Source of the DNA: Paenibacillus kyungheensis | Lineage (GTDB): Bacteria > Bacillota > Bacilli > Paenibacillales > Paenibacillaceae | Length of the DNA stretch: 64,000 nt | Assembly (NCBI RefSeq): GCF_028606985.1 | Contig: NZ_CP117416.1 | Location: forward strand, 2,642,001-2,706,000 | Direction of reading: 5' to 3' | Part shown: piece after piece, positions 1 through 64,000 of the stretch | Layout of the letters: each line of letters opens with the position of its first letter | How positions within the stretch are numbered: the stretch's first letter is position 1 | Translations under genes and position numbers: made by a program | Notes under the pieces: generated by a model | What the model was told of the DNA's origin: nothing | Databases searched by the model: none | Seen by the model: only the letters and a program-made list of their open reading frames with translations

Positions 1-634
1 CCGCAAATACACCTTCAGCGCCTAAAGCAAATGCAGCACGCACTCCTCTAACGTCTCCTATCCCACCGGCTGCCATTACAGGAATATTTATAGCATCTGC
101 AATCATGGGTACAATCGAAAATGTTCCAATAACTCGTTCTGGAACTGTTCCCCCTTCATCAAATCCAGTCGCAACATAAATATCGATTCCAAGTGCTTCT
201 GCAGCTTTTGCATCTTTAATAGTAGGAGTAAGCGGTCTATAAACAATTTTAATATTGTTATCTTTTAATGGTTTGAAGATTTTTTCATACGGTAAACCCG
301 GCAAACCGTTCACAAGAACAACAGGAACTTTCTCTTCAATAACGGTTTCTATCATTCGCCACATGTAATTCAGATCACTACCTCCAATGATAACTGTTCC
401 AAATGGCTTTTCCGTTAATGTTTTTGTTTTTTGTATTTCAGTTCTTAATCTTTCAGCAGTTAATTCGGGTGAACGATTAGGAGTCCTATCAACCTGACCG
501 GCAGTTGCTGCTAGAAATCCTAATCCCCCCGCATTGCTAACCGCTGCAACAAATTCCGCATTCGTAAGCCAAGACATTGGGCCCTGTATAATCGGTTTTT
601 CTATACCTAAAATTTCACATATTCTATTGTTCAT
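1..634 (-). CDS. Nitronate monooxygenase family flavoenzyme (3' end cut by window edge)
   Basis: The first 211 residues are visible; the C-terminus lies beyond base 1. The start ATG at 634 follows a GGAGGG ribosome binding site. The N-terminus reads MNNRICEILGIEKPIIQGPM, then AAVSNAGGLGF and later VMAAGGIGDVRGV and ALGAEGV. These are hallmarks of the FMN-binding TIM-barrel family that includes nitronate monooxygenases and FabK-type enoyl reductases. Such enzymes oxidise alkyl nitronates using FMN and oxygen in the cytosol; the exact substrate cannot be told here. The gene is downstream of and co-oriented with the MarR regulator at 782-1207, with a long palindrome between them, so it is probably the regulator's target. 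Family confidence is high, exact function moderate. Confidence 0.85.
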   Translation of the reverse strand, partial: MNNRICEILGIEKPIIQGPMSWLTNAEFVAAVSNAGGLGFLAATAGQVDRTPNRSPELTAERLRTEIQKTKTLTEKPFGTVIIGGSDLNYMWRMIETVIEEKVPVVLVNGLPGLPYEKIFKPLKDNNIKIVYRPLTPTIKDAKAAEALGIDIYVATGFDEGGTVPERVIGTFSIVPMIADAINIPVMAAGGIGDVRGVRAAFALGAEGVFA

Positions 635-736
635 TATTGAACCCTCCAGGTTTCAAATATTTCTAACACTATCTTGTCCGTAATTACTTTGTCTGCTAAA
701 TAAATTCATTTGACTGATTAGAATATCTTGAAGTAT

Positions 737-772
737 TTTGATAATTATTTAGTATACTAAGTAATTATCAAA
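737..772. promoter_or_regulatory. Long palindrome, putative MarR operator 2
   Basis: This 36-bp near-perfect inverted repeat (one mismatched pair) is centred on AGTATACT. Its core TTAGTATACTAA (749-760) matches the TTAG-N4-CTAA pattern found in front of the MarR gene at 1233-1244. It sits between marR and the nitronate monooxygenase, where it could repress the latter. The TATACT within it could serve as a -10 element. The operator role is inferred from repetition of the motif. Confidence 0.6.
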
Positions 773-781
773 GAAAATAAC

Positions 782-1207
782 TTAGTGCAAGTTATTTTCC
801 ATGCGTTTTAATAAATCTCGTAGTATGAGACGTTCTTCATCTGATATGGACTGAAGTAATTTATCTTGTTGTCGTTTCCATTTTAATCTAACTGGCTCTT
901 CTAATTCTTTACCTTTGCTCGTTAGATATATTCGCATAACTCTCGCGTCTTCTTCATCACGTTTACGGTATATGACACCATTTTGCTCTAGCGTTTTAAC
1001 CATATTTGTGACTGTAGGCGGTTCGCATCTTAAATGTTCACATAGTTGCATTTGCGTTATTCCATCACCCAACCATAAACGCGCAAGTAGATTATCTTGA
1101 CCTACGTATAAATTAAGTTCTCTAAGACTTTCACTATAATCCCGACGCGTCTGGGAGGAAACCTTATCCAAAGATCCACGGATTTCACAGTCAATATTAA
1201 CCTTCAT
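782..1207 (-). CDS. MarR family transcriptional regulator
   Basis: The 141-residue winged-helix protein starts at ATG 1207 after AGGAGG. The DNA-binding region reads ITQMQLCEHLRCEPPTVTNMVKTLEQNG (residues about 51-78), followed by the wing RKRDEEDARVMRIYLTSKG. Length and layout are typical of MarR repressors, which usually release DNA when a small aromatic ligand or oxidant binds. The gene precedes a nitronate monooxygenase in the same direction, and each gene has a TTAG-N4-CTAA palindrome in front, suggesting autoregulation plus control of the flavoenzyme. A decayed near-copy lies at 28803-29115. The ligand is unknown. Confidence 0.9.
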   Translation of the reverse strand: MKVNIDCEIRGSLDKVSSQTRRDYSESLRELNLYVGQDNLLARLWLGDGITQMQLCEHLRCEPPTVTNMVKTLEQNGVIYRKRDEEDARVMRIYLTSKGKELEEPVRLKWKRQQDKLLQSISDEERLILRDLLKRMENNLH

Positions 1208-1226
1208 AGATAAACCTCCTAGCCAA

Positions 1227-1250
1227 ATATATTTAGCACGCTAAATATAT
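1227..1250. promoter_or_regulatory. Putative MarR operator 1 (autoregulatory)
   Basis: This 24-bp palindrome is broken only at its two central bases, with core TTAGCACGCTAA at 1233-1244, starting 20 bp upstream of the marR start codon. The same core recurs upstream of the decayed marR copy (29144-29155). Both position and symmetry fit an autoregulatory operator. Confidence 0.6.
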
Positions 1251-1573
1251 CATAGTCGTTTTTAAGCTGTCAATGGTACTTCCCAGAAAGCGAACATAAA
1301 CCCCATTTCATTCAAAGAAGGTACAACAACTTTTTTACTCTTCCTCCCTACGACTTCTAATCAGAAATAAATCTAACCAATGATAGAAAAAATTTACCCT
1401 GAACGGTATGAACTTGTTTTAAAACTTCATTAGGTGATGTAATCGGTCTTCGGTTCTATTCTGTACTAGCCTAAAGCCCCAAGCAGAGTCTAGGCTTAGG
1501 TTTATTCCTCCTAGTTCCATCCACTGCTATACTTTTTATAAAATACACCGATCCTTTAAAGGAGTGAAATCGT
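1251..1573. other. Intergenic region without a recognisable gene
   Basis: This stretch lies between divergent marR and the CPBP protease gene. Its first 40 bases are conserved upstream of the decayed marR copy near 29160-29190 (AGCTGTCAAT is shared), so they belong to the duplicated regulatory unit. No open frame with a ribosome binding site and no clear hairpin was seen in the rest. Confidence 0.5.
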
Positions 1574-2428
1574 TTGGAATCTTATGGAATCAATGACAGA
1601 GTAACGAACAAGAAAGACCCGAGCATCGTTCAGAAATCTAGAAAAGGACTACTTGTTTTTTTCGCATGGCTGGTTCCTCTCACATTCCTTAGCTATGTAC
1701 TTGCGATTCATGTATCGCCTATATTTGGTCTTCTACTTATGTGGTCACCAGGATTGTCCTCTTTCTTGACTCGTCTCTTGTTACGTGAAGGATTTGCAGA
1801 TATTTCATTTCGCTTTCGAGGGAAATTAGCTTTTAAATCAATCCCGTTTGTATTGCTTTTTCCAGTGATTATTGGAACACTAGCGTACGGTTTAGCATGG
1901 ATAACAGGATTGGTTGACTTCGTACATACTGACAGCTCATATATGTGGCCATTGGTGGTAAGTATTGTTTATCAGATGTTTGTAGGTACATTACTCGGTG
2001 TGATCAGCAGTGCGGGTGAAGAGCTAGGCTGGAGAGGTTATATGCTCAGCCGATTAATAACAGCAGGCGTGCCCAAGCCGATTTTAACAGGTGGACTGAT
2101 TTGGGGCGTTTGGCATCTTCCTGCTATTCTATTAGGCAGTTATTACTCTGGCCCTTCATTAGTATTATCTATCATCTTGTTTATGATTACGATTAGTTCA
2201 TTCAATTTTATTATTAGCCATCTTCGCTTAAGTACTGGAAGCATCTGGCCAGCGATCTTGCTTCATGCTTCATGGAACGCTGTGATTCAAGATTCATTTG
2301 ATACAGCTACCAAAGGCGAAAATGCCTATTTATGGACAGGTGAGTCGGGCATATTGGTTACACTTGTACTGTTTTTGGCAGCATGGATGTTTTCGAGAAA
2401 ATCCGATTTTATGTATCGTCCTCACTGA
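1574..2428 (+). CDS. CPBP family intramembrane glutamic endopeptidase
   Basis: The 284-residue multi-pass membrane protein starts at TTG 1574, 7 nt after AAAGGAGTG. It carries the CPBP/Abi (CAAX protease-like) motifs: EELGWRGY with the glutamate pair at 149-150 and arginine 154, WHLPAILL near residue 180, and HASWN near the C-terminus. These supply the catalytic glutamates and histidines within the membrane. The family includes prenyl-protein proteases, bacteriocin self-immunity proteins and anti-sigma processing factors; no bacteriocin gene is adjacent, so the substrate is open. It appears to be a single-gene unit. Confidence 0.85.
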   Translation: MESYGINDRVTNKKDPSIVQKSRKGLLVFFAWLVPLTFLSYVLAIHVSPIFGLLLMWSPGLSSFLTRLLLREGFADISFRFRGKLAFKSIPFVLLFPVIIGTLAYGLAWITGLVDFVHTDSSYMWPLVVSIVYQMFVGTLLGVISSAGEELGWRGYMLSRLITAGVPKPILTGGLIWGVWHLPAILLGSYYSGPSLVLSIILFMITISSFNFIISHLRLSTGSIWPAILLHASWNAVIQDSFDTATKGENAYLWTGESGILVTLVLFLAAWMFSRKSDFMYRPH

Positions 2429-2468
2429 AATCAATATGCAATATAGTATTGTCATAACAAAATACTGT

Positions 2469-3206
2469 TTATTCAGCAATTAATTGCTTATTTTTCAAAT
2501 CGAGTCTGTAATGCATATCCTTAGCATCTTGTTCTGATGTACCTGCTCTAACAGATGGATGAATGACTAGTGTTTCTTTCTCAACAGCTGGTATCGATGT
2601 AGTGTCAGAATAGATAAGGCTTTTAGAAACTATTCCATTTTTATTAATCTCTAAATGAAACGCATCTCCGCTCTGTTTATCAATAGTAAATAAATAACTT
2701 TCTGCTCCGTATCCTGTTTGGTATTGCGGAGTAAGAATGTAAATATCAGCAGAATGAAAGCTTATATGCTTAAATGTAAGCTTTTTTTGCGTTGGTTGAA
2801 CATATTGAAAGGCTGGAAGAACTAATAAAACCTTCTCTTTTTCTTCTTGTCTGTATACAACTGAATAATTGCTTTGGAAGGTGTAATCTCCTTCTTGTCC
2901 CCATATGCTTGATACAAGTAAATGACCTTTCTCTTCTCGACCATTTGAAACCATCAATAAAGTTCCTTTATCTGTTTTTTGTTCTGCACGAATTGATTGT
3001 TCATTAACTACAAAATCAACAGCAATTGAATCACTTAGTTCAGTTTTAGGAAACGTGGTAGAGTTGTCTACAGAAACATTTTGATATTTAGCAATTGAAG
3101 TGCTGGAATCAAGCTTAATTTGCTTTATTTTCCCCTCACTATTGCAACCTATGATTATACTAAATAAACATATTGATGAAACCCATAACAATATATTTTT
3201 TTTGAT
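2469..3206 (-). CDS. Putative lipoprotein of unknown function
   Basis: The mature protein follows a lipobox-like IIGC and is mostly beta-strand-like, with no family I recognise. The start is unusual. GGGAGAGG (3213-3220) is followed 6 nt later by ATC at 3206, which would give a classic lysine-rich lipoprotein leader, MKKNILLWVSSICLFSIIIGC in outline. The first canonical codon, TTG at 3191, is 21 nt from the ribosome binding site and would give a leader without any positive charge. I therefore favour ATC at 3206. Expected location is the outer face of the membrane, attached through the cysteine. No operon partner is evident. Confidence 0.6.
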   Translation of the reverse strand: MKKNILLWVSSICLFSIIIGCNSEGKIKQIKLDSSTSIAKYQNVSVDNSTTFPKTELSDSIAVDFVVNEQSIRAEQKTDKGTLLMVSNGREEKGHLLVSSIWGQEGDYTFQSNYSVVYRQEEKEKVLLVLPAFQYVQPTQKKLTFKHISFHSADIYILTPQYQTGYGAESYLFTIDKQSGDAFHLEINKNGIVSKSLIYSDTTSIPAVEKETLVIHPSVRAGTSEQDAKDMHYRLDLKNKQLIAE

Positions 3207-3311
3207 AAAAATCCTCTCCCTTTTGTCATTATTTCAATTTAATCATATATAATATGGCATTTTAAGAAGATTATTGTAAGTCTATATAGTGAACAGTATA
3301 CAGCAAATAAA

Positions 3312-3340
3312 AGAGTTGTTCTTAACAAAAGAACAACTCT
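3312..3340 (-). terminator. Intrinsic terminator of the acetyltransferase gene
   Basis: A perfect 12-bp stem (AGAGTTGTTCTT and its complement) encloses a short loop just after the stop of the acetyltransferase gene. On the minus strand a T-rich stretch follows. Confidence 0.7.
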
Positions 3341-3354
3341 CAAAGTTTTAACCT

Positions 3355-3999
3355 TTATTCATTATCTAAGATACTACAATCAGCTAATATTTCTGGTTTA
3401 AAACGCATACTGTCTAACTCTGTAATCGGTCTAATGACCTTGCAAGGAACGCCTGCTGCAAAAGAATTTGCTGGAATATCTTGAGTGACCACACTACCTG
3501 CACCAATAACACATCCATCTCCAATCGTCACACCACCGCATACTGTCACATTGGCAGACAGCCATACATCATTTCCAATAGTAACTGGTTTGGCATAGCA
3601 TAAAGAATTTGGCACTTGATGTTGATCGATCATCTGGCGACGCTCGGAAGCTATAAAGGGATGAACAGGTGTAACGATAGTAACATTCGGTCCAAAACTA
3701 GCATGATTGCCAATCTTGACTTTCGCATCATCTTGAACCGTAAGATTATAATTAGCAAAAAAGTGATCACCTATTTCAGTATGAAGACCATAATGAAAAA
3801 AGATAGGCCCTTGCAAGAAACATCTTTCTCCTTTACCACCGATCAGTTCGCTTAGCAAGGCTTCACGTTCTTCTACTTGATCTTCATAGGTGTTGCTATA
3901 CTGTTGGCTAAGTTTATGAGCATTCAGTTTAATTTTTTTTAGATCAGGATGACCTGGATTAAATAATAATCCATCAAAAATACGTTGTTCTTCGCTCAT
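3355..3999 (-). CDS. Sugar O-acetyltransferase, LacA/Maa (NodL) type
   Basis: The 214-residue left-handed beta-helix acyltransferase starts at ATG 3999 behind GGGAGGT. The N-terminal Mac region (FDGLLFNPGHPDL) and hexapeptide-repeat core are clear: IGDHFFANYNLTVQDDAKVKIG, then IGNDVWLSANVTVCGGVTIG and IGAGSVVTQDIPANSFAAGVP. Members transfer acetyl from acetyl-CoA to sugars such as maltose, glucose or galactosides in the cytosol. It is transcribed alone and ends at a strong terminator. A loose link to the adjacent glycosyltransferase is possible but not shown. Confidence 0.88.
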   Translation of the reverse strand: MSEEQRIFDGLLFNPGHPDLKKIKLNAHKLSQQYSNTYEDQVEEREALLSELIGGKGERCFLQGPIFFHYGLHTEIGDHFFANYNLTVQDDAKVKIGNHASFGPNVTIVTPVHPFIASERRQMIDQHQVPNSLCYAKPVTIGNDVWLSANVTVCGGVTIGDGCVIGAGSVVTQDIPANSFAAGVPCKVIRPITELDSMRFKPEILADCSILDNE

Positions 4000-4098
4000 A
4001 TCATACCTCCCTTTAAAAGTACTTACATCCTACTGTTGCTTGAGTTTCAATTACTAACAAATCTTATTCTAAATTAAAATTCCTTATTGATGGGAAAC

Positions 4099-5346
4099 TT
4101 ATTTATTAAATAACTTAGTATTGGAGACATTACGATCAATGGAAGCCATATGACTCATAATCATTTTAGCAGCCCGTTTATAACCACCCGCTTGTCGTAA
4201 AGATTCGCCGATGATACAAGCCTGCTGTTTATAAGATGGATTGCTTAGCACCTCTAGTAATGCTTCTCTCATAACAGCTACACTAAGCTGATATTTATTT
4301 AAAGTGATACCTGCCCCTAACTCCTGTACTCGATTAGCTACAAGCGGCTGATCCGATGTTAGCGGAATCATCACTAACGGAACATTATAATAGAGCGCTT
4401 CACTTGTACTGTTCATTCCGGCATGGGTAATAAAAACATCTGTATGCTGTAGCATCTCCAACTGTGCAATATATGGCATCACGATAAAATTAGAAGGAAT
4501 TTGATCAGCCAAAGGCTCCATGTCTGTATATTTGCCAGAAGATAGCACCACATTCACCGGCAGATCGCCAAATGCTTCAAAGCAAAGCTGATAAAAATCC
4601 AAGTTTTTATTTAAAATAGTACCCATAGCAATATACACCGTTTGCGGATAACGTTCACGAAGCCGCTCGAATGAAAAAGTCTGAGCATCTTGACGAGGAA
4701 TGATCGAAGGACCTGTGAAAATAAAACGATCGTCCAGTTGATCTGCTTGTGGTTGAAAATAACGACTGGTATACACAAGCTTTAACTCGCCTGCATGCAC
4801 TGGAATTTCTTCTATAGCGGGAATACTCACTTGAAATTCTTGCGCTAATGCACGCGTTATCTTCATCGTAGCATCATACAATTCTTTCGTATTCGTATCC
4901 ATCTCCTGCATACCTTCTCCAGCTCCTAATGGATTAACAAAAGCAAAGGAAGCGACCGAACACACTGCAGGAATTGCTAATTTTTCTGCAAGAATAGTCC
5001 CTCCCCAACCCATCAGAGAATCAAAGATCAGATAGTCGAACTTTTGATTTTCGATCACTCGTAGCACCTCGGGTATAATCCTCTGAATAATACCGCCTAC
5101 CATCATATAAATGAACTGATAAGGATGAGTATACTCCTGCGGTTTCAACACAGGATCAAGAGAGAAAGCATCTTGCGGAAATGGATATGTAATCAACAGG
5201 GCGCCAGTTTGTTCGATTCGGGAACGATACTCTTCTGTGCACACATAGACAATTTCCTCACCACTGTCGATCAATTGAGTAACTAATCCTAACGACGGAT
5301 TCACATGACCTTCAGCTGGAGTAATGACAACTAATACACGTGCTAT
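4099..5346 (-). CDS. Macrolide/flavonoid-type UDP-glycosyltransferase (MGT, YjiC/YojK family)
   Basis: The GT1-type glycosyltransferase has an N-terminal acceptor domain (VLVVITPAEGHVNPSLGLV) and the C-terminal nucleotide-sugar signature ITHAGMNSTSEALYYNVP followed by PLTSDQPLVANRV. The family glycosylates hydrophobic acceptors such as macrolides, flavonoids or lipids from UDP-sugars. The start is problematic: GGGAGGTG at 5353-5360 is followed at ideal spacing by ATA (5346), exactly where homologues begin. Alternatives are GTG 5355, which overlaps the ribosome binding site, or ATG 5382, which lacks one. The gene is downstream of an MFS exporter in the same direction, suggesting modify-and-export of a compound. 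It may be poorly expressed if ATA is the only start. Confidence 0.8.
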   Translation of the reverse strand: MARVLVVITPAEGHVNPSLGLVTQLIDSGEEIVYVCTEEYRSRIEQTGALLITYPFPQDAFSLDPVLKPQEYTHPYQFIYMMVGGIIQRIIPEVLRVIENQKFDYLIFDSLMGWGGTILAEKLAIPAVCSVASFAFVNPLGAGEGMQEMDTNTKELYDATMKITRALAQEFQVSIPAIEEIPVHAGELKLVYTSRYFQPQADQLDDRFIFTGPSIIPRQDAQTFSFERLRERYPQTVYIAMGTILNKNLDFYQLCFEAFGDLPVNVVLSSGKYTDMEPLADQIPSNFIVMPYIAQLEMLQHTDVFITHAGMNSTSEALYYNVPLVMIPLTSDQPLVANRVQELGAGITLNKYQLSVAVMREALLEVLSNPSYKQQACIIGESLRQAGGYKRAAKMIMSHMASIDRNVSNTKLFNK

Positions 5347-5433
5347 TGTATCCACCTCCCTATTCAATTTTTCTGCTATCATAATTTTTTAAAGATATGA
5401 TCCTTATCCGTACAAAGGAATATTATCTTGTGA

Positions 5434-6789
5434 CTAAACAGTTGGATCATGTTCTTGAGGAACAGGCTCGGTGATGCGTAAAGATGCTAAAAAACTTAAT
5501 AACACCCATAGTAATTGCAGGAGTAATACCATCATCACGCCTGTAGATATGCCCCACTGTAATGTTTCTGACAAAGCAATTAAAGCGCCACCAACTCCGA
5601 TGCTTACTCCCATATAGAAAGAATCGACGAATTGCAGATTTGCAGACATTTCTCCTTCTTGTCTAGGTGCTGCATGTTGTAAAGCAATAGCAGCAGTTGT
5701 AGGATTAGCCAATCCAACACCGAAGCCAGTAATCATTTGTGAGAGCAGAATGAGTATAATTCCACCATTGGATAACATAAGGGCTAGGATTACAAGTACA
5801 GTGCCGGCGATCATAATTCCGATACCGCTCATTACTCTACGCTTTCTTCCATGACCTTGATCTCGTACATCAAGCTTGGCTTGCAACCAAGCTGCGGCAG
5901 ACCAGCTTAAAGAACCTGCTGCTACAATAAGACCAGCAAGATCTGCTGATAACCCTTTTACTTCAGTTAATGCCAAGATTACAAAACTCTCTGTTGTAAA
6001 ATAACAAGCTACATATAACCCTCTGGACACCAATGTAGCAGGTAATCCTTTTTTCACTGCAAAAGTTCCTTTAGGAAGAAGTTTTTGCATTTGCGGGATC
6101 ATGATCAAAAAGCCAACCAAAGTAAGTACTATTCCTTTCCAATCGGTTATCATCCCAAGTCCTGTAAGCAACAACCCTGTTCCAATAGCAAGTAGAATCG
6201 CATGCAGAGTCTTGGAATCCGCTTTGGGCGCTATACCTGTCCGTACTTGCCGAAGCTGTAGATCATGGAAAGAGCGGAATGTAAGACTCAATGCTAATGC
6301 AATCAGAGGTAACACAATCCAGAAAACAAATCGCCATGATATATACGACGCCATAAGACCTGCCAGGTAAGGACCGATTAAAGAAGGTAACACAAATGCC
6401 ATAGAGAACGCCGCCAAAATTTGAGTACGAAGAGCATCTGAATAATGCAAAGTTACACAGGTATATACACATGTGATCAAAGCTCCTGCCCCAAAACCTT
6501 GGAGCGCTCTTGCTACAATAAGCATATGCATATCAAAAGAAACAGCGGCAACTACAGTTCCGAGCACAAAAATACTAAACGACACAAGCATAGATGTAAA
6601 AACGCCGCGCTTATCAACTTGCTGACCCATAACAAGAGTTCCAATCAGTTGAGATAATAAAAATGCGCTAAAAATCCATCCGTATAAATGAATACCTTGC
6701 AAGTCTTGTGCCATTTTCGCTGCTATTGTCGTAATAGCCAGTCCTTCGAAAGCGACAGTTGTTAGAACTAGCATAATACCAATCGTCAA
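5434..6789 (-). CDS. MFS multidrug-type transporter
   Basis: The protein of about 451 residues has at least twelve hydrophobic segments and the MFS motif-A region MGQQVDKRG after helix 2, with LIVARALQGFGAGALI in the helix-4 region. This fits a proton-coupled drug or metabolite exporter of the EmrB/QacA type in the cytoplasmic membrane. The listed start is TTG 6789, which has no ribosome binding site. A consensus GGGAGGTG at 6841-6848 stands 52 nt upstream, and the frame from there reads KTNNNQTGIFDKQHRA after a TAG, as expected of a real N-terminus, but offers no canonical start codon. The glycosyltransferase follows 51-87 nt downstream. Confidence 0.8.
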   Translation of the reverse strand: MTIGIMLVLTTVAFEGLAITTIAAKMAQDLQGIHLYGWIFSAFLLSQLIGTLVMGQQVDKRGVFTSMLVSFSIFVLGTVVAAVSFDMHMLIVARALQGFGAGALITCVYTCVTLHYSDALRTQILAAFSMAFVLPSLIGPYLAGLMASYISWRFVFWIVLPLIALALSLTFRSFHDLQLRQVRTGIAPKADSKTLHAILLAIGTGLLLTGLGMITDWKGIVLTLVGFLIMIPQMQKLLPKGTFAVKKGLPATLVSRGLYVACYFTTESFVILALTEVKGLSADLAGLIVAAGSLSWSAAAWLQAKLDVRDQGHGRKRRVMSGIGIMIAGTVLVILALMLSNGGIILILLSQMITGFGVGLANPTTAAIALQHAAPRQEGEMSANLQFVDSFYMGVSIGVGGALIALSETLQWGISTGVMMVLLLQLLWVLLSFLASLRITEPVPQEHDPTV

Positions 6790-7040
6790 CGCTCTGTGCT
6801 GCTTATCAAAAATTCCAGTCTGATTGTTATTTGTTTTCTACACCTCCCTAATAAAATATTTTTGGTAAAATTAACCTTTTTTAAGGTCTGAATACATAAT
6901 ACTCTTTCTACTTTATAAAGTAAAATGTTTAATAACTAATATTTAATAAATAGTAAAGCTGCAAATGATCTTTCCACTACTCATAAAAACTACTATAAGT
7001 GACTTGAAAGTAGTCGATACCTAAAAGTAGGCAATAGAAG

Positions 7041-7931
7041 TCACTCTCCTAAAATAATCACTTCTGTCTCCAAATTAATCTTAAATGCCTCATATACTTT
7101 TTGTTTGATCAACTGGATTAACTCCAAATAATCGTCAGCAGTTGCATGATCTGCATTAATAATAAAACCTGCATGCTTCAGAGAGATTTCCGCTCCTCCA
7201 ATACGTGTGCCCTGCAAGTTGCAATCCTGAATTAATCTTCCTACAAAATGTCCTTCTGGACGTTTAAAAACACTACCACATGAAGGATATTCTAGCGGTT
7301 GTTTAGATTGTCGTTTGAACGTTAAATCCTGCATGATACTAGAGATGACATCTTTATTTCCTTGAGCAAGCTTCAGCTCGACCTCAAGTATGATATAGTC
7401 ATTTGTTCTAAATATACTGTCCCGATAACCAAGCTTCATATCTGCTAGGGGTATATCCAGCACTTCTCCATTTTTGGTAATAACACTCGCACGCTCAACA
7501 ACTTCAGCCATCTGACCACCATAAGCACCAGCATTCATATAGAGTGCCCCTCCCGTGCTACCCGGTATACCACATGCAAATTCTAGCCCTGTTAAGCTAT
7601 GATCTAACGCCATGCTAGAGACATCCATAATATTGGCTCCACTTTGCGCAACCATGTTATTCCCACTCACCTGAATCTGATCGAAATGGCTCAAAGAAAT
7701 AGTGATTCCTCTTATGCCGTTGTCTTTAATGATGACATTTGAACCTTTGCCGATAACAGTCAACGGTAATTGCTGTTTTTTTGCAATTTCAACGATGCTT
7801 TTAATTTCGTCTTTCGTGGTGGGATGAATAAGGATGTCTGCTTTACCACCTAACTGTATATACGTGTGATCTTTTAAAGGCTCATTTTGTTTTACTTTTT
7901 CCAAAGGTATATGATTCTCAAATAGATTCAT
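7041..7931 (-). CDS. murB: UDP-N-acetylenolpyruvoylglucosamine reductase MurB
   Basis: The 296-residue FAD enzyme reduces UDP-GlcNAc-enolpyruvate to UDP-MurNAc with NADPH, an essential cytosolic step of peptidoglycan synthesis. Visible landmarks are the FAD-binding segment VIGKGSNVIIKDNGIRG, GIPGSTGGALYMNAGAYGG, YRDSIFR and the active-site stretch SCGSVFKRPEG, with the conserved C-terminal HAGFIIN. The start ATG 7931 is 6 nt after AAGGAGAG; an in-frame ATG-like extension to 7955 lacks spacing. It stands alone here, away from a mur/div cluster. Confidence 0.95.
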   Translation of the reverse strand: MNLFENHIPLEKVKQNEPLKDHTYIQLGGKADILIHPTTKDEIKSIVEIAKKQQLPLTVIGKGSNVIIKDNGIRGITISLSHFDQIQVSGNNMVAQSGANIMDVSSMALDHSLTGLEFACGIPGSTGGALYMNAGAYGGQMAEVVERASVITKNGEVLDIPLADMKLGYRDSIFRTNDYIILEVELKLAQGNKDVISSIMQDLTFKRQSKQPLEYPSCGSVFKRPEGHFVGRLIQDCNLQGTRIGGAEISLKHAGFIINADHATADDYLELIQLIKQKVYEAFKINLETEVIILGE

Positions 7932-8140
7932 GCTATTCTCTCCTTGAGTTGGCACAGAGATAATATAGGTGATACGGATAAACCTTCGAATCTAAAGGCT
8001 ATTACTGACAAAATGATCCCTATAAATAGTTCAAAATAGATAATAAAAAATAACTAGACTGAAAATACGTTGCTGATCAAACCATATCAAATGTGACTTT
8101 ACAACATGAGTATGTATACCTCGTATCCGGATACTTAGTA

Positions 8141-8212
8141 AACATTTTTGTTTATAAAGTCTAAACTACAGTTCAATTTTGACTTTGTCAACATTTTTGT
8201 TTAAAATGTAGA
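8141..8212 (+). promoter_or_regulatory. Sigma-A promoter overlapped by direct repeats (regulator autocontrol)
   Basis: TTGACT (8179-8184) and TAAAAT (8202-8207) with a 17-bp spacer form a near-consensus promoter for the gene at 8252. Two direct copies starting AACATTTTTGTTTA lie at 8141-8154 and 8190-8203, 49 bp apart. The second covers the spacer and -10 element, so binding there should block transcription. Autoregulation is inferred. Confidence 0.6.
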
Positions 8213-8251
8213 CAGCGATATAGATTAAGTTGTTTTAAAAGGAGATGTACT

Positions 8252-8911
8252 ATGAGCCGGGATCAAATTAAAAAGGATGTCTCCAAAAGTACTCGAAGAG
8301 GGATCATTCATCTGTTAAAAGAGCGAGGAGGAATGGATGTTGTAACACTCTCCTCTCACTTTTCGTTGTCAGGAATGGCGATTCGTCAACATTTGAATGC
8401 GCTCAAAGAAGAAGGGTTAGTCACTAATGTGGAAGAAGCTCGTCCGATGGGTCGACCCACTAAGCTATGGGTATTAACTCCAGCAGCTAATCGTTTTTTT
8501 CCAAATGGCTATTCAGACTTATCTGTCAGCTTGATTCATTCGATGAAAGAAGCGTTTGGTAATGAAGGGCTAGATAAGCTACTAGATATTCGAAATAAAA
8601 AGATGCAAGAACAATATCTTCAGCATCTTGGCGATACATCAGACATTCTAGAAAAGCTGGAAAAGCTTGCCGAGATTCGAACAATCGAAGGTTATATGGC
8701 TGAGGTGAAGATGCAGGATGATGGCAGTCTCCTATTGATTGAGAAGCATTGTCCAATCTGTGAAGCTGCTGCTGTATGTACAGGATTGTGCAAAAATGAG
8801 TTACATTTATTTCAAACGGTTCTAGGAAATAATGTTCATATTGAACGCAGTGAGTACATTTTAGCAGGAGGAAGAAACTGCATATACACCGTTAGACAAC
8901 ATAAGCCATAA
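8252..8911 (+). CDS. Winged-helix regulator with C-terminal cysteine cluster (SufR-like)
   Basis: The 219-residue protein starts at ATG 8252 behind AAAGGAG. Residues about 15-75 form a DeoR/ArsR-like winged helix (HFSLSGMAIRQHLNALKEEGLV). The C-terminal half carries clustered cysteines in CPICEAAAVCTGLCKNE and a later RNCIY, the layout of SufR-like regulators that sense iron-sulphur status through a bound cluster. SufR homologues repress suf operons, but no Fe-S assembly gene is near, so the target may be distant. Direct repeats over its own promoter suggest autoregulation. A terminator follows at once. Family assignment is fairly firm; Fe-S binding is inferred from the cysteines. Confidence 0.78.
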   Translation: MSRDQIKKDVSKSTRRGIIHLLKERGGMDVVTLSSHFSLSGMAIRQHLNALKEEGLVTNVEEARPMGRPTKLWVLTPAANRFFPNGYSDLSVSLIHSMKEAFGNEGLDKLLDIRNKKMQEQYLQHLGDTSDILEKLEKLAEIRTIEGYMAEVKMQDDGSLLLIEKHCPICEAAAVCTGLCKNELHLFQTVLGNNVHIERSEYILAGGRNCIYTVRQHKP

Positions 8912-8916
8912 CGAAA

Positions 8917-8946
8917 AGAGCAACCTCATTGGAGATTGCTCTTTTT
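8917..8946 (+). terminator. Intrinsic terminator after the SufR-like gene
   Basis: AAGAGCAA pairs with TTGCTCTT across a loop containing CCTCATTGGAG, followed by a T run. It begins six bases after the stop codon. Confidence 0.75.
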
Positions 8947-9080
8947 ATTACTGCATATCTTTTCTTTACATACTCGTCTTATGTCTTTTCTGCTCTTGCT
9001 ATCAACCTATTCCTTTTTCTTATACTCCATAAAAAAATGATTGTTGAACGTATGTACTGATAATATTATTTTTATTCATT

Positions 9081-9130
9081 AACAACGAGCAAAGCAGCCA
9101 TATTAAAATCAGACTGCTTTGCTCGTTGTT
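9081..9130 (-). terminator. 17-bp perfect hairpin in a 400-bp intergenic region
   Basis: AACAACGAGCAAAGCAG (9081-9097) is exactly complementary to 9114-9130 across a 16-nt loop. It lies 185 bp downstream of the minus-strand SDR gene and 170 bp beyond the SufR-like gene's terminator. On the minus strand it is followed by a mixed A/T stretch rather than a clean T run, so terminator function is only probable. The remainder of 8947-9314 is AT-rich and shows no gene. Confidence 0.45.
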
Positions 9131-9314
9131 ATAATACGTTATTTAATAATTGAGATACTATTTATTTAGATGTATACTTTTTATCTTTTAGACTATTCTC
9201 TAAAAAATCTGTTTAATCAAAATCAAATATGTTGATTCTTTTCTATCTGATGTTAAATAAATTCTTCTCTCTCTTTTAAGAATTACCTTATGCATTTTCA
9301 CGTTCATTTCCAAA

Positions 9315-10235
9315 TCACTTATCAAATTTGAAAGATATACCTGTTAAATCTTCAGAAACGTTCCAAAGTTTATTAGATATATTAGAGTCATACAGTTTCT
9401 CAATGATCGTATCATTTGTTGGATAGCCTTTTTTGCCACCTTTGCTATCAGGAGCGATATATTCTCCTCCTTTTATAGTGGATGATGTTGCGCTATACAA
9501 AGCAGGCAGTGCACCCATATGTGCTGGTTGACTTATCATACTTGAAATCATTCTGAGAAATATATTGGCTTGCTTTCCTGAACCAAAAGAGCCTAAATTG
9601 GTATGCGAAATTCCGGGATGACAAGCAACGCTCACTGAATTGATATGATTTGAACGAAATTTATTTTGTAATTCTTTTGCAAACAATAGATTTGCCAGTT
9701 TACTTTGACCATAGAACTTACGACTATATCCTTTAGAACCGTCTAAATTATCAAAATTAATATGAGCATCATGAGCAACTAAGCTACTCTGCGTTATCAC
9801 TCTCGAATTTGGCGTAGAAATTAAATGTGGCAACAATAATCCTGTTAATGCAAAGTGTCCTAAATGGTTCCCGCCAAATTGGGATTCAAAGCCGTCTTTC
9901 GTCAGATGAAAAGGAGGATACATAATACCTGCATTGTTAATAAGAATGGCTAAAGATTTATAATTGTTAAGAAAATTTGCTGCAAATGCTTTTACACTGG
10001 TCAAATCACTAAGATCGAGCTTCATAGCTTTGACATTTGCACTAACATAGGCAGCTTTTATTTTATTTACAGCGGCGGCTCCTTTTTCCATATTGCGAAC
10101 AGCAATAACAATTGTCGCCCTCTTTTGAGCTAATGCTAGCGCTGTTTCGAAACCGATCCCGCTATTCCCACCTGTGACGATGACCACTTTCCCAGACATA
10201 TCTGGAATATCATCTGTTGTCCAAATTTTACTCAT
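9315..10235 (-). CDS. Short-chain dehydrogenase/reductase (retinol dehydrogenase-like)
   Basis: The 306-residue SDR has the NAD(P)-binding TGGNSGIGFETA near residue 21, the structural NNAG motif (ILINNAGIMYPP), and the catalytic serine and YGQSK tetrad (tyrosine and lysine) around residues 150-185. Length and the FGGNHLGHFAL stretch match the retinol dehydrogenase/WW-oxidoreductase-like branch, which in bacteria has broad, mostly unknown carbonyl substrates. It is monocistronic and separated by 206 bp from a second SDR of a different branch. Cytosolic; substrate not predictable. Confidence 0.88.
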   Translation of the reverse strand: MSKIWTTDDIPDMSGKVVIVTGGNSGIGFETALALAQKRATIVIAVRNMEKGAAAVNKIKAAYVSANVKAMKLDLSDLTSVKAFAANFLNNYKSLAILINNAGIMYPPFHLTKDGFESQFGGNHLGHFALTGLLLPHLISTPNSRVITQSSLVAHDAHINFDNLDGSKGYSRKFYGQSKLANLLFAKELQNKFRSNHINSVSVACHPGISHTNLGSFGSGKQANIFLRMISSMISQPAHMGALPALYSATSSTIKGGEYIAPDSKGGKKGYPTNDTIIEKLYDSNISNKLWNVSEDLTGISFKFDK

Positions 10236-10441
10236 TTAAAAGAGGCTCCTCTCGCTGACTTGCACAATCTGATCTGATTGAATTTATAGCATCATAAACA
10301 TCATTATTTGAACAGTAGGGATATAGCTTTCTTAGGCATTCTGCCGTAGAGCTTAACTAGTTAGCTATCTATCTAAGTTCTGATAGAATACCTTTTTTTC
10401 TGATAAAGATGAAAATATTTTTCTTGCTCTAGCAGATTCTT

Positions 10442-11179
10442 TTAAGATCGCTGAGAAGTAGGCGTAACGATCATTTCTTTTACTGTCACAGATGATGGTT
10501 GTTCAATTGCGTATCGGATTGCTGCTGCAATATCTTCTCCTTGTAGAGGGGTTAAGTTAGCAAATTCAGACTCTAACGAAAACACATCTTGGTCTGTTAT
10601 CGTGTGCGTTAACTCAGTAGCTACATTACCGGGAGAAATGATCGTTGTACGAATATTTTGATCAGGTCGCAACTCTTTTCGTAAGCCTTCTGTAATAGCA
10701 CGAACTGCAAATTTTGTACCGGAGTATACTGCGGTGCTTGGATAAATTTCATGACCTGCCACTGAAGCAACGTTGATAATATGCCCTTCATTTCGTTCTT
10801 CCATATGTGGAAAGACAGCAGCGATTCCGTATAAGACACCTTTAATATTCACGTCAATCATTCGATCCCACTCTTCTACTTTCCGGTTTCTTATAAAAGA
10901 AACTTGTGCGATACCAGCATTATTAATCAAAATATCGATTTTACCGTAAGTTTCAAGGGTAGTTTGTGCAAGTGATTCCATATCTGCTTGAGAGGTTACG
11001 TCTGTAACTCGATACTCTGCCTGTCCCCCAGCGGCTTCAATTTCTTTTTTTAGTTGAATTAATCGGTCTTCCCGGCGTGCTGCAAGCATAACTTTTATTC
11101 CGTTACTCGCTAGTTCTCTTGCTGTTGCTTCCCCAATTCCACTACTTGCACCTGTTATAATAGCCACTTTGCTTTCCAT
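10442..11179 (-). CDS. SDR family oxidoreductase, target of adjacent TetR
   Basis: The 245-residue classical SDR starts at ATG 11179 behind AGGAGG; a longer reading to 11257 has no ribosome binding site. It shows TGASSGIG, NNAG (ILINNAGIA) and the YSGTK active site (AVYSGTKFAVRAI). The sequence resembles YdfG-like serine/3-hydroxy acid or general carbonyl reductases. It is divergent from a TetR regulator across a 190-bp gap rich in GTTAAC palindromes, so it is probably induced when that regulator binds its ligand. Confidence 0.88.
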   Translation of the reverse strand: MESKVAIITGASSGIGEATARELASNGIKVMLAARREDRLIQLKKEIEAAGGQAEYRVTDVTSQADMESLAQTTLETYGKIDILINNAGIAQVSFIRNRKVEEWDRMIDVNIKGVLYGIAAVFPHMEERNEGHIINVASVAGHEIYPSTAVYSGTKFAVRAITEGLRKELRPDQNIRTTIISPGNVATELTHTITDQDVFSLESEFANLTPLQGEDIAAAIRYAIEQPSSVTVKEMIVTPTSQRS

Positions 11180-11247
11180 ATTTCGTACCTCCTGAGTTTT
11201 GTTTGATTTTATTTTTTTGAATAACACACTCAAATATGAAGAGTGTT

Positions 11248-11307
11248 TTGTTAACAAAGATTATATTATCATACCAAGTTAACTAAATCAACAAAAATAG
11301 TTAACTT
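11248..11307. promoter_or_regulatory. Three GTTAAC palindromes, putative TetR operators
   Basis: TTTGTTAACAAA (11248-11259), AAGTTAACTA (11276-11285) and TAGTTAACTT (11298-11307) share the same core in the divergent SDR/TetR promoter. The second and third are mutual inverted copies, forming a larger dyad. This is a typical TetR operator arrangement; binding is inferred. Confidence 0.55.
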
Positions 11308-11370
11308 TGTTTTTGTAGTAATTCAAATGCATATTCTGATATAATATAGGCTAGCTAAGGGGGAGGAATT

Positions 11371-12027
11371 ATGGACGAAGATCAACGTGATAAGACAAGT
11401 AAAGAAATGATATATCGACTTGTTACGCGTACTCGTAAAGATAGCCTTATTTCGATGCGAGCTGAAGATATGGCTAAATTTATGGATGTAAGCAAAGTAA
11501 CAATGTATAAATATTTTTCTTCCAAAGAGGAAATATTATCCCTGGTTATCTCAAACTACACAGATTATATCCGTAATATGGATATATCTTCTGCTGATGA
11601 GAATAAGGCGATCCTAGAACGCTATCAAAAGTCATTTGAGCAATCTTTAATGATTAATTACTATTTTCCAGAACATTTTTTCAATGATTTTAAAACGTAT
11701 AATCCGCGGTTGTATGAAGAAATTGTTGATGCACAGCAATTTCGTTTTAAACAGTTAGATGAACTGTATCGTTTGGGAGCGGAACAAGGGATTTTTTATC
11801 CTGTAAATTCTGCAATTTTTATATTGGATGATGAACTGATCTTGCGCCGAATACTTGATCCATCGTTTCTTGTTCAACATGGGTTACCTTTAGAGCAGAC
11901 ACTGCTTGATTACTACCAGATGCAAAAGAGGAAATTAATTTGTGAAAAGCATGTAAACACAATGGATGATTCACCGATCGAAGAGCTAATACGTTCTTTT
12001 GTAGCTAAAAATTCGAGGAATTTATAA
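11371..12027 (+). CDS. TetR/AcrR family transcriptional regulator
   Basis: The 218-residue protein starts at ATG 11371 after GGGGGAGG. The N-terminal helix-turn-helix is recognisable in MRAEDMAKFMDVSKVTMYKYFSSKEEIL (residues about 29-56); the C-terminal ligand domain matches no family I know. It is divergent from the SDR at 10442-11179, with three GTTAAC palindromes in the shared promoter, so it most likely represses that SDR and itself. Effector unknown. Confidence 0.88.
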   Translation: MDEDQRDKTSKEMIYRLVTRTRKDSLISMRAEDMAKFMDVSKVTMYKYFSSKEEILSLVISNYTDYIRNMDISSADENKAILERYQKSFEQSLMINYYFPEHFFNDFKTYNPRLYEEIVDAQQFRFKQLDELYRLGAEQGIFYPVNSAIFILDDELILRRILDPSFLVQHGLPLEQTLLDYYQMQKRKLICEKHVNTMDDSPIEELIRSFVAKNSRNL

Positions 12028-12220
12028 GATATAACGAACCACAATAGCCTATCATGAAGATTGAAGGCTTCTACGACTTGGTAATACCGATAGACGATGA
12101 ATAAAGGATACTTGATTTTCTGGACAGTTTAGTATGAGAATCCATATTATGAAGATCAGGAATATCAGTAGCATTGTTCATCTTTGAAAAGCTTTATTTT
12201 TAAAAGCAATCGAGTATAAA

Positions 12221-12256
12221 AAAAAGGTGCTACACGTCATGTGCAGCACCTTTTTT
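12221..12256 (-). terminator. Terminator of the large SLH gene
   Basis: The stem AAGGTGCT/AGCACCTT is flanked by A and T runs, directly after the SLH gene stop. Being symmetrical, it may also stop transcripts coming from the TetR gene. The rest of 12028-12220 shows no gene. Confidence 0.75.
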
Positions 12257-15200
12257 CATTTGTTCAATAATCTATAAATCACCACAGCAGTTTCTTCTTT
12301 GGTAATCTTCTGCTTAGGCTTGAATTGACCATTCTCATACCCAATAAAGAGTTCTCCGCCTAATGTATTGATCGCTGTTTTTGCCCATGAAGGGATCTTA
12401 GTGTTATCAGTAAACTGATATACAGCATTTCCTTGTTGCTTTATAACACTTTGCAAAATTGTAGCTGCTTCTGCTCTTGTTATGATTCGATCCGGTTTAA
12501 AAGTTCCGTCTGGATAACCTGAAATGTAGTTCATTTCAGTTGCTTTCACTATATTTGCGGTATACCATTTTTCACTTATATCACTAAATGGATGATCATT
12601 AAATGTATTGGATGTTGGCAGAGAAGCAGTTGTAACTTCAAGCTGTTCATTTCTGGCGCGAAGTAACATACTTACAAATTCTGCTCTTGTAATACCTGCT
12701 GTAGGGTTGAACTTACCTGATTGATCACCATTTACAATACCGCGGTCAGCTAGATCATTGATAGCACTCTCTGAATACCGTGACTTCACATCAATAAATC
12801 GATTAGCTAGATCATTATCGTTAGCAATGGGGCGCACAGATAATGTATTATGATCCTCTTCTATTTTATCAGGATTATGCTGGTCTATCGTCACTGCCGG
12901 GTTCAAAATCGTCGAAGGCACATTCCCAACTGGTTTGTCTTTTGTTTTAAACGTTATAATTTGCACTTCCGATCGAATCCCAGATGAATTTTCAGTCCAT
13001 ACCTTTATGGTATATCGATGTGCATCTGACAAATTGTTAAGTTCAAGTGTTGGCGATGATGATCGCTGAAGTTCATTTTTATCATCTGCAAAAACAAATA
13101 GATCTAGATCACTTCCATTTAACGCATGTACAGTTGCCGAAGATGTAGTGATATCTGTTGTATCTAGTTGGAACTCTGAAAAAGGATTCGTTTCAAATGA
13201 TAACTTATACAAATCTCCCATAATTCCAGATGAATTCACCGCACGAATTCCAAAATCATTATATGTTGTACTACTTGATAAATGATCTATACGTACCTTA
13301 TTGTCTTCGGTAGTGTGAATCAGCTGATTACCATCGTACACAAGATAAGATGTTGCCCCTTTAAAAGACTCCCACCCGATCGTAGCAGAATCAGACTGTA
13401 GATCTAAAATATTGAGTACATTAGTTTGAGACGGAATAGGTGCTCCTTGATATTGTATCCATAAGCGCTCAGGGCTTTCGCCATTTTTGCCTACAGCCGC
13501 AATACCAAAAGAAGATAAAATGCCAGCACCCGGGCTAGACAAGTTTACATGTAATTCACTGGTTGTTTGGATCAATTTTCCATGTGTATCATAAATACGA
13601 TAATACAGAGCACCTTCAGAAGGTGAAAATGCTAATTGAAGATCAACATTTGTATTGGAATGTACGTGTCCCGATTTAGGAGCAAGCGGTATAGTCTGAA
13701 ATTGAAGAGATTGTACAGCAGACTTTCCACTTTCATTGACAGCATACACATGTACCGAATATATCTCACCAGCGGTTAGACCGTTTAAATCAATCGTTGA
13801 AGTTGAACTGATATATTCTTTTCCATTGATTGTCGCTATATAGCTAGAAGCTCCCTTTACAGGGCTAAACTTTAGTTGTGCAGAAGTATAAGCAATATCT
13901 TGTATGCGCAAATCTTGATGAATAGATTCAGGCAAAGTGATAAAAGTCGTATCCGCAGCTTCCCCTGTACCAAAATCGTTAAAAGGAACAACAGAAACTA
14001 CATGTACACTACCTGCATTCAGTCCAGAAAATTCATAACCTGGATGCTCTGTTGTTACTGTTTTGATACCGTCTAGATAGATATCATAACCTGTAGCTCC
14101 TCGTACATCTCTCCAGACATAAGACGCAGAGTCTATAGTTACATTTTTCTTTATTAACTCCGTGGCGACAGGTAATGTCGATAATGAGATATTTTTAAAA
14201 TTACTTTGTCCAGATGCATTAGTTACAGCAATAGCATAATTATAATGTGTACCTGACATAAGATTATGATCAGCAAAAAGAACATTTGAACTAGGATAAG
14301 CTACATGGTATTCGTTATAAGTATTATCTGTAACTGTTGTATACGTTTCTTTGGTAACAGTAACGATATGCTCATCATTGCGTTTGACATCATAATAAAC
14401 ATCTCCTGTTACGCTGTCCCATGATAGCTGTGCAAAATTAGTTCCAACTCCTGTTATATGTAGACCAGCAAGCGAAGGTATTGTCAAAAATGTATAGCGA
14501 CTCTCCAGACTTTGACCGGATGCATTGACGGCATGAATACTCAATGTATAGCTATGGTTAGGAGAAAGTTGTTCGAATATATGACTTGTATTCATACTTC
14601 CGTTTGAAATGATTACTCCATTTTGATCAGCAAGTTCATACAAATAATGCGTAGCAGATGGAACAGATTCTAGCTGTACACGCATAGAAGTCTCAGATAG
14701 TGCATAGACTCCTTCTACTCTAGTAACGGCAGGAATTGTTGTATAACTGTAGCTTATAGATTCTCCTCTACCTGATACATTAATAGGTGTGATGGCATAA
14801 GTATATTTAGTGCCTGGCGTTAGATCGGTATCTATAAATGAGTTGCTACCAGCAGGTATATTTAATATATTTCCTGTTTGCTGGTTAATCACTTCATAAG
14901 ATTCATCTGTTCTAGACGGTAATATCCCTTGAATACTGCCTGATGAAGAAGAACTTAACTGAATATCATCATGGACAAGTTTTTCTGGTAAAGCTTTAAT
15001 CTTAATTTCTTTGGAGCGTCCATATGACTCATTGCCCGCTGAATCTAGTGCAAGCACATGAATATACCAGATTCCCTGTTTTTCAGATGGTAATGTAAGA
15101 GAAAAGTTCTCGTTACCTTCGATCCACTGCGCATTGATATCTGGACGAGTGCTCTGTTGATTTACAATATAACGAACAGATTGTAATGATCGATCAGCAG

Positions 15201-17034
15201 TCAGAATATCTACATCCACCTGATTAGCTTGCCAATCGGAGCCATCTGGTGTAAATGAAATTGTCGGCCCTTCTTTGTCAATATTCGCAACTGTGATTGT
15301 TTTCGAAGAGGAATTACCTATCCAGTCATACGTAGTAAATGTATAATCTCCATTCTCTGTCACATCATATGTAGTGACTCCTGTTGCTACACTATGACCA
15401 TTAGGAAGGGTTGTCTTTGTAATCCAAGTGTCCGGATCATTAGCAGATACATAAATCGTATTTCCATAACGATTCAATTGATTGGATGCAAGCGATAGAT
15501 TCAATTCTGGTTGGCTATTATCTTGTAAAGTGATCGTTTGTGTTGGGCCGATATTATCATTTCCATCAACTGCTGCTACATGAATAAATGGAGCAGTGAC
15601 ATTAGGGTTTATCGTCATACGAGTATCAGAAGTAGTTATAGATCCAGATGTGATTACTGTATTAGGATTATTATCCGGAGTTACAATGTATCCTGCGATG
15701 CCAGAAGTGACTTTCACTTGAGTAGGATCTTGAACTGAACCTAACGAGCCATCTCTTAATTGACCTTGAATAGTGTATGTATAGTCTGATCCATTATCTA
15801 TTGGAGCTGCCCATGTTAGAACGACATTTTTATGTGAAGGAGCAAATGTGTAGTTCAGACTTTCAACTTTGTTAGGTTTCTCCATATCTACAGCAGCATT
15901 ATCGTTATAATTTGAATCGTAACCAGCATAGATTTGTTGACCATTTCGGTAAATAATTGCTTTTTGTGCATAACCGATTTTGAACTCATCCAACTGCATA
16001 ATACCGTTGGTAGATGAAGTAAAGCTAAGATTTGCTCCGTATTTACCGAGGTCAAACTGTGTCGTATCTGCCGGAATATCAAGGCTACGACTGTAAGTTG
16101 TCCAATCTGGATGATACCCTATATCAGCCATCCCAGTACCAAAATCTCCATACGGAAAAGTAACCAACGAGTCTCCCGGCTGAAATGTATATTCTCCATT
16201 GCTAGTCATACCTGATGCTCCTATCGTTGTATACCAGAACGAAGAATTCGAAGAGTCTAGCACTAGTGACTGAGTTGCAGCTTGATATTTATAATAAGCA
16301 ACTGCCCAGTGCCAATCGGTATTGGCAGAACTAAGTATCGTTAGAAATTTTCCATCAGGCCAATTGGGAGTCCCTCCATCCACATATACAGGAATGATTT
16401 GAGGCGTATTTGCTGGCTTGCCCGGAACAATAGAGGTGGTATTTCTAAAGCGGACAATCTTTCCACTATCATCTGTTAATTGGAGCCCTTTTTTACCGCG
16501 AATATCACTAAATTGAACAGCGCTTTGATTGGTTGATCCAGATAAAGAACGCATATCATATTGAGCTTGAAGTCGTGCTCCTTGTTGCAGACTTGCTATA
16601 GAAGTTCGAGCCAAGCTTGTATCGCTAGATGTACTAGGATATCCATATGCATTACCTTTACGGTTAGTGATCGTATCTGCAATTTGTAATGAAGTACCTT
16701 TATCTGTAGAGACATAGGATTGATTGCCCTGGTTACCGCTACCACCGTAATAGGTAGAAAATTGGTTGGATTCAAAGTTAGTTTTATACAGCACCTCACT
16801 ATCTGGCATAATTACAGAAAAATTTAATGAAACCGAGTTAGTGCTGGCTTTTGCAGATGTGATATCGGCTGTCACGTTTGCAGCATGAACACTTGGGATT
16901 GGTCCGAATACAGATGTTAAAATAAGAATACTTAACGAAGTTTGAAGTAGTTTACGATTAAATACTAAGCGATGGAATTCATTATAAATAGTTGGTATTG
17001 CTTCCTGATCAATAATTTTTTTAGAATTTTTCAT
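12256..17034 (-). CDS. Giant SLH-anchored surface protein with fibronectin III-like repeats
   Basis: About 1592 residues, starting at ATG 17034 after AAAGGAGC. A signal peptide ends near VHAA. The N-terminal part (residues about 55-380) resembles a jelly-roll surface domain. The middle holds a run of roughly ten fibronectin-III-like or Ig-like modules, each with patterns such as LSWDSVTGDVYYDVKRN and YNYAIAVTNASGQSN. The C-terminal 200 residues carry three SLH domains (GITRAEFVSMLLRA, GYPDGTFKPDRIITRAEAA, GYENGQFKPKQKITKEE) that tether proteins to secondary cell-wall polymer. No catalytic domain is recognised. Likely adhesive or structural at the cell surface. Transcribed alone, with a terminator-like hairpin in its leader. 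Confidence 0.85.
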   Translation of the reverse strand: MKNSKKIIDQEAIPTIYNEFHRLVFNRKLLQTSLSILILTSVFGPIPSVHAANVTADITSAKASTNSVSLNFSVIMPDSEVLYKTNFESNQFSTYYGGSGNQGNQSYVSTDKGTSLQIADTITNRKGNAYGYPSTSSDTSLARTSIASLQQGARLQAQYDMRSLSGSTNQSAVQFSDIRGKKGLQLTDDSGKIVRFRNTTSIVPGKPANTPQIIPVYVDGGTPNWPDGKFLTILSSANTDWHWAVAYYKYQAATQSLVLDSSNSSFWYTTIGASGMTSNGEYTFQPGDSLVTFPYGDFGTGMADIGYHPDWTTYSRSLDIPADTTQFDLGKYGANLSFTSSTNGIMQLDEFKIGYAQKAIIYRNGQQIYAGYDSNYNDNAAVDMEKPNKVESLNYTFAPSHKNVVLTWAAPIDNGSDYTYTIQGQLRDGSLGSVQDPTQVKVTSGIAGYIVTPDNNPNTVITSGSITTSDTRMTINPNVTAPFIHVAAVDGNDNIGPTQTITLQDNSQPELNLSLASNQLNRYGNTIYVSANDPDTWITKTTLPNGHSVATGVTTYDVTENGDYTFTTYDWIGNSSSKTITVANIDKEGPTISFTPDGSDWQANQVDVDILTADRSLQSVRYIVNQQSTRPDINAQWIEGNENFSLTLPSEKQGIWYIHVLALDSAGNESYGRSKEIKIKALPEKLVHDDIQLSSSSSGSIQGILPSRTDESYEVINQQTGNILNIPAGSNSFIDTDLTPGTKYTYAITPINVSGRGESISYSYTTIPAVTRVEGVYALSETSMRVQLESVPSATHYLYELADQNGVIISNGSMNTSHIFEQLSPNHSYTLSIHAVNASGQSLESRYTFLTIPSLAGLHITGVGTNFAQLSWDSVTGDVYYDVKRNDEHIVTVTKETYTTVTDNTYNEYHVAYPSSNVLFADHNLMSGTHYNYAIAVTNASGQSNFKNISLSTLPVATELIKKNVTIDSASYVWRDVRGATGYDIYLDGIKTVTTEHPGYEFSGLNAGSVHVVSVVPFNDFGTGEAADTTFITLPESIHQDLRIQDIAYTSAQLKFSPVKGASSYIATINGKEYISSTSTIDLNGLTAGEIYSVHVYAVNESGKSAVQSLQFQTIPLAPKSGHVHSNTNVDLQLAFSPSEGALYYRIYDTHGKLIQTTSELHVNLSSPGAGILSSFGIAAVGKNGESPERLWIQYQGAPIPSQTNVLNILDLQSDSATIGWESFKGATSYLVYDGNQLIHTTEDNKVRIDHLSSSTTYNDFGIRAVNSSGIMGDLYKLSFETNPFSEFQLDTTDITTSSATVHALNGSDLDLFVFADDKNELQRSSSPTLELNNLSDAHRYTIKVWTENSSGIRSEVQIITFKTKDKPVGNVPSTILNPAVTIDQHNPDKIEEDHNTLSVRPIANDNDLANRFIDVKSRYSESAINDLADRGIVNGDQSGKFNPTAGITRAEFVSMLLRARNEQLEVTTASLPTSNTFNDHPFSDISEKWYTANIVKATEMNYISGYPDGTFKPDRIITRAEAATILQSVIKQQGNAVYQFTDNTKIPSWAKTAINTLGGELFIGYENGQFKPKQKITKEETAVVIYRLLNK

Positions 17035-17068
17035 AATATATGCTCCTTTATAAAACAAAAAAAAGCAC

Positions 17069-17160
17069 CTCGCCGCAGATACAGAGTATCTACAAGCGAG
17101 GTGCTTCCTCGTAAGTTCATTTAATTGAGTATATCATAACTGCATTTTGAAGAAAAAGCA
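17069..17160 (-). promoter_or_regulatory. Leader hairpin with T run before the SLH gene, plus promoter
   Basis: On the minus strand a possible promoter (TTTGCT, 18 bp, TATGAT near 17134-17160) leads within about 25 nt into an 11-bp perfect stem (17073-17083 with 17096-17106) with a second inner stem (TAGATAC/GTATCT), followed by eight T residues and then the AAAGGAGC ribosome binding site. No minus-strand gene lies upstream, so this is not a terminator for another gene. It may be an attenuator or an mRNA-stabilising 5' stem. Confidence 0.6.
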
Positions 17161-17539
17161 AAGAGAATTCGCAAATATATAGATAAGTTAACTTGATGTT
17201 ATTCATTTTATAAAAATAATTTACTCAAGCAACTTTTTTATAAATTTTGTATGGTTACGAAAACGTTGAGTAGCAGACAATTATCATGCTCTTTTTATTA
17301 CGCTTAATACGTTGATAAATTTCTTCAATACCGCTTATGAACATAGATTATATTGATATCTGCGATCAGTGTATATCACTCTTTCTGCAATCCATATTAA
17401 CAATCTTTTTATTTATTATTCCTACTCTTTTAATAAACTTCTTATCAATACCAAAAAAATATAAAGTTGAGTTACTTGACTTTGTATTAAACTTGCCTTA
17501 TATTTATCCATGTAAGTAATTTGCAATGGAGGTTTGAAC
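17161..17539. other. Intergenic region between divergent SLH and SDR genes
   Basis: AT-rich, with an AAGTTAACTT palindrome at 17185-17194. A 60-codon open frame at 17337-17519 lacks a ribosome binding site and is not considered a gene. The promoter of the SDR at 17540 must lie here but is not obvious. Confidence 0.45.
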
Positions 17540-18298
17540 ATGAGTAGACTTAATGGTAAAAAAGCACTTATTACAGGTGGCACTAGCGGAATTGGTTTGG
17601 AAACAGCTAAGCAATTTTTAGCAGAAGGTGCTAGTTTGATTGTTACCGGAGTAACTCCGGAAAACGTAGAAAAAACGCAAAAGGAACTGGGAGATCAAGT
17701 CCTTGTGCTTCAAGCAGATTCTCGAGACCTTAACGCTCAACGTCAATTGGCTGAACGTGTTGGACAACATTTTGGCAAGCTAGATATTGCTTTCTTAAAC
17801 GCAGGTGTATCCCACTGGCGTCCATTTGATCAAATCGATGAAACTAACTTTGATCGCTTGTTCTCCATCAATGTAAAAGCTCCATTTTTCTTAATGCAAG
17901 CATTAGTTCCTGTAATGGCGAATCCATCCTCTGTTGTACTTATGGGATCAAGCAGTTCTCACGCAGGGTATACAAATTCTAACGCTTATGCAGCTACCAA
18001 AGGTGCTATTTCTACTCTAACCAAAGCATGGAACTCTGACTTATTGTCGTCTCATGGTATTCGTTTCAATACAGTGAGCCCGGGACCAATTGATACACCA
18101 CTTTATGATAAAAATAAACTGGGTATTACTGAAGAAGTTCGTGACATCGTTATGGACGGTATCCGTGATGGTATTCCAGCTGGACGCTTAGGTACAGCTG
18201 AAGAAATTGCGAAAGCTGTTGTCTATCTAGCTTCAGATGAGTCACGCTTCACTATTGGGGTTGACTTGATTCTGGATGGCGCTCAAACGATTCTTTAA
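17540..18298 (+). CDS. SDR family oxidoreductase
   Basis: The 252-residue classical SDR starts at ATG 17540, 7 nt after GGAGG. It contains TGGTSGIGLETA, the LNAG motif (FLNAGVS), SSSSHAGY with catalytic serine, YAATK (tyrosine and lysine) and the PGPIDTPLY segment after strand 6. It resembles glucose/3-oxoacyl-type reductases that are often quinone- or aldehyde-responsive. A strong terminator follows and a TetR regulator lies 140 bp downstream in the same direction, perhaps its controller. Codon use looks well adapted (many GGT, CGT), suggesting good expression. Confidence 0.9.
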   Translation: MSRLNGKKALITGGTSGIGLETAKQFLAEGASLIVTGVTPENVEKTQKELGDQVLVLQADSRDLNAQRQLAERVGQHFGKLDIAFLNAGVSHWRPFDQIDETNFDRLFSINVKAPFFLMQALVPVMANPSSVVLMGSSSSHAGYTNSNAYAATKGAISTLTKAWNSDLLSSHGIRFNTVSPGPIDTPLYDKNKLGITEEVRDIVMDGIRDGIPAGRLGTAEEIAKAVVYLASDESRFTIGVDLILDGAQTIL

Positions 18299-18311
18299 AA
18301 AGTTAAAATTA

Positions 18312-18356
18312 ATGCTGCTTAGAGCCCTTCATGGGCACTTAAGCAGCTTTTTCTTT
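18312..18356 (+). terminator. Intrinsic terminator after SDR
   Basis: GCTGCTTA pairs with TAAGCAGC around an inner GAGCCC/GGGC stem, followed by TTTTTC. Confidence 0.8.
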
Positions 18357-18373
18357 TAGAATACTTTCAATTG

Positions 18374-18388
18374 TTGTATAGTATACAA
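18374..18388. promoter_or_regulatory. Perfect 15-bp palindrome, putative TetR operator
   Basis: TTGTATAGTATACAA is perfectly symmetrical and sits 51 bp upstream of the TetR start codon, overlapping likely -10 sequences. Autoregulation is inferred. Confidence 0.55.
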
Positions 18389-18438
18389 GAGGGTTTCACC
18401 CCTCCGATAGGACTTAAATCCAACTTTGGAGTGGACAT

Positions 18439-19056
18439 ATGGGCATAAAATCAACTTACCATGAACGTATAAAAGAAGAAAAAAGAGCATGTGTTATTGC
18501 TGCAGCGCAAGAACTTTTTTTTGAAAAAGGATATGCACGCACCACATTATCTCAGATCGCAAAAGGTGCTGGTCTTTCTACCGGAACATTATTTAATCAT
18601 TTTCCAACAAAGGAATTGATCTTCGAAACGATCGTCAAGCATTTTTGGGAGCTTGATCCTGAATGGGATCTTCCACCAGTACTTGGCTCTCCTTTGCAAG
18701 GATTAATAAAATTCGGACGAGACTATGCATGCGTACTGACTCGTGAGGGAATGGCTCCTTTGTTTCGAGTTGTTATTGCAGAGGCCAAGCAGTTCCCCGA
18801 ACTCAGTCTTTTTCATTATGAACTGGGCGAAGGTGCTGTGCATCAGAAGTTGACGCAATATTTACTCGATGAAGTTGAGCTGGGTAATATTAGTTTGCCT
18901 GATGCGTCAAAAGCGGCTAACGAATTTATGAGTACAATTGCAGGACAAGTGCTATGGCCTAAAATGCTACTACTCGATTTCAGTATCTCTCGAGAACAGG
19001 CTTTTCAAATATCAGATGAAGCTGCTTATATGATCATCAATAAGTACGATAGCTAA
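18439..19056 (+). CDS. TetR/AcrR family transcriptional regulator
   Basis: The 205-residue regulator starts at ATG 18439 (GGAGTG ribosome binding site). The helix-turn-helix reads TLSQIAKGAGLSTGTLFNHFPTKELIF (residues about 35-61), a classical TetR signature; the remainder is helical ligand-binding. It lies downstream of and co-oriented with the SDR at 17540. Its own promoter carries a perfect TTGTATAGTATACAA palindrome, so it is likely autorepressed; the same palindrome was not found before the SDR. Confidence 0.9.
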   Translation: MGIKSTYHERIKEEKRACVIAAAQELFFEKGYARTTLSQIAKGAGLSTGTLFNHFPTKELIFETIVKHFWELDPEWDLPPVLGSPLQGLIKFGRDYACVLTREGMAPLFRVVIAEAKQFPELSLFHYELGEGAVHQKLTQYLLDEVELGNISLPDASKAANEFMSTIAGQVLWPKMLLLDFSISREQAFQISDEAAYMIINKYDS

Positions 19057-19060
19057 AGTA

Positions 19061-19108
19061 GACGAATACAAGTAATCTCATAAGATGAGAGCTCTTGTAT
19101 TCGTCTTT
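19061..19108 (+). terminator. Terminator after TetR gene
   Basis: GACGAATACAAG (19061-19072) pairs with 19093-19104, followed by TTTT. Confidence 0.75.
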
Positions 19109-19164
19109 TGCATTCCAATTACTTATTATTCGTGTTGATTTGTATCATATACATTTGTTTTTTC

Positions 19165-19197
19165 AACAAAAAACAGCCTATCAAATGATAGACTGTT
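19165..19197 (-). terminator. Terminator of the SH3-domain gene
   Basis: AAACAG-C-CTATCA pairs with TGATAG-A-CTGTTT; on the minus strand a TTTTTTG run follows. Confidence 0.75.
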
Positions 19198-19212
19198 TCA
19201 GGTATCTAGCTT

Positions 19213-19578
19213 TTATTTTGGTTTGGGATAGTCTACTAACATCAATACTTTATTAGGAATCCAACCCTTTTCACCGTCTGTCGTATGTACCAAACTCCAT
19301 TCATTCAACTCATATTCTTGCTCTACGATCATACCGGGATTTACGGTTAATTCATAAGCAGAATAATCTGTTAAAACGGTAGAAATTTGATTTTCATCAG
19401 GCGAGCTTAATATTTGCTTGGGAACCCAACCATGCTTTTGAGAATGAACATCTTCACAAAAAATCCAATTCGGAAATTTGGTATCTTCTCTTCCATATAA
19501 GACAGTATCGCCTTTAGCCAATACAATAGGATCTGGATAATTTGAAAAATGAGAGTGAACCACTTGATATCGCTTCAT
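19213..19578 (-). CDS. Small SH3-like domain protein
   Basis: 121 residues starting at ATG 19578 after GGAGG. There are two SH3-like halves: KGDTVLYGREDTKFPNWIFCEDVHSQKHGWVP and NPGMIVEQEYELNEWSLVHTTDGEKGWIP, each ending in the GWVP/GWIP signature typical of bacterial SH3 repeats. There is no signal peptide in this reading. SH3-type domains bind peptides or cell wall; here a cytosolic, perhaps protein-binding role is likely. It follows the unknown gene at 19613 by 34 nt, suggesting one operon. Confidence 0.75.
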   Translation of the reverse strand: MKRYQVVHSHFSNYPDPIVLAKGDTVLYGREDTKFPNWIFCEDVHSQKHGWVPKQILSSPDENQISTVLTDYSAYELTVNPGMIVEQEYELNEWSLVHTTDGEKGWIPNKVLMLVDYPKPK

Positions 19579-19612
19579 TCTCAGTACCTCCATACATATC
19601 ATTGCAAAATAT

Positions 19613-20080
19613 TTAAATGCCAAAGTGAAGAATAGACTTATTATTGCTATAAGCTTCAATAGCTAGATTTATTAATAATTGTAATTCGTTTTGCACAGTC
19701 TTGCGGAGAACTCGATTTCTAGTACTTTCCCAGTAGCCTTCTTCGTGCTCTGTTTCTTTCCAAACGGTCTCACCTCTCAAACTAAATATGTCTGGTGCTT
19801 CTTCTATAAAATCAAGCCATTTTTCTAAAAGCTGTTTTAACTTTCCAGACTCTGTTGCAGATATAATAGTTAAGCCATAATACGTTAATCCTCTGGTACT
19901 TTGTTGTGTTGCAGGATCATAAGTAGGTATCCAGTTCAAAAAATCCATTAGATACAAAATCATATCATCAGATATACTTGCTTTTTGTGTCCATGTATAC
20001 CGATTAGAGCTGTACCATTCATACACATTGTCCATATCAAAATCGTTGTTAATTAGAAAAAATTCATGTTCTAAACTCAT
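19613..20080 (-). CDS. Conserved-looking protein of unknown function
   Basis: 155 residues, start ATG 20080 with AGGTGG 8 nt upstream. Acidic, soluble and helix-rich (NVYEWYSSNRYTW, LKQLLEKWLDFIEEAP, QLLINLAIEAYSNN); no motif I recognise. Its size, acidity and pairing with a small SH3 protein resemble immunity-type or toxin-neutralising proteins, but no toxin gene is adjacent, so this is speculation. It is a useful control: its ribosome binding site and spacer match those of the glycosyltransferase at 4099, except that the latter has ATA in place of ATG. Confidence 0.65.
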   Translation of the reverse strand: MSLEHEFFLINNDFDMDNVYEWYSSNRYTWTQKASISDDMILYLMDFLNWIPTYDPATQQSTRGLTYYGLTIISATESGKLKQLLEKWLDFIEEAPDIFSLRGETVWKETEHEEGYWESTRNRVLRKTVQNELQLLINLAIEAYSNNKSILHFGI

Positions 20081-20155
20081 TGTATCCACCTGGGTTGACC
20101 CCGTGTTTATGTATTGGTATTACACATCCACTATATTATCATAGTTAGAAGCCAT

Positions 20156-20184
20156 AAAAAAAGCCGCTATTTAGCGACTTTTAA
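20156..20184 (-). terminator. Terminator of the PF10091-type gene
   Basis: AAGTCGCTA pairs imperfectly with TAGCGGCTT on the minus strand, followed by a T run. Confidence 0.65.
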
Positions 20185-20214
20185 GAATATCTTATTGTAA
20201 TACTCTGTGTAGTT

Positions 20215-21570
20215 TTATTGAATAGAAAAGACTTCTTTCTTCAGCAAGCTTTCGGGTTTCTTCCCAATAGGATCACTGTGGAAATAATCGCGAATGACTC
20301 CATCTTGTAGATAATTAGCGATAGATATCATAATCATTCCTTGATCAAGAGCAAGATACGCTTTGGCAAGCTCACCCGTCTTCACATTCACAGAGTCATA
20401 AAAACCGTACTTTCCAGCCATCTTCAATTTCTGAAGTGCTTTGATGTTCTTTTGTGCGGCTTCAGGGGCATATTCTAAGGCTAGAAATGTTGCGTGAGCC
20501 GTTACAGTTGTACTGTCTTTGTATCCTGATATTCCAAGCGGTGTAGCTGCAAATTCACTATATCCTGTTGGTGTTGCAGCAGGTGAGAATCCCCATGCAG
20601 CATATCCTTTATCTTTGGCATATTGAATTTGTAATTGAACATGGCGTTTATTATTGAGTCCAAGTGCCCGGGTACCTAGTTCTTTTTCTTTGATGACCAT
20701 GCCTGGCATCAGTGCTTCGAACATGCTACCGCCCCAGCTTGGAACAAATTTTTTATTCTTATATACATAGCTTCCTTCAAATACCTTTACTCCATCGTAT
20801 TTGACTGTTTTGCCTTGAGGAACTTGAGATTGCCAATCAAATTCCGCTGGCATTGTGCGGTACATTTTCCACCAATGCTCTTTGGGAACATCGCCTTTGC
20901 CGATTGCAATATAACTTGCTACACGTGGCTCCGTATAAAAAGAACCATAATGATGTTCTGTCAGTTCTCCTTTAGCTACATCATATCCACCGCGGAATTG
21001 ACCCACTTCAGGATCGTACAATGTTGTATAGTTCATTGCTTTGACTAATTGATTAGTCTGCTCATGAAGTTCTTGGTATGCCTGACCCACCACAATCAGA
21101 CCTGCTGACATCCAGCCATTATCAACTTGAGAAATAAATTGCCCCCAGTCTTTTTTCAGTGATCCGTCTTCGGTATTGTACCAGTTGTAAAATAACCCGT
21201 TCCATTTATCCATCTTTTCAAGAGAATTTAGCGTTGTTTGCAGTCGTGTTACTGCTTCCTTTTTGCTAATAATACCTAATCGCTGAGCAGAAACAGTACT
21301 CATCATATACATAGAGATATTAGTAGGTGATGTCCGTTTTGCTTCTTCTGTTCCTTTTTCAGTCGTTCTAACTTCGTCGTATGTTAAGCCAGTCACCGTA
21401 TCTGTATAGTCTGTAAAGTATGCATATGTTTTCTTTGCAACCGCTTTCAATTCAGTGTTGAATGCAGCCTTTTTACTTGAGGATGGTGCAGCTGAAACCA
21501 TAGGAGTGAAAGTTAAACCCGTTAACAGGCAAAAAGCTACAAATAGACTCAATACTTTTACTTTGTTCAT
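20215..21570 (-). CDS. Secreted glucoamylase-family (PF10091/GH144-like) glycan hydrolase
   Basis: 451 residues with a signal peptide (MNKVKVLSLFVAFCLLTG...VSAA). The body contains motifs typical of the alpha/alpha-toroid family known as PF10091/COG5368 (GH144-like): SMFEALMPGMV, AAWGFSPAATPTGYSEF, TPLGISGY and VTAHATFLALEYAP, then DQGMIMISIANYL. Characterised GH144 members cut beta-1,2-glucans; substrate is unverified here. The enzyme should act outside the cell. Two GAAACGTTTC palindromes and a cre-like site precede it, suggesting sugar-responsive control. It is monocistronic. Confidence 0.8.
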   Translation of the reverse strand: MNKVKVLSLFVAFCLLTGLTFTPMVSAAPSSSKKAAFNTELKAVAKKTYAYFTDYTDTVTGLTYDEVRTTEKGTEEAKRTSPTNISMYMMSTVSAQRLGIISKKEAVTRLQTTLNSLEKMDKWNGLFYNWYNTEDGSLKKDWGQFISQVDNGWMSAGLIVVGQAYQELHEQTNQLVKAMNYTTLYDPEVGQFRGGYDVAKGELTEHHYGSFYTEPRVASYIAIGKGDVPKEHWWKMYRTMPAEFDWQSQVPQGKTVKYDGVKVFEGSYVYKNKKFVPSWGGSMFEALMPGMVIKEKELGTRALGLNNKRHVQLQIQYAKDKGYAAWGFSPAATPTGYSEFAATPLGISGYKDSTTVTAHATFLALEYAPEAAQKNIKALQKLKMAGKYGFYDSVNVKTGELAKAYLALDQGMIMISIANYLQDGVIRDYFHSDPIGKKPESLLKKEVFSIQ

Positions 21571-21597
21571 TTACTTTTCTCCTTCCAAATAAAATTT

Positions 21598-21713
21598 GAA
21601 ACGTTTCGCCATTTATAATAACATGAATGTTTCATCACAGTAAACCATTAATTGATAACGCTTACTAAAAGGATAGAATTAGAATATCTTTTCTGCTTAC
21701 GATGCGAAACGTT
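21598..21713. promoter_or_regulatory. Paired GAAACGTTTC operators and a cre-like site
   Basis: GAAACGTTTC occurs at 21598-21607 and 21704-21713, exactly 106 bp (about ten helical turns) apart, with TGATAACGCTTACT (one mismatch from the CcpA cre consensus) between them at 21653-21666. The palindromes resemble LacI-family operators, and their in-phase spacing would permit DNA looping. All lie upstream of the secreted hydrolase gene. Confidence 0.55.
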
Positions 21714-21808
21714 TCTTTTTTACTATATTGTTGATGGCTATAGCGGTTTTATTTGATTTATGTACTTGGTATTACTTTGATGTACGCTAATCATATATCT
21801 GCAAATAC

Positions 21809-21846
21809 CAAAAAGAGAACGATCTATAATAGACCGCCCTCTTCTT
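21809..21846 (-). terminator. Terminator of the purine permease gene
   Basis: On the minus strand an imperfect stem (AAGAGGGCGGTCTA with TAGATCGTTCTCTT) is followed by TTTTT, just after the permease stop. Confidence 0.6.
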
Positions 21847-21862
21847 AATCAGAATCGATATG

Positions 21863-23164
21863 TTAGTGATCCAGAAATACAAGCTGAATTAAGAATAACA
21901 CTGCAAAAATATAGAAAATCGGATGAACTTCTTTACCTTTACCACGAAGAAGCTTGAGCAACGGATAGAAAATAAAACCAAAACCAATCCCTGTTGCAAT
22001 ACTGTGTGTTAATGGCATTAAAATAATAATTAAGAAAGCTGGAAATGCTACTTCGAGATCTTTCCAGTCAATTTTGTTAATTACGCTGATCATAAAGTAA
22101 CCCACAATAATCAATGCCGGTGAAGTGATTGCTGAAATGCCGGATAATACACTGACAATAGGTGCAAAGAATAATGTAAGTGCAAGTAGAACACTGACTG
22201 TAATCGCCGTTAGCCCTGTTCGACCGCCAGCAGCAACACCTGTACTAGACTCGATATAAGCAGAAGTTGGACTCGTTCCAAGTAAAGAACCTGTTGTCGT
22301 TCCTACTGCATCTGCTAGTAGCGCACCACGAGACCGCGGGAATTTGCCATCTTTGTTAAGTAGTCCTGCTTGTTCAGCAACACCAAGCATGGTTCCTGTA
22401 GTATCAAATAAAGTAATTAATAAGAATGTGAATATGATCGTATATAGACCATTTGAGAATACTCCGGCTAGATCCAGTTGGAAAGCCGTTGTAGAAAGTC
22501 CTTGCGGCATAGCCATAATCGATGCAGGCAATTGGAACAATCCTAAAATCCAAGCAAGAATAGCGGTAACCACCATACCTATAAATAAATACCCTTTTAC
22601 ATTATAAGCCATCAGAACGACAGTGATCAGTAATCCAATAATCGTTAGATACGTCATTGGCTCTGTCAAATTACCAATCGTAATTAGATTGGATTCAGAA
22701 GCGATAATAATACCAGAGTTCTGTAAACCCACTGTGGTAATAAAAAGCCCGATCCCTGCGGTGATCGCATGCTTCAAACTTGCCGGAATTGCATCCAGCA
22801 ACATATAACGGAATGAAGTCACCGATAAAATAATAAACAAAATCCCTGCGATAAATACTGCGCCTAAAGCAACTTGCCAGGTTACACCATACCCACCGAC
22901 AACACTATAGGCAAAAAATGCATTCAGACCCATACCCGGTGCTAACACAATCGGATAATTAGACCATAATCCCATAATCAGAGTTGCTACAATACTTGCT
23001 AGAATCGTAGCAATAAATACCCCGTTAAAATCCATACCCGTACTACTGAGTATTCCCGGATTTACGATAACGATATAGACCATCGTAAAAAATGTAGTTA
23101 AGCCTGCAATAATTTCTGTTGAAACGTTGGTGCCTCTTTCTTTGAGTTTGAACCAGTTATCCAT
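21863..23164 (-). CDS. pbuG: NCS2 family purine permease (guanine/hypoxanthine, AzgA/PbuG type)
   Basis: The protein of about 433 residues has many hydrophobic helices. It matches AzgA-type NCS2 carriers: TEIIAGLTTFFTMVYIVIVNP at the N-terminus, APGMGLNAFFAYS, TLFDTTGTMLGVAEQAGLL and LGTSPTSAYIESSTGVAAGGRTGL. These carriers import guanine or hypoxanthine with protons. I chose ATG 23164 (MDNWFKLKERGTNV) over ATG 23197 because it aligns with known family N-termini. A consensus promoter lies far upstream, leaving a leader of about 150 nt with a terminator-like hairpin, but no purine aptamer was found. Confidence 0.85.
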   Translation of the reverse strand: MDNWFKLKERGTNVSTEIIAGLTTFFTMVYIVIVNPGILSSTGMDFNGVFIATILASIVATLIMGLWSNYPIVLAPGMGLNAFFAYSVVGGYGVTWQVALGAVFIAGILFIILSVTSFRYMLLDAIPASLKHAITAGIGLFITTVGLQNSGIIIASESNLITIGNLTEPMTYLTIIGLLITVVLMAYNVKGYLFIGMVVTAILAWILGLFQLPASIMAMPQGLSTTAFQLDLAGVFSNGLYTIIFTFLLITLFDTTGTMLGVAEQAGLLNKDGKFPRSRGALLADAVGTTTGSLLGTSPTSAYIESSTGVAAGGRTGLTAITVSVLLALTLFFAPIVSVLSGISAITSPALIIVGYFMISVINKIDWKDLEVAFPAFLIIILMPLTHSIATGIGFGFIFYPLLKLLRGKGKEVHPIFYIFAVLFLIQLVFLDH

Positions 23165-23204
23165 GGTAAAGCCATCCTCCACTCCGTATCTATTCATAAA
23201 CGCT

Positions 23205-23262
23205 AAAAAATCCTCATTCTTTTATAGGATGATATGAGTTGTACTCCTATAATAGTCATAAG
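23205..23262 (-). promoter_or_regulatory. Terminator-like hairpin in permease leader
   Basis: On the minus strand AAATCCT pairs with AGGATTT, with an inner TATAGGA/TCCTATA stem, and the 3' arm runs into TTTTTT a few bases before the first ATG. Such a fold could attenuate transcription. No xpt-type purine riboswitch core precedes it. Confidence 0.45.
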
Positions 23263-23339
23263 GATTTAGCACATAGGCTCATGAATAAAATCAAGGCAAT
23301 TATATTTATAATTCGTTTTAAATCTGACGTCCATTTCGA

Positions 23340-23368
23340 ATTTTAATGAATATAACGTATATTGTCAA
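23340..23368 (-). promoter_or_regulatory. Consensus sigma-A promoter for the purine permease
   Basis: TTGACA (complement of 23363-23368), a 17-bp spacer and TAAAAT (complement of 23340-23345) point toward the permease gene. Transcription would start near 23333. The rest of 23369-23545 shows no gene. Confidence 0.65.
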
Positions 23369-23545
23369 TGAAATATTGTTCTTTATGTCTTTATTTACGA
23401 ACTATCTATTTATTTTTCAGTTTTTTATTCGTTTTTACATTATACATTTTATTCAATATTTATTGCTTTATTTTACCGTATCCCTTTTGTAGCTAGAATA
23501 TTTCGATCATATATGACTACAGAAATCTATATAGTGCAAAGAAGT

Positions 23546-23575
23546 AAAAAGACAGCCCTTTTAGGCTGTCTTTTG
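23546..23575 (-). terminator. Terminator of the lichenase gene
   Basis: AAAGACAGCC pairs with GGCTGTCTTT around a 6-nt loop, with A and T runs on both sides, so it could act on both strands. Confidence 0.8.
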
Positions 23576-23610
23576 TTTTATTATCGTTAGTGTTAGTTGT
23601 AAAAATATTA

Positions 23611-24324
23611 TTAATTACTTGTATATCTTACCCAATCATATTCTGCATACAATGGATTCGCTCCATTATAAGAACCTAACCAATCGTCTACTCCTTTGCC
23701 ATTCCAGATATTCATCATAATTTTACCTGCATTGGTTGGAATATTGGTTGTTGCTGTATGTTTGAGTACGCCATCAACATACCATTTGATTGAATTAGGC
23801 TGCCAATCGAAAGCATACGTATGGAAACCTTGCGAAGCATCGAAACCCAGATTGATAACCTTTTCATGATTTCCTACACCATTGGTATAATAGTTCAATT
23901 GTACTTTAGTCGTATCTTTACCTAAAAATTCAATATCAATCTCATCCCAAGGGGTACCATCTGTAGGTCCTGTATAGGTGAAGAAGGAAGAAACAATACC
24001 TGTGTTTTTGGCAGGTTTCATACTAACTTCATACAAGCCGTACTTATATTTGTTGGTTGAGCGGTATTCTGCACAGTCAAATTTATTTGTCGCTGAACTG
24101 GTTAGACCCAATCTAAGCTTACCATCACTTGTAAAATTAGCATTGTTGGCACGCCATGTACAATTGAACATATCTCCATTAGAGTAACCATCTGCTTTTT
24201 GCCATGTGCTTGCATTAAAATATGTTAATGGCTCCCAAAATACAGTTCCTGCAAAAGCACTTACCGATACAAACAGCGAGATAATACCTGTAGCTACTAA
24301 TGTGACCCAAGATTTCTTTTTCAT
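23611..24324 (-). CDS. bglS: Secreted GH16 lichenase (beta-1,3-1,4-glucanase)
   Basis: 237 residues starting at ATG 24324 after GGAGG, with a signal peptide ending near SAFA. The active-site motif DEIDIEFLG (residues 127-135) contains the nucleophile E128 and acid/base E132 of bacterial lichenases. [17 protein letters not shown] and the two cysteines (C55, C84) match the Bacillus/Paenibacillus mixed-linkage glucanases. It hydrolyses barley-type beta-glucan or lichenan outside the cell. Next upstream is the arabinoxylan enzyme XynD (106 nt apart), suggesting joint action on cereal cell walls. Very confident. Confidence 0.95.
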
Positions 24325-24429
24325 AAATACCTCCATCTGAGTATGAGATAAAAGCAATACTATAAAATGATGTTTACTCTTTTACAGATCATTTCCTAGT
24401 CATTCTATCGTTACAATATTGCTTACATA

Positions 24430-25959
24430 TTAAGAACCAAACTGCCAGTAATCCAGATTGAACAGATTAGCATTGCCTGATCCTGTAAATACAAGATATA
24501 CATTATGAACACCAGTTACATTATTGATCGTTGTCTGCATTTCTTTCCAGTTCTGCATCCCTCCAGTCGAAGTTACTTTCAATGTACCTACCAATGGACC
24601 GGTATCACTATCCAGTCGCACTTCAATATTTCCACCGCTAGTAGCAGCTACATTAGCTTTGAACGACTTGGCTCCACTTGAACCAAAATCCGCTCTACCT
24701 ACAGCTACCCAATCACCATTGTTAATATTTGTTACATTAAGATTGCTAATCGGCCCACCACTTGCTTGGGTTGGTTCTGTAGCAATTCCAGCTTGCCATC
24801 CAATTGTCTCTGCTTCTACTCTTGTATAAGGATTGATATTCGATAATTGAGAGACTCCAGTCATATTTGCTTGTACTTCAGCAATACTGCCATCTCCGTT
24901 ATGAACTAACTTATTGATATGCGGTGAGCGATAACCTTTGCCTGTGCCAATTTGAGCTTTACTGACCGTTTGCGCATGGTACACGACATACCATTCATTT
25001 TTAAAATTAAATACAGCATGATGGTTGTTACCACCTACACCGAAGAAATTATACGGATTTTTGAGGAAATGACCTTTGTACGTAAAAGGACCCATCGGAT
25101 TATCACTTACCATATAACCGATCTCACCTGCTGGATATTGTGTAGGATGTGTACCTGCAAAATTGATGCAGTAGGAATAATAATATTTTCCATTGTATTT
25201 ATGAATACCCGAATCTTCAAACATATAAGGAGCATCAATAGTAGTTGCACTTCCATTCACACTAATCATATCTGCTCCCAATTTGATCACTCTGGCTGTT
25301 TTCGGATTGGCAATAGAAGCAGGGTTAGATTCATTAGGGATTCCGCCTCCGCTATACAAATATCCGTTACCATCATCATTCACAAGAACAGCTGGATCGA
25401 AAAGCCATGTGACCCCTGCCATACCCGGCGTACTTTGAGTCACCAAAGCTTTGCCGAGTGGATCTGTCCAAGGTCCAATTGGAGTATCAGCTGTTAAGAC
25501 ACCGATGCCTGCTCCACCATTAGCAAAATATAAAAAGAATTTATCTTTACCATTTATTTTCTTAGTCGCAACTGCTGGAGCCCATGAATTGCCAGCCCAT
25601 TTAGCGATCCCTTTTCCACCATTTTTGTTATTAGCTCCGGCAACCGGTACTGTTCCATGATCAGTCCAATTCACCATATCTGCTGAAGAGATCACTTGAA
25701 TACGATCGAGTGAGCTAAAATCATTTTCTTTGATTGATCCATCACTGTTATACACATAAGTATCGCTAGACATGTAAATATACACTCTTCCGTTATAAAC
25801 CAATGAATACGGATCAGCTCCAAGTTTGTGATCCATCAAAGGATTCGAATTCCCCGGAAGCTTGGCTAATGGTCGATTAGCAGCATCAACACTTACTGTA
25901 GAGAAAATACTGAACAATAAAGCGAAGGAAAGAAACAAAGCCAAACATTTTCTACTCAT
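24430..25959 (-). CDS. xynD: Arabinoxylan arabinofuranohydrolase, GH43 with CBM6 (XynD type)
   Basis: 509 residues with a signal peptide (cleavage near VDAAN). The five-bladed GH43 propeller spans about residues 35-365: catalytic base region LGADPYSLVYNGRVYIYMS (D49), WLFDPAVLVNDDGNGY and general acid in MFEDSGIHKYNGKYYYSY. A CBM6 follows (EAETIGWQAG to NLFNLDYWQF, about 370-509). Architecture and length match XynD of Bacillus and Paenibacillus, which removes arabinose from arabinoxylan. A perfect cre site lies 115 bp upstream. Confidence 0.92.
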   Translation of the reverse strand: MSRKCLALFLSFALLFSIFSTVSVDAANRPLAKLPGNSNPLMDHKLGADPYSLVYNGRVYIYMSSDTYVYNSDGSIKENDFSSLDRIQVISSADMVNWTDHGTVPVAGANNKNGGKGIAKWAGNSWAPAVATKKINGKDKFFLYFANGGAGIGVLTADTPIGPWTDPLGKALVTQSTPGMAGVTWLFDPAVLVNDDGNGYLYSGGGIPNESNPASIANPKTARVIKLGADMISVNGSATTIDAPYMFEDSGIHKYNGKYYYSYCINFAGTHPTQYPAGEIGYMVSDNPMGPFTYKGHFLKNPYNFFGVGGNNHHAVFNFKNEWYVVYHAQTVSKAQIGTGKGYRSPHINKLVHNGDGSIAEVQANMTGVSQLSNINPYTRVEAETIGWQAGIATEPTQASGGPISNLNVTNINNGDWVAVGRADFGSSGAKSFKANVAATSGGNIEVRLDSDTGPLVGTLKVTSTGGMQNWKEMQTTINNVTGVHNVYLVFTGSGNANLFNLDYWQFGS

Positions 25960-26073
25960 CTGCGTACCTCCATAGTTTTATATAGTATAAAACTGAGCTA
26001 TCCGTTATTTTAGAGATAGAGAATAGACTCAGATTTGTACTTACAAGAAAAATAATCATACAAAAACACAAAA

Positions 26074-26087
26074 TGTTAACGCTTACA
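26074..26087. promoter_or_regulatory. CcpA cre site upstream of xynD
   Basis: TGTTAACGCTTACA matches the cre consensus TGWNANCGNTNWCA at every defined position. The surrounding 25960-26276 region is AT-rich and holds no gene I can support. Confidence 0.65.
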
Positions 26088-26276
26088 TAATCTATTAAAA
26101 AAATAATCACCAACGTATTGTTGGTCATCAGTGATTCCGGCACAAAAGTATAAATATGTATTTAATTGAAAATAATGTTTTATTCGAAATTATCATAACA
26201 TGACCTCTGTAATATAACAACATTCTGACATATAATAATAACGCTATCGCTAATAGATCAGATAGATTAACAACAG

Positions 26277-26311
26277 AAAGAGCCAATGAAGGAATTCATC
26301 GGCTCTTTTTT
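26277..26311 (-). terminator. Hairpin at the end of the SnoaL-like gene
   Basis: AAAGAGCC and GGCTCTTT enclose an inner ATGAA/TTCAT stem. The T run is on the plus strand; the minus-strand tail is only TTTC, so termination may be stronger for plus-strand transcripts. Confidence 0.55.
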
Positions 26312-26752
26312 TTAAGCTTGTAGCGGTCTAGCTTCGACCATGATCATGTATTCTTTACGCTCTTTAATGAGCCATTTTCCATTTTGATGTATATAAAGAT
26401 CATGATATTGAATACTGTAATCAGATAGAATATCGACTCCATGTTCTTCCCGAATGACTTTCATTTGTGAAAATACAATGCCTTCTGCTGTATCTCCATG
26501 TACTGTAACCTGATGTTGTCCATTGATTGTAAAATAACGCTTAACTTCATTCACATGAGTCGTAAATTCTTGTTGTAATTGTTCTATTCCCTTGATATCA
26601 GAAATCAAATGATCATCAATATAAATAGTAAACCGAGTATCTGGTATAAATAAATCCATTTGCTCTAAAATCTTTTTCTCGTCGGTTAAAATGGCATATG
26701 CATCAACTACTTTTCTTAATTCCGATGCTGCTTCCAACTGTTCTAGTGACAT
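26312..26752 (-). CDS. SnoaL-like (NTF2 fold) domain protein
   Basis: 146 residues. The pattern RKVVDAYAILTDEKKILEQMDLFIPDTRFTIY, then VNEVKRYFTINGQHQVTVHGDTAEG and HDLYIHQNGKWLIKERKEYMIMV is the SnoaL_4/NTF2-like alpha+beta cone found in polyketide cyclases, dehydratases and many proteins of unknown role. Single-domain and cytosolic. The ribosome binding site is weak (CAGG directly before ATG), and the upstream 60 bp look like a remnant of an alcohol dehydrogenase gene, so this gene may have lost its native promoter. Confidence 0.75.
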   Translation of the reverse strand: MSLEQLEAASELRKVVDAYAILTDEKKILEQMDLFIPDTRFTIYIDDHLISDIKGIEQLQQEFTTHVNEVKRYFTINGQHQVTVHGDTAEGIVFSQMKVIREEHGVDILSDYSIQYHDLYIHQNGKWLIKERKEYMIMVEARPLQA

Positions 26753-26810
26753 CCTGAACAGTTAATGGTTCTGATGGGACACCGACATTGACCATAGTAC
26801 CATTTACAGT
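26748..26810 (-). pseudogene. Relic of a zinc alcohol dehydrogenase
   Basis: On the minus strand one frame reads TVNGTMVNVGVPSEPLTVQDV, closely resembling the [16 protein letters not shown] segment of the alcohol dehydrogenase at 49262-50302. No surrounding enzyme remains. A longer open stretch just upstream (about 26813-26915, same strand) reads QADHGIGLKYPRNQEVQHV before a stop and is unassigned. Inferred from short similarity. Confidence 0.4.
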
Positions 26811-26938
26811 TAATAGTGAAAGATAATACGATTATTGGAACCAACAAAGACGGAAGCAGATTTAACGTGCTGAACTTCTTGATTCCTAGGATACTTAAGC
26901 CCGATGCCATGATCAGCCTGTGCTCTATATGAATTCTA

Positions 26939-28270
26939 TTAAGATAATCGTTTATCTACACCATATTGATAAGGCACACCAAGATTCTCTCTTAATGTAT
27001 CTCCGTTATAATCTTCATGGAATAAACCACGTTCCTGTAAGATAGGAACCACTTCTTCTACAAAACGTTTAAAGTCGGTTTCATAAGCATCTGGGAGTAT
27101 CCAAAAGCCGTCTGCTGCGCCACTTTCAAACATTTCAGTTAGGTAATCTGCAGTTTCTTTTGCATCACCTAATGTTGCAGGATGGTAATCAATCACAGAA
27201 TGATAAATGATATCGCGTAATGTCCAACCTTCACGCGCCACCTTTAAAACATTCTCGGCACGAGGATCAGAGTAAGCGCCGATTTTTACTTTGTCTAAAA
27301 GTTCTGGTGCGATCGGGCGTTCTAAATCTTCAGGAGTTAAGCTGATTCCTAGTACCATTCCGATATGAAATGCACGTTGTTGTACTATATTTTCATCCAT
27401 AAAACTTGCGTGACGATCTATTGCTTCGCGTTTAGAATTCGCAACAACCGGCATGAGTCCTGCGATAAATTTAATCTCATCTGGATTTCGACCCGCGTCT
27501 ATCGCAACCTGGCGTAGTGCATTTCTTGTAGCAATACCTTGTTCTCTCGTCCATACTTCACCAATCATTACACTCGCATAGCGTCCTGCAAATTCAATAC
27601 TATTTGGAGATCCACCAGAGTGAAAGATGACCGGTTGTCCTTGTGGTGAAGGTGGAATTGGCAAGGCTCCAATTGCCTGTATATATTTACCAGATATATG
27701 GACAGGTTTTACTTGGCTATAATCCGCAAATATACCGGTTTCTTTATCAGCTTTTAGAGCATCTTTTCCCCATGTTGCCCATAAGTGCTGTACAGTTTCT
27801 ACGAACTCATAATGACTTTCATAACGTGATCTACTATCCATTAGTTTTACACCAAAGTTTTCTGCTACCTTTGGACTTGATCCCGTAACTGCATTCCAAG
27901 CAATACGTCCACCACTCATTAAATCTATCCCTTTAAATTGACGTGCTAAAGTAAAAGGATTATTCCACTGAGTATGTACAGTTGACGCTACACCAATGTG
28001 TTTTGTTTGTTGTAATATTGCAGTGGCAGTAATGATAGGTTCAAGCGTCATCGCTGGCACCTCCCTGTTATCATCGGGTATTGCTCCAGGGAAATCACCT
28101 ATAAATAGAAATTGAAATTTACATTTTTCAGCAAGTTGAGCATATCGAATATCTGCATTAATATCTGGATAAGTAGTCACAGTGACACCTTCACTTTTCC
28201 AAGCTTTAGCATTTGCACCGTATGCCCCTGTAAATCCTAAACCAAGCAACATTTGTTTTTTTTCAGACAT
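26939..28270 (-). CDS. LLM-class flavin-dependent monooxygenase (NtaA/SnaA/DszA type)
   Basis: 443 residues, start ATG 28270 after AGGAGGA. Family landmarks are EPIITATAILQQTKHIGVASTVHTQWNNPFTLARQF, MSGGRIAWNAVTGSSP, VIFHSGGSPNSIEFAGRYA and the C-terminal DGFWILPDAYETDFKRFVEEVVPILQERGLF. NtaA/DszA enzymes use reduced FMN supplied by a partner reductase to oxidise sulphur compounds, nitrilotriacetate-like chelators or other xenobiotics; no reductase is adjacent. Upstream lies an IS fragment and a decayed MarR locus with several TTAG-N4-CTAA sites, so the gene may once have been MarR-controlled. Confidence 0.88.
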   Translation of the reverse strand: MSEKKQMLLGLGFTGAYGANAKAWKSEGVTVTTYPDINADIRYAQLAEKCKFQFLFIGDFPGAIPDDNREVPAMTLEPIITATAILQQTKHIGVASTVHTQWNNPFTLARQFKGIDLMSGGRIAWNAVTGSSPKVAENFGVKLMDSRSRYESHYEFVETVQHLWATWGKDALKADKETGIFADYSQVKPVHISGKYIQAIGALPIPPSPQGQPVIFHSGGSPNSIEFAGRYASVMIGEVWTREQGIATRNALRQVAIDAGRNPDEIKFIAGLMPVVANSKREAIDRHASFMDENIVQQRAFHIGMVLGISLTPEDLERPIAPELLDKVKIGAYSDPRAENVLKVAREGWTLRDIIYHSVIDYHPATLGDAKETADYLTEMFESGAADGFWILPDAYETDFKRFVEEVVPILQERGLFHEDYNGDTLRENLGVPYQYGVDKRLS

Positions 28271-28362
28271 AAATAAATCCTCCTAATTTATTTTCATATG
28301 GTATCTACTTGCTAAGCCCTGTAAACCTTCAAGAACCCTCTCAAATCTGTCAAATTAAAGAC

Positions 28363-28551
28363 ATGGGACGACGATACGATTTAACCGATGAAGAATGGAA
28401 CGCTATCAAGCCTTTTCTGCTACCTGCCCGAAAAACACAAAGAGGACGTCTTTCGAAAGATCGTAGACATCGACTGAATGCGGTACTTTGGGTCGCGCGT
28501 ACCGGAGCGGCTTGGCGGGATTTGCCCTACCTGGTATCCGCCAAGCGCTAA
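28363..28551 (+). mobile_element. IS5-family transposase fragment (N-terminus only)
   Basis: From ATG 28363 the frame gives MGRRYDLTDEEWNAIKPFLL, then RLSKDRRHRLNAVLWVARTGAAWRDLP, the DUF4096 N-terminal domain of IS5/IS427-type transposases. After about 55 residues the match ends and a stop follows; no DDE catalytic residues or terminal inverted repeats remain. It is a dead remnant inserted between the flavin monooxygenase and the decayed marR copy. Confidence 0.8.
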
Positions 28552-28648
28552 ATTCTCCCCCATATCCTGAAACCATTTGTATCGCTCTTACAATGAAAAA
28601 AAAATTAAAAATTCGTATAAAAAATAATTTAAGAAACTCTATCATTAT

Positions 28649-28660
28649 TTAGCCCACTAA
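28649..28660. promoter_or_regulatory. TTAG-N4-CTAA site in the decayed MarR locus
   Basis: TTAGCCCACTAA. Its flanks (ATTATT before, GTA after) match those of the functional-locus operator at 749-760, indicating it is the duplicated counterpart. A further copy, TTAGCGGACTAA, lies at 28738-28749. Confidence 0.5.
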
Positions 28661-28802
28661 GTATTTTCTTAAAAGTCATACACCAAAAACTGTCGATTAC
28701 ATTTCCTCTCTAAATTTTCTCTGTGAAAACAAAAAAATTAGCGGACTAAATATTAATTTAAAGAAAAATCAAAATAAATTTTTCTCCATTCGAATCATCA
28801 AT

Positions 28803-29115
28803 TCTTTTAAAATAAGCGTTCTTCCTCTGTAAGATAGATTCGCATTAATCTTGCATCTTGTTCATCCCGTTTACGATGTACAAATCCATTTTGCTCCAAC
28901 GATTTAACCATATTTGTCACCATAGGAGGCTCACATTTTAAATGTTCACATAGTTACTTCTGGGTAATCTCATCCCTTGAAAACAAGCGAAAAAACAAAT
29001 TATCTTGACCTATATAGAGATTAAGTTCTCTCAAACTTTCGTTATAATCTCTATACATTCGAGATGAGATTTTATCTAATGATTGATGAATATCGCAAGC
29101 AATTTGATTATTCAC
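28803..29115 (-). pseudogene. Decayed duplicate of the MarR regulator
   Basis: From GTG 29115 (preceded by AGAGG) the minus strand reads SLDKISSRMYRDYNESLREL, then a TAA stop where the intact copy at 782-1207 has a CAA glutamine, and continues LCEHLKCEPPMVTNMVKSLE and RKRDEQDARLMRIYLT. There an internal deletion joins directly to EERL near the 3' end, and the C-terminus is lost. Upstream bases including the operator are conserved too. It is therefore a nonfunctional paralogue rather than a short gene. Confidence 0.85.
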
Positions 29116-29143
29116 TGCTAAACCTCTACTACCCAAAATATAT

Positions 29144-29204
29144 TTAGCACACTAAATTTATCATGAGAGAATTTAGCTGTCAATAGAATTCCTTAGCATG
29201 CTAA
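29144..29204. promoter_or_regulatory. Two TTAG-N4-CTAA sites upstream of the decayed MarR copy
   Basis: TTAGCACACTAA (29144-29155) is the counterpart of the autoregulatory operator at 1233-1244, and TTAGCATGCTAA (29193-29204) is a further, more palindromic copy. They could still bind the intact MarR protein. Confidence 0.5.
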
Positions 29205-29497
29205 TAAATATTCGCCGTTTGACCGTTCCAATTGATCTAAAGTGACCGAAAAAGTGAGCATCGCGCAGGATCGAAACCTTTTGACCTGAAGCTTGGGATG
29301 GCCATTAGTTAGAAAAATTGTTTTTAGCGGAGAACTATTCACAGTGCTTCATATCCAAAGAAAGAACAACTCGTAGCTGATTTATTCTTTTAGCCATGCT
29401 TTTTTGTATGGTATAAAATTAAAAATTCATACATAATTATCATATTTCATTTTAGCTAAAAGGTTTTTCTCACGACTTAATTTTATCTACATATCTT

Positions 29498-29611
29498 TTT
29501 TACAAGTTAGCAACGATTGAATGGTGGATTGTCAATCAGATGCCACAATCGCCTGATGAGATTTCCAATCAATTATGGGGATTACTCAAACGAAATCAAG
29601 TCAGTCATTAG
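29498..29611 (+). pseudogene. C-terminal remnant of a TetR family regulator
   Basis: The frame ending at 29611 reads TIEWWIVNQMPQSPDEISNQ and then LWGLLKRNQVSH. It matches the C-termini of the intact TetR proteins at 29709-30260 (VEWWIKNEMPYTPKEMAEKL) and 48467-49012 (TEWWIINKMPYSSEVMADQV). No N-terminal DNA-binding part is found upstream, so it is a broken gene. The remaining 29205-29497 shows nothing else supportable. Confidence 0.7.
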
Positions 29612-29633
29612 TCACAACTAAAATAACTAAAAC

Positions 29634-29666
29634 AAAAAAACGACTCCAATGTGTAGTCGTTTTTAT
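29634..29666. terminator. Bidirectional terminator
   Basis: ACGACT pairs with AGTCGT between an A run and a T run, so it can serve both the TetR gene at 29709 (minus strand) and the remnant on the plus strand. Confidence 0.7.
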
Positions 29667-29708
29667 CTTTCTTACTACTGTATTCATCATATGGCTTACA
29701 CTATACTT

Positions 29709-30260
29709 CTAAGATTCTACTACTCGTTCTAATAAATCTCCTAATTTTTCTGCCATTTCTTTAGGTGTGTAAGGCATCTCATTTTTGATCCACCACTCTA
29801 CGACGCCTACATATGCATTAGCTACAAATTCAGCGACAACTTCTTCATTCTGCCCTTTATTTCTACCTTTAGTAATATCAATATCTTTTTTGAATTCTTT
29901 AATATTATGCTGAACAAATTGATTGCGGAAAAAAGAAGCTCCTTCACTAGCTAGCATAGTCGAAAAGAACAAATAATTTTCTTCCAAATACTCTATACAA
30001 AGTACCGTAGATTCGAACCAATCCAGTTCAGCTTCTGTCTCGCAGATCTCAGACATATTTACAATATGTTCCTCAATAATCTTATCGATCAGATCGAATT
30101 TATCTAGATAATGAAGATATACTGTTGCACGATTGATATTCGCTCGATCAGCTATATCTTGAATCGTAATACTTTCAAATTTCTTTTCTGACATTAATTC
30201 TAAAAATGCTTTTTTTATCGCTTCCTGAGTTCTTAACACTCTTCGATCTACTTTTACCAT
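29709..30260 (-). CDS. TetR/AcrR family regulator of the adjacent MFS exporter
   Basis: 183 residues from ATG 30260 (an alternative ATG 30275 lacks spacing from AAGG). The helix-turn-helix reads SITIQDIADRANINRATVYLHYLDKFDLIDKI (residues about 30-61). The C-terminal domain with ENYLFFSTMLASEGASFFRNQF and EWWIKNEMPYTP defines a subfamily shared with 48467-49012 and the remnant at 29498. It is divergent from an MFS transporter across a 214-bp gap, so it likely represses that exporter; no single clear operator palindrome stood out. Confidence 0.88.
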   Translation of the reverse strand: MVKVDRRVLRTQEAIKKAFLELMSEKKFESITIQDIADRANINRATVYLHYLDKFDLIDKIIEEHIVNMSEICETEAELDWFESTVLCIEYLEENYLFFSTMLASEGASFFRNQFVQHNIKEFKKDIDITKGRNKGQNEEVVAEFVANAYVGVVEWWIKNEMPYTPKEMAEKLGDLLERVVES

Positions 30261-30474
30261 GTGGGTTCTACACATCCTTATTTATTATCAACAATATTTA
30301 TAAAATTTTCGTATAAACATCATCTAGAGTGAAATTAACGATTTGCATATCTTGTAATAGATCTACTCCAGTTATAAATTATAGACAGTTGTTGTAAAAA
30401 CATCAATTGTAGTATCCCCATCTAAAAATATAGCTTTTAGGATAAACGTACGGGATAAAGATAGGAGTCGGACT

Positions 30475-31653
30475 ATGAATAAAGGAAATCGTTTACTGCT
30501 CATCATACTTACGATCGGTGTATTTGGTATCATCAATACTGAGATGGGCGTGATTGGCATACTGCCCTCTATAGCAGAGCATTTTAATGTGAGTGTGACC
30601 AAAGCAGGACTGTTGGTCAGTTTATTTGCTTTGATCGTAGCTATCTCAGGACCGACGATGCCATTACTTTTCTCAGCTATTAATCGGAAATATGTAATGT
30701 TACTGGTGTTAGGCGTGTTTGTTATAAGCAATACCATGTCGTTATTGACTACTGATTTTACAGTGCTGTTGATTGCTCGGATTTTGCCTGCTTTTTTTCA
30801 TCCTATCTATTGTTCGTTAGCATTTACAGTCGCTGCTTCTTCAGTAAGTGAACAGGAAATGCCTAAAGCTGTAAGTAAAGTCTTTATAGGTGTATCTGCT
30901 GGAATGGTAGCAGGTGTACCGATAGTTAGTCTGATCAATACAGTCTTTTCGCTACAGATGGCTATGGCCTTTTTTGTTGTGATCAATGCAATCATATTTG
31001 TAGCTACTTTATTCTTTATACCTTCGATGCCTGTTGTCAAAAAGCTTTCTTATCGTAAACAATTATCTGTTATGGCCAAACCTGTATTATGGATTTCTAT
31101 AATGGCTGTTATTTTTTTGAATGCATCTATTTTTGGTGTTTATAGTTATTTTGCAGACTATCTAATTACAGTTACACATATGGCTCCAAGTTTGATCAGT
31201 GCTACGTTATTTATTTTCGGTGGTGCTAATATAATCGGAAATATCGTATCAGGACGATTGCTGATATCGCGTACCACTCAGACTATATTTGGTTTTCCTT
31301 TGTTATTAGGAGTTGTCTACCTGATCATGTTTGTAGCAGGTCAATCCACCTTAGCTATAATGATGATTGCTTTAGTATGGGGAATCTTAGCCGGAGGAAT
31401 GATGGCAAATATCAATCAATACCTGATTGCTACGACAGCGCCTGAAGCACCTGATTTTGCTAATGGCTTATTTATATCTGCTTGTAATTTAGGCACAACG
31501 ATTGGTGCAGCCGGAGGAGGGTTATTGTTAGCAGGATTTAATACATCCTATATCGTATTTGTAGGCATTCTATCCTTAATCATTAGTCTAGTAATGCTAT
31601 TATTTAGAAATGCTATTAGCAAGAATGATAAGCTAACTGCTGTTTCTTTATAA
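30475..31653 (+). CDS. MFS transporter (DHA1/AraJ type)
   Basis: 392 residues with twelve predicted hydrophobic helices, start ATG 30475 after TAGGAG. The N-terminus LLIILTIGVFGIINTEMGVIGILPSIAEHFNVSVTKAGLLVSLF is characteristic of DHA1-family drug or sugar efflux proteins (AraJ/YdhP-like). It acts in the cytoplasmic membrane as a probable proton antiporter. It is divergent from a TetR repressor, the usual arrangement for an inducible efflux pump. It is followed by a strong terminator. Confidence 0.87.
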   Translation: MNKGNRLLLIILTIGVFGIINTEMGVIGILPSIAEHFNVSVTKAGLLVSLFALIVAISGPTMPLLFSAINRKYVMLLVLGVFVISNTMSLLTTDFTVLLIARILPAFFHPIYCSLAFTVAASSVSEQEMPKAVSKVFIGVSAGMVAGVPIVSLINTVFSLQMAMAFFVVINAIIFVATLFFIPSMPVVKKLSYRKQLSVMAKPVLWISIMAVIFLNASIFGVYSYFADYLITVTHMAPSLISATLFIFGGANIIGNIVSGRLLISRTTQTIFGFPLLLGVVYLIMFVAGQSTLAIMMIALVWGILAGGMMANINQYLIATTAPEAPDFANGLFISACNLGTTIGAAGGGLLLAGFNTSYIVFVGILSLIISLVMLLFRNAISKNDKLTAVSL

Positions 31654-31713
31654 ATAAGTTTGCAAATCTATCAACTTAACTATGATTAAGTAACGATTCA
31701 TATAATTCATATC

Positions 31714-31759
31714 AAAAAGCTAGTAAAGCCCTCTGTATGAGTGACTCTACTAGCTTTTT
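31714..31759 (+). terminator. Terminator after the MFS gene
   Basis: A 12-bp perfect stem AAAAAGCTAGTA/TACTAGCTTTTT, with further T residues on the plus strand. Confidence 0.8.
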
Positions 31760-31846
31760 TTAGTTTTAGTTTACTTGGATGGTAGCTGGTATCGATTGTT
31801 TTATATCAATCTTTTTTTGAAATGCGTTGTTAATATTTCATTAATA

Positions 31847-32242
31847 TTATAAATGATCGAACCATTCATCTTCTACCGGTTCAAGCCAATCTGTTTCCCC
31901 CGGAGTCATCGCTAAATGAACGAACCAGCTGTCTTTCGTAGCGCCATGCCAGTGTTTCACATTAGCCGGAATATTGACAACATCCCCTGTCTGAAGAGCT
32001 TGAGCAGGCTGTCCTTCAGCTTGATACCATCCTTTACCACCAGTGACTAACAACACTTGACCTACATGATGAGAATGCCAGTTATTACGAGCGCCTGGAG
32101 CGAATGTCACATTACCAATCGCTGTATTTAAAGGAGTAGCATCAGTGAAGATCATTTGCAAATAAGCATCCCCTACAAAGTTAGCTTTTACTTTTTCACC
32201 TAAAGGAAAAATAGTACTGTTTTGTAATTGTTCGTTTTCCAT
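31847..32242 (-). CDS. Cupin domain protein
   Basis: 131 residues, start ATG 32242 after AGGGA. The two cupin motifs are visible: NNWHSHHVGQVLLVTGGKGWYQ (metal-ligand histidines) and GDVVNIPANVKHWHG. This small cupin type regularly accompanies carboxymuconolactone decarboxylase-like proteins, as here: the CMD gene lies 75 bp upstream in the same direction. Role unknown, probably small-molecule binding or isomerisation in the cytosol. Confidence 0.88.
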   Translation of the reverse strand: MENEQLQNSTIFPLGEKVKANFVGDAYLQMIFTDATPLNTAIGNVTFAPGARNNWHSHHVGQVLLVTGGKGWYQAEGQPAQALQTGDVVNIPANVKHWHGATKDSWFVHLAMTPGETDWLEPVEDEWFDHL

Positions 32243-32317
32243 AATATATCCCTACTTTCTTTTGATAAGCTTATCTATTAGTTACAATAAAATACCTTAA
32301 ACGAATCATCGATCTGA

Positions 32318-33055
32318 CTATTTTGATTGCTGGGCGGCTTCTTCTACACAACGCAGTGCATTCAGACTTTGCGGATACCCGATATAAGGCAGACACTGAG
32401 AAATGATCTTAATCAGAAAATGCTTATCCTGACCTAGCCTAATATTAGCGACCGCATGGCTGGTTAATTGAGGTTCACAACCGCCTTGTGCAGACAAAAA
32501 GCAAAATGTAATCATTTCTCGTTGCAAATGGTCTAGACCTGTTCGAGTATAATAATCGCCAAAGCAATTAGCCGCTAACCACTCATTTATATGTCTGGTT
32601 TCTTCTGCACCCGATTTCCAAAAATCTTGCATCTGATTACCAAAAATATCTACCTGTGCTTGAATCCCTGCTGTTAAACGGTTAGCTATAGTCGTTGTCG
32701 ATTGAGAAGGTAAAGGCAATTCTACACCTTGTACAGTCAACATATCATTAGTAGCATGTAAGAAAGGTAACACACGTCCTATGCCGAGATAAGCTACAGA
32801 CTGATATACGATTTCCTTCACTTCGACAGATGTTACACCAGCGTGAAGCGCTACTGGAAGTATAACTTGGAATTCATCGATGCCCTGACATCCGATTAAT
32901 GTAGCGACAATAGCCATCATTCGAGTACGATCATCCAGATCATCTTGATTTGCGACTTCATGTAATACAAAATGATCAAAACGTTCAATAAAGTCAGGAT
33001 CTGTTTGCGTTAATGGTAAGCGATCATTGGGAAATGTCTTGTCATGATTATACAT
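32318..33055 (-). CDS. Carboxymuconolactone decarboxylase family protein (two CMD domains)
   Basis: 245 residues from ATG 33055 with AAGGA 9 nt upstream; the longer reading to 33124 lacks a ribosome binding site. The first CMD domain includes DRTRMMAIVATLIGCQGIDEFQ and VEVKEIVYQSVAYLGIGRVLPFL, the second LQREMITFCFLSAQGGCEPQLTSHAVANIRLG. Members are AhpD-like or gamma-carboxymuconolactone decarboxylase-like; no CxxC redox pair is seen, which argues against peroxidase activity. It pairs with the cupin downstream. Confidence 0.87.
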   Translation of the reverse strand: MYNHDKTFPNDRLPLTQTDPDFIERFDHFVLHEVANQDDLDDRTRMMAIVATLIGCQGIDEFQVILPVALHAGVTSVEVKEIVYQSVAYLGIGRVLPFLHATNDMLTVQGVELPLPSQSTTTIANRLTAGIQAQVDIFGNQMQDFWKSGAEETRHINEWLAANCFGDYYTRTGLDHLQREMITFCFLSAQGGCEPQLTSHAVANIRLGQDKHFLIKIISQCLPYIGYPQSLNALRCVEEAAQQSK

Positions 33056-33216
33056 GTATCTACATCCTTTCTTTGGAATGATGTACGTCAGGGTGTCTTG
33101 CCCTATATGACTATTATGACTCATAAGATCGTTATTCTAATATCCTGATTATCTTAAATGATTGCCTGATTCTCTTACAGCCATTAGAAGTAAACTTTAA
33201 GAACTCTATAACGTAA

Positions 33217-33244
33217 AAAAAAGCCGCTACATGAGCGACTTTAC
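33217..33244 (-). terminator. Terminator of the TetR gene at 33263
   Basis: AAAGTCGCT pairs with AGCGGCTTT (one mismatch) on the minus strand, followed by a T run. Confidence 0.65.
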
Positions 33245-33262
33245 ATCTATTTCTATATGATA

Positions 33263-33841
33263 TTAGCTTTTTAATAAGTTTATAGAGACATCTATCGTAT
33301 GTGATAATTGGGCTTTATCTACAGAAGATCTTCCCATGACTCGTATACCGATAGACACCGTATGAAGATATTTGGCTAGTTCTTTAGCGCTCTGGTTTGA
33401 AGTAAATTCTCCGTCCTGTTGACCCCATAAAATAATCTGTTCAAACATATCTTCGATGCCTTCAAATGATTCGATAGATTTGGCATTTACCTCTGCATCG
33501 CGTGCCGCCAGTTCTGTTACTGAATTGACTACTAAGCAACCGGATGGCAAATCTTCTTTATCTGAAATCATAAATTGAAAAAGAGAATACAATGCTTCTG
33601 TAGCCGTTTTGGATGGCTTGATTTCGCTCGTAAGATTCGCTTTTACTTTGTCCATATAACGAGTGATCGCCTGTAGAAATAGTGAGTGTTTATCACCAAA
33701 TGTATCATATAAACTTCTACGATGAATACCCATATGTGTGACTAGATCACTCATCGATGTTTTCTCATAACCTTGATCCCAGAAAAGGATCATAGCTTTA
33801 TCTAATACTTCATTCACGTCAAATTCTTTGCTTCTGGACAC
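33263..33841 (-). CDS. TetR/AcrR family regulator
   Basis: 192 residues, GTG start at 33841 after GGGGGGAG. The helix-turn-helix is clear: TSMSDLVTHMGIHRRSLYDTFGDKHSLFLQAI (residues about 28-59). The C-terminal part resembles the YxaF/NemR-like group (GCLVVNSVTELAARDAEV) that answers to electrophiles or flavonoids. It lies 95 bp downstream of and co-oriented with an SDR whose promoter has three GAAYGATCRTTC sites, its likely operators. Confidence 0.88.
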   Translation of the reverse strand: MSRSKEFDVNEVLDKAMILFWDQGYEKTSMSDLVTHMGIHRRSLYDTFGDKHSLFLQAITRYMDKVKANLTSEIKPSKTATEALYSLFQFMISDKEDLPSGCLVVNSVTELAARDAEVNAKSIESFEGIEDMFEQIILWGQQDGEFTSNQSAKELAKYLHTVSIGIRVMGRSSVDKAQLSHTIDVSINLLKS

Positions 33842-33936
33842 AAAACTCCCCCCAATACGAAAAATGTAACATATTGAGAACGTTAAGTAAAGAAAGATTC
33901 AAACGTTAAATATATCTATCAATTATGACTCTACTT

Positions 33937-34638
33937 TTATTGAAATAGTTGCGGGTATAGCGCAGGAATACCACCAGCAAGACCTTGTTGTACTTGTTGG
34001 CTGATCTCATCACCTAGAATCTCATAATGGTCAGCTTCGATTCCATCTATAGCGATTTTAGCGATATCTTCTGGAGCAGATTTAGGTGCATCACTACCAG
34101 CCATCATATCTGTATCCATAAAGCCTACATGTAATCCAGCTACTTTGATATTTTTAGGAGCTAATTCAAGACGTAACACATTGGTTAATCCCCATGCAGC
34201 AGCTTTGGCAGCCGTATATGCTCCTTCTTGTCCTATACTAACCCAAGACAATACAGATAAGATATTTAGAATAGAACCTCCACCATTTTTTTCAATAATC
34301 GGTGCAAATGCACGAACCATAGAAAGAGTACCGAACAGATGAGTGTTAAATTCCAAATGAATATCGTCTAAATTTCCTGTAAGTAAAGAAGCTCCTGTTG
34401 CTGTACCTGCATTATTAATCAAAACAGTGGCATCACTTGCGATTTCAGTTGCCGCCATCACAGAGTGAGGATCAGTGATATCCAATTGTACTGGAATAGC
34501 TCCCGGTAGATCGACAGATTCTGGCTTTCTTGCACCTGCATAGACTTTAGCTCCTCTTGATAAAAGCTCAAGAGCTAATTGCTTACCTAAACCTCGATTA
34601 GCACCACTAATAATAACTACTTGTTTTGAAATGTCCAT
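33937..34638 (-). CDS. SDR family oxidoreductase
   Basis: 233 residues from ATG 34638. Rossmann motif SGANRGLGKQLA, NNAG (VLINNAGTATG), SVLSWVSI with catalytic serine and YTAAKAA (tyrosine and lysine) identify a classical SDR. Short members like this often reduce small aldehydes or ketones. Its promoter is overlain by putative TetR operators, and the TetR gene is directly downstream, so SDR and regulator probably form one inducible operon. Confidence 0.88.
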   Translation of the reverse strand: MDISKQVVIISGANRGLGKQLALELLSRGAKVYAGARKPESVDLPGAIPVQLDITDPHSVMAATEIASDATVLINNAGTATGASLLTGNLDDIHLEFNTHLFGTLSMVRAFAPIIEKNGGGSILNILSVLSWVSIGQEGAYTAAKAAAWGLTNVLRLELAPKNIKVAGLHVGFMDTDMMAGSDAPKSAPEDIAKIAIDGIEADHYEILGDEISQQVQQGLAGGIPALYPQLFQ

Positions 34639-34658
34639 GTTTTCACTACTCCTAATTT

Positions 34659-34790
34659 AGAATGATCGTTCTTAAATAGTCAAAAAAATAATGTCTTACT
34701 CAATAGCTTATTAATGATCTAACATGTAACCTTTCGAGAATGATCGTTCCCGATGAATAAAGTATAGTTTATTTGAGAACGATCAGTCAA
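34659..34790 (-). promoter_or_regulatory. Promoter with three GAAYGATCRTTC operator copies
   Basis: Toward the SDR gene: TTGACT (complement of 34785-34790), 18-bp spacer, TATACT (complement of 34761-34766). Operator-like GAATGATCGTTC occurs at 34660-34671 and 34738-34749, and GAACGATCAGTC at 34777-34788. One covers the -35, one the start-site region and one the ribosome binding site region. The rest, to 34930, shows no gene. Confidence 0.65.
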
Positions 34791-34932
34791 CTATTATTTT
34801 TAATTTGTTTTAATGACTTTCTGTTTTAGAAGTTGTACGGTGAACATGCTTGTATTCTTGCTGAATGTATATAGAAACAAATTTATACATAATCATGTCA
34901 TTATAGATACATGCAAAAATATAGAAGCATAA

Positions 34933-34970
34933 AAAAAGACCGTAGCTTCGATAAAGAAGTTACGATCTTT
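34933..34970 (-). terminator. Terminator of the Gfo/Idh/MocA - isomerase operon
   Basis: AAAGATCGTAACTTC pairs with GAAGCTACGGTCTTT on the minus strand, followed by seven T residues. Confidence 0.78.
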
Positions 34971-35033
34971 CCACTTATTATATACAGATCGTTATAATGC
35001 GTGTTCAAGTCACATGCACTATTTGCTAAACCA

Positions 35034-36053
35034 TTACAATTGTACGACACGTCCTGTTTTTTGCGATTCAAAAGCACCCAAAATTACTTTGACCGCGCGT
35101 AAACCTTCTTCGCCCGAAATTGTAGGAGGAGTGTTCGTAGTAATAGACTCTACAAATGCATCAATAACACCACTAGGAACTTGTTTTTCATTGGTAGACA
35201 TCATACCTACTTCGTATGTTTCTACGGTTCCATCTGTTAGTTCTACAATGACTTCGTTACCATGAACTGTTCCGATTTTCATTACACCGTTTTCACACCA
35301 CAAGATAGTACTGTTGTCTCCACCTTTGTACTGTGTCCAGCTTGCTACCAGGGTACCAATCGCACCACTCTTCATACGTAACAAACAAGTAGCGTTATCG
35401 TCTACTTCTGTACCTTCTTTGTGCAAAGTACCGATAAAGCTAGCGACATCAGCTACTTCATCATTTAACAAATAACGAATAAAGTCAGATTTGTGTACAC
35501 CTAGATCGCCCATTGCACCCATAATCGCTTCTTCTTTACGGAAAAACCAGCTATCTGCTCCATCTACACTCCAAGCTTCAGGACCAGGATGTCCGAAAGA
35601 TGTGCGGAATGTTAAGACTTTGCCTAGTTTACCTGAATCCAAAATTTCTTTTGCTTTTACATGAGGAGGCATTAGACGTTGATTATGACCTACCATCAAG
35701 TATACGTTATTTTTTTGAGCTGCTTCGATCATTTGCTCTGCTTCTTCAATCGAACACGCCATAGGCTTTTCAACCAATACATGTTTACCTGCATTTGCTG
35801 CTGCAATGGTCATAGGAGCATGCAAGTAGTTCGGTGTACAGACGCTTACCGCATCGATCTCTTCATTCGCTAGAATTTCTTCGTAGCTTGCATAGGCTTT
35901 ACCGCCATACAGGTCAACCATTTCTTGTGCGCGTTCTAGGTTAGGATCAGCAAAAGCTACCAATTCTACATGTTCATTTTCTGCATATTCTGGAATATGT
36001 CTGCGCTGAGCAATAGCTCCGCAACCGAATACAGCTACTTTAATCTTGTTCAT
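35034..36053 (-). CDS. Gfo/Idh/MocA family oxidoreductase
   Basis: 339 residues, ATG 36053 after AAGGAG. The N-terminal Rossmann fold begins KVAVFGCGAIAQRRHIPEY, with the family motif VLVEKPMACSIEEAEQMI containing the catalytic EKP lysine (residues about 92-110), and a C-terminal alpha/beta substrate domain (GDLGVHKSDFIRYLL). Such enzymes oxidise sugars, inositols or their derivatives with NAD(P). It follows the TIM-barrel isomerase by 59 nt in one operon, a pairing typical of inositol or rare-sugar catabolism. Confidence 0.88.
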   Translation of the reverse strand: MNKIKVAVFGCGAIAQRRHIPEYAENEHVELVAFADPNLERAQEMVDLYGGKAYASYEEILANEEIDAVSVCTPNYLHAPMTIAAANAGKHVLVEKPMACSIEEAEQMIEAAQKNNVYLMVGHNQRLMPPHVKAKEILDSGKLGKVLTFRTSFGHPGPEAWSVDGADSWFFRKEEAIMGAMGDLGVHKSDFIRYLLNDEVADVASFIGTLHKEGTEVDDNATCLLRMKSGAIGTLVASWTQYKGGDNSTILWCENGVMKIGTVHGNEVIVELTDGTVETYEVGMMSTNEKQVPSGVIDAFVESITTNTPPTISGEEGLRAVKVILGAFESQKTGRVVQL

Positions 36054-36112
36054 GAATAATAGTCTCCTTTGATTGGGTATCGATTGGATGTATGTGTATG
36101 AAATAGACGAAA

Positions 36113-36883
36113 TTAATTTAAGTAATTTTGTTTAAGCCAGTTATAGCTGTTGGACACGCTTTCAAGTGGAGGATTCTGACACACATCTTGTTCCACGATC
36201 AGCCATTGTACGCCTGCTTTACCTGCTTGTTCGATCACTTGTGGCAAGTTAACAATCCCTTGTCCTAATTCTAATGTTTTCATTTGACCTTGCTCATCTT
36301 TGTCAAAGTCTTTGAGGTGAAGAAGTGGTAAACGTCCTGTATATTTTTGAATATATTCTAACGGATCTTGTCCTGCAAATTGTACCCAACATACGTCCAT
36401 TTCAACTTGAACTGCTTCTGGAGTCGTTTCTGCAAACATACCATCAAAAGCGTTAGTATCTTTGAATGCACCGTGGAATTCAAAATCATGGTTGTGATAA
36501 CCAAAAGTAAGTCCTTGTTTGCTAGCTTCTGCGCCAAATTGTTGCAACTCTGTAAATAAAGCACCCCATGCTTCACTGCTTTGCGGACGATCTTCTGGCA
36601 TAATGTAAGGACAGATCATATACTGTGCACCGATCACTTTCAAGTAATCGATCTCTTTTTGCAAATTATCGCGCATAGATTGTAAAGGAACATGGCTACT
36701 AAATCCTTTGAGTCCAAGTTCGTCTAAAAGCGCCTTCATTTCTTCTGCGGGGATATCTCCATAACCTGCAAATTCTACACCTTGATAACCAAGTTCAGCC
36801 ACTTTGCGTAATGTTGCCGGGAAATCTTTAGCTGTCTCATCGCGAAGTGTAAATAATTGCAGACCAATATTTAATGTTGTCAT
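36113..36883 (-). CDS. Sugar phosphate isomerase/epimerase (IolE/IolI-like TIM barrel)
   Basis: 256 residues, ATG 36883 after AGAGG. The xylose isomerase-like TIM barrel is seen in IGLQLFTLRDETAKDFPATLRKVAELGYQGVEFAGYG, FGYHNHDFEF, VQVEMDVCWVQFAGQDP and LLHLKDF, which supply the metal-binding glutamate, aspartate and histidines. The family isomerises or epimerises sugars and inosose. It is the first gene of an operon with a Gfo/Idh/MocA dehydrogenase and is divergent from an AraC-type regulator that presumably controls it. Confidence 0.88.
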   Translation of the reverse strand: MTTLNIGLQLFTLRDETAKDFPATLRKVAELGYQGVEFAGYGDIPAEEMKALLDELGLKGFSSHVPLQSMRDNLQKEIDYLKVIGAQYMICPYIMPEDRPQSSEAWGALFTELQQFGAEASKQGLTFGYHNHDFEFHGAFKDTNAFDGMFAETTPEAVQVEMDVCWVQFAGQDPLEYIQKYTGRLPLLHLKDFDKDEQGQMKTLELGQGIVNLPQVIEQAGKAGVQWLIVEQDVCQNPPLESVSNSYNWLKQNYLN

Positions 36884-37030
36884 TTCAAAAGCACCTCTTT
36901 GGATTATTTTTATTCTATGTGTAAGAGTTATCTTTCATCTATTATTTTAGAACAAGACACGCTAAAATGAACATACACAATATCGTAAAAACATGAACTA
37001 TTTGCTCAACTTTTGGCTAGGGGGATTATT

Positions 37031-37858
37031 TTGGACACATCTCTTTTGATCTGTGATCATTCATATCATTACAAAGCATTTAATCATCAAATAAAAAATG
37101 GACTACAACATTACATTTTTCGCTTACAAACAGAGGGAAGTTGTGAAGCATTCACCTGCGGAAATCGTTATGTATTAAAAAGTGGAGATTTACTGCTACT
37201 CAAACCTGGTGATGATTATCATCTTGTTGTGCAAGAACCGGCTAAAAAAGATGGATTATCTAGCGGAGATTATTATTTGTTCTGTCAGGGAACTTGGATC
37301 GATGAATGGTGGCAACGCCAGCCACGCTCTACGGTATATTCTATTGGAACAGAAAGTAAATTGATTGGCTTATGGCATAATCTGTTATTGGAAAAGCGGC
37401 GCGGTCTTCCTGAAGAAGATACTGAATTAGAGGATGTACTGTTACGTAGCCTCTGTCTGTATATCGATCGTGCGATTAGCGATACGTTACAAATGGATCG
37501 TAAAGGTTCAGCGACTCTTTTACTAAAGCGGTTTATTGAAGAACATGCTACAGTGACTTTCAAATTAGAAGAAGCCGCTAGATATGCAGGGCTTAGTCTT
37601 TCAAGAGCAGTTAAATTGTTCAAAGAACACTACGGCAAAACGATGATCCAATATGCGATTGAAATTCGTCTTAAAGCTGCGATTGAGCAAATTCAATATA
37701 GCGAAATGACGCTCGAACATATTGCAGAAACATGCGGCTTTGCAAGTTACTCCTATTTTCACCGGGTATTCCGCAATCAATTCGGTATGTCACCTGTAGA
37801 ATACAGAGCGTCTAATCCGATATTGAAGCTATATGATACAGAAAATAGTATGAGATAA
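37031..37858 (+). CDS. AraC family transcriptional regulator
   Basis: 275 residues from TTG 37031, 6 nt after AGGGGG; upstream in-frame codons fall inside the ribosome binding site. The N-terminal cupin-like sugar-binding half (SGDLLLLKPGDDYHLVVQEP) precedes two AraC helix-turn-helix units: FKLEEAARYAGLSLSRAVKLFKEHYGKT and MTLEHIAETCGFASYSYFHRVFRNQFGMSPVEYR. It is divergent from the isomerase/dehydrogenase operon and 84 bp ahead of the GH43 leader peptide, so it may control sugar release and use on both sides. Confidence 0.9.
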   Translation: MDTSLLICDHSYHYKAFNHQIKNGLQHYIFRLQTEGSCEAFTCGNRYVLKSGDLLLLKPGDDYHLVVQEPAKKDGLSSGDYYLFCQGTWIDEWWQRQPRSTVYSIGTESKLIGLWHNLLLEKRRGLPEEDTELEDVLLRSLCLYIDRAISDTLQMDRKGSATLLLKRFIEEHATVTFKLEEAARYAGLSLSRAVKLFKEHYGKTMIQYAIEIRLKAAIEQIQYSEMTLEHIAETCGFASYSYFHRVFRNQFGMSPVEYRASNPILKLYDTENSMR

Positions 37859-37881
37859 GGTGTATGCCTTATCTTCTTTTT
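37854..37881 (+). terminator. Terminator overlapping the AraC stop codon
   Basis: GATAAGG pairs with CCTTATC around a 6-nt loop and is followed by a T-rich run. The stop codon lies within the 5' arm. A cre-like TGAAAGCGTAATCA (one mismatch) follows at 37883-37896. Confidence 0.6.
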
Positions 37882-37941
37882 TTGAAAGCGTAATCATGCT
37901 ATGATCAGTCTGTCATATTACTCTAGAAAGGAAATTGTACG

Positions 37942-37983
37942 ATGGTTATTATTATTTATCCATTTTACATAGGTGCTTATTGA
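37942..37983 (+). CDS. Short upstream peptide coupled to the GH43 gene
   Basis: AAAGGA is followed by ATG 37942 and a 13-codon frame, MVIIIYPFYIGAY, whose TGA stop overlaps the ATG of the xylosidase gene (TGATG at 37981-37985). The GH43 start itself has only a weak AGGTG. The arrangement suggests translation of the hydrolase depends on ribosomes finishing this hydrophobic leader. Inference from position only. Confidence 0.5.
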   Translation: MVIIIYPFYIGAY

Positions 37984-39500
37984 TGAAATATAACAACCCT
38001 ATTATTAAAGGCTTTTACCCTGATCCAAGTGTCTGCAAAGTAGGCGATACTTATTATTTGGCTACCAGTACATTTCAGTATTTTCCCGGTGTGCCGATCT
38101 TTGAAAGTCATGATCTGATTAATTGGAAGCAGATTAGCCATTGTCTGACCCGTACGACTCAAGTTCAATTGGATCAGGTTCAAAGTTCTGGTGGAGTGTT
38201 TGCCCCTACTCTACGTTATCATAGAGGGCGATTCTATATGGTCACAACTAATGATACTACGCGTCAGAACTTTTTTGTCTGGACTGATGATATTTATGGA
38301 GAATGGTCAGAGCCTATAATTGTTGATCAGAGCGGTATTGATCCTGATCTGTATTTTGAAGATGACACCACTTACTTTATGAGTAAGGGACACGATGTAG
38401 ATGGGAACGAAGGTGTGTTCCAATGTCAGATCGATATTGTAACAGGTCAGAAATTAACACCAAGTCGTATGATCTGGCAAGGAACAGGTGGACGTTATCT
38501 GGAAAGTCCTCATATGTACAAAATTAATAACTGGTATTATCTACTGGTTGCTGAAGGCGGTACAGAGTATGGTCATATGGCAACCTATGCACGCTCGATA
38601 TCCCCTTCTGGCCCATTTGAAGCGTATGCACATAACCCGGTATTAACTAATCGCAATCTAGGTGGTTATGAATTACAAGCTGTCGGTCATGGAGATCTGA
38701 TTCAGGACAATAATGGCAATTGGTGGTTATATCATCTTGGATTTCGTCAGATCGGTCAATGGCTTACATATCATCATCTAGGACGTGAAGTATTTCTTAC
38801 ACCAGTGACATTTGATGAAGAAGGATGGTTTACTGCCGGGTATCATGGGACTACACTCTCTAGCTTTGAGACAGATCGGATATCTGACAATGTGATTCAG
38901 CAGGAAAAACGTATCTATACATTTGAGAATACAAATTGGGAGCTAGATTGGTGTTATCTTCGCTTTCCGCAGACTGAAAACTATCAATTTGAAGATCATA
39001 AGCTAATGCTAAAAGGAACTGATATTACACTGGATCAACCTCTTTCTCCGACCTTTCTCGGGTTACGTCAAAAGGATTTCTATGCTGTGATCACTTGTGA
39101 TGTAGAAATTATAGATGGAGAAGCAGGCATAACGTTATATATGGATGAACATCATCATTATGAATTAGCTATACGCGGTCAGAAAGATCATTATGAAGTG
39201 ATTGAACGATTAAATACGCAAGATATCAAATCTGTACAGCAGACAGTTGCATTAACAAGTAATAAAGCTTCAATTATGGTCAAAGCTGAGCCAACATGTT
39301 ATCACTTTTTTGTAACTGTTGGAGGCGAAGATATACTACTAGGCACTGCTCAGACCAAGTATTTGTCTTCAGAAGTTGCTGGAGGGTTTACAGGAGTGAT
39401 GATCGGATTATACGCTACCAATCATCCAGCAGGTCATGCTGCGACATTTTCAAATTTCAAATGTGAATATCTTCATTCAATAGATAGAGAAAACGTTTAG
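37983..39500 (+). CDS. GH43 beta-xylosidase / alpha-arabinofuranosidase
   Basis: 505 residues from ATG 37983, no signal peptide, so intracellular. The GH43 propeller carries the catalytic base in GFYPDPS (D14), the pKa-tuning aspartate in GIDPDLYFEDD and the general acid in YLESPHMYKINNWYYL. A C-terminal concanavalin-like domain follows (about residues 320-505), as in GH43 beta-xylosidases. It would split imported xylo- or arabino-oligosaccharides. Preceded by a cre-like site and a short leader peptide; sandwiched between AraC-, Gfo/Idh/MocA- and RpiR-type sugar genes. Confidence 0.9.
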   Translation: MKYNNPIIKGFYPDPSVCKVGDTYYLATSTFQYFPGVPIFESHDLINWKQISHCLTRTTQVQLDQVQSSGGVFAPTLRYHRGRFYMVTTNDTTRQNFFVWTDDIYGEWSEPIIVDQSGIDPDLYFEDDTTYFMSKGHDVDGNEGVFQCQIDIVTGQKLTPSRMIWQGTGGRYLESPHMYKINNWYYLLVAEGGTEYGHMATYARSISPSGPFEAYAHNPVLTNRNLGGYELQAVGHGDLIQDNNGNWWLYHLGFRQIGQWLTYHHLGREVFLTPVTFDEEGWFTAGYHGTTLSSFETDRISDNVIQQEKRIYTFENTNWELDWCYLRFPQTENYQFEDHKLMLKGTDITLDQPLSPTFLGLRQKDFYAVITCDVEIIDGEAGITLYMDEHHHYELAIRGQKDHYEVIERLNTQDIKSVQQTVALTSNKASIMVKAEPTCYHFFVTVGGEDILLGTAQTKYLSSEVAGGFTGVMIGLYATNHPAGHAATFSNFKCEYLHSIDRENV

Positions 39501-39518
39501 TGTATCTGTAGAACAATC

Positions 39519-39558
39519 AAAAGCGCAACGATCTTATAGCAAAGATCATTGCGCTTTT
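39519..39558. terminator. Bidirectional terminator between convergent genes
   Basis: A 17-bp stem with one mismatch, AAAAGCGCAACGATCTT with AAGATCATTGCGCTTTT, lies between convergent GH43 and Gfo/Idh/MocA genes. Confidence 0.8.
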
Positions 39559-39563
39559 GGTGT

Positions 39564-40553
39564 TCATTGGTGATCTGCGCCAAATACTAAGCCAGCAGAT
39601 TGTTTGGCTTGTTGGATCACATGCATTACTTTTTCACTGTGTTCGAGCATTTCAGAGACTTTTAGCATATCTTGTTCATGAATGATTCGATCAAATTCTA
39701 CAAATTCATCATACATACGATGAGGATGATCTTTGACATCTATTCGTACAGGCGATTCGGAATCATTTACATATTCGAAATGATCCACAATATTAGTAGA
39801 ACCTGCAATTGAGATATAGCCTTGATCTCCTTGAATATTGGTACGATTTGGTGCACTCGTATCTTTAGAACCGATACAGGCACATTTGAAATGATCATAA
39901 TCCAGTAATAATATGCCGGATGTATCTATATTACGCTCTATATTAGCATAATAATGAACAGACTTCGGTACACCAAATAAACCCACAACAAGATGAATAT
40001 TGTACAAATTAATATCCATTAATGCTCCACCTGACATCGCTGGATTGAATGCAGATAAGACTTCTCCGGTTTTGAATCTGCGGTAACGTGAGGAGAATTG
40101 TGAATAGTTACACTCTACGATTTTGATATCTCCAAGCTTGGGCAATTGTTCGCGGATAGCGAGTACATTTTTGAGATATTGATTAGAGATTGCTTCTATT
40201 AAGATAAGATGTTGACGTGTGGCAAGTTGTTTGAGTTCTAGAAACTCTTTTAGATTCGATGTGAAAGGTTTCTCACAAATCACATGCTTGCCTTGCTCTA
40301 ATGCTTGCTTGGCATAAGCATAATGCAGATGATTAGGGAGTCCAATATAAATAGTATCTACTTGATGATCAGCAAGCAATTGATCATAGTCCACATACAC
40401 TTTCTTAATATGGTATTGATCTTGCCATTGAGCCAACTTCTCTTCATGACCGGCTCTTGCACAGATCGCTTGTAACTGAATCGCTGGAATATCTCCAATA
40501 AAACTTAGTAAATCTTCGACAATCATTCCTGATCCTACAATACCTAACTTCAT
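39564..40553 (-). CDS. Gfo/Idh/MocA family oxidoreductase
   Basis: 329 residues; LGIVGSGMIVEDLL starts the Rossmann fold and HVICEKPFTSNLKEFLELK gives the EKP motif; the C-terminal domain includes GGALMDINLYNIHLVVGLFG. It starts one base after the stop of the related gene at 40555-41574 (TAAAATG), so the two are translationally coupled. The pair likely catalyses consecutive redox steps on a sugar or inositol, controlled by the divergent RpiR regulator. Confidence 0.87.
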   Translation of the reverse strand: MKLGIVGSGMIVEDLLSFIGDIPAIQLQAICARAGHEEKLAQWQDQYHIKKVYVDYDQLLADHQVDTIYIGLPNHLHYAYAKQALEQGKHVICEKPFTSNLKEFLELKQLATRQHLILIEAISNQYLKNVLAIREQLPKLGDIKIVECNYSQFSSRYRRFKTGEVLSAFNPAMSGGALMDINLYNIHLVVGLFGVPKSVHYYANIERNIDTSGILLLDYDHFKCACIGSKDTSAPNRTNIQGDQGYISIAGSTNIVDHFEYVNDSESPVRIDVKDHPHRMYDEFVEFDRIIHEQDMLKVSEMLEHSEKVMHVIQQAKQSAGLVFGADHQ

Positions 40554-40554
40554 T

Positions 40555-41574
40555 TTAAGAACACTCCTTTATCCCTTTTTCTAATATTTCCATCACTTTT
40601 GATGTTTGGTGATCTTTAATTTGTTTTTCTTTGCCATGTATAATCGCTTCGTATATATCATCATAAATGCGTGTATAATCTCCTTGCTCAGAGATCACTT
40701 TTTCTTCGTGATATTGTCCTTGATCATCTATATAAGTCAATGTACCGTAATGCTCGGGTCTATCTATACCAAAGTCAGCATGTCCTTTTGGTAAATAAAA
40801 CAACTTTAAATGCTCTTCTTGTCGATCTTCGGTTTGCTTGATAAATACTCCTTTTTTACCGTACACTGCAAAACTTGGTCTAGCTATCAGACGAAAAAAG
40901 CTTGATTTGATAGATACTTTCAAGCGATCATAATAAAAGTCCAAATCAAAATAATCATTCATTCTACCTGTACCTAGTAATTGGCGCACATCATAATGAA
41001 TATGCTGAGGTTCACCGAAATAAGAGATCACCTGATCAATCGTATGCACCCCATGTCCGTAGAGATAACTTTGGTAGGTGGAGAAATGATCTATACTTTC
41101 TGGTGTCTCTGGTCGGTAATAATCGTAATGCATTTCCACTTCTAGCAATTCACCCAGTTTGCCGGATGCAATCACTTTTTGCATCGTTAAGAAATCAGAG
41201 TCATATCGTCTATTTTGATAGCATTGAATCAATAAGTTCTTTTCTTTAGCATATTGAAAAATAGAATCTGCTTCGTCTTTGGTCAGCATAAATGGTTTTT
41301 CGACAAGTACATGTTTGCCATGATCCAGTGCCATTTTGGCATACGTATAATGAGACTCGGTATGGGTGCAGATCACGACTAACTGAATATCAGGATCATG
41401 AAGTATATTTGTGATATCATCGGTATAGAGGATATTATCCATTCGAGTCCAGTCTGTTTTATAGAGATGACGTGCGTAGATTGTTTTGACATTCAAATAA
41501 TCGCGATTCATAGAAAAAGGCAAATGATAACGATTTGTACTTTTTCCATTGCCGATATAGCCAATAGTTAACAT
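40555..41574 (-). CDS. Gfo/Idh/MocA family oxidoreductase (YvaA-like)
   Basis: 339 residues, ATG 41574 after AAAGGAG; the open frame continues upstream without a plausible start. TIGYIGNGKSTNRYHLPF is the nucleotide-binding N-terminus, HVLVEKPFMLTKDEADSI the EKP motif and GHGVHTIDQVISYFG the active-site histidine region. First gene of an operon with a second family member. Divergent RpiR regulator and a TTGAACAAAATGTTCAA operator lie upstream. Confidence 0.88.
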   Translation of the reverse strand: MLTIGYIGNGKSTNRYHLPFSMNRDYLNVKTIYARHLYKTDWTRMDNILYTDDITNILHDPDIQLVVICTHTESHYTYAKMALDHGKHVLVEKPFMLTKDEADSIFQYAKEKNLLIQCYQNRRYDSDFLTMQKVIASGKLGELLEVEMHYDYYRPETPESIDHFSTYQSYLYGHGVHTIDQVISYFGEPQHIHYDVRQLLGTGRMNDYFDLDFYYDRLKVSIKSSFFRLIARPSFAVYGKKGVFIKQTEDRQEEHLKLFYLPKGHADFGIDRPEHYGTLTYIDDQGQYHEEKVISEQGDYTRIYDDIYEAIIHGKEKQIKDHQTSKVMEILEKGIKECS

Positions 41575-41704
41575 GATGATTGCTCCTTTTATCACTTGAT
41601 TTCTTTTATTATAAAAAAAGAATCTATAGCGTAAAGGGATTAGCTGTATAACGGTATATTCGACCAGTATGCGCTGATTAATCACACTAAATATAAGGTG
41701 TTCT

Positions 41705-41721
41705 TTGAACAAAATGTTCAA
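41705..41721. promoter_or_regulatory. Putative RpiR operator palindrome
   Basis: TTGAACA-AAA-TGTTCAA has perfect 7-bp arms and lies in the 198-bp divergent region between the oxidoreductase operon and the RpiR gene, 52 bp before the regulator start. Confidence 0.6.
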
Positions 41722-41772
41722 TACAAAGAGATTTCGAACGTTATTGTCGTATCGGAATAGGAGTGAAATCTT

Positions 41773-42639
41773 TTGAAAGTGCTTTTACAATTAGCTGAAA
41801 TGAAACAATTTACAACCAATGAACAAAGTATTGCTACTTATATTTTAACTCATCAAGAGAAAATGTTACCTTTCACTATTCAGGAACTGGCGAAAGCTAC
41901 TTATACTTCTCATTCTGCAATCAATCGGTTAACTCAGAAGCTTGGATTATCTGGGTTTAAAGAATTTAGTCTTTCTCTAGCACGTGAATTTGAGCAGAAT
42001 CAACATCAGTTGACTGAAGTTGATGTCAATTATCCTTTTAGTCTCGGAGAATCTTCTATACAGATTGCTAAAGAAATTGCTGATCTGATGAAGAATACGA
42101 TTGATAAAAATCTGGCTCTGATCGAGGATGAGTTACTTTCACAGACAGCCCAATTACTAGATCAAGCTGAACGTATCTTTATCTATGCTTTGGGTGATTC
42201 ACAGATTCGCGCCAAAAGTTTTCAAAATAAACTATTTAAGATCAATAAGTATGTTGTGATTGCAACCGAGCTATCAGAATGGGCACATCATACACTGAAT
42301 GTGACAACTCGTGATTGTGCACTATTTTTAACGTATCATGGCAATTCACCTAGCTACACCAAAGTGTCTCGTTACTTACAGCATGAACAGATTCCTTATG
42401 TCACCATTACAGCGAATCATCAAGGGAAACTAGCTACATCCAGTACTATCTGTATTAAGCTTCCTGATGATGAGGTAAAGCTAGCGAAGATTGGAACCTT
42501 TTCTTCCCAGATTGCACTCGAATATGTACTGAATGTGATCTATGGTTGTATGTATAAAATCGAATATAAGCATCATATGAAGAACACCGAAGAATCTCTG
42601 CACAAATTCAATCGTAGCAATATGATTGATGATATCTAG
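41773..42639 (+). CDS. MurR/RpiR family transcriptional regulator
   Basis: 288 residues, TTG start 41773 after AGGAGTG. The N-terminal HTH_6 domain reads MLPFTIQELAKATYTSHSAINRLTQKLGLSGFKEF, and the C-terminal SIS sugar-phosphate-binding domain spans about residues 115-250 (AERIFIYALGDSQIRAKSFQNKL, ALFLTYHGNSPSYTK). These regulators respond to phosphosugars. Divergent from two Gfo/Idh/MocA genes, its probable targets. Confidence 0.9.
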   Translation: MKVLLQLAEMKQFTTNEQSIATYILTHQEKMLPFTIQELAKATYTSHSAINRLTQKLGLSGFKEFSLSLAREFEQNQHQLTEVDVNYPFSLGESSIQIAKEIADLMKNTIDKNLALIEDELLSQTAQLLDQAERIFIYALGDSQIRAKSFQNKLFKINKYVVIATELSEWAHHTLNVTTRDCALFLTYHGNSPSYTKVSRYLQHEQIPYVTITANHQGKLATSSTICIKLPDDEVKLAKIGTFSSQIALEYVLNVIYGCMYKIEYKHHMKNTEESLHKFNRSNMIDDI

Positions 42640-42692
42640 ATCATTACTGTACCGATCATACTCAATCTGAATATAGTCATATCGTATATACC

Positions 42693-42731
42693 AAAAACAC
42701 CCCTACTCTATATCGCAGTAAGGGGTGTTTG
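42693..42731. terminator. Bidirectional terminator
   Basis: AAACACCCC-TACT pairs with AGTAAGGGGTGTTT (one bulge) between the convergent RpiR and flavoprotein genes. Confidence 0.75.
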
Positions 42732-42756
42732 TATTTCATTTGTATTTTATTTCTAT

Positions 42757-44094
42757 TTATTTAGCTTCTTGCATGTATCTTGGAATCATCGTTTCAAAAG
42801 AAGGGAACGCATAGATCAGTTTGTCTACATCTTTGGATGTTAAACCTAGTGTAATAACAGGAGTTAAGCTATTAATAATCTCAAGCGCTTCCTGACTGTA
42901 TGCTGCTGCACCTACAAGCTTTTGGTCTTGATCATAGATAAGAGTCAAGTGAGCTTCGGTTTCATTACGACCTGCAAAGTCCCATTGTTTGCCTAGATCG
43001 ATCGGCTTCACTGTAAGTCCGGTAGATTCAGCTTCTTCCACTGTTATCCCAATTTGTGCAATCCGAGGTACGGTAAAAGCAATCGTAGCGATTGGTGGAT
43101 ATTCAATCCCTTGAGTCTGAGCACCTAAGAAAGAAGCCGCTAGATATTTCGCTTCAAATACAGCAGTTGGTGTTAGACGTGGTTGTTTTTTATCCAGAAT
43201 ATCTCCACTTGCATAAATGCCTTTTTGGGTAGTCTGTAAATACTCATCCACTACAATACCTTTACTGTTGTACTCGACACCTGCTGCTTCAAGATTCAAA
43301 TTCTCCACATTCGGTACGCGGCCTGTTGCATTAATAACTAATTTGGTTGTTAATGTTAGACCATTTTCTGTCGTGATCTGTAATTGCTCGCCTTGTTGTT
43401 CGACTTTGCTTAGTTTTTCATTGAAATGGAATTGGATTCCGTCTTGTTGCATCTTTTTAAGTAATTTTTGAGCATATGGTTGATAGAACTCATTCAAAAT
43501 ATGATCAGATGATTGAATCACATGCACAGTCGCTCCTACTTTGACAGCGATAGAAGCCAGTTCCATAGATACATAACCTGCACCTACAAATACGATATGA
43601 TCGGGAAGATCTTCTAAGTATAAAAACTCATTGCTTGTTTTTAAGTATTCTTGACCAGGGATATCCAGTGGTGTCGGACGTTGACCACTTGCAATCACAA
43701 TTTTGTCTGCTGTGTATTCTTGACCATTCACAGATACTGTTTTTTCATTTACAAAAGACGCTTCGCCTTTGATCACTTCAATGCCTGCTTTTTTGAAGTT
43801 TTCTTCCAACATCACAGGTAATGCGTCTAGAACTTTATTTTTGTGAGCCATTAGTTCAGACCAGTTAATTTTCATTTCACTTGTCATGCCGATTCCGTTA
43901 TACGCTTGTGCATCTTCCATAACTTTGATTGGGCCATCCAAAATAATTTTCGGATTACAACCATAGTTCGTACATACACCGGCAATTTTGTTACGTTCAA
44001 TAATCGCTACTTTTTGACCTGACATACTAAGTGGCATCGCTGCATTCCATGCACCCTGACCACTACCTATAAATAAAACATCAAAGTTACTCAT
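42757..44094 (-). CDS. Pyridine nucleotide-disulphide oxidoreductase-like flavoprotein
   Basis: 445 residues from ATG 44094 (GGAGG upstream). FAD motif VLFIGSGQGAWNAAMPLS, redox cysteine pair in GVCTNYGCNPK, NAD motif FVGAGYVSMELASIAVKVGA and the second FAD segment ASGDILDK are all present, as in dihydrolipoamide or mercuric reductases. The usual C-terminal HPT.xE active-site histidine is replaced by AFPSFETMIPRYMQ, so it is not a standard Lpd or glutathione reductase; the electron acceptor is unknown. Cytosolic, single gene. Confidence 0.83.
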   Translation of the reverse strand: MSNFDVLFIGSGQGAWNAAMPLSMSGQKVAIIERNKIAGVCTNYGCNPKIILDGPIKVMEDAQAYNGIGMTSEMKINWSELMAHKNKVLDALPVMLEENFKKAGIEVIKGEASFVNEKTVSVNGQEYTADKIVIASGQRPTPLDIPGQEYLKTSNEFLYLEDLPDHIVFVGAGYVSMELASIAVKVGATVHVIQSSDHILNEFYQPYAQKLLKKMQQDGIQFHFNEKLSKVEQQGEQLQITTENGLTLTTKLVINATGRVPNVENLNLEAAGVEYNSKGIVVDEYLQTTQKGIYASGDILDKKQPRLTPTAVFEAKYLAASFLGAQTQGIEYPPIATIAFTVPRIAQIGITVEEAESTGLTVKPIDLGKQWDFAGRNETEAHLTLIYDQDQKLVGAAAYSQEALEIINSLTPVITLGLTSKDVDKLIYAFPSFETMIPRYMQEAK

Positions 44095-44181
44095 TATATA
44101 TTCCTCCATTTTCGAATGTAATCTAAATAAATGTAATATAAATATTTGAATATGATTTGGTATTTGTATTATAACCAAAAA

Positions 44182-44217
44182 CAACCCCAATCAATCGCAC
44201 ACGATTAATTGGGGTTG
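44182..44217 (-). terminator. Strong hairpin upstream of the flavoprotein gene
   Basis: CAACCCCAATCAATCG pairs with 44202-44217 (one mismatch), followed on the minus strand by TTTTTGG and a TATAAT at 44170-44175. It is either a second terminator for the coat genes or a structure overlapping the flavoprotein promoter. Confidence 0.55.
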
Positions 44218-44256
44218 ATGGTAATTAGATATATAAAAATATTCTGCACCATAATA

Positions 44257-44302
44257 AAAGGCAAATCATCAAGATCATGTGATCTAAAATGATTTGCCTT
44301 TT
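44257..44302 (-). terminator. Terminator of the spore coat gene pair
   Basis: AAAAGGCAAATCAT pairs perfectly with ATGATTTGCCTTTT around an 18-nt loop that folds further (GATCA/TGATC). Confidence 0.8.
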
Positions 44303-44315
44303 TATTATAAATCGC

Positions 44316-44627
44316 TTATTTATTTACTAATTCCAAAGCAATTTCTGCTTTTTTGAGGTCATGCTCTACTTGCTCGTCTACATCATAAGCATGATACATT
44401 TCGTTTTCGATCATATAGGTTGCAATTTTCTCATGTAAATCAATTGCTTTTTGTAATTGAGCTTTTAATGTTTTGCGGACACTAGGAGTTGCTGTTTCTG
44501 TAATCGCAACAGCATAATTACGCACACCAGCTTTGGCAGACATCAGTAAATCAGTAGCAATTGCTAGATCATCCAATGGAGCCGTTGCATTAACTAACAT
44601 TTCTTTTGTCATATTACTTGTAGCCAT
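44316..44627 (-). CDS. CotF-type spore coat protein
   Basis: 103 residues. The helical pattern ATAPLDDLAIATDLLMSAKAGVRNYAVAITETATPSVRKTLKAQLQKAIDLHEKI matches the CotF coat family (ferritin-like helical hairpin). Members associate with the spore coat in Bacillus relatives. It directly follows a smaller coat-like gene by 12 nt, so the pair is expected to be transcribed in the mother cell during sporulation; no sigma-E or sigma-K site was assigned. Confidence 0.85.
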   Translation of the reverse strand: MATSNMTKEMLVNATAPLDDLAIATDLLMSAKAGVRNYAVAITETATPSVRKTLKAQLQKAIDLHEKIATYMIENEMYHAYDVDEQVEHDLKKAEIALELVNK

Positions 44628-44639
44628 AATTACACCCCT

Positions 44640-44831
44640 TTATTTTTGTAAAATAGATTTCAAGTCTTCTATTGCCTTCGTCGAATTTTGGATATCTTCG
44701 TCAATGATTTGTTTGAGTTTTTCATCTTTAACCAGTTCACGCATTGCTACAGCTTTGGTAACACAAGAAGTTTTGAAAGTTAAAAGTTCATGCACTTCAA
44801 GCTTTTCGTGAGTTGCTAACTGCTTTGTCAT
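44640..44831 (-). CDS. Small spore coat-associated protein (CotF N-terminal-like)
   Basis: 63 residues from ATG 44831 (GTG 44834 possible; AGGAGTG upstream). LATHEKLEVHELLTFKTSCVTKAVAMRELVKDEKLKQIIDEDIQNSTKAIEDLKSIL is a helical hairpin like those encoded next to cotF genes in Bacillus and Paenibacillus. It is upstream of and co-transcribed with the CotF-type gene. Function beyond coat association unknown. Confidence 0.75.
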   Translation of the reverse strand: MTKQLATHEKLEVHELLTFKTSCVTKAVAMRELVKDEKLKQIIDEDIQNSTKAIEDLKSILQK

Positions 44832-45008
44832 CACTTTAACACTCCTTATTATCTTCTGATTAGTGAAGCTGTTCCCAATTTATATATAACCTCTATTATT
44901 CCAAATATATCATGATTAGGTAAAATAATTAAAAAGTTTGAATGATCTATTTTTATAATGCTTGTTTATACAACAACTATCAGAAAATAAGTAAGAAGAT
45001 GTTTTATT

Positions 45009-46133
45009 TTAAAGCAAAGCAGTCTGAATATTATAATCGTTCAGTTCAATATCTACATCCATATCCAGTGCTAACTTAGCTAATTGGTAGCCGATAAAAG
45101 GCCCCATCGTTAAGCCTGATGCCCCAAGTCCATTCGCTGTTATAATGCCTGTCCAATTCGGAATACTACCGATCACAGGTAAGAATCCTGGAGTAAACGG
45201 TCTAAAGCCTACCCGTACTTCTTGCAGTGTACTCTGTGCCAGATCAGGTGCAAGTTCTAGTCCTTTATTTAATACTTCTTGCATACCTCCGGCTGTGATT
45301 CGAGTATCATAACCTTCGATATCATTTTCGTGAGTAGCCCCGATAACCATCTTTTGCTGTTCAAACGCAAGCAAGTATTGATCGGCTGGTGGCATAACGA
45401 CAGGCCATGTTCCAGTATCTGCTGATGGATCTTCTATTTGTAAATGAATAATTTGAGCTTTCTGATAACTGACTTGAAAATCGATACCTAAAGGTTGTAA
45501 CAATGGATTCGCCCATGCACCTGCACATACGACTACAGTATCTGCTTCAATGATCTGTCCATTCACTATCACTCCAGTGACTTGATGATCTTGATATAAT
45601 AGCGTAGCATCGCCTTCGATCTTGTGTGCTCCATAGTGCTGTGCAGAACGAATCAACGCATCCCGTAATGCACGACCATCAATACGAGCGGCTCCACTGA
45701 TATGTACAGCATGATATCCTTTTTTTAACAAAGGAAATTGATCATGAGTCTCTTGTGCATTCAGACAGGTAATATCTCCAATCTCTAGTGCCTGTTCTTT
45801 GCGTAGCTGTGCTCGCTCTTCCATTTTCTTAATTTTGTCCAAATCTTCATGAATACTAAGTGCACCTACCCGGGCATAACCTGTATTGGTTTCTCCTGCA
45901 TCTTGAAGTTCCTGAATGAGTGCAGGGTAAAATTGTGCACCTGCTTTGGCAAGTCGATACCATGCTTGATTACGACGTTGAGACAACCACGGGCAAATAA
46001 TGCCTGCCGCTGCATCTGTAGCTTGCCCCTTATCTTGGCGATCAATAAGAAAGACTTCTGCCCCCATTTTACTTAACTGATATGCGGTAGAAGCTCCCAA
46101 AATCCCTGCGCCTATTACAATTACTTTCTTCAT
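45009..46133 (-). CDS. FAD-dependent amino acid oxidase/dehydrogenase (DadA-like)
   Basis: 374 residues; ATG 46133 or GTG 46136 after AGAGG. KVIVIGAGILGASTAYQLSKMGAEVFLID is the DAO-type FAD-binding motif, with GAARIDGRALRDALIRSA, VVVCAGAWANPLLQPLG and the C-terminal VGFRPFTPGFLPVIGSIPNWTGIITANGLGASGLTMGPF. It likely deaminates a D-amino acid, glycine or sarcosine-like amine at the membrane or in the cytosol. Monocistronic. Confidence 0.86.
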   Translation of the reverse strand: MKKVIVIGAGILGASTAYQLSKMGAEVFLIDRQDKGQATDAAAGIICPWLSQRRNQAWYRLAKAGAQFYPALIQELQDAGETNTGYARVGALSIHEDLDKIKKMEERAQLRKEQALEIGDITCLNAQETHDQFPLLKKGYHAVHISGAARIDGRALRDALIRSAQHYGAHKIEGDATLLYQDHQVTGVIVNGQIIEADTVVVCAGAWANPLLQPLGIDFQVSYQKAQIIHLQIEDPSADTGTWPVVMPPADQYLLAFEQQKMVIGATHENDIEGYDTRITAGGMQEVLNKGLELAPDLAQSTLQEVRVGFRPFTPGFLPVIGSIPNWTGIITANGLGASGLTMGPFIGYQLAKLALDMDVDIELNDYNIQTALL

Positions 46134-46215
46134 CACTGCATTCCTCTCTATTGTACGAATATGTATATTATAACGAAAATACTTGTAATTCTCTCGTATA
46201 GTTACAATAGGTATA

Positions 46216-46246
46216 ACAAAAAGCAGTAGTGCTAAGACTACTGCTC
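46216..46246 (-). terminator. Terminator of the aldo/keto reductase gene
   Basis: AGCAGTAG (46222-46229) pairs with CTACTGCT (46238-46245), followed on the minus strand by TTTTTG. Confidence 0.72.
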
Positions 46247-46292
46247 TTCATCAAAACGATTGAGTTATCTATTATCCGTTATCGATATGACA

Positions 46293-47285
46293 TTATAAAG
46301 GATAAGGAATTAAGCCTACGACAGGATGTGGAATATATCCTTCTTCAAGAGAACTTACTTCTTCTGGTGTTAATTGTATATCAAGCGCAGCTACAGCATC
46401 TTCAAGATGTGATGATTTGGTTGCGCCTATGATTGGAGCACTAACAGGTTGCTTTTGTAATAACCATGCCAGAGCAATATGAGAACGTGGAACGCCTCGT
46501 TTTTGAGCAATTTCTGCTACTTTTTCTACGATAACTCGATCAGCATCAGCTGTACCATCGTACTTCGATTTCTGAATATGATCTCTTTCTGAACGATAAG
46601 TCGTTTCTTCTGGATCACGCGTTAATCTTCCAGAAGCAAGCGGACTGTATGGAATAACACCTATTCCTTCTTCCAGACAAAGAGGTAACATTTCTCGCTC
46701 TTCTTCACGATATAACAAATTCAGATGATTCTGCATCGATACAAATGAAGTCCAACCGTTAGCTTTAGCTACCTGAATCGCTTTTAAAAATTGCCATGCA
46801 TACATAGCAGAAGCTCCGATATATCTCGCTTTACCGGCTTTGACCACATCATGCAAAGCTTCCATCGTTTCTTCGATCGGTGTCTCATAATCCCAGCGAT
46901 GAATCTGATACAAATCTACATAATCTGTTCCCAAACGCTGAAGACTTTTATCGATTTCACTCATAATAGCTTTACGAGATAGTCCGCCGCCATTAGGGCC
47001 TTCGTGCATTTTCCCGTGAACTTTGGTAGCTAATACGATTTCATCGCGGTTCGCATATTCTTTCAGTGCACGTCCTACAATCTCTTCACTTGCTCCTAGT
47101 GAATACACGTTCGCTGTATCAAAAAAGTTAATTCCAAGTTCTAACGCTTGCTTAATAATCGGGCGACTATGCTCATTATCCAATACCCATGAATGAGTCC
47201 AACGTTTGGCATCGCCAAAACCCATACATCCCAAGCAAATGCGTGATACATCTAATCCTGTTTTTCCTAATTTGACATATTCCAT
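46293..47285 (-). CDS. Aldo/keto reductase
   Basis: 330 residues from ATG 47285 after GAGGAG. Begins MEYVKLGKTGLDVSRICLGCMGFGD; catalytic tetrad regions NFFDTANVYSLGASEEIVGRAL (aspartate, tyrosine), VLATKVHGKM (lysine) and YVDLYQIHRWDYETPIEETMEAL (histidine) are present. NADPH-dependent reduction of aldehydes or ketones. It is divergent from an AraC regulator with an AraC_N domain, a common control pair for AKRs. A CG-rich half-palindrome AAAGCGCTTG lies at 47320-47330. Confidence 0.9.
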   Translation of the reverse strand: MEYVKLGKTGLDVSRICLGCMGFGDAKRWTHSWVLDNEHSRPIIKQALELGINFFDTANVYSLGASEEIVGRALKEYANRDEIVLATKVHGKMHEGPNGGGLSRKAIMSEIDKSLQRLGTDYVDLYQIHRWDYETPIEETMEALHDVVKAGKARYIGASAMYAWQFLKAIQVAKANGWTSFVSMQNHLNLLYREEEREMLPLCLEEGIGVIPYSPLASGRLTRDPEETTYRSERDHIQKSKYDGTADADRVIVEKVAEIAQKRGVPRSHIALAWLLQKQPVSAPIIGATKSSHLEDAVAALDIQLTPEEVSSLEEGYIPHPVVGLIPYPL

Positions 47286-47509
47286 GATCATTCTCCTCAC
47301 TTTCATATCGTCAGATTCAAAAGCGCTTGCTTCGTTAATGAACAGATGTCTATAATAGTAAACACATTAAACAGATCATCTGTTCAACGGCTCCTCTATA
47401 GTATGCAATATATCCCAAATACACAGGTATCGTATTTATCTTAAATGATTGCCTAATTCTCTCACGACTACGATCTCTATTCAAAATTTATACAAGAAAG
47501 GGTTCTCCT

Positions 47510-48427
47510 ATGTCTCAAGAAATGCAACATAAAAAAGACGAACTTGCTAGCTTAATCAAACGTCATTCTACTGCTGAAGGTGTTCAAGAAACAGCTATCT
47601 CTTCTTTGTTTTTTGTACGTTATTTGTATACAACAGAACCAGCTTATCATGTGGCCCGTCCTGCACTATGTTTTATCGCGCAAGGTTCCAAAGAAATCTA
47701 CCTAGCCAAAGAACGATTTTTGTATAATCCTAATGATTATTTAGTAGGTTCTATGAATTTGCCTGTAGTCGGACAAATTATCAAAGCTTCTGCGGAGGAA
47801 CCGTATGTAAGTTTTAAACTGGAATTTACTCAACAACAGATTCTAGACGTGCTTAAAGATTCTTTGATTCAAACTGTAGCTGGTGAACATGCTGAACGTG
47901 CACTATTTGTAGGGCAAATTAATGCAGGGCTACTCGATTCTATTCTCCGCTTAGCTCGTTTGTTAGATCATCCAGAAGATATTCCTTTTCTAGCTCCATT
48001 ATGTATCAAAGAAATATTGTATCGACTGCTACAAAGTGAATATGGATCGACGTTAGCACAGAGCGCTATGGAAGGAAGCAGTACGTATCGTATTCAAGAT
48101 GCGATTCAATATATTATCAATCATTATGATCAATCGTTGTCGATCGAGACGCTTGCAGAAGTAGCCAGTATGAGTATTTCTTCATTCCATCGTAACTTCA
48201 AAGACATAACAACTATGACCCCTCTTCAATTCCAGAAGCAATTACGTCTGCAAGAAGCAAGACGCTTATTATTAGCTGAATCAGCAGATGCCGCCGATGT
48301 GGCTTTTCGGTTGGGTTATGAAAGTGCTTCTCAATTCAGTCGTGAATATGCACGCATGTTTGGCTCACCGCCGCGTACCGATATTAAGCGTCTCAAAGAA
48401 AAATACGAACTTACTTTTAACTTATAA
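47510..48427 (+). CDS. AraC family regulator with AraC_N (PF06719-type) domain
   Basis: 305 residues, ATG 47510 with AAGGG upstream. The N-terminal half (ARPALCFIAQGSKEIYLAKERFLYNPNDYLVGSMNLPVVGQI) is the AraC_N ligand domain; the C-terminal half has two helix-turn-helix units (LSIETLAEVASMSISSFHRNFKDITTMTPLQFQK and ADAADVAFRLGYESASQFSREYARMFGSPP). Divergent from the aldo/keto reductase, its likely target. Forty bases ahead of a TetR gene in the same direction. Confidence 0.9.
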   Translation: MSQEMQHKKDELASLIKRHSTAEGVQETAISSLFFVRYLYTTEPAYHVARPALCFIAQGSKEIYLAKERFLYNPNDYLVGSMNLPVVGQIIKASAEEPYVSFKLEFTQQQILDVLKDSLIQTVAGEHAERALFVGQINAGLLDSILRLARLLDHPEDIPFLAPLCIKEILYRLLQSEYGSTLAQSAMEGSSTYRIQDAIQYIINHYDQSLSIETLAEVASMSISSFHRNFKDITTMTPLQFQKQLRLQEARRLLLAESADAADVAFRLGYESASQFSREYARMFGSPPRTDIKRLKEKYELTFNL

Positions 48428-48466
48428 CGATATAGATATACTTTACGAAAGCCTGGTGCACTTCTT

Positions 48467-49012
48467 ATGTCAAAAATAGATCGCCGTATTCTTAAATCAC
48501 AAGAAGCGATGAAAACAGCAGTCATTGAACTAATGACAGAGAAAAGCTTTGATGAAATTACGTTACAAGATATTGCTGAACGTGCCAATATAAGTAGGGG
48601 GACGATCTATCTTCATTATGCAGATAAATTGGATCTACTGAATAAGCTGATAGAAGAACATATTGAGAAATTAAGAAGTATTTGCCGATCAGTAGCTGAA
48701 CTTGATTTTAGAGAAGCGATATTGCCGTGGTTTGAATATTTAGAGCAGAACTATCTTTTTTTCTCGACGATGTTAGCTAGTAAAGGTGCTACTTCTTTTC
48801 GTACTCAATTTGTTGAATTTCTTAGGGAAGAATTTCAAAACGAAGTCAAACAGTCCGGTGAGAAAAATGACAGTATTAGCGAAGATATCCTTTTGCAATT
48901 TATCGTTACTTCGTATGCCGGAATTACCGAATGGTGGATTATTAACAAAATGCCTTATTCTAGTGAAGTGATGGCTGATCAAGTGGGCTTATTATTAGAT
49001 CGCAACTTATAA
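48467..49012 (+). CDS. TetR/AcrR family regulator (EWWI subfamily)
   Basis: 181 residues from ATG 48467, with only a weak ribosome binding site. Helix-turn-helix: FDEITLQDIAERANISRGTIYLHYADKLDLLNKL. The C-terminal NYLFFSTMLASKGATSFRTQF and TEWWIINKMPYS show it is a paralogue of the TetR at 29709-30260 and of the remnant at 29498-29611. It precedes a zinc alcohol dehydrogenase by 250 bp, a plausible target. Confidence 0.88.
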   Translation: MSKIDRRILKSQEAMKTAVIELMTEKSFDEITLQDIAERANISRGTIYLHYADKLDLLNKLIEEHIEKLRSICRSVAELDFREAILPWFEYLEQNYLFFSTMLASKGATSFRTQFVEFLREEFQNEVKQSGEKNDSISEDILLQFIVTSYAGITEWWIINKMPYSSEVMADQVGLLLDRNL

Positions 49013-49261
49013 GTACTTCTACAGACAACAAACATATGAATTAATGAACATGTATGCAACTATTGTTCATTAATAGACAAATCGCTCTTTTTTATCGATT
49101 GTAAGCAATCTTATTTTGGTGATAATATACAGATGTACATTAAAGTATAGATGTTTTACTTTGTAGTGAAATGTTTTATACGTGTAGTACACTAAAAAAT
49201 TGATCACTTTAGCATTTCAAACGAAATTGATATTGCTTAAGGAGAAGGAGCAGAGAAACTT

Positions 49262-50302
49262 ATGTGCAAAACACACGTACTCAGTGCTGCAAGTCCAAAA
49301 GCACCATTTGAGAAAACAACGATTGAACGGAGAGAATTACGTCCAAACGATATTTTAATTGATATCAAATTTAGCGGAATCTGTCACTCGGATATTCATA
49401 GCGCTTATGATGAATGGGGCGGCGGTATTTTCCCGATGGTTCCAGGTCATGAAATCGCTGGTGTGGTTGAAGCTGTAGGAACAGACGTGACTAAATTTGC
49501 TGTAGGCGACCGTGTAGGTGTAGGTTGTTTTGTAGATTCTTGTGGCGAATGTGAATATTGCCTGCAAGGTGACGAGCAATACTGTACAAAAGGTGTTGTA
49601 CAAACGTACAACTCTAGAGATTATGATGGTAACCCAACTTATGGTGGATATAGCCAAAAAATCGTTGTTACTGATCGCTTTGTAGTCAGTATTCCAGAAG
49701 CATTAGGCTTGGATGTAGCTAGTCCACTTCTATGCGCAGGGATCACTACATATTCCCCTTTGAAACATTGGAATATCGGCCCTGGTAAAAAAGTAGCTAT
49801 CGTTGGTGTTGGTGGTCTAGGTCACCTTGCAATTCAATTCGCTCATGCACTAGGTGCAGAAGTGACCGTATTGAGTCGTTCTATGAGCAAAAAAGAAGAA
49901 GCAATCGGTTTTGGAGCAGATCATTATTATGCAACAGGTGATGCAGAGACATTTACAACACTTGCGAATAAATTTGATCTTATCTTAAACACGGTATCTG
50001 CTAACCTTGATGTGAATGCTTACCTTTCTATGCTACGTGTAGATGGAACGCTAGTAAATGTAGGTGCACCTGCTGATCCAGATCAATACAGTGTATTCTC
50101 ACTAATCATGGGTCGTCGTAGCCTTGCAGGATCACTTGTAGGCGGTATTCCAGAAACGCAAGAAATGCTTAACTTTGCAGCAGAACATAATATCGCTCCA
50201 ATGATCGAAGTGATCGGTGCGGATTATGTAGGCGAAGCTTATGAGCGTGTTGTAAACAGTGATGTACGTTATCGCTTTGTTATTGATATCGCTACTTTGT
50301 AA
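49262..50302 (+). CDS. Zinc-dependent NAD(P) alcohol dehydrogenase (YahK/cinnamyl-type)
   Basis: 346 residues, ATG 49262 after AAGGAGAAGGAG. The catalytic zinc site is seen in [17 protein letters not shown] and [16 protein letters not shown], the structural zinc cysteines in [18 protein letters not shown], and the cofactor motif in [24 protein letters not shown]. YahK-like enzymes reduce aldehydes with NADPH. The codons look highly adapted. The nearest regulator is the TetR upstream. A relic resembling part of such an enzyme is at 26748-26810. Confidence 0.92.
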
Positions 50303-50418
50303 AAGATCGCTGTCTATTTGGACAAAATTATCCGTTTGTACATGTAAGGGTAGATAGCTAATTATAAAATGAAATCAATTAATCATGATCATACACAAGA
50401 TTATGGATAATACAAATA

Positions 50419-50457
50419 GCAAAAAGAAGCCTTTCGACTGTGAAGGGCTTCTTTTTG
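50419..50457. terminator. Bidirectional terminator
   Basis: CAAAAAGAAGCCTTTC pairs imperfectly with GAAGGGCTTCTTTTTG between the convergent alcohol dehydrogenase and GH30 genes. Confidence 0.8.
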
Positions 50458-50486
50458 TTATACATGTTAACGTTATTATATTGATA

Positions 50487-52379
50487 TTAGTCTGTCACTT
50501 TAAGTAATATCCATTTCTGATTGGTACCGCCGTTGTCTGTCCACTGAATCACATCGCCGCCATTACTGGTTGAACCACTGCTGATATCAGCGACCTTGTT
50601 ACTGTTGCGATTGATTAATTTCAGCGTATTATCTGTAAAAACGGGCTTCCATTGTTGATGGGTGCCTCCATTATCTGTCCATTGAACGACATCGCCACCA
50701 TCGGCTACCGATTGCGCAGACACTTCCAGTGCTTTCCCTGTTTTGCGATTAATTAACTTGTAATAACCATTCGTTGTCGCTACGAATTTCCATTGTTGAT
50801 TTGTACCACCAATATCCATCCATTGGATAACATTGGCACCATCTGCGGTAGACGCTTCGCTCACATCCAATAATTTGTTACTGTTTTGGTTGACGATTTT
50901 GTAATAAGCATTAGCATCGATCGTCGTCCCTCCACCTGTTGCCCCAGAGATTCCTGTAATCACAAATGTACTGACTGAATTAGCAGGTTGGGTATTGGTA
51001 AACTTCTTATTTGCTAGAGATAATCCGCTAATTGCCGCCATATTCTCTGAACTGCTTGTCCGGTAACCGGTCACATTGCCTGTCAAAGTAGTGAATTGAG
51101 ACAGATCATAATTGACTGTATTTGGTGACGTTGTGCTATTCACAGTGACAATGACTAATTTTTTGCCGGCTGTATCATAAGCAGCCACCGAGTTATTGTC
51201 GACAATATCAATAATTTTGTATCCCGGGCGTATAAATTTACTCCATTGCGCCATCATATGATATTTCTTTTTGACGGTGTATGTTCCTAGATTGGCACTC
51301 GCATTATTCAGATCGGTTTCGATCATGCCCCAACCGCCCGGCGTTTCTACCGCTTGCCAGTAGACCCATGCACTATTTTTCATATATTTGAGATCCGATA
51401 AAATCGTACGAGACAACGTCATACCTGTATCATCACCGTCACCATGCTCGGAATTCCACAAACGTTTGCCATTCGCTGAAGTATTCAGCCCTATGCGGTC
51501 ACTACCCTGATACGTATGAGTATTGTATTGCACTAATTTGGACTTGGTAGCCGCTGAATAGCTGTCGATACTTTGACGAGTTAGATCAATACTTGTTTCT
51601 TCAGGAGCACTAATGCCGATCGGCAGACCTTTCGCTGCTATCGCACTGGATAACTGCCCGATCATCACTTGTTGATTAGGCGCAAACATCACATTACCTT
51701 CTTGACGATTACCGAAATACCAGTAATCTGAACTGGGCTCATTAAAAGCAGATAATGTACGGAAATTAATGCCCCATTGATCGCGGAACTGTTTGGTTAC
51801 TGTAGTCAAATAATCAGCAAAATCATCATACATATCATCTTTCAGATTTTCAGCAGCATTGGTATTACCCGTGACACTTCCACTCTTCGTCATCCACCAC
51901 GGTGGTGAGTTGGAGAAAGCCTCAGCAATAAATTCGCTAGATGGGATGCGAGATTTGGCTGCTTGTAAAATCGAGCGTTGATTACTATCTCTTGTCCAAT
52001 CATAAGCAGATGTAGCTGAATCTTTGAAGCCCGGAATGCGTGCACGCAGTTCCATATGATTCGGATAAGCTGGATTCTCACCACCGCCAATATTGTAACG
52101 AACAATATTCATTTGTAGCCCGTTACTACCAAATAATTTGTCAGCATAATCATTACGTACCGACTCAGAAGCACCACCTACCCGATTCGCCCACCATGCA
52201 AGTGATGTTCCCCAACCCTCCCATGTCTGATACTGTACATTCGGATTAACCGTTGCATTATAACTTGCCGCAGACGCATTTTTCATCGGAACCACTCCAT
52301 ACGTTGTGATTAGTAATGCCAGAATGAGTAGACTATGGTTGAGTATTGCTAGACGTTTTTTTAGCTTTGGTTTGGTCAT
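50487..52379 (-). CDS. Secreted GH30 endo-beta-1,6-galactanase-like enzyme with ricin B (CBM13) domain
   Basis: 630 residues with a signal peptide (cleavage near ASAAS). The GH30 barrel (about 40-400) starts YQTWEGWGTSLAWWANRVGG, typical of the beta-1,6-galactanase branch. The acid/base is E214 in SAFNEPSSDYW and the nucleophile E311 in LWNSEHGDGD. A beta-sandwich follows, then a ricin-type trefoil (about 485-630) with three QW repeats such as WTDNGGTHQQW. Probably trims the beta-1,6-galactan side chains of plant arabinogalactan outside the cell. A near-cre site (TGTATACGCTTACA) lies 44 bp upstream. Confidence 0.88.
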   Translation of the reverse strand: MTKPKLKKRLAILNHSLLILALLITTYGVVPMKNASAASYNATVNPNVQYQTWEGWGTSLAWWANRVGGASESVRNDYADKLFGSNGLQMNIVRYNIGGGENPAYPNHMELRARIPGFKDSATSAYDWTRDSNQRSILQAAKSRIPSSEFIAEAFSNSPPWWMTKSGSVTGNTNAAENLKDDMYDDFADYLTTVTKQFRDQWGINFRTLSAFNEPSSDYWYFGNRQEGNVMFAPNQQVMIGQLSSAIAAKGLPIGISAPEETSIDLTRQSIDSYSAATKSKLVQYNTHTYQGSDRIGLNTSANGKRLWNSEHGDGDDTGMTLSRTILSDLKYMKNSAWVYWQAVETPGGWGMIETDLNNASANLGTYTVKKKYHMMAQWSKFIRPGYKIIDIVDNNSVAAYDTAGKKLVIVTVNSTTSPNTVNYDLSQFTTLTGNVTGYRTSSSENMAAISGLSLANKKFTNTQPANSVSTFVITGISGATGGGTTIDANAYYKIVNQNSNKLLDVSEASTADGANVIQWMDIGGTNQQWKFVATTNGYYKLINRKTGKALEVSAQSVADGGDVVQWTDNGGTHQQWKPVFTDNTLKLINRNSNKVADISSGSTSNGGDVIQWTDNGGTNQKWILLKVTD

Positions 52380-52422
52380 TTAACATGTCCTCCTTCAGAT
52401 GATGTTGTTAAAATCGTCTTTA

Positions 52423-52436
52423 TGTATACGCTTACA
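52423..52436. promoter_or_regulatory. cre-like site upstream of the GH30 gene
   Basis: TGTATACGCTTACA differs at one position from TGWNANCGNTNWCA and lies 44 bp before the start codon. Confidence 0.5.
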
Positions 52437-52566
52437 AAATAATTTCTGAAGAAAAGATCGCTCTTTATGAATCGATCTCTTCTATCATACACACAATTAA
52501 AATCTATTTCAATTATTTTACAATTAAAATCGAACTTTCTCATAATCTACCGCATGCTTTCGGAAG

Positions 52567-52606
52567 TTCAAACCGGTGTCTTTTGGAGGAAGATACCGGT
52601 TTGGAA
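52567..52606. other. Strong isolated hairpin in a 430-bp gene-free region
   Basis: TTC-AAACCGGT-GTCTT pairs with AAGATACCGGTTTGGAA around TTGGAGG. On the plus strand an A run, not a T run, follows; on the minus strand it is preceded by T residues. It could be a small RNA element or a processed structure. A 74-codon open frame across it has no ribosome binding site and is rejected. The rest of 52437-52812 shows no gene. Confidence 0.4.
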
Positions 52607-52812
52607 GCTAAAAAAAACGCCTGACATTCTTTTGCGTCTATCGAGTCAGAACGATCAATTTGATTCCTCATTTTTTTGTGAGAGTTTCTGATAATCCTTC
52701 TGCATTCATGACTCTGCGTTGCTTCTGTCTTGCTATGTTACCTTTAAAAGTAAAAAATTCTTTAGATGGTTATTTATCTCAAAACTTTTTAAATTCATCT
52801 TCTAAATAATAT

Positions 52813-53238
52813 TTAAAATGGGAAATCATCTTCTTTGCTCCCATACTCCTTAATTAAACCATCAATTAACTGATCCGCATTACTTTGGCTTCTTTGAGCT
52901 AACTTATACAAAGACCAGAGAAATGCACTACCACCTCTATTTAAATCATAATCAGATAATTTGAAACTTACTTTAAAAAGAGGTGTTTCTGAAAAGAACA
53001 AATGAATATTTGTTTTTTCTGTTTCTTCTCCAAACCCATCAATAAAGGTAGTATTTGCCTTATAAATAACAATACGGCGTGAATAGTTAACATCTACAAA
53101 ATAATATGCTCCTTCTACAAACTCTTGCTTTTCTGAGAATTGAGAATAATTCATAAAAGGTACCAGTTCCCATTCAATTTTTTTTTCCTCAGTTCCTTTA
53201 ATCAAAGCTTTAACTAATTTTATATCTTTATCTTCCAA
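52813..53238 (-). CDS. Unknown soluble protein, partner of the membrane protein upstream
   Basis: About 141 residues from TTG 53238, which has AAGGAG 9 nt upstream; TTG 53262 would overlap the previous stop as TTGA. Mixed alpha/beta, with ALIKGTEEKKIEWELVPFM, FVDVNYSRRIVIYKANTTFI and a hydrophilic acidic tail. No family recognised. Its translation start overlaps or abuts the end of the membrane-anchored gene, so the two are co-translated. It belongs to the AT-rich insertion between GH30 and PL10. Confidence 0.6.
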   Translation of the reverse strand: MEDKDIKLVKALIKGTEEKKIEWELVPFMNYSQFSEKQEFVEGAYYFVDVNYSRRIVIYKANTTFIDGFGEETEKTNIHLFFSETPLFKVSFKLSDYDLNRGGSAFLWSLYKLAQRSQSNADQLIDGLIKEYGSKEDDFPF

Positions 53239-53258
53239 TTTATGCCGCTCCTTCAAAT

Positions 53259-53720
53259 TCAAATGTTTTTTAGATCAATGTCGATTCGTGTTTCCAAAAA
53301 ACCTATAATTATGCCTAAATTATAACTAATTTGAGAAGAATTTTTCTCGATGACTCCTTTTTTTACTATATTCCCCAATTCTTTATATGCTGTTTTGTCT
53401 GTTTTTTTCATATATATTTTAAAATCTTCTAATCTACGTAATGGCTTTGATAAATCATACAAGTTCTGCAGATCATTCGGAGATCTTTCAAGGAGTATTT
53501 TAATACTTTCTAATTCATTTCTTAAAGCTTCTTTATCCTCTTTAAAAGCTTTCAACCGAAAAGATCTATTGATTTTTCTTTTAAGACTAGACGTTGTTAT
53601 CAGCAAAAAAATTGTTATAAAAAAACTTATAACTGTAATCCAAGAACCTATATCACCTAAATTTCCCCAAAGGTTAAAAAAGGAGTTAGAATGTTGTAAT
53701 GATACATTTGTGTGGTTCAG
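53259..53720 (-). CDS. Unknown membrane-anchored protein with uncertain start
   Basis: The frame contains one transmembrane helix (WITVISFFITIFLLITTSSL) followed by a positively charged KRKINRSFRLK, then a cytosolic, probably coiled-coil domain of about 100 residues (KEALRNELESIKILLERSPNDL). The only canonical start, TTG 53606, would cut the helix in half. Upstream the frame stays open to GAGAGGTG at 53731-53738 with no ATG, GTG or TTG; CTG 53720 is the best candidate. No family recognised. Operon with the gene at 52813. Confidence 0.5.
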   Translation of the reverse strand: MNHTNVSLQHSNSFFNLWGNLGDIGSWITVISFFITIFLLITTSSLKRKINRSFRLKAFKEDKEALRNELESIKILLERSPNDLQNLYDLSKPLRRLEDFKIYMKKTDKTAYKELGNIVKKGVIEKNSSQISYNLGIIIGFLETRIDIDLKNI

Positions 53721-53734
53721 ACCGTCCGTCCACC

Positions 53735-54053
53735 TCTCAATTATAAATTGATATTCTTATAATTTTTAGTTTATATTTATTTGTAATAATATCACTTAAA
53801 TGATTTTTAAATTTTTTTCAGAAGTAGCGTTTACGTTCTTTTATTCCTACCCATACGTATGCTAGGTATATGGAACATACTGAACCAAAAGCATATATAT
53901 CCGTAGTATGAATTTTATGTTAGCAGATGTATTCTTTTTTATTGAGTTTTACTGAATTATTTTTAAATAATTATATTGAATTTCACATTTACTCTTTATT
54001 TTAAAATTAAAAACTATCGAATAATTTCTCATGTAATAAATTAGTAAGATTAG
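53735..54053. other. AT-rich intergenic region
   Basis: No open frame with a ribosome binding site and no strong hairpin seen. It separates the membrane pair from the ParA operon and presumably holds the promoter of the pair. Confidence 0.4.
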
Positions 54054-54731
54054 TCATATAATATTTACATTTTCCAATCTTATAACTGCTTCTCTGGTTA
54101 ACTGATTTTTCAATCTCATTTTTGAAGCTATATTTAATTGAGATTCGCTTACTTTCAGCATAAAGAAATCTACAATAAATATTTCTTTTAAAACTCCAGA
54201 TTTTTCAGCTGCGTATTGAATTAAATCGATATTGGTATCACTTAATTGCCTAAAATTCAAAAGATCAGTTGGATTAGAATTAGAATGATGTACTAATTCT
54301 GAATAAGCACTATACAAATCATCCAAATCTTTTTTTTTGCTTAAAGAACCTTCTAATCTTACACTCATTTTCCTTCTTTCATGTTTTCTAATTGAATGTT
54401 CTAAAAGATGAGGGTGAAAATGTGCATATAAAATTCTATATAATTTTTCAATTAATAACCGCAAAAGAGAATCAATTAAATATTTATCATTAATAGGTAT
54501 AATTAATAAAATTCTACTCATATAAACTTTAAACTCATTCAATAAATTATAAAAATTCACACTTTCGTATTCTACTCCATCAAAACAACTACCCATTACA
54601 AAAAAATCATTCATTAAAAAGTATAGTTCTTTCAAAGCTTCAACTTCATTTGCTGATAATTTTGAAAAGAAGTTAGGAAAATTAACTTCAATATAATCAA
54701 TATAATTATTCACAATCCATGAATTAACCAT
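54054..54731 (-). CDS. Unknown helical protein with SxxxH motif (possible HEPN-like), ParA operon
   Basis: 225 residues from ATG 54731, with AAGGAGAAC inside the preceding gene; the open frame reaches 54785 without support. All-helical by eye: LLRLLIEKLYRILYAHFHPHLLEHSIRKHERR, then LDDLYSAYSELVHHSNSNP. The YSELVHHS segment resembles the Y..LS..H motif of DUF5677/HEPN-like proteins, also seen in the gene at 56156. HEPN proteins are often RNases or their relatives in defence and toxin loci. Overlaps the previous gene by 8 nt, third in the ParA operon. Confidence 0.6.
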   Translation of the reverse strand: MVNSWIVNNYIDYIEVNFPNFFSKLSANEVEALKELYFLMNDFFVMGSCFDGVEYESVNFYNLLNEFKVYMSRILLIIPINDKYLIDSLLRLLIEKLYRILYAHFHPHLLEHSIRKHERRKMSVRLEGSLSKKKDLDDLYSAYSELVHHSNSNPTDLLNFRQLSDTNIDLIQYAAEKSGVLKEIFIVDFFMLKVSESQLNIASKMRLKNQLTREAVIRLENVNII

Positions 54732-55107
54732 CTTTGTTCTCCTTGTTATTTCTAGAAAATCTGTTAATAATCTGTGTAACTTCATTTGTATGCACGAGAC
54801 CTTTGTATTCCAATAAATCCAATGTCACCTTCTTAAAAGTGCTTATATTAAATTTCAAGTTTTCTTCTGTGTTTGCTTCTACTTCTCTAATAATTCTTGC
54901 TAATAAAGCTGTTCTACTATCATATAAATAATCTTTTAAACTCTTCTCGACTTTTAATTTTTCACTTAGCGCTTTAATATCATTATTATTTCGGAAAATT
55001 TCTTTTGATAAAATTGTAGGAATTAATACTGCATAGAAGTCCATCTTCGTCTGCTCAATATCTCTCTTAACCTCTAACAATTTAATTCGCTTCCACAGTA
55101 TCATCAT
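54724..55107 (-). CDS. Unknown small helical protein, ParA operon
   Basis: 127 residues if ATG 55107 is used; TTG 55080, just after the ParA stop with GGAAG upstream, would give the more natural start LLEVKRDIEQTKMDFYAVLIP. Charged, helical (DIKALSEKLKVEKSLKDYLYD, TALLARIIREVEANTEENL); no family recognised. Overlaps ParA by 26 nt and the next gene by 8 nt, so all three are translationally coupled. Could be the partner or cargo adaptor of the ATPase. Confidence 0.6.
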   Translation of the reverse strand: MMILWKRIKLLEVKRDIEQTKMDFYAVLIPTILSKEIFRNNNDIKALSEKLKVEKSLKDYLYDSRTALLARIIREVEANTEENLKFNISTFKKVTLDLLEYKGLVHTNEVTQIINRFSRNNKENKDG

Positions 55108-55981
55108 TATTCATCACTTCCACTCTTTTAAGGAATTCGTCACATATTTTAATCATCATTTCGTCTAAATTTTTATCATTTCTGTCTATGATATTCTTAT
55201 CAAATGTTGAAGTAGATAATTTATTCGATTCATGAAAACGACTCTCAAAAATGTAGATTTTATTATTTATAACAATATCGGCCACTTCTAAGCCTTCAAT
55301 AAATTCTGATTGTTTAGGTTTAGTATTAAGTTGTACCCTTGTCCACATTATACCTAAATTTTTAGGTTGCGCATGTTTGAAAACAGTGTTTCTTTGAGAA
55401 TGTACAATATCTTTTACAACTCGTTCTAACAAATCTATACCTAAGACAGAATAAGCATCTGGCATAGCGGGAACAAAATAATAATCACTTGTGTAAAAAG
55501 ACATTTCTGTATATACAGAATAAGTAGGTGGACAATCCAAAAAAATAAAATCATATTTTTCTCTTAACTTCTCTTCGAGAATATAGTCCATTAATTTATT
55601 AGGAGTACTAGGATTTTGCTGCCTTTGTAAAAAAATTGTTTCTAATTCACCAGGAATTAAATCTAAATTATCATTAAGATCTAATATGACGTGTTTTCTA
55701 GTCATGCCTATCATATCCTTATTGAAAATATTATCAACCGAACACTTATAATCAATACTTTTGTCTTCTTTATAGTAAGTAGTTTCTTTGTTGAATCTTT
55801 CTAATAATGATTGAGTAAGATTAGCTTGAGGATCAATGTCTACCAACAGTACTTTAACCGAAGATCCATCAGGATAGCTGTAACGTTCTGATAAATAAAG
55901 TGCTATTTCTCTACAAAGAGTGGTTTTTCCAACTCCGCCTTTCATATTAATAAAAGAAATAACGTTTGCTTCTTTATTCAT
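55082..55981 (-). CDS. ParA/MinD-like Walker ATPase
   Basis: 299 residues from ATG 55981 (AGAAGGAGA). The deviant Walker A motif FINMKGGVGKTTLCREIA (residues about 10-27), VLLVDIDPQANLTQSL (A' motif) and FIFLDCPPTYSVYTEMSF (Walker B) mark a ParA-type ATPase. Classical ParA moves plasmids or chromosomes, or positions cargo, by ATP-driven DNA binding. There is no N-terminal HTH, and no ParB gene or parS site is near, so it is an orphan. It leads a three-gene overlapping operon with two unknown proteins. Confidence 0.88.
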   Translation of the reverse strand: MNKEANVISFINMKGGVGKTTLCREIALYLSERYSYPDGSSVKVLLVDIDPQANLTQSLLERFNKETTYYKEDKSIDYKCSVDNIFNKDMIGMTRKHVILDLNDNLDLIPGELETIFLQRQQNPSTPNKLMDYILEEKLREKYDFIFLDCPPTYSVYTEMSFYTSDYYFVPAMPDAYSVLGIDLLERVVKDIVHSQRNTVFKHAQPKNLGIMWTRVQLNTKPKQSEFIEGLEVADIVINNKIYIFESRFHESNKLSTSTFDKNIIDRNDKNLDEMMIKICDEFLKRVEVMNNDDTVEAN

Positions 55982-56061
55982 TTTTATATCTCCTTCTAAA
56001 TTTTTATATTAAATTATATATTTATATCTTCGATCAAAATCTTTAGAATTTGTTTATAAAG

Positions 56062-56155
56062 TTTCAGCTAATGTTCTGATAAGCACGATTCAACTTAAGT
56101 TGGACATACGGCAAATGAGGAACCGAGGATGAATGTCCACAGCGTAAATAATCTG
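56062..56155 (-). other. Folded element after the DUF5677-like gene
   Basis: Less AT-rich than its surroundings. TGGACAT (56101-56107) and ATGTCCA (about 56133-56139) are inverted, next to the 12-bp palindrome CAACTTAAGTTG (56091-56102). It begins right after the gene's stop. It has no T run, so it is not a typical terminator. It vaguely recalls integron attC sites, but without the paired core sites. Confidence 0.35.
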
Positions 56156-57010
56156 TTAGGTGATTTTAATCTCTGCTTTAGGTACGCTTCCTAGCTCTTC
56201 CTTAAGAGATTTTTTCATGTCTTTCATTAATTCCTTCATTCTTTTATTTATATATTTATTTGTCTCATTTTTTGATGAATTATAGTAGTCCTTTAATTCA
56301 TCAAGCGCAGATTCTAATAATTGAATAGCATCTTTCACTAACTGATAAGAGTTCTTCTCAGTTCTTACATCCTTAAAATCTTCGCCATCAACTGTTACAA
56401 TAAGCTCAAACAATTTAGAAAACACAAAAACCACAATCATCCTAACAAGCAAACTATCATTCACTTTGGTAACTGTATAGTTAAAATTTTCATCTAAATA
56501 GTTACCAACTATACCGAAATTGCAATGAGCATAAGTAGAAAGCAAATCATAAAAATTGTAAAAATAATTTTTATCTGCTCCTAACTTGAATTTACTAGGA
56601 TTCTCTTGCTTTCCAATTATTTCTTTATCTCGGTTCACTATAGAGCCATCTTGTTGAACATTGTAATGAGCGAGCGAAATTCTCAATGGGTGTTCGATAA
56701 ACTGATCAATTTTGTCATCATTTTCGTGTAAATATCTACAACTCAAGTAATTTTCAAATATACTTCTTACTAATATAAATACATCTTCGTTTAAATCTTC
56801 CTTTAAAAGATTTTTTATAGAAATAAGCGTTTTTAAGCTTTTTGTAAAAACAAAGTACTCAAAGTCATACACTAATTGAATGGTTTTCTTCTGAAACTTT
56901 ATATCATTCAATAACCCATAAGGAAATGAAGAATATTCAACAAACTTCCTTGATTCAAAAACAAATTTATTAATAATCTTATCTAACTTTTTTATTAATT
57001 CTTCATCCAT
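56156..57010 (-). CDS. DUF5677-like (HEPN-type fold) protein
   Basis: 284 residues from ATG 57010 after AGAGGG. The central pattern NEDVFILVRSIFENYLSCRYLHEN and, about 70 residues on, YFYNFYDLLSTYAHCNFG match the DUF5677 family, whose R..FE and LS..xH motifs suggest a HEPN-like helical fold. The C-terminus is a lysine-rich helix (KYINKRMKELMKDMKKSLKEEL). Function unknown; such proteins are frequent in accessory and defence regions. It sits 174 bp upstream of the ParA operon, on the same strand. Confidence 0.72.
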   Translation of the reverse strand: MDEELIKKLDKIINKFVFESRKFVEYSSFPYGLLNDIKFQKKTIQLVYDFEYFVFTKSLKTLISIKNLLKEDLNEDVFILVRSIFENYLSCRYLHENDDKIDQFIEHPLRISLAHYNVQQDGSIVNRDKEIIGKQENPSKFKLGADKNYFYNFYDLLSTYAHCNFGIVGNYLDENFNYTVTKVNDSLLVRMIVVFVFSKLFELIVTVDGEDFKDVRTEKNSYQLVKDAIQLLESALDELKDYYNSSKNETNKYINKRMKELMKDMKKSLKEELGSVPKAEIKIT

Positions 57011-57330
57011 GAGTTATCCCTCTTTATTTTAGAGTAATTTGAGCTAACGTTATATATGAACTTCTGTAGCTTCTCTCGAAATTATATATTTATAAACTTC
57101 ACAAACTTCAAATCTATTGCAGTATTCACGAACTCTCTAATGCTCTTCTTCAAGACCTATGCGTTCGATTCAATGGACTTTGAATATTACCAATATTACG
57201 ATTACTAAAATACTACACCGAAGATCTGCTCCATTCTCTATAAGATGAGTATAAAATTAACACTTTAACGAATGGATTTTACTCCTTATATTATCATTAT
57301 CTCCGATATTTTGGAAATGATTTTCATTCA
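57011..57330. other. Intergenic region upstream of the DUF5677-like gene
   Basis: No gene seen. It marks the edge of the AT-rich insertion; no direct repeat or tRNA-derived attachment site was recognised. Confidence 0.4.
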
Positions 57331-57332
57331 AA

Positions 57333-57373
57333 AAAGAGGGCTTTTAGATGATATTCATCTAAAAGCCCTCTTT
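57333..57373. terminator. Very strong bidirectional terminator after PL10 gene
   Basis: A 19-bp perfect stem (57333-57351 with 57355-57373) has a 3-nt loop, with A and T runs on both sides. It lies 46 bp beyond the pectate lyase stop. Confidence 0.85.
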
Positions 57374-57418
57374 CCTTCAGCAATCATCATTATTTTTTAA
57401 AATAAAGTATACGATCTA

Positions 57419-58369
57419 TCAGCTCGGTGACCAGTTACCATACCACGCATAACCCGTTCTTCTTTCCTGATCAATATCACTTAACTTATACTTCACAATA
57501 CCATCCCGTCCGACAAAGATCGGCTTGTTCGTATTCAATTCATAAAATCTCGCCCAGATCGGCTTGGTCACACTGGCATCATTAACCACTACTACATCAT
57601 TATTCGCTTTTACCACTTTGATCCCTACAATTTGCACAGCTTTGAACCAGTCTTCAGCAGCTTTGATAGAACTCGCAATTTGCGAAGTCGAAGGTCTGGT
57701 TTTGAGGAATTTCACAATCGTTGCACTTTCTTTGGAGCTCAGTGAAGGCACTTCATAGATGCGCGCTGCCGCAGGTTGGAGTGTATTGGAATCATGTTGT
57801 TGACCCCATACGGTTAGTTTGCCTCCTGACGTGACTTGAGTTTTCAATAGGCAAGTGACTCCTTTATCGACAGACTGTTTGCTTTTACTCGCTAGATTGC
57901 TATCGATAAATGCAAAGTCGCCTTTTTTATTAGCAACTTCATCCAGTAGAATCATCACATTGATCATCGCATCATCATTATATGTAATATGCGTATGATA
58001 CCCGGAGCTTTGATAAACTTGTGGCCATCCGCCATTAGCATATTGCATATTGATTAGAAAATTAATGCCTTTGATCGCAGCAGCCGAATATTTGCTATCT
58101 TTGGTTTTGGTATATTCACTGGCCAGTCTGCGAATCTCAGTATACGTTGCTTTGTTGTCGATCGTCGATTTTGCCCAATCTCCACTCGTTTCTGCATAAT
58201 CCTTTTTCCAGCCACCATCTGCTTGTTGATTTTTGATAATATCTGCCAGGCTTGCTGTTGTTCCCGAAGCATCTGCCGCCATAATCGTAGTGGTAGGTTG
58301 TAACAGCGCCACCGGTACAGACATGAGCATAGTGAAAGCGAGCGCAATCGATATTCTGTTGTTTTTCAT
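57419..58369 (-). CDS. Secreted PL10 pectate lyase
   Basis: 316 residues with a signal peptide ending near IMAA. Family motifs: QQADGGWKKDY, QYANGGWPQVYQ, ITYNDDAMINVM, VWGQQHDSNTLQPAAARIYEVPSL and the C-terminal WARFYELNTNKPIFVGRDG with YKLSDIDQERRTGYAWYGNW, all typical of PL10 enzymes. These cleave polygalacturonate by calcium-assisted beta-elimination outside the cell. Full length for a single-domain PL10. A perfect cre site lies 31 bp upstream. Confidence 0.93.
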   Translation of the reverse strand: MKNNRISIALAFTMLMSVPVALLQPTTTIMAADASGTTASLADIIKNQQADGGWKKDYAETSGDWAKSTIDNKATYTEIRRLASEYTKTKDSKYSAAAIKGINFLINMQYANGGWPQVYQSSGYHTHITYNDDAMINVMILLDEVANKKGDFAFIDSNLASKSKQSVDKGVTCLLKTQVTSGGKLTVWGQQHDSNTLQPAAARIYEVPSLSSKESATIVKFLKTRPSTSQIASSIKAAEDWFKAVQIVGIKVVKANNDVVVVNDASVTKPIWARFYELNTNKPIFVGRDGIVKYKLSDIDQERRTGYAWYGNWSPS

Positions 58370-58399
58370 ATCAATAAATCTCCTTTAGCATCCATTTTT

Positions 58400-58413
58400 T
58401 GATAACGCTTACA
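58400..58413. promoter_or_regulatory. CcpA cre site upstream of the pectate lyase
   Basis: TGATAACGCTTACA matches TGWNANCGNTNWCA at all defined positions, 31 bp before the start codon. Confidence 0.65.
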
Positions 58414-58573
58414 GATATTAATAGCGAGTTTAGTCTATTTTTTTATTTTTGTAAATAATTTCCTTTTAATTTGATATTAGATATAAAAAAACAGATCAAA
58501 GCTATAATAAATAGCTCGATCTGTTATGTGATTGGTCATTATTTGTGTTGTTGAACCGAAATTATCTTTACAT

Positions 58574-59179
58574 TTATTCGATCTTCGCACCCAAAGAACG
58601 TGCTAATAAGACAGCCTGTTCTCGATCTAACTTGGTGTTTTTGATCACCAGCACTTTCATATCTACCCCTTCAAGATTTGCACCTCTAAGGTCTGTTCCA
58701 TGTAGATTGGCTTTGATTAATACTGCTCCGGTTAGATCGCATTTTCTCAAGTCTGCTAGGGAGAGATCCGCATTAGAGAAATCTGTTTCGTAGAATTTAA
58801 TCTCTCGCAAATCTTGCTTTTTGAATATCGTATAGCTCAAATTCGTATACGACCAATCGCCCTGATTGAGCGTGATCCCATCCATTTGAGCGCCGGCAAA
58901 GTCCGAACCTGTCATTTTGCACAAGTTGAATTTGGCGACAAACAGATTCGCACCAGTAAATGAGCAATTTTCAAAAGCGGATTCGGTATGTATCGAACCG
59001 TTCAATGTTGCTCCCTTAAAATCACACTCGATAAATCGGCAATAACTGGTTTCTATTTCATCCATCGATACATTCATAAATGTGCATTTTTTGAACGTAC
59101 AACGAATCAGTTCACCATACCGCAAATCTCGTCCATCAAATTCTACTGCATCGTATTCTTGATCTTTATATTGATACAC
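58574..59179 (-). CDS. Pentapeptide repeat protein
   Basis: 201 residues, GTG start 59179 after GGAGG. Tandem A(D/N)LXX-type pentapeptides run through the chain (for example DFSNADLSLADLRKCDLTGA and ANLHGTDLRGANLEGVDM), giving a right-handed quadrilateral beta helix. Relatives include Qnr/MfpA DNA-gyrase protectors and McbG-like immunity factors, but many have no known role. Two-block architecture with a central break (GDWSYTNLSYTIF) is Qnr-like in outline. Monocistronic. Confidence 0.85.
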   Translation of the reverse strand: MYQYKDQEYDAVEFDGRDLRYGELIRCTFKKCTFMNVSMDEIETSYCRFIECDFKGATLNGSIHTESAFENCSFTGANLFVAKFNLCKMTGSDFAGAQMDGITLNQGDWSYTNLSYTIFKKQDLREIKFYETDFSNADLSLADLRKCDLTGAVLIKANLHGTDLRGANLEGVDMKVLVIKNTKLDREQAVLLARSLGAKIE

Positions 59180-59304
59180 AATAGACCTCCAAAATAAATA
59201 AAATCATCTAAGCAAATCCATTTTAATATACCATATAGGTGTCAAGTCCCTGCTTAAATGATGTTAAAAGTCAATCCATTTTTTGTAGAGGTAGCAGTAT
59301 GGTT

Positions 59305-59456
59305 TTGACAAATTTCTGGATCTCATGCTATCGTATAAAGCAATTACATATCTGGATTGTAACCGCTTACGTGGGCAAAACCTATAAGACTATGTTGGAA
59401 GAAGACTGCTCTTCTTTCTATCGTAGCTTTGGGTTTTGCCCTTTTTGTGTATTTAC
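59305..59456 (+). promoter_or_regulatory. Promoter, cre-like site and terminator-like leader of the SLH esterase gene
   Basis: TTGACA (59305-59310) and TATCGT (59329-59334) are 18 bp apart. About 20 nt into the transcript lies TGTAACCGCTTACG (59358-59371, one mismatch from cre), then a large hairpin: GGGCAAAACC pairs with GGTTTTGCCC, inner arms AAGAAGA/TCTTCTT, ending in TTTTT near 59452-59456, about 45 nt before the start codon. No plus-strand gene lies upstream, so this is likely a regulated leader. The rest of 59180-59304 shows no gene. Confidence 0.55.
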
Positions 59457-59499
59457 AAAAATCATTCCAGATGAATCAAGCTAACATTAAGGAGGAATT

Positions 59500-61152
59500 A
59501 TGTTGAGAAAAAAAGTAAGTATTTACGGGGTGACAATCTTTGCTTTGTTAATGATTCCAGTAGTATTCATCTCCAAACCTTCGATCGCAGAAGCTTCGTC
59601 TGTACAGTCGGTAGTCGCCAACACGTATATCGGTGACGCAGGAACTATGGTGGAGTCATTTGATATCACTGTGAATAACATCAGTACATATGATGATCTG
59701 CAAGCTAGCGACCTGGATATTACAGGTAATTATAACGGTTATCCGCTAAATGAAGCTGGCGAGATTGTACAACAGAATTACGATAATGATGGTATAGAAC
59801 TATCGATCAACGATCAGACGATTCATATGAAAGTGGCTCCATTCCGATATCCGGGTGGTTATGTATCACCATTCGCTGTTACAAGCAGTACCTATCCCGA
59901 TCTATCTTTTACCAAAGAAAAGGTAACCAAAGTGAATACACGTACAGTCGATGATTTTAAATCCAGTTCATTTACAGCAAGCAATGGAGCGACTTTACCT
60001 TATCGGTTAAAAGAAACGTCATCTACAAAGCCGCAACCTTTAGTTGTCTGGCTTCATGGCGGTGGTGAATTTGGAACCGATAATATGAAGCAATTAACCG
60101 AGAATCGCGGAGCTACGGTCTGGACAGAATCAGGGAAAGACACTTCTGTGCTCGCTGTACAATATCCGCAAAATTACGGTTGGGCGATCTATAATAATCC
60201 GGTAGAATTACCACAAATGCAAGCGTACTTCACTCTTCAATATGAACTGATTCAACAGTTGGTAGACGAAGGAAAAGTTGATCCAGAGCGAATTTATCTG
60301 GTCGGTGTATCTAGTGGTGGCGGTGGTGCACTTCGATTTATGATGCAGTACCCTGATCTATTTGCAGGTAGTATTGTGATTGCAGCCAAAGATGCAGTTG
60401 CCGATTACAAAGGAAGTGTAGAACCATTCAAGCAAGCACTTCAACCTTTAACCGATACTCCGATCTGGCTGATCCATGCAGAAAATGATCCGACTACAGA
60501 TAGCAGAACTACTACATTATCTTATCAAGCATTGACTGAACTGGGATCAACTAAAGTCAAGCAAACGCTGTATAGCGATGAATTTATGACAGAACACCAT
60601 TTCTACAATAAAATGTTGCACTGGTCATGGGTTCCTGCATTTAACAATTCTGAAGTCGTTAACTGGTTATTTGATCAATCCCGATCCAATCAGATTGTTC
60701 ATGCCAACCTAGCAGACGATGCAACAGTTACACGTGCTCAATTAGCACATGCACTTGCGAATGTTCTTCAACTACCTGAACCGACAGCCACACCATCATT
60801 TGCAGATATTTCAAATTCAGATATCAACAAACAGATTCAACAGGTGACTGCTCAAGGGTTGATGAAAGGAATGACAGCAACTACATTTGCACCTGATGAC
60901 AAAGTGACTCGTGCTCAATTAGCTACCGTTATCTCTAACTGGATCAATATGACACAGCAATCTACAGAGTCGAAGTCTCCAATTGTTGTTACTGATGTAC
61001 CTCAACAACACTGGGCCTATGCTTCTATCGAACATGTCTTACAGATGAAATTAATGAAAAATGACTCAACTTCTCTATTCCACCCTGCTCAACAGGTCAC
61101 TGGCAAAGAAGTCAATCAGCTACTAGCAGAGATAGCACAATCTCATTCATAA
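59500..61152 (+). CDS. SLH-anchored esterase/peptidase-like alpha/beta hydrolase
   Basis: 550 residues, ATG 59500 after AAGGAGGAA; signal peptide ends near AEAS. An N-terminal beta domain precedes the alpha/beta-hydrolase (about 155-400): oxyanion loop LVVWLHGGGEFGTDN, nucleophile elbow VGVSSGGGGALR, acid region LIHAENDPTTDS and histidine in TEHHFYNKMLHWSW. This resembles the COG4099 'predicted peptidase' and feruloyl/acetyl-esterase group. Three SLH domains follow (VTRAQLAHALANVLQL, GLMKGMTATTFAPDDKVTRAQLA, LMKNDSTSLFHPAQQVT). It is probably a cell-surface esterase acting on plant polysaccharides. Confidence 0.85.
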   Translation: MLRKKVSIYGVTIFALLMIPVVFISKPSIAEASSVQSVVANTYIGDAGTMVESFDITVNNISTYDDLQASDLDITGNYNGYPLNEAGEIVQQNYDNDGIELSINDQTIHMKVAPFRYPGGYVSPFAVTSSTYPDLSFTKEKVTKVNTRTVDDFKSSSFTASNGATLPYRLKETSSTKPQPLVVWLHGGGEFGTDNMKQLTENRGATVWTESGKDTSVLAVQYPQNYGWAIYNNPVELPQMQAYFTLQYELIQQLVDEGKVDPERIYLVGVSSGGGGALRFMMQYPDLFAGSIVIAAKDAVADYKGSVEPFKQALQPLTDTPIWLIHAENDPTTDSRTTTLSYQALTELGSTKVKQTLYSDEFMTEHHFYNKMLHWSWVPAFNNSEVVNWLFDQSRSNQIVHANLADDATVTRAQLAHALANVLQLPEPTATPSFADISNSDINKQIQQVTAQGLMKGMTATTFAPDDKVTRAQLATVISNWINMTQQSTESKSPIVVTDVPQQHWAYASIEHVLQMKLMKNDSTSLFHPAQQVTGKEVNQLLAEIAQSHS

Positions 61153-61170
61153 TGAACCAAATAAACAGCG

Positions 61171-61204
61171 AAACGGTATCTTATTAAAAAGATACCGTTT
61201 TTTT
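61171..61204 (+). terminator. Terminator after the SLH esterase gene
   Basis: AAACGGTATCTT pairs with AAGATACCGTTT around a 6-nt loop, followed by TTTT. The following 61205-61425 is AT-rich promoter space with nothing else seen. Confidence 0.82.
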
Positions 61205-61425
61205 GTTGCTTCTATTACGAATTTGGGCTACTTTTAATAGATATGACTTGTATCATATCGATGTATTTTTCACAATTCAATTACTAAGTGTTCTAAAATT
61301 GTTCACATTTAAATGACATTATTATTAACGAAGTCAAGTTACAGAATTCACCTACTATAAACAGTGATATAATTACTACATTATATAGTATAAAATTTTA
61401 ATTATATAGAAATGGGTAGATAATA

Positions 61426-62337
61426 ATGATGAATAATAGTGCGCAGTCTAACATTACAGTGGAATACAGTTCAATACCAAAAGCTTTTTTTGATACAATT
61501 AAAGTCGGTATTATTAAATCTAATCTGATTGCTGTTATTGCTGGTCTATGTATGGCACTTTATGTATTTAATGAATCCGTCTGGGGACAGATTGTACCGA
61601 TTATTCTTGCTATGGTAGGTTCGACTTTGATTATTGCTTCCGCAGGAGCATTTAATAACTTGTATGATCGTGATATTGATGCGATTATGGAACGAACCCG
61701 AACCCGTCCGACAGTTACCGGTCAAGTGGATACCAAAGTAGGTTTGATTATCGGTTTTACGATGACAATTTTGGGTGCTATTGTATTGTATATGGCTACG
61801 CCAATGGCGGCTGTATTCGGTATATTGGGACTTTTTCTTTATGTCGTCCCTTATACCATGTGGACCAAACGTACAACCGTATACAACACTGAAGTCGGTA
61901 GTCTTTCAGGAGCAGTTCCTCCACTAATTGGTTGGTGTGCGATTTCACAAGATTTAGGGCATTTCGAAATTTGGGCACTTGTTGTAACAATGTTACTATG
62001 GCAGATGCCTCATTTCTATGGTATTGCGATTCGCAGATTTGATGAATACAAAGCAGCAGGCGTGCCTATGCTTCCGATCGTCAAAGGAATCAAACGCACG
62101 TATATTCAGACGAATGTGTATATCGTTTTGCTATTATTCTCAAGCTTTTTATTCTGGACACTCAGTCCTTATGTAACACTTGTATCATTCCTAGTAACAC
62201 TCGCTTGGTTGTACCTGAGCGTATCTACATTTAAAAAGTACGAAAACAAAAAATGGTCACACAAAATGTTTATCTTCTCGATCAATCATATTACCATCAT
62301 TTTCTTAATGATTATCGCTTACTGTTTGATCGCTTAA
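61426..62337 (+). CDS. ctaB: Protoheme IX farnesyltransferase (heme O synthase)
   Basis: 303 residues with about nine membrane helices. The UbiA-type prenyl diphosphate sites are FNNLYDRDIDAIMERTRTRPTVTG and YGIAIRRFDEYKAAGVPMLPIVKG, both diagnostic for CtaB/CyoE. It adds a farnesyl group to heme B to form heme O for terminal oxidases. Start ATG 61426 (or 61429) has a weak GGGTAG site. It is transcribed alone here rather than in a cta operon, so it may be an extra copy. Confidence 0.94.
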   Translation: MMNNSAQSNITVEYSSIPKAFFDTIKVGIIKSNLIAVIAGLCMALYVFNESVWGQIVPIILAMVGSTLIIASAGAFNNLYDRDIDAIMERTRTRPTVTGQVDTKVGLIIGFTMTILGAIVLYMATPMAAVFGILGLFLYVVPYTMWTKRTTVYNTEVGSLSGAVPPLIGWCAISQDLGHFEIWALVVTMLLWQMPHFYGIAIRRFDEYKAAGVPMLPIVKGIKRTYIQTNVYIVLLLFSSFLFWTLSPYVTLVSFLVTLAWLYLSVSTFKKYENKKWSHKMFIFSINHITIIFLMIIAYCLIA

Positions 62338-62361
62338 GATAGCCAATTGTTATTGATTATG

Positions 62362-62412
62362 TAAGCTATTATCGACTCTCTTTACTACAGGGAAATCGAT
62401 AATAGCTTTTTT
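62362..62412 (+). terminator. Terminator after ctaB
   Basis: AAGCTATTATCGA pairs with TCGATAATAGCTT around a 20-nt loop and is followed by a T run. Confidence 0.8.
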
Positions 62413-62525
62413 TTATTTTTGCATAAGAGAAACTTTTTTTCCTTACGTGAGTTTAACCTTTTAAGTGGGCAAACCGAATATACATAAGTGAGTACTATTC
62501 TAACCGGAAAGAAGATGAGATAACG

Positions 62526-63914
62526 ATGAATCGAAATCAACGAAATGTATGGATAACGATAGCTTTTGCGATGGTCATGAGCTTTTTTATTCTACTCCCT
62601 TCAACGACTCAGGCTGCATCTACACAGATTATGCTAGATAACCAAGCTGTCGAGGGCGCAGGCGATGTAATGATCACCAATCAGACTACAATGGTTCCTA
62701 TTCGAGTGATCTCTGAAAAGTTAGGCTATAAAGTCAAATGGAAACAATCTGATCAGCTTATTACGATTTCTAACGCTGCTGCCACGATCAAGTTAACTGT
62801 AGGTCAACCTCATGCAGATGCGACCAGTGGTAGTGTTGTATTAGAACAAGCTCCATTTATGAAGTCTAATACGACTTATGTACCTTTGCGCTTTGTCGGG
62901 ACGCAGATGGGCTTGAAAGTAAAATGGGATAACACATCCAAAACAGTCTATTTGGAAAAAGTAGCTGCTGGCCCTGATACGAATAATGGTTCCACTCCTG
63001 ATCCGAACAATACAACGATCGAAGGTATTAGTTATAGCGACAATCGCTTAATGATTTCGTCTAGCAATCAGGTAAAGCCGGTAGACTCTGTACTGACTAA
63101 TCCGAATCGGATCGTTATTGATTTCCCGAATACGGCTTTTGGTAAAGGATTCTTACAAGGAACTGAATTAAAACAAGGTGAAGTCGGAACAATCCCTGTT
63201 ACTGGATCAGCAGATGTGAAGCAGATTCGTTACTCTATATTCAGTAGCCAACCTTCTCAAGTGCGTGTTGTGATCGATCTAAATCAAAGTAAAACGTACA
63301 AATTGTATCAGCAAAATGATCTAACGTTTGTTGATCTGAATACAACTGCAACAACCAAGCCTGTAGGTTCTAATGGCAAAAAAGTAGTTATTATCGATCC
63401 GGGACATGGAGATACGGATTCTGGTGGTATCGGAGCTACAGGAGTACTTGAAAAAAATGTAGTACTTAAAGTAGGTAACAAAGTAGCGGCATTACTCAAA
63501 AAGGAACCTAAAATCGACCTGATTATGACACGTACGGATGATACATTTATTCCTTTAGACAGTCGCGTCAAAATTGCTGAAGATGCTAATGCCGATGTAT
63601 TTCTATCGATTCATGGTAATGCGGCTCCTAACAAAGATGCCAGCGGCACAGAAACATTCTATGCAGATACCAAGCGAAGTAAATTGTTATCGGATATTAT
63701 TCAAAAACATGTGCTTGCAGCTACTGGCTTCAAAGATCGCAATTCCAAGCAAGCCAACTATCTAGTGATTCGCAAAACAACAATGCCAGCAGCTCTGCTT
63801 GAAATTGGATTTTTGACCAACAAAACAGAAGAAGCCATCATGGTACAAGATGACTTTCAAAATAAAGTAGCTGAAGCGATTGTTGCCGGACTTAAAGAAT
63901 ATTTGAATATCTAA
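62526..63914 (+). CDS. N-acetylmuramoyl-L-alanine amidase with CuAO-like and AMIN domains
   Basis: 462 residues with a signal peptide ending at TQAAS. A copper-amine-oxidase-N-like domain (about 32-148; MVPIRVISEKLGYKVKW and YVPLRFVGTQMGLKVKWD) is followed by an AMIN wall-targeting domain (about 165-275) and a zinc Amidase_3 domain (about 285-460): VVIIDPGHGDTDSGG, GVLEKNVVL, FLSIHGNAAP and ALLEIGFLTN supply the zinc ligands and catalytic glutamate. It cleaves the amide bond between MurNAc and the stem peptide during wall turnover, outside the membrane. This domain order is typical of Paenibacillus. Confidence 0.95.
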   Translation: MNRNQRNVWITIAFAMVMSFFILLPSTTQAASTQIMLDNQAVEGAGDVMITNQTTMVPIRVISEKLGYKVKWKQSDQLITISNAAATIKLTVGQPHADATSGSVVLEQAPFMKSNTTYVPLRFVGTQMGLKVKWDNTSKTVYLEKVAAGPDTNNGSTPDPNNTTIEGISYSDNRLMISSSNQVKPVDSVLTNPNRIVIDFPNTAFGKGFLQGTELKQGEVGTIPVTGSADVKQIRYSIFSSQPSQVRVVIDLNQSKTYKLYQQNDLTFVDLNTTATTKPVGSNGKKVVIIDPGHGDTDSGGIGATGVLEKNVVLKVGNKVAALLKKEPKIDLIMTRTDDTFIPLDSRVKIAEDANADVFLSIHGNAAPNKDASGTETFYADTKRSKLLSDIIQKHVLAATGFKDRNSKQANYLVIRKTTMPAALLEIGFLTNKTEEAIMVQDDFQNKVAEAIVAGLKEYLNI

Positions 63915-64000
63915 TAACCATTTTGCCTGATAATATCCACAATATAACAATGAATCATCCGATTCCATACCAAAAGAGCGTTCTTCACTATCTATGAAGA

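Follow-up and report, generated by a model that had tools for sequence, protein, structure and literature searches.

According to those parts of the published accounts that were drawn on here, antitermination proteins of the Bgl/Sac family bind a ribonucleic antiterminator (RAT) of 23 to 30 nt that partly overlaps a terminator (review, PMC4347634). In Clostridium acetobutylicum, deletion of the RAT led to read-through and the antiterminator was needed for induction (PMC12628678), and in Streptococcus mutans transcription of bglP starts 4 bp before the RAT, with a short stopped RNA being detected (PMC1489936). For NagY, a BglG-family protein of Enterococcus faecalis, 26 direct targets have been described (23 with a putative RAT), including genes for secreted and cell-wall-anchored antigens (PMC12502629).

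In the stretch of Paenibacillus kyungheensis DNA analysed here (64,000 nt, referred to in its entirety as 'the window'), this known kind of switch, a RAT combined with a terminator, was found on an unusual target, a surface esterase. The esterase leader is very probably a RAT/terminator switch operated by LicT-dependent antitermination, with binding and induction being predicted. As in the window, the leader of Escherichia coli bglG has a 29-nt RAT fitting the same pattern, and a terminator-like end (GGGTTTTTTTG) precedes the start codon, but the E. coli RAT controls the antiterminator/PTS operon itself, whereas that of the window precedes the gene for an exported enzyme. The LicT regulon of Bacillus subtilis includes bglPH and the secreted beta-glucanase gene licS/bglS with its LicT-controlled RAT; there, as in the window, a RAT stands before an exported-hydrolase gene, but the enzyme is a glucanase without an SLH anchor, while that of the window is an SLH-anchored esterase. 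NagY resembles the window in that antiterminator targets lie beyond its own operon, and differs in its sugar (N-acetylglucosamine) and RAT sequence, with 0 occurrences of 'SLH' in the portion of text searched (PMC12502629); as its exported and wall-anchored targets are in print, a surface target of a BglG-family antiterminator has precedent. The bglGTH operon of C. acetobutylicum, with two RATs (leader and intergenic), a terminator overlap and induction by cellobiose, is another parallel, but the passages used from that paper name no esterase (PMC12628678). Among the titles and abstract openings searched, which came mostly from journals outside subscription, none dealt with an esterase or an SLH protein governed by LicT and a RAT.

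A RAT overlapping a terminator before the esterase gene

The leader spans 59341-59499 and contains the 29-nt RAT and the terminator hairpin. The features of the locus were as follows:

59305..59334, plus strand: putative sigma-A promoter (TTGACA, 18 nt, TATCGT, with TG preceding the -10; consensus match only)
59354..59382, plus strand: RAT of the BglG/LicT type, GGATTGTAACCGCTTACGTGGGCAAAACC, exact pattern match
59357..59372, plus strand: cre-like 16-mer, one mismatch to WTGNAANCGNWWNCAW, entirely within the RAT
59373..59446, plus strand: intrinsic terminator, with 5' arm GGGCAAAACC (59373-59382), 3' arm GGGTTTTGCCC (59431-59441) and T-run (59442-59446)
59490..59495, plus strand: ribosome-binding site AGGAGG, from sequence
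59500..61152, plus strand: exported esterase of 550 aa with C-terminal SLH anchor (signal peptide, EstA-like alpha/beta hydrolase, SLH)
61170..61201, plus strand: terminator-like hairpin 3' of the esterase gene (consensus match only)

The RAT pattern, a consensus of about 29 nt for which the E. coli K-12 bglG leader (0 mismatches) served as yardstick, was fitted by the window element with 0 mismatches. The window contained no further match when up to three mismatches were allowed (0.03 expected; one turned up in 3 of 100 shuffles), and the reversed pattern, used as a control, gave 0 matches in every genome listed. The element had been overlooked in the original prediction. Folded alone, the 29-mer forms a hairpin with two asymmetric internal loops, of a strength not above that of shuffles (z -0.85).

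A strong hairpin with a T-run, in a transcript without an upstream gene, had been noted before this gene, and both points held: folding of the 121-nt leader gave -43.7 kcal/mol, compared with -22.05 +/- 3.36 for 200 shuffles (z -6.44; 0/200 as good), and a same-strand gene is absent upstream, the neighbour at 58574-59179 being divergent. The structure proved to be a single long bulged hairpin followed by TTTTT rather than a multi-armed one, and the T-run lies 53 nt from the ATG instead of the 45 nt given earlier. Its 5' arm consists of the last ten bases of the RAT, which are common to both structures. The terminator-type leader proposed for this surface protein does look like a conditional terminator, but its logic differs from the one envisaged and appears to be that of a RAT and terminator switched by an antiterminator of the BglG/LicT type. 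The hairpin was not among the matches of a simple terminator scan of the region, presumably because that scan permits loops of 8 at most, and Rfam at gathering scores gave 0 matches across the whole window. Promoter-like matches in the region showed no excess (60 vs 57.4 in shuffles); several stand-alone orthologues have, as judged by eye, promoter-like sequence at the equivalent place, and a transcription start is expected near 59341. The hairpin downstream of the gene suggests a one-gene transcript.

In the proposed switch, transcription would begin near 59341, and without inducer the 3' end of the RAT would pair with the 3' arm of the terminator, RNA polymerase stopping at the T-run approximately 105 nt downstream. 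Uptake of a beta-glucoside by the PTS would release LicT from its inactive state; active LicT would bind and stabilise the RAT hairpin, so that the terminator could not form, and read-through would lead to production of the exported esterase with its SLH anchor.

The predicted product of 59500-61152 is an exported, SLH-anchored EstA-like esterase. Its signal peptide was assigned by eye and its SLH domain was matched at 8.8e-13, while S271, D330 and H374, invariant among 15 aligned proteins, would by eye constitute the Ser-Asp-His triad of an EstA-like esterase. An SLH match was obtained for 13 of the 15 aligned members; no SLH was found in the full reading frames of the Amphibacillus cookii and Clostridium cibarium esterases, nor at two other Clostridium loci. 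The top match by sequence to a solved structure was PDB 3doh (E 1.7e-39, query 141-395), which we take to be Thermotoga maritima EstA, the database entry naming just a thermostable esterase; this is an esterase like that of the window, but the matched chain has no SLH part. A fold search with the predicted model (mean pLDDT 78, pTM 0.59, built with 15 sequences; hydrolase core good, residues 1-31 and 79-96 poor) also ranked 3doh first (E 1.1e-24), and given a TM of 0.44 by query and an rmsd of 8.2, only this rank is taken as evidence.

Conservation of the leader and its gene neighbourhood

Orthologues of the esterase were identified in 23 of 394 Paenibacillaceae genomes (E <= 1e-80), and a RAT precedes the gene in 22 of them (19 exact, 2 with one mismatch, and 1 scored at three mismatches because of a longer loop), which bears out the expectation of homologous structured leaders in relatives. 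In the exception, G129, where the orthologue is inside a bgl cluster, the 5' half of the RAT has been lost and the gene retained, with GCGGGCAAACC and the terminator-like GTTTGTCCGCTTTTTT kept. Within the genus of the window's genome, 7 of 16 genomes have a full-length orthologue, all seven with a RAT. From 80 named loci the 16 strongest were scanned, and 14 of these likewise had a RAT; most of the 16 evidently coincide with family genomes already counted. Outside the family, it was found in two of four loci (Clostridium folliculivorans and C. cibarium), and scans of the C. intestinale and Amphibacillus esterase loci found none. The C. intestinale locus (L065, 2539-6880) encodes an esterase with two hydrolase domains directly 3' of the gene for a PTS EIIC component, which again ties this esterase to a PTS. 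The RAT 3' end was paired into the downstream hairpin in all 24 leaders folded (22 from Paenibacillaceae, 2 from Clostridium), and a T-run of at least 4 was present in 23, that of L150 being 3.

Covariation was assessed over 26 distinct RATs (18 Paenibacillaceae esterase leaders, identical ones dropped, 2 from Clostridium, and 6 other RATs of the window's own genome). The RAT hairpin had 99.6% of cells paired, 9 cells were changed on both sides, and the covariation score was 0.148, each of these values being reached by 0 of 500 shuffles. Two-sided change was confined to just two pairs, and 63/500 shuffles reach that number; further pair types were not above shuffles (485/500 reach their count), and six of the nine pairs were invariant. 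The counts are consistent with the predicted RAT fold; the match to the established motif carries more weight as evidence.

Gene neighbourhoods were drawn for 20 of the 23 orthologues (G006, G012 and the window's own genome, G000, being left out, the last viewed in the window). In 12 of these (L187-L198) the order is RAT-GH1-(RAT)-esterase-GH1-RAT-licT-RAT-PTS, the esterase being separated from the second GH1 by an opposite-strand gene in L189 and L190; except in G129, a RAT also precedes the esterase itself (11 of 12). In two more (L185, L199) licT and PTS genes are divergent from the esterase, while in the remaining six no licT was seen inside the 8.5 kb shown, one lying about 12 kb off in G087. 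Production of the surface esterase appears to be coupled to that of the plant beta-glucoside uptake system.

At least nine RATs were found in the window's genome using two patterns (seven sites, then two more; reversed control 0), with which RATs of other forms may be missed. Six are located at licT, beta-glucoside PTS or GH1 genes (C1:1696031, 2269207, 2270200, 2916226, 2918430 and 4882633), and three precede exported proteins, namely the window esterase, a carboxylesterase at 2247128 and a lipoprotein-like protein at 3792480. The carboxylesterase behind the RAT leader at G000:C1:2247128 (L176, L267) matches Pfam COesterase at 5e-80 and has, by eye, an apparent signal peptide. RAT leaders also precede a carboxylesterase in G110 (L248, L269; COesterase 1.9e-79, signal peptide by eye) and a similar one in G009 (L268; protein and signal peptide judged by eye). 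The leader at G000:C1:3792480 (L006, L017) is of the RAT/terminator type and precedes a lipoprotein-like protein with an Sde182_NH domain, its export judged by eye.

The regulator and alternative explanations

Six CAT_RBD genes are present in the window's genome: three LicT over the cut-off, one GlcT over its cut-off, and two reaching no cut-off shown. The one closest to the window esterase lies approximately 212 kb off, and LICT1 (G000:C1:2269304) is farther. LicT over the curated cut-off was found in all 23 orthologue-bearing genomes, and in a LicT tree, which included only part of the other genomes' LicT copies and had two unsure long-branch joins flagged, LICT1 and the LicTs of the 12 clusters formed a single clade (support 97/97). 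On balance, LICT1 acting in trans would be the main regulator; the linked LicT of G065 and G219, which is not of the LICT1 type, counts against this.

The upper stem of the esterase RAT reads CCG/UGG, vs CTG/CAG in the six other aligned RATs of the same genome. Among the 394 family genomes, 47 carry a CCG-type RAT; at 30 such loci, the first gene after it was GH1 in 18, the esterase in 8 and neither in 4. Three of these last four lead to a carboxylesterase by Pfam (L248), have a near-identical leader (L251), or lead to a CAT/PRD antiterminator gene (L244). In 18 genomes without the esterase a CCG-type RAT directly precedes a GH1 gene, indicating that the RAT is independent of esterase presence, and the CCG-type upper stem was ruled out on this ground as an esterase-specific signature. 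The RAT could instead be read by another BglG-family antiterminator (the GlcT-like one or the two unclassified CAT/PRD proteins), with the esterase answering another PTS sugar; the three CAT_RBD genes outside LicT and the divergent upper stem are in favour of this, but it is unlikely given that LicT-class genes accompany the esterase in 14 of the 20 neighbourhoods drawn and that CCG-type RATs also precede GH1 genes. LicT-dependent antitermination is the preferred reading, against which count the loss of the RAT 5' half in G129, the finding of only two double-changed RAT pairs, the short T-run of L150, and the lack of an antiterminator gene near the window esterase. Were the RAT a relic, carried from a bgl cluster and now non-functional, the 12-genome cluster arrangement and the CCG-type RATs before GH1 in esterase-free genomes would be accounted for; it has, however, stayed intact in the own-genus orthologues (7/7), G064 and G087, while loop and hairpin sequence changed, and the six of those RAT-keeping loci that were drawn have no licT within about 8.5 kb, which makes decay highly improbable.

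A cre-like site had also been pointed out within the leader. The match at 59357-59372 is real at one mismatch, but it lies wholly within the RAT, and at that threshold only two of the 24 leaders retain a cre match there, those of G000 and of G009, its nearest relative; it is probably incidental. In the 60 nt preceding the RAT, a cre match at up to one mismatch was present in 7 of 24 leaders, each about 45 nt upstream and over the -35 region, one of them (TTGAAAGCGTTATCAA) with no mismatch, and none was found there in G000 and G009. At the promoter, catabolite repression is therefore plausible in several relatives, the window match perhaps being incidental, and such repression may come on top of the RAT switch. 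That CcpA alone acts through the leader site, the hairpin being an ordinary terminator, could draw on the in-RAT match and on those near the -35, but is very unlikely, since a cre site so poorly kept leaves the conserved RAT and its overlap with the terminator unexplained; as a main explanation it was rejected on both counts. Across the window, 19 cre-like matches were counted strand-wise (14 sites, palindromes counted twice), with 8.8 expected and 0/100 shuffles reaching 19; one of them (58399-58414) is found 30 bp ahead of the gene for a pectate lyase (57419-58369, minus strand).

The original prediction had further suggested shared control of this leader and that of the other SLH gene, and a riboregulator family common to SLH genes would be in keeping with the occurrence of CTTACGNGG in both leaders. 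The sequence does have two matches in the window, but the signal is weak, two or more being reached in 6 of 100 shuffles, and four relatives of the first leader, which clearly carry one different element, read GTTACGAGG (the base preceding TTACG is C in the window's SLH-fn3 leader and G in the four relatives). Moreover, a RAT is missing from the first leader, which is instead a separate conserved attenuator: a scan of the SLH-fn3 leaders at up to four mismatches gave no RAT, apart from one weak match in L228 that lies some 370 nt 5' of the leader. A shared SLH-leader family, for which next to no probability remains, was rejected for the missing RAT and the different element, and the theme is beta-glucoside use, not surface anchoring as such. 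The first leader (about 17130-17060, minus strand), belonging to a 1600-aa SLH-fn3 gene, is a strongly conserved hairpin attenuator in its own right, TTACGAGGAAGCACCTCGCTT followed by a terminator, in which a small GAGG-AAGCA-CCUC hairpin could, by eye, compete with the terminator. Among six SLH-fn3 loci compared, TTACGAGGAAGCACCTCGCTT was present in the leaders of the window and four relatives, and at the sixth, L229, which stands at a contig start, it was not found in the bases available before the gene. With up to two mismatches allowed, this 21-mer is found in five of the 16 genus genomes; the window's genome has a further copy (two mismatches) at G000:C1:2944195-2944215 (L236), before another gene, whose product has an apparent signal peptide.

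A possible surface arm of the LicT regulon

It is possible, as a tentative extension, that the LicT regulon of Paenibacillaceae has a surface arm, in which exported esterases are under the beta-glucoside PTS switch and the tethered esterase deacylates 6-O-acyl beta-glucosides before uptake. The exported esterases concerned would be the SLH-anchored EstA-like enzyme and the carboxylesterase preceded by a signal peptide. Plant glucosides commonly carry 6-O-acyl groups, and phosphorylation by the PTS requires a free C6 hydroxyl, which would explain why esterases are switched together with the beta-glucoside PTS. The proposal draws on the esterase's place in the regulon, its export, the presence of another exported esterase behind a RAT, and general glucoside chemistry.

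If this proposal is correct, the anchored enzyme would strip the acyl group from the sugar at the cell wall, beside the importer. A surface esterase of unassigned role gains a clear regulatory address, by which an RNA switch would link a cell-wall-anchored enzyme to a cytoplasmic PTS sensor, together with a predicted substrate class, acylated beta-glucosides. The findings suggest that scanning for RATs may assign roles to exported proteins in Paenibacillaceae.
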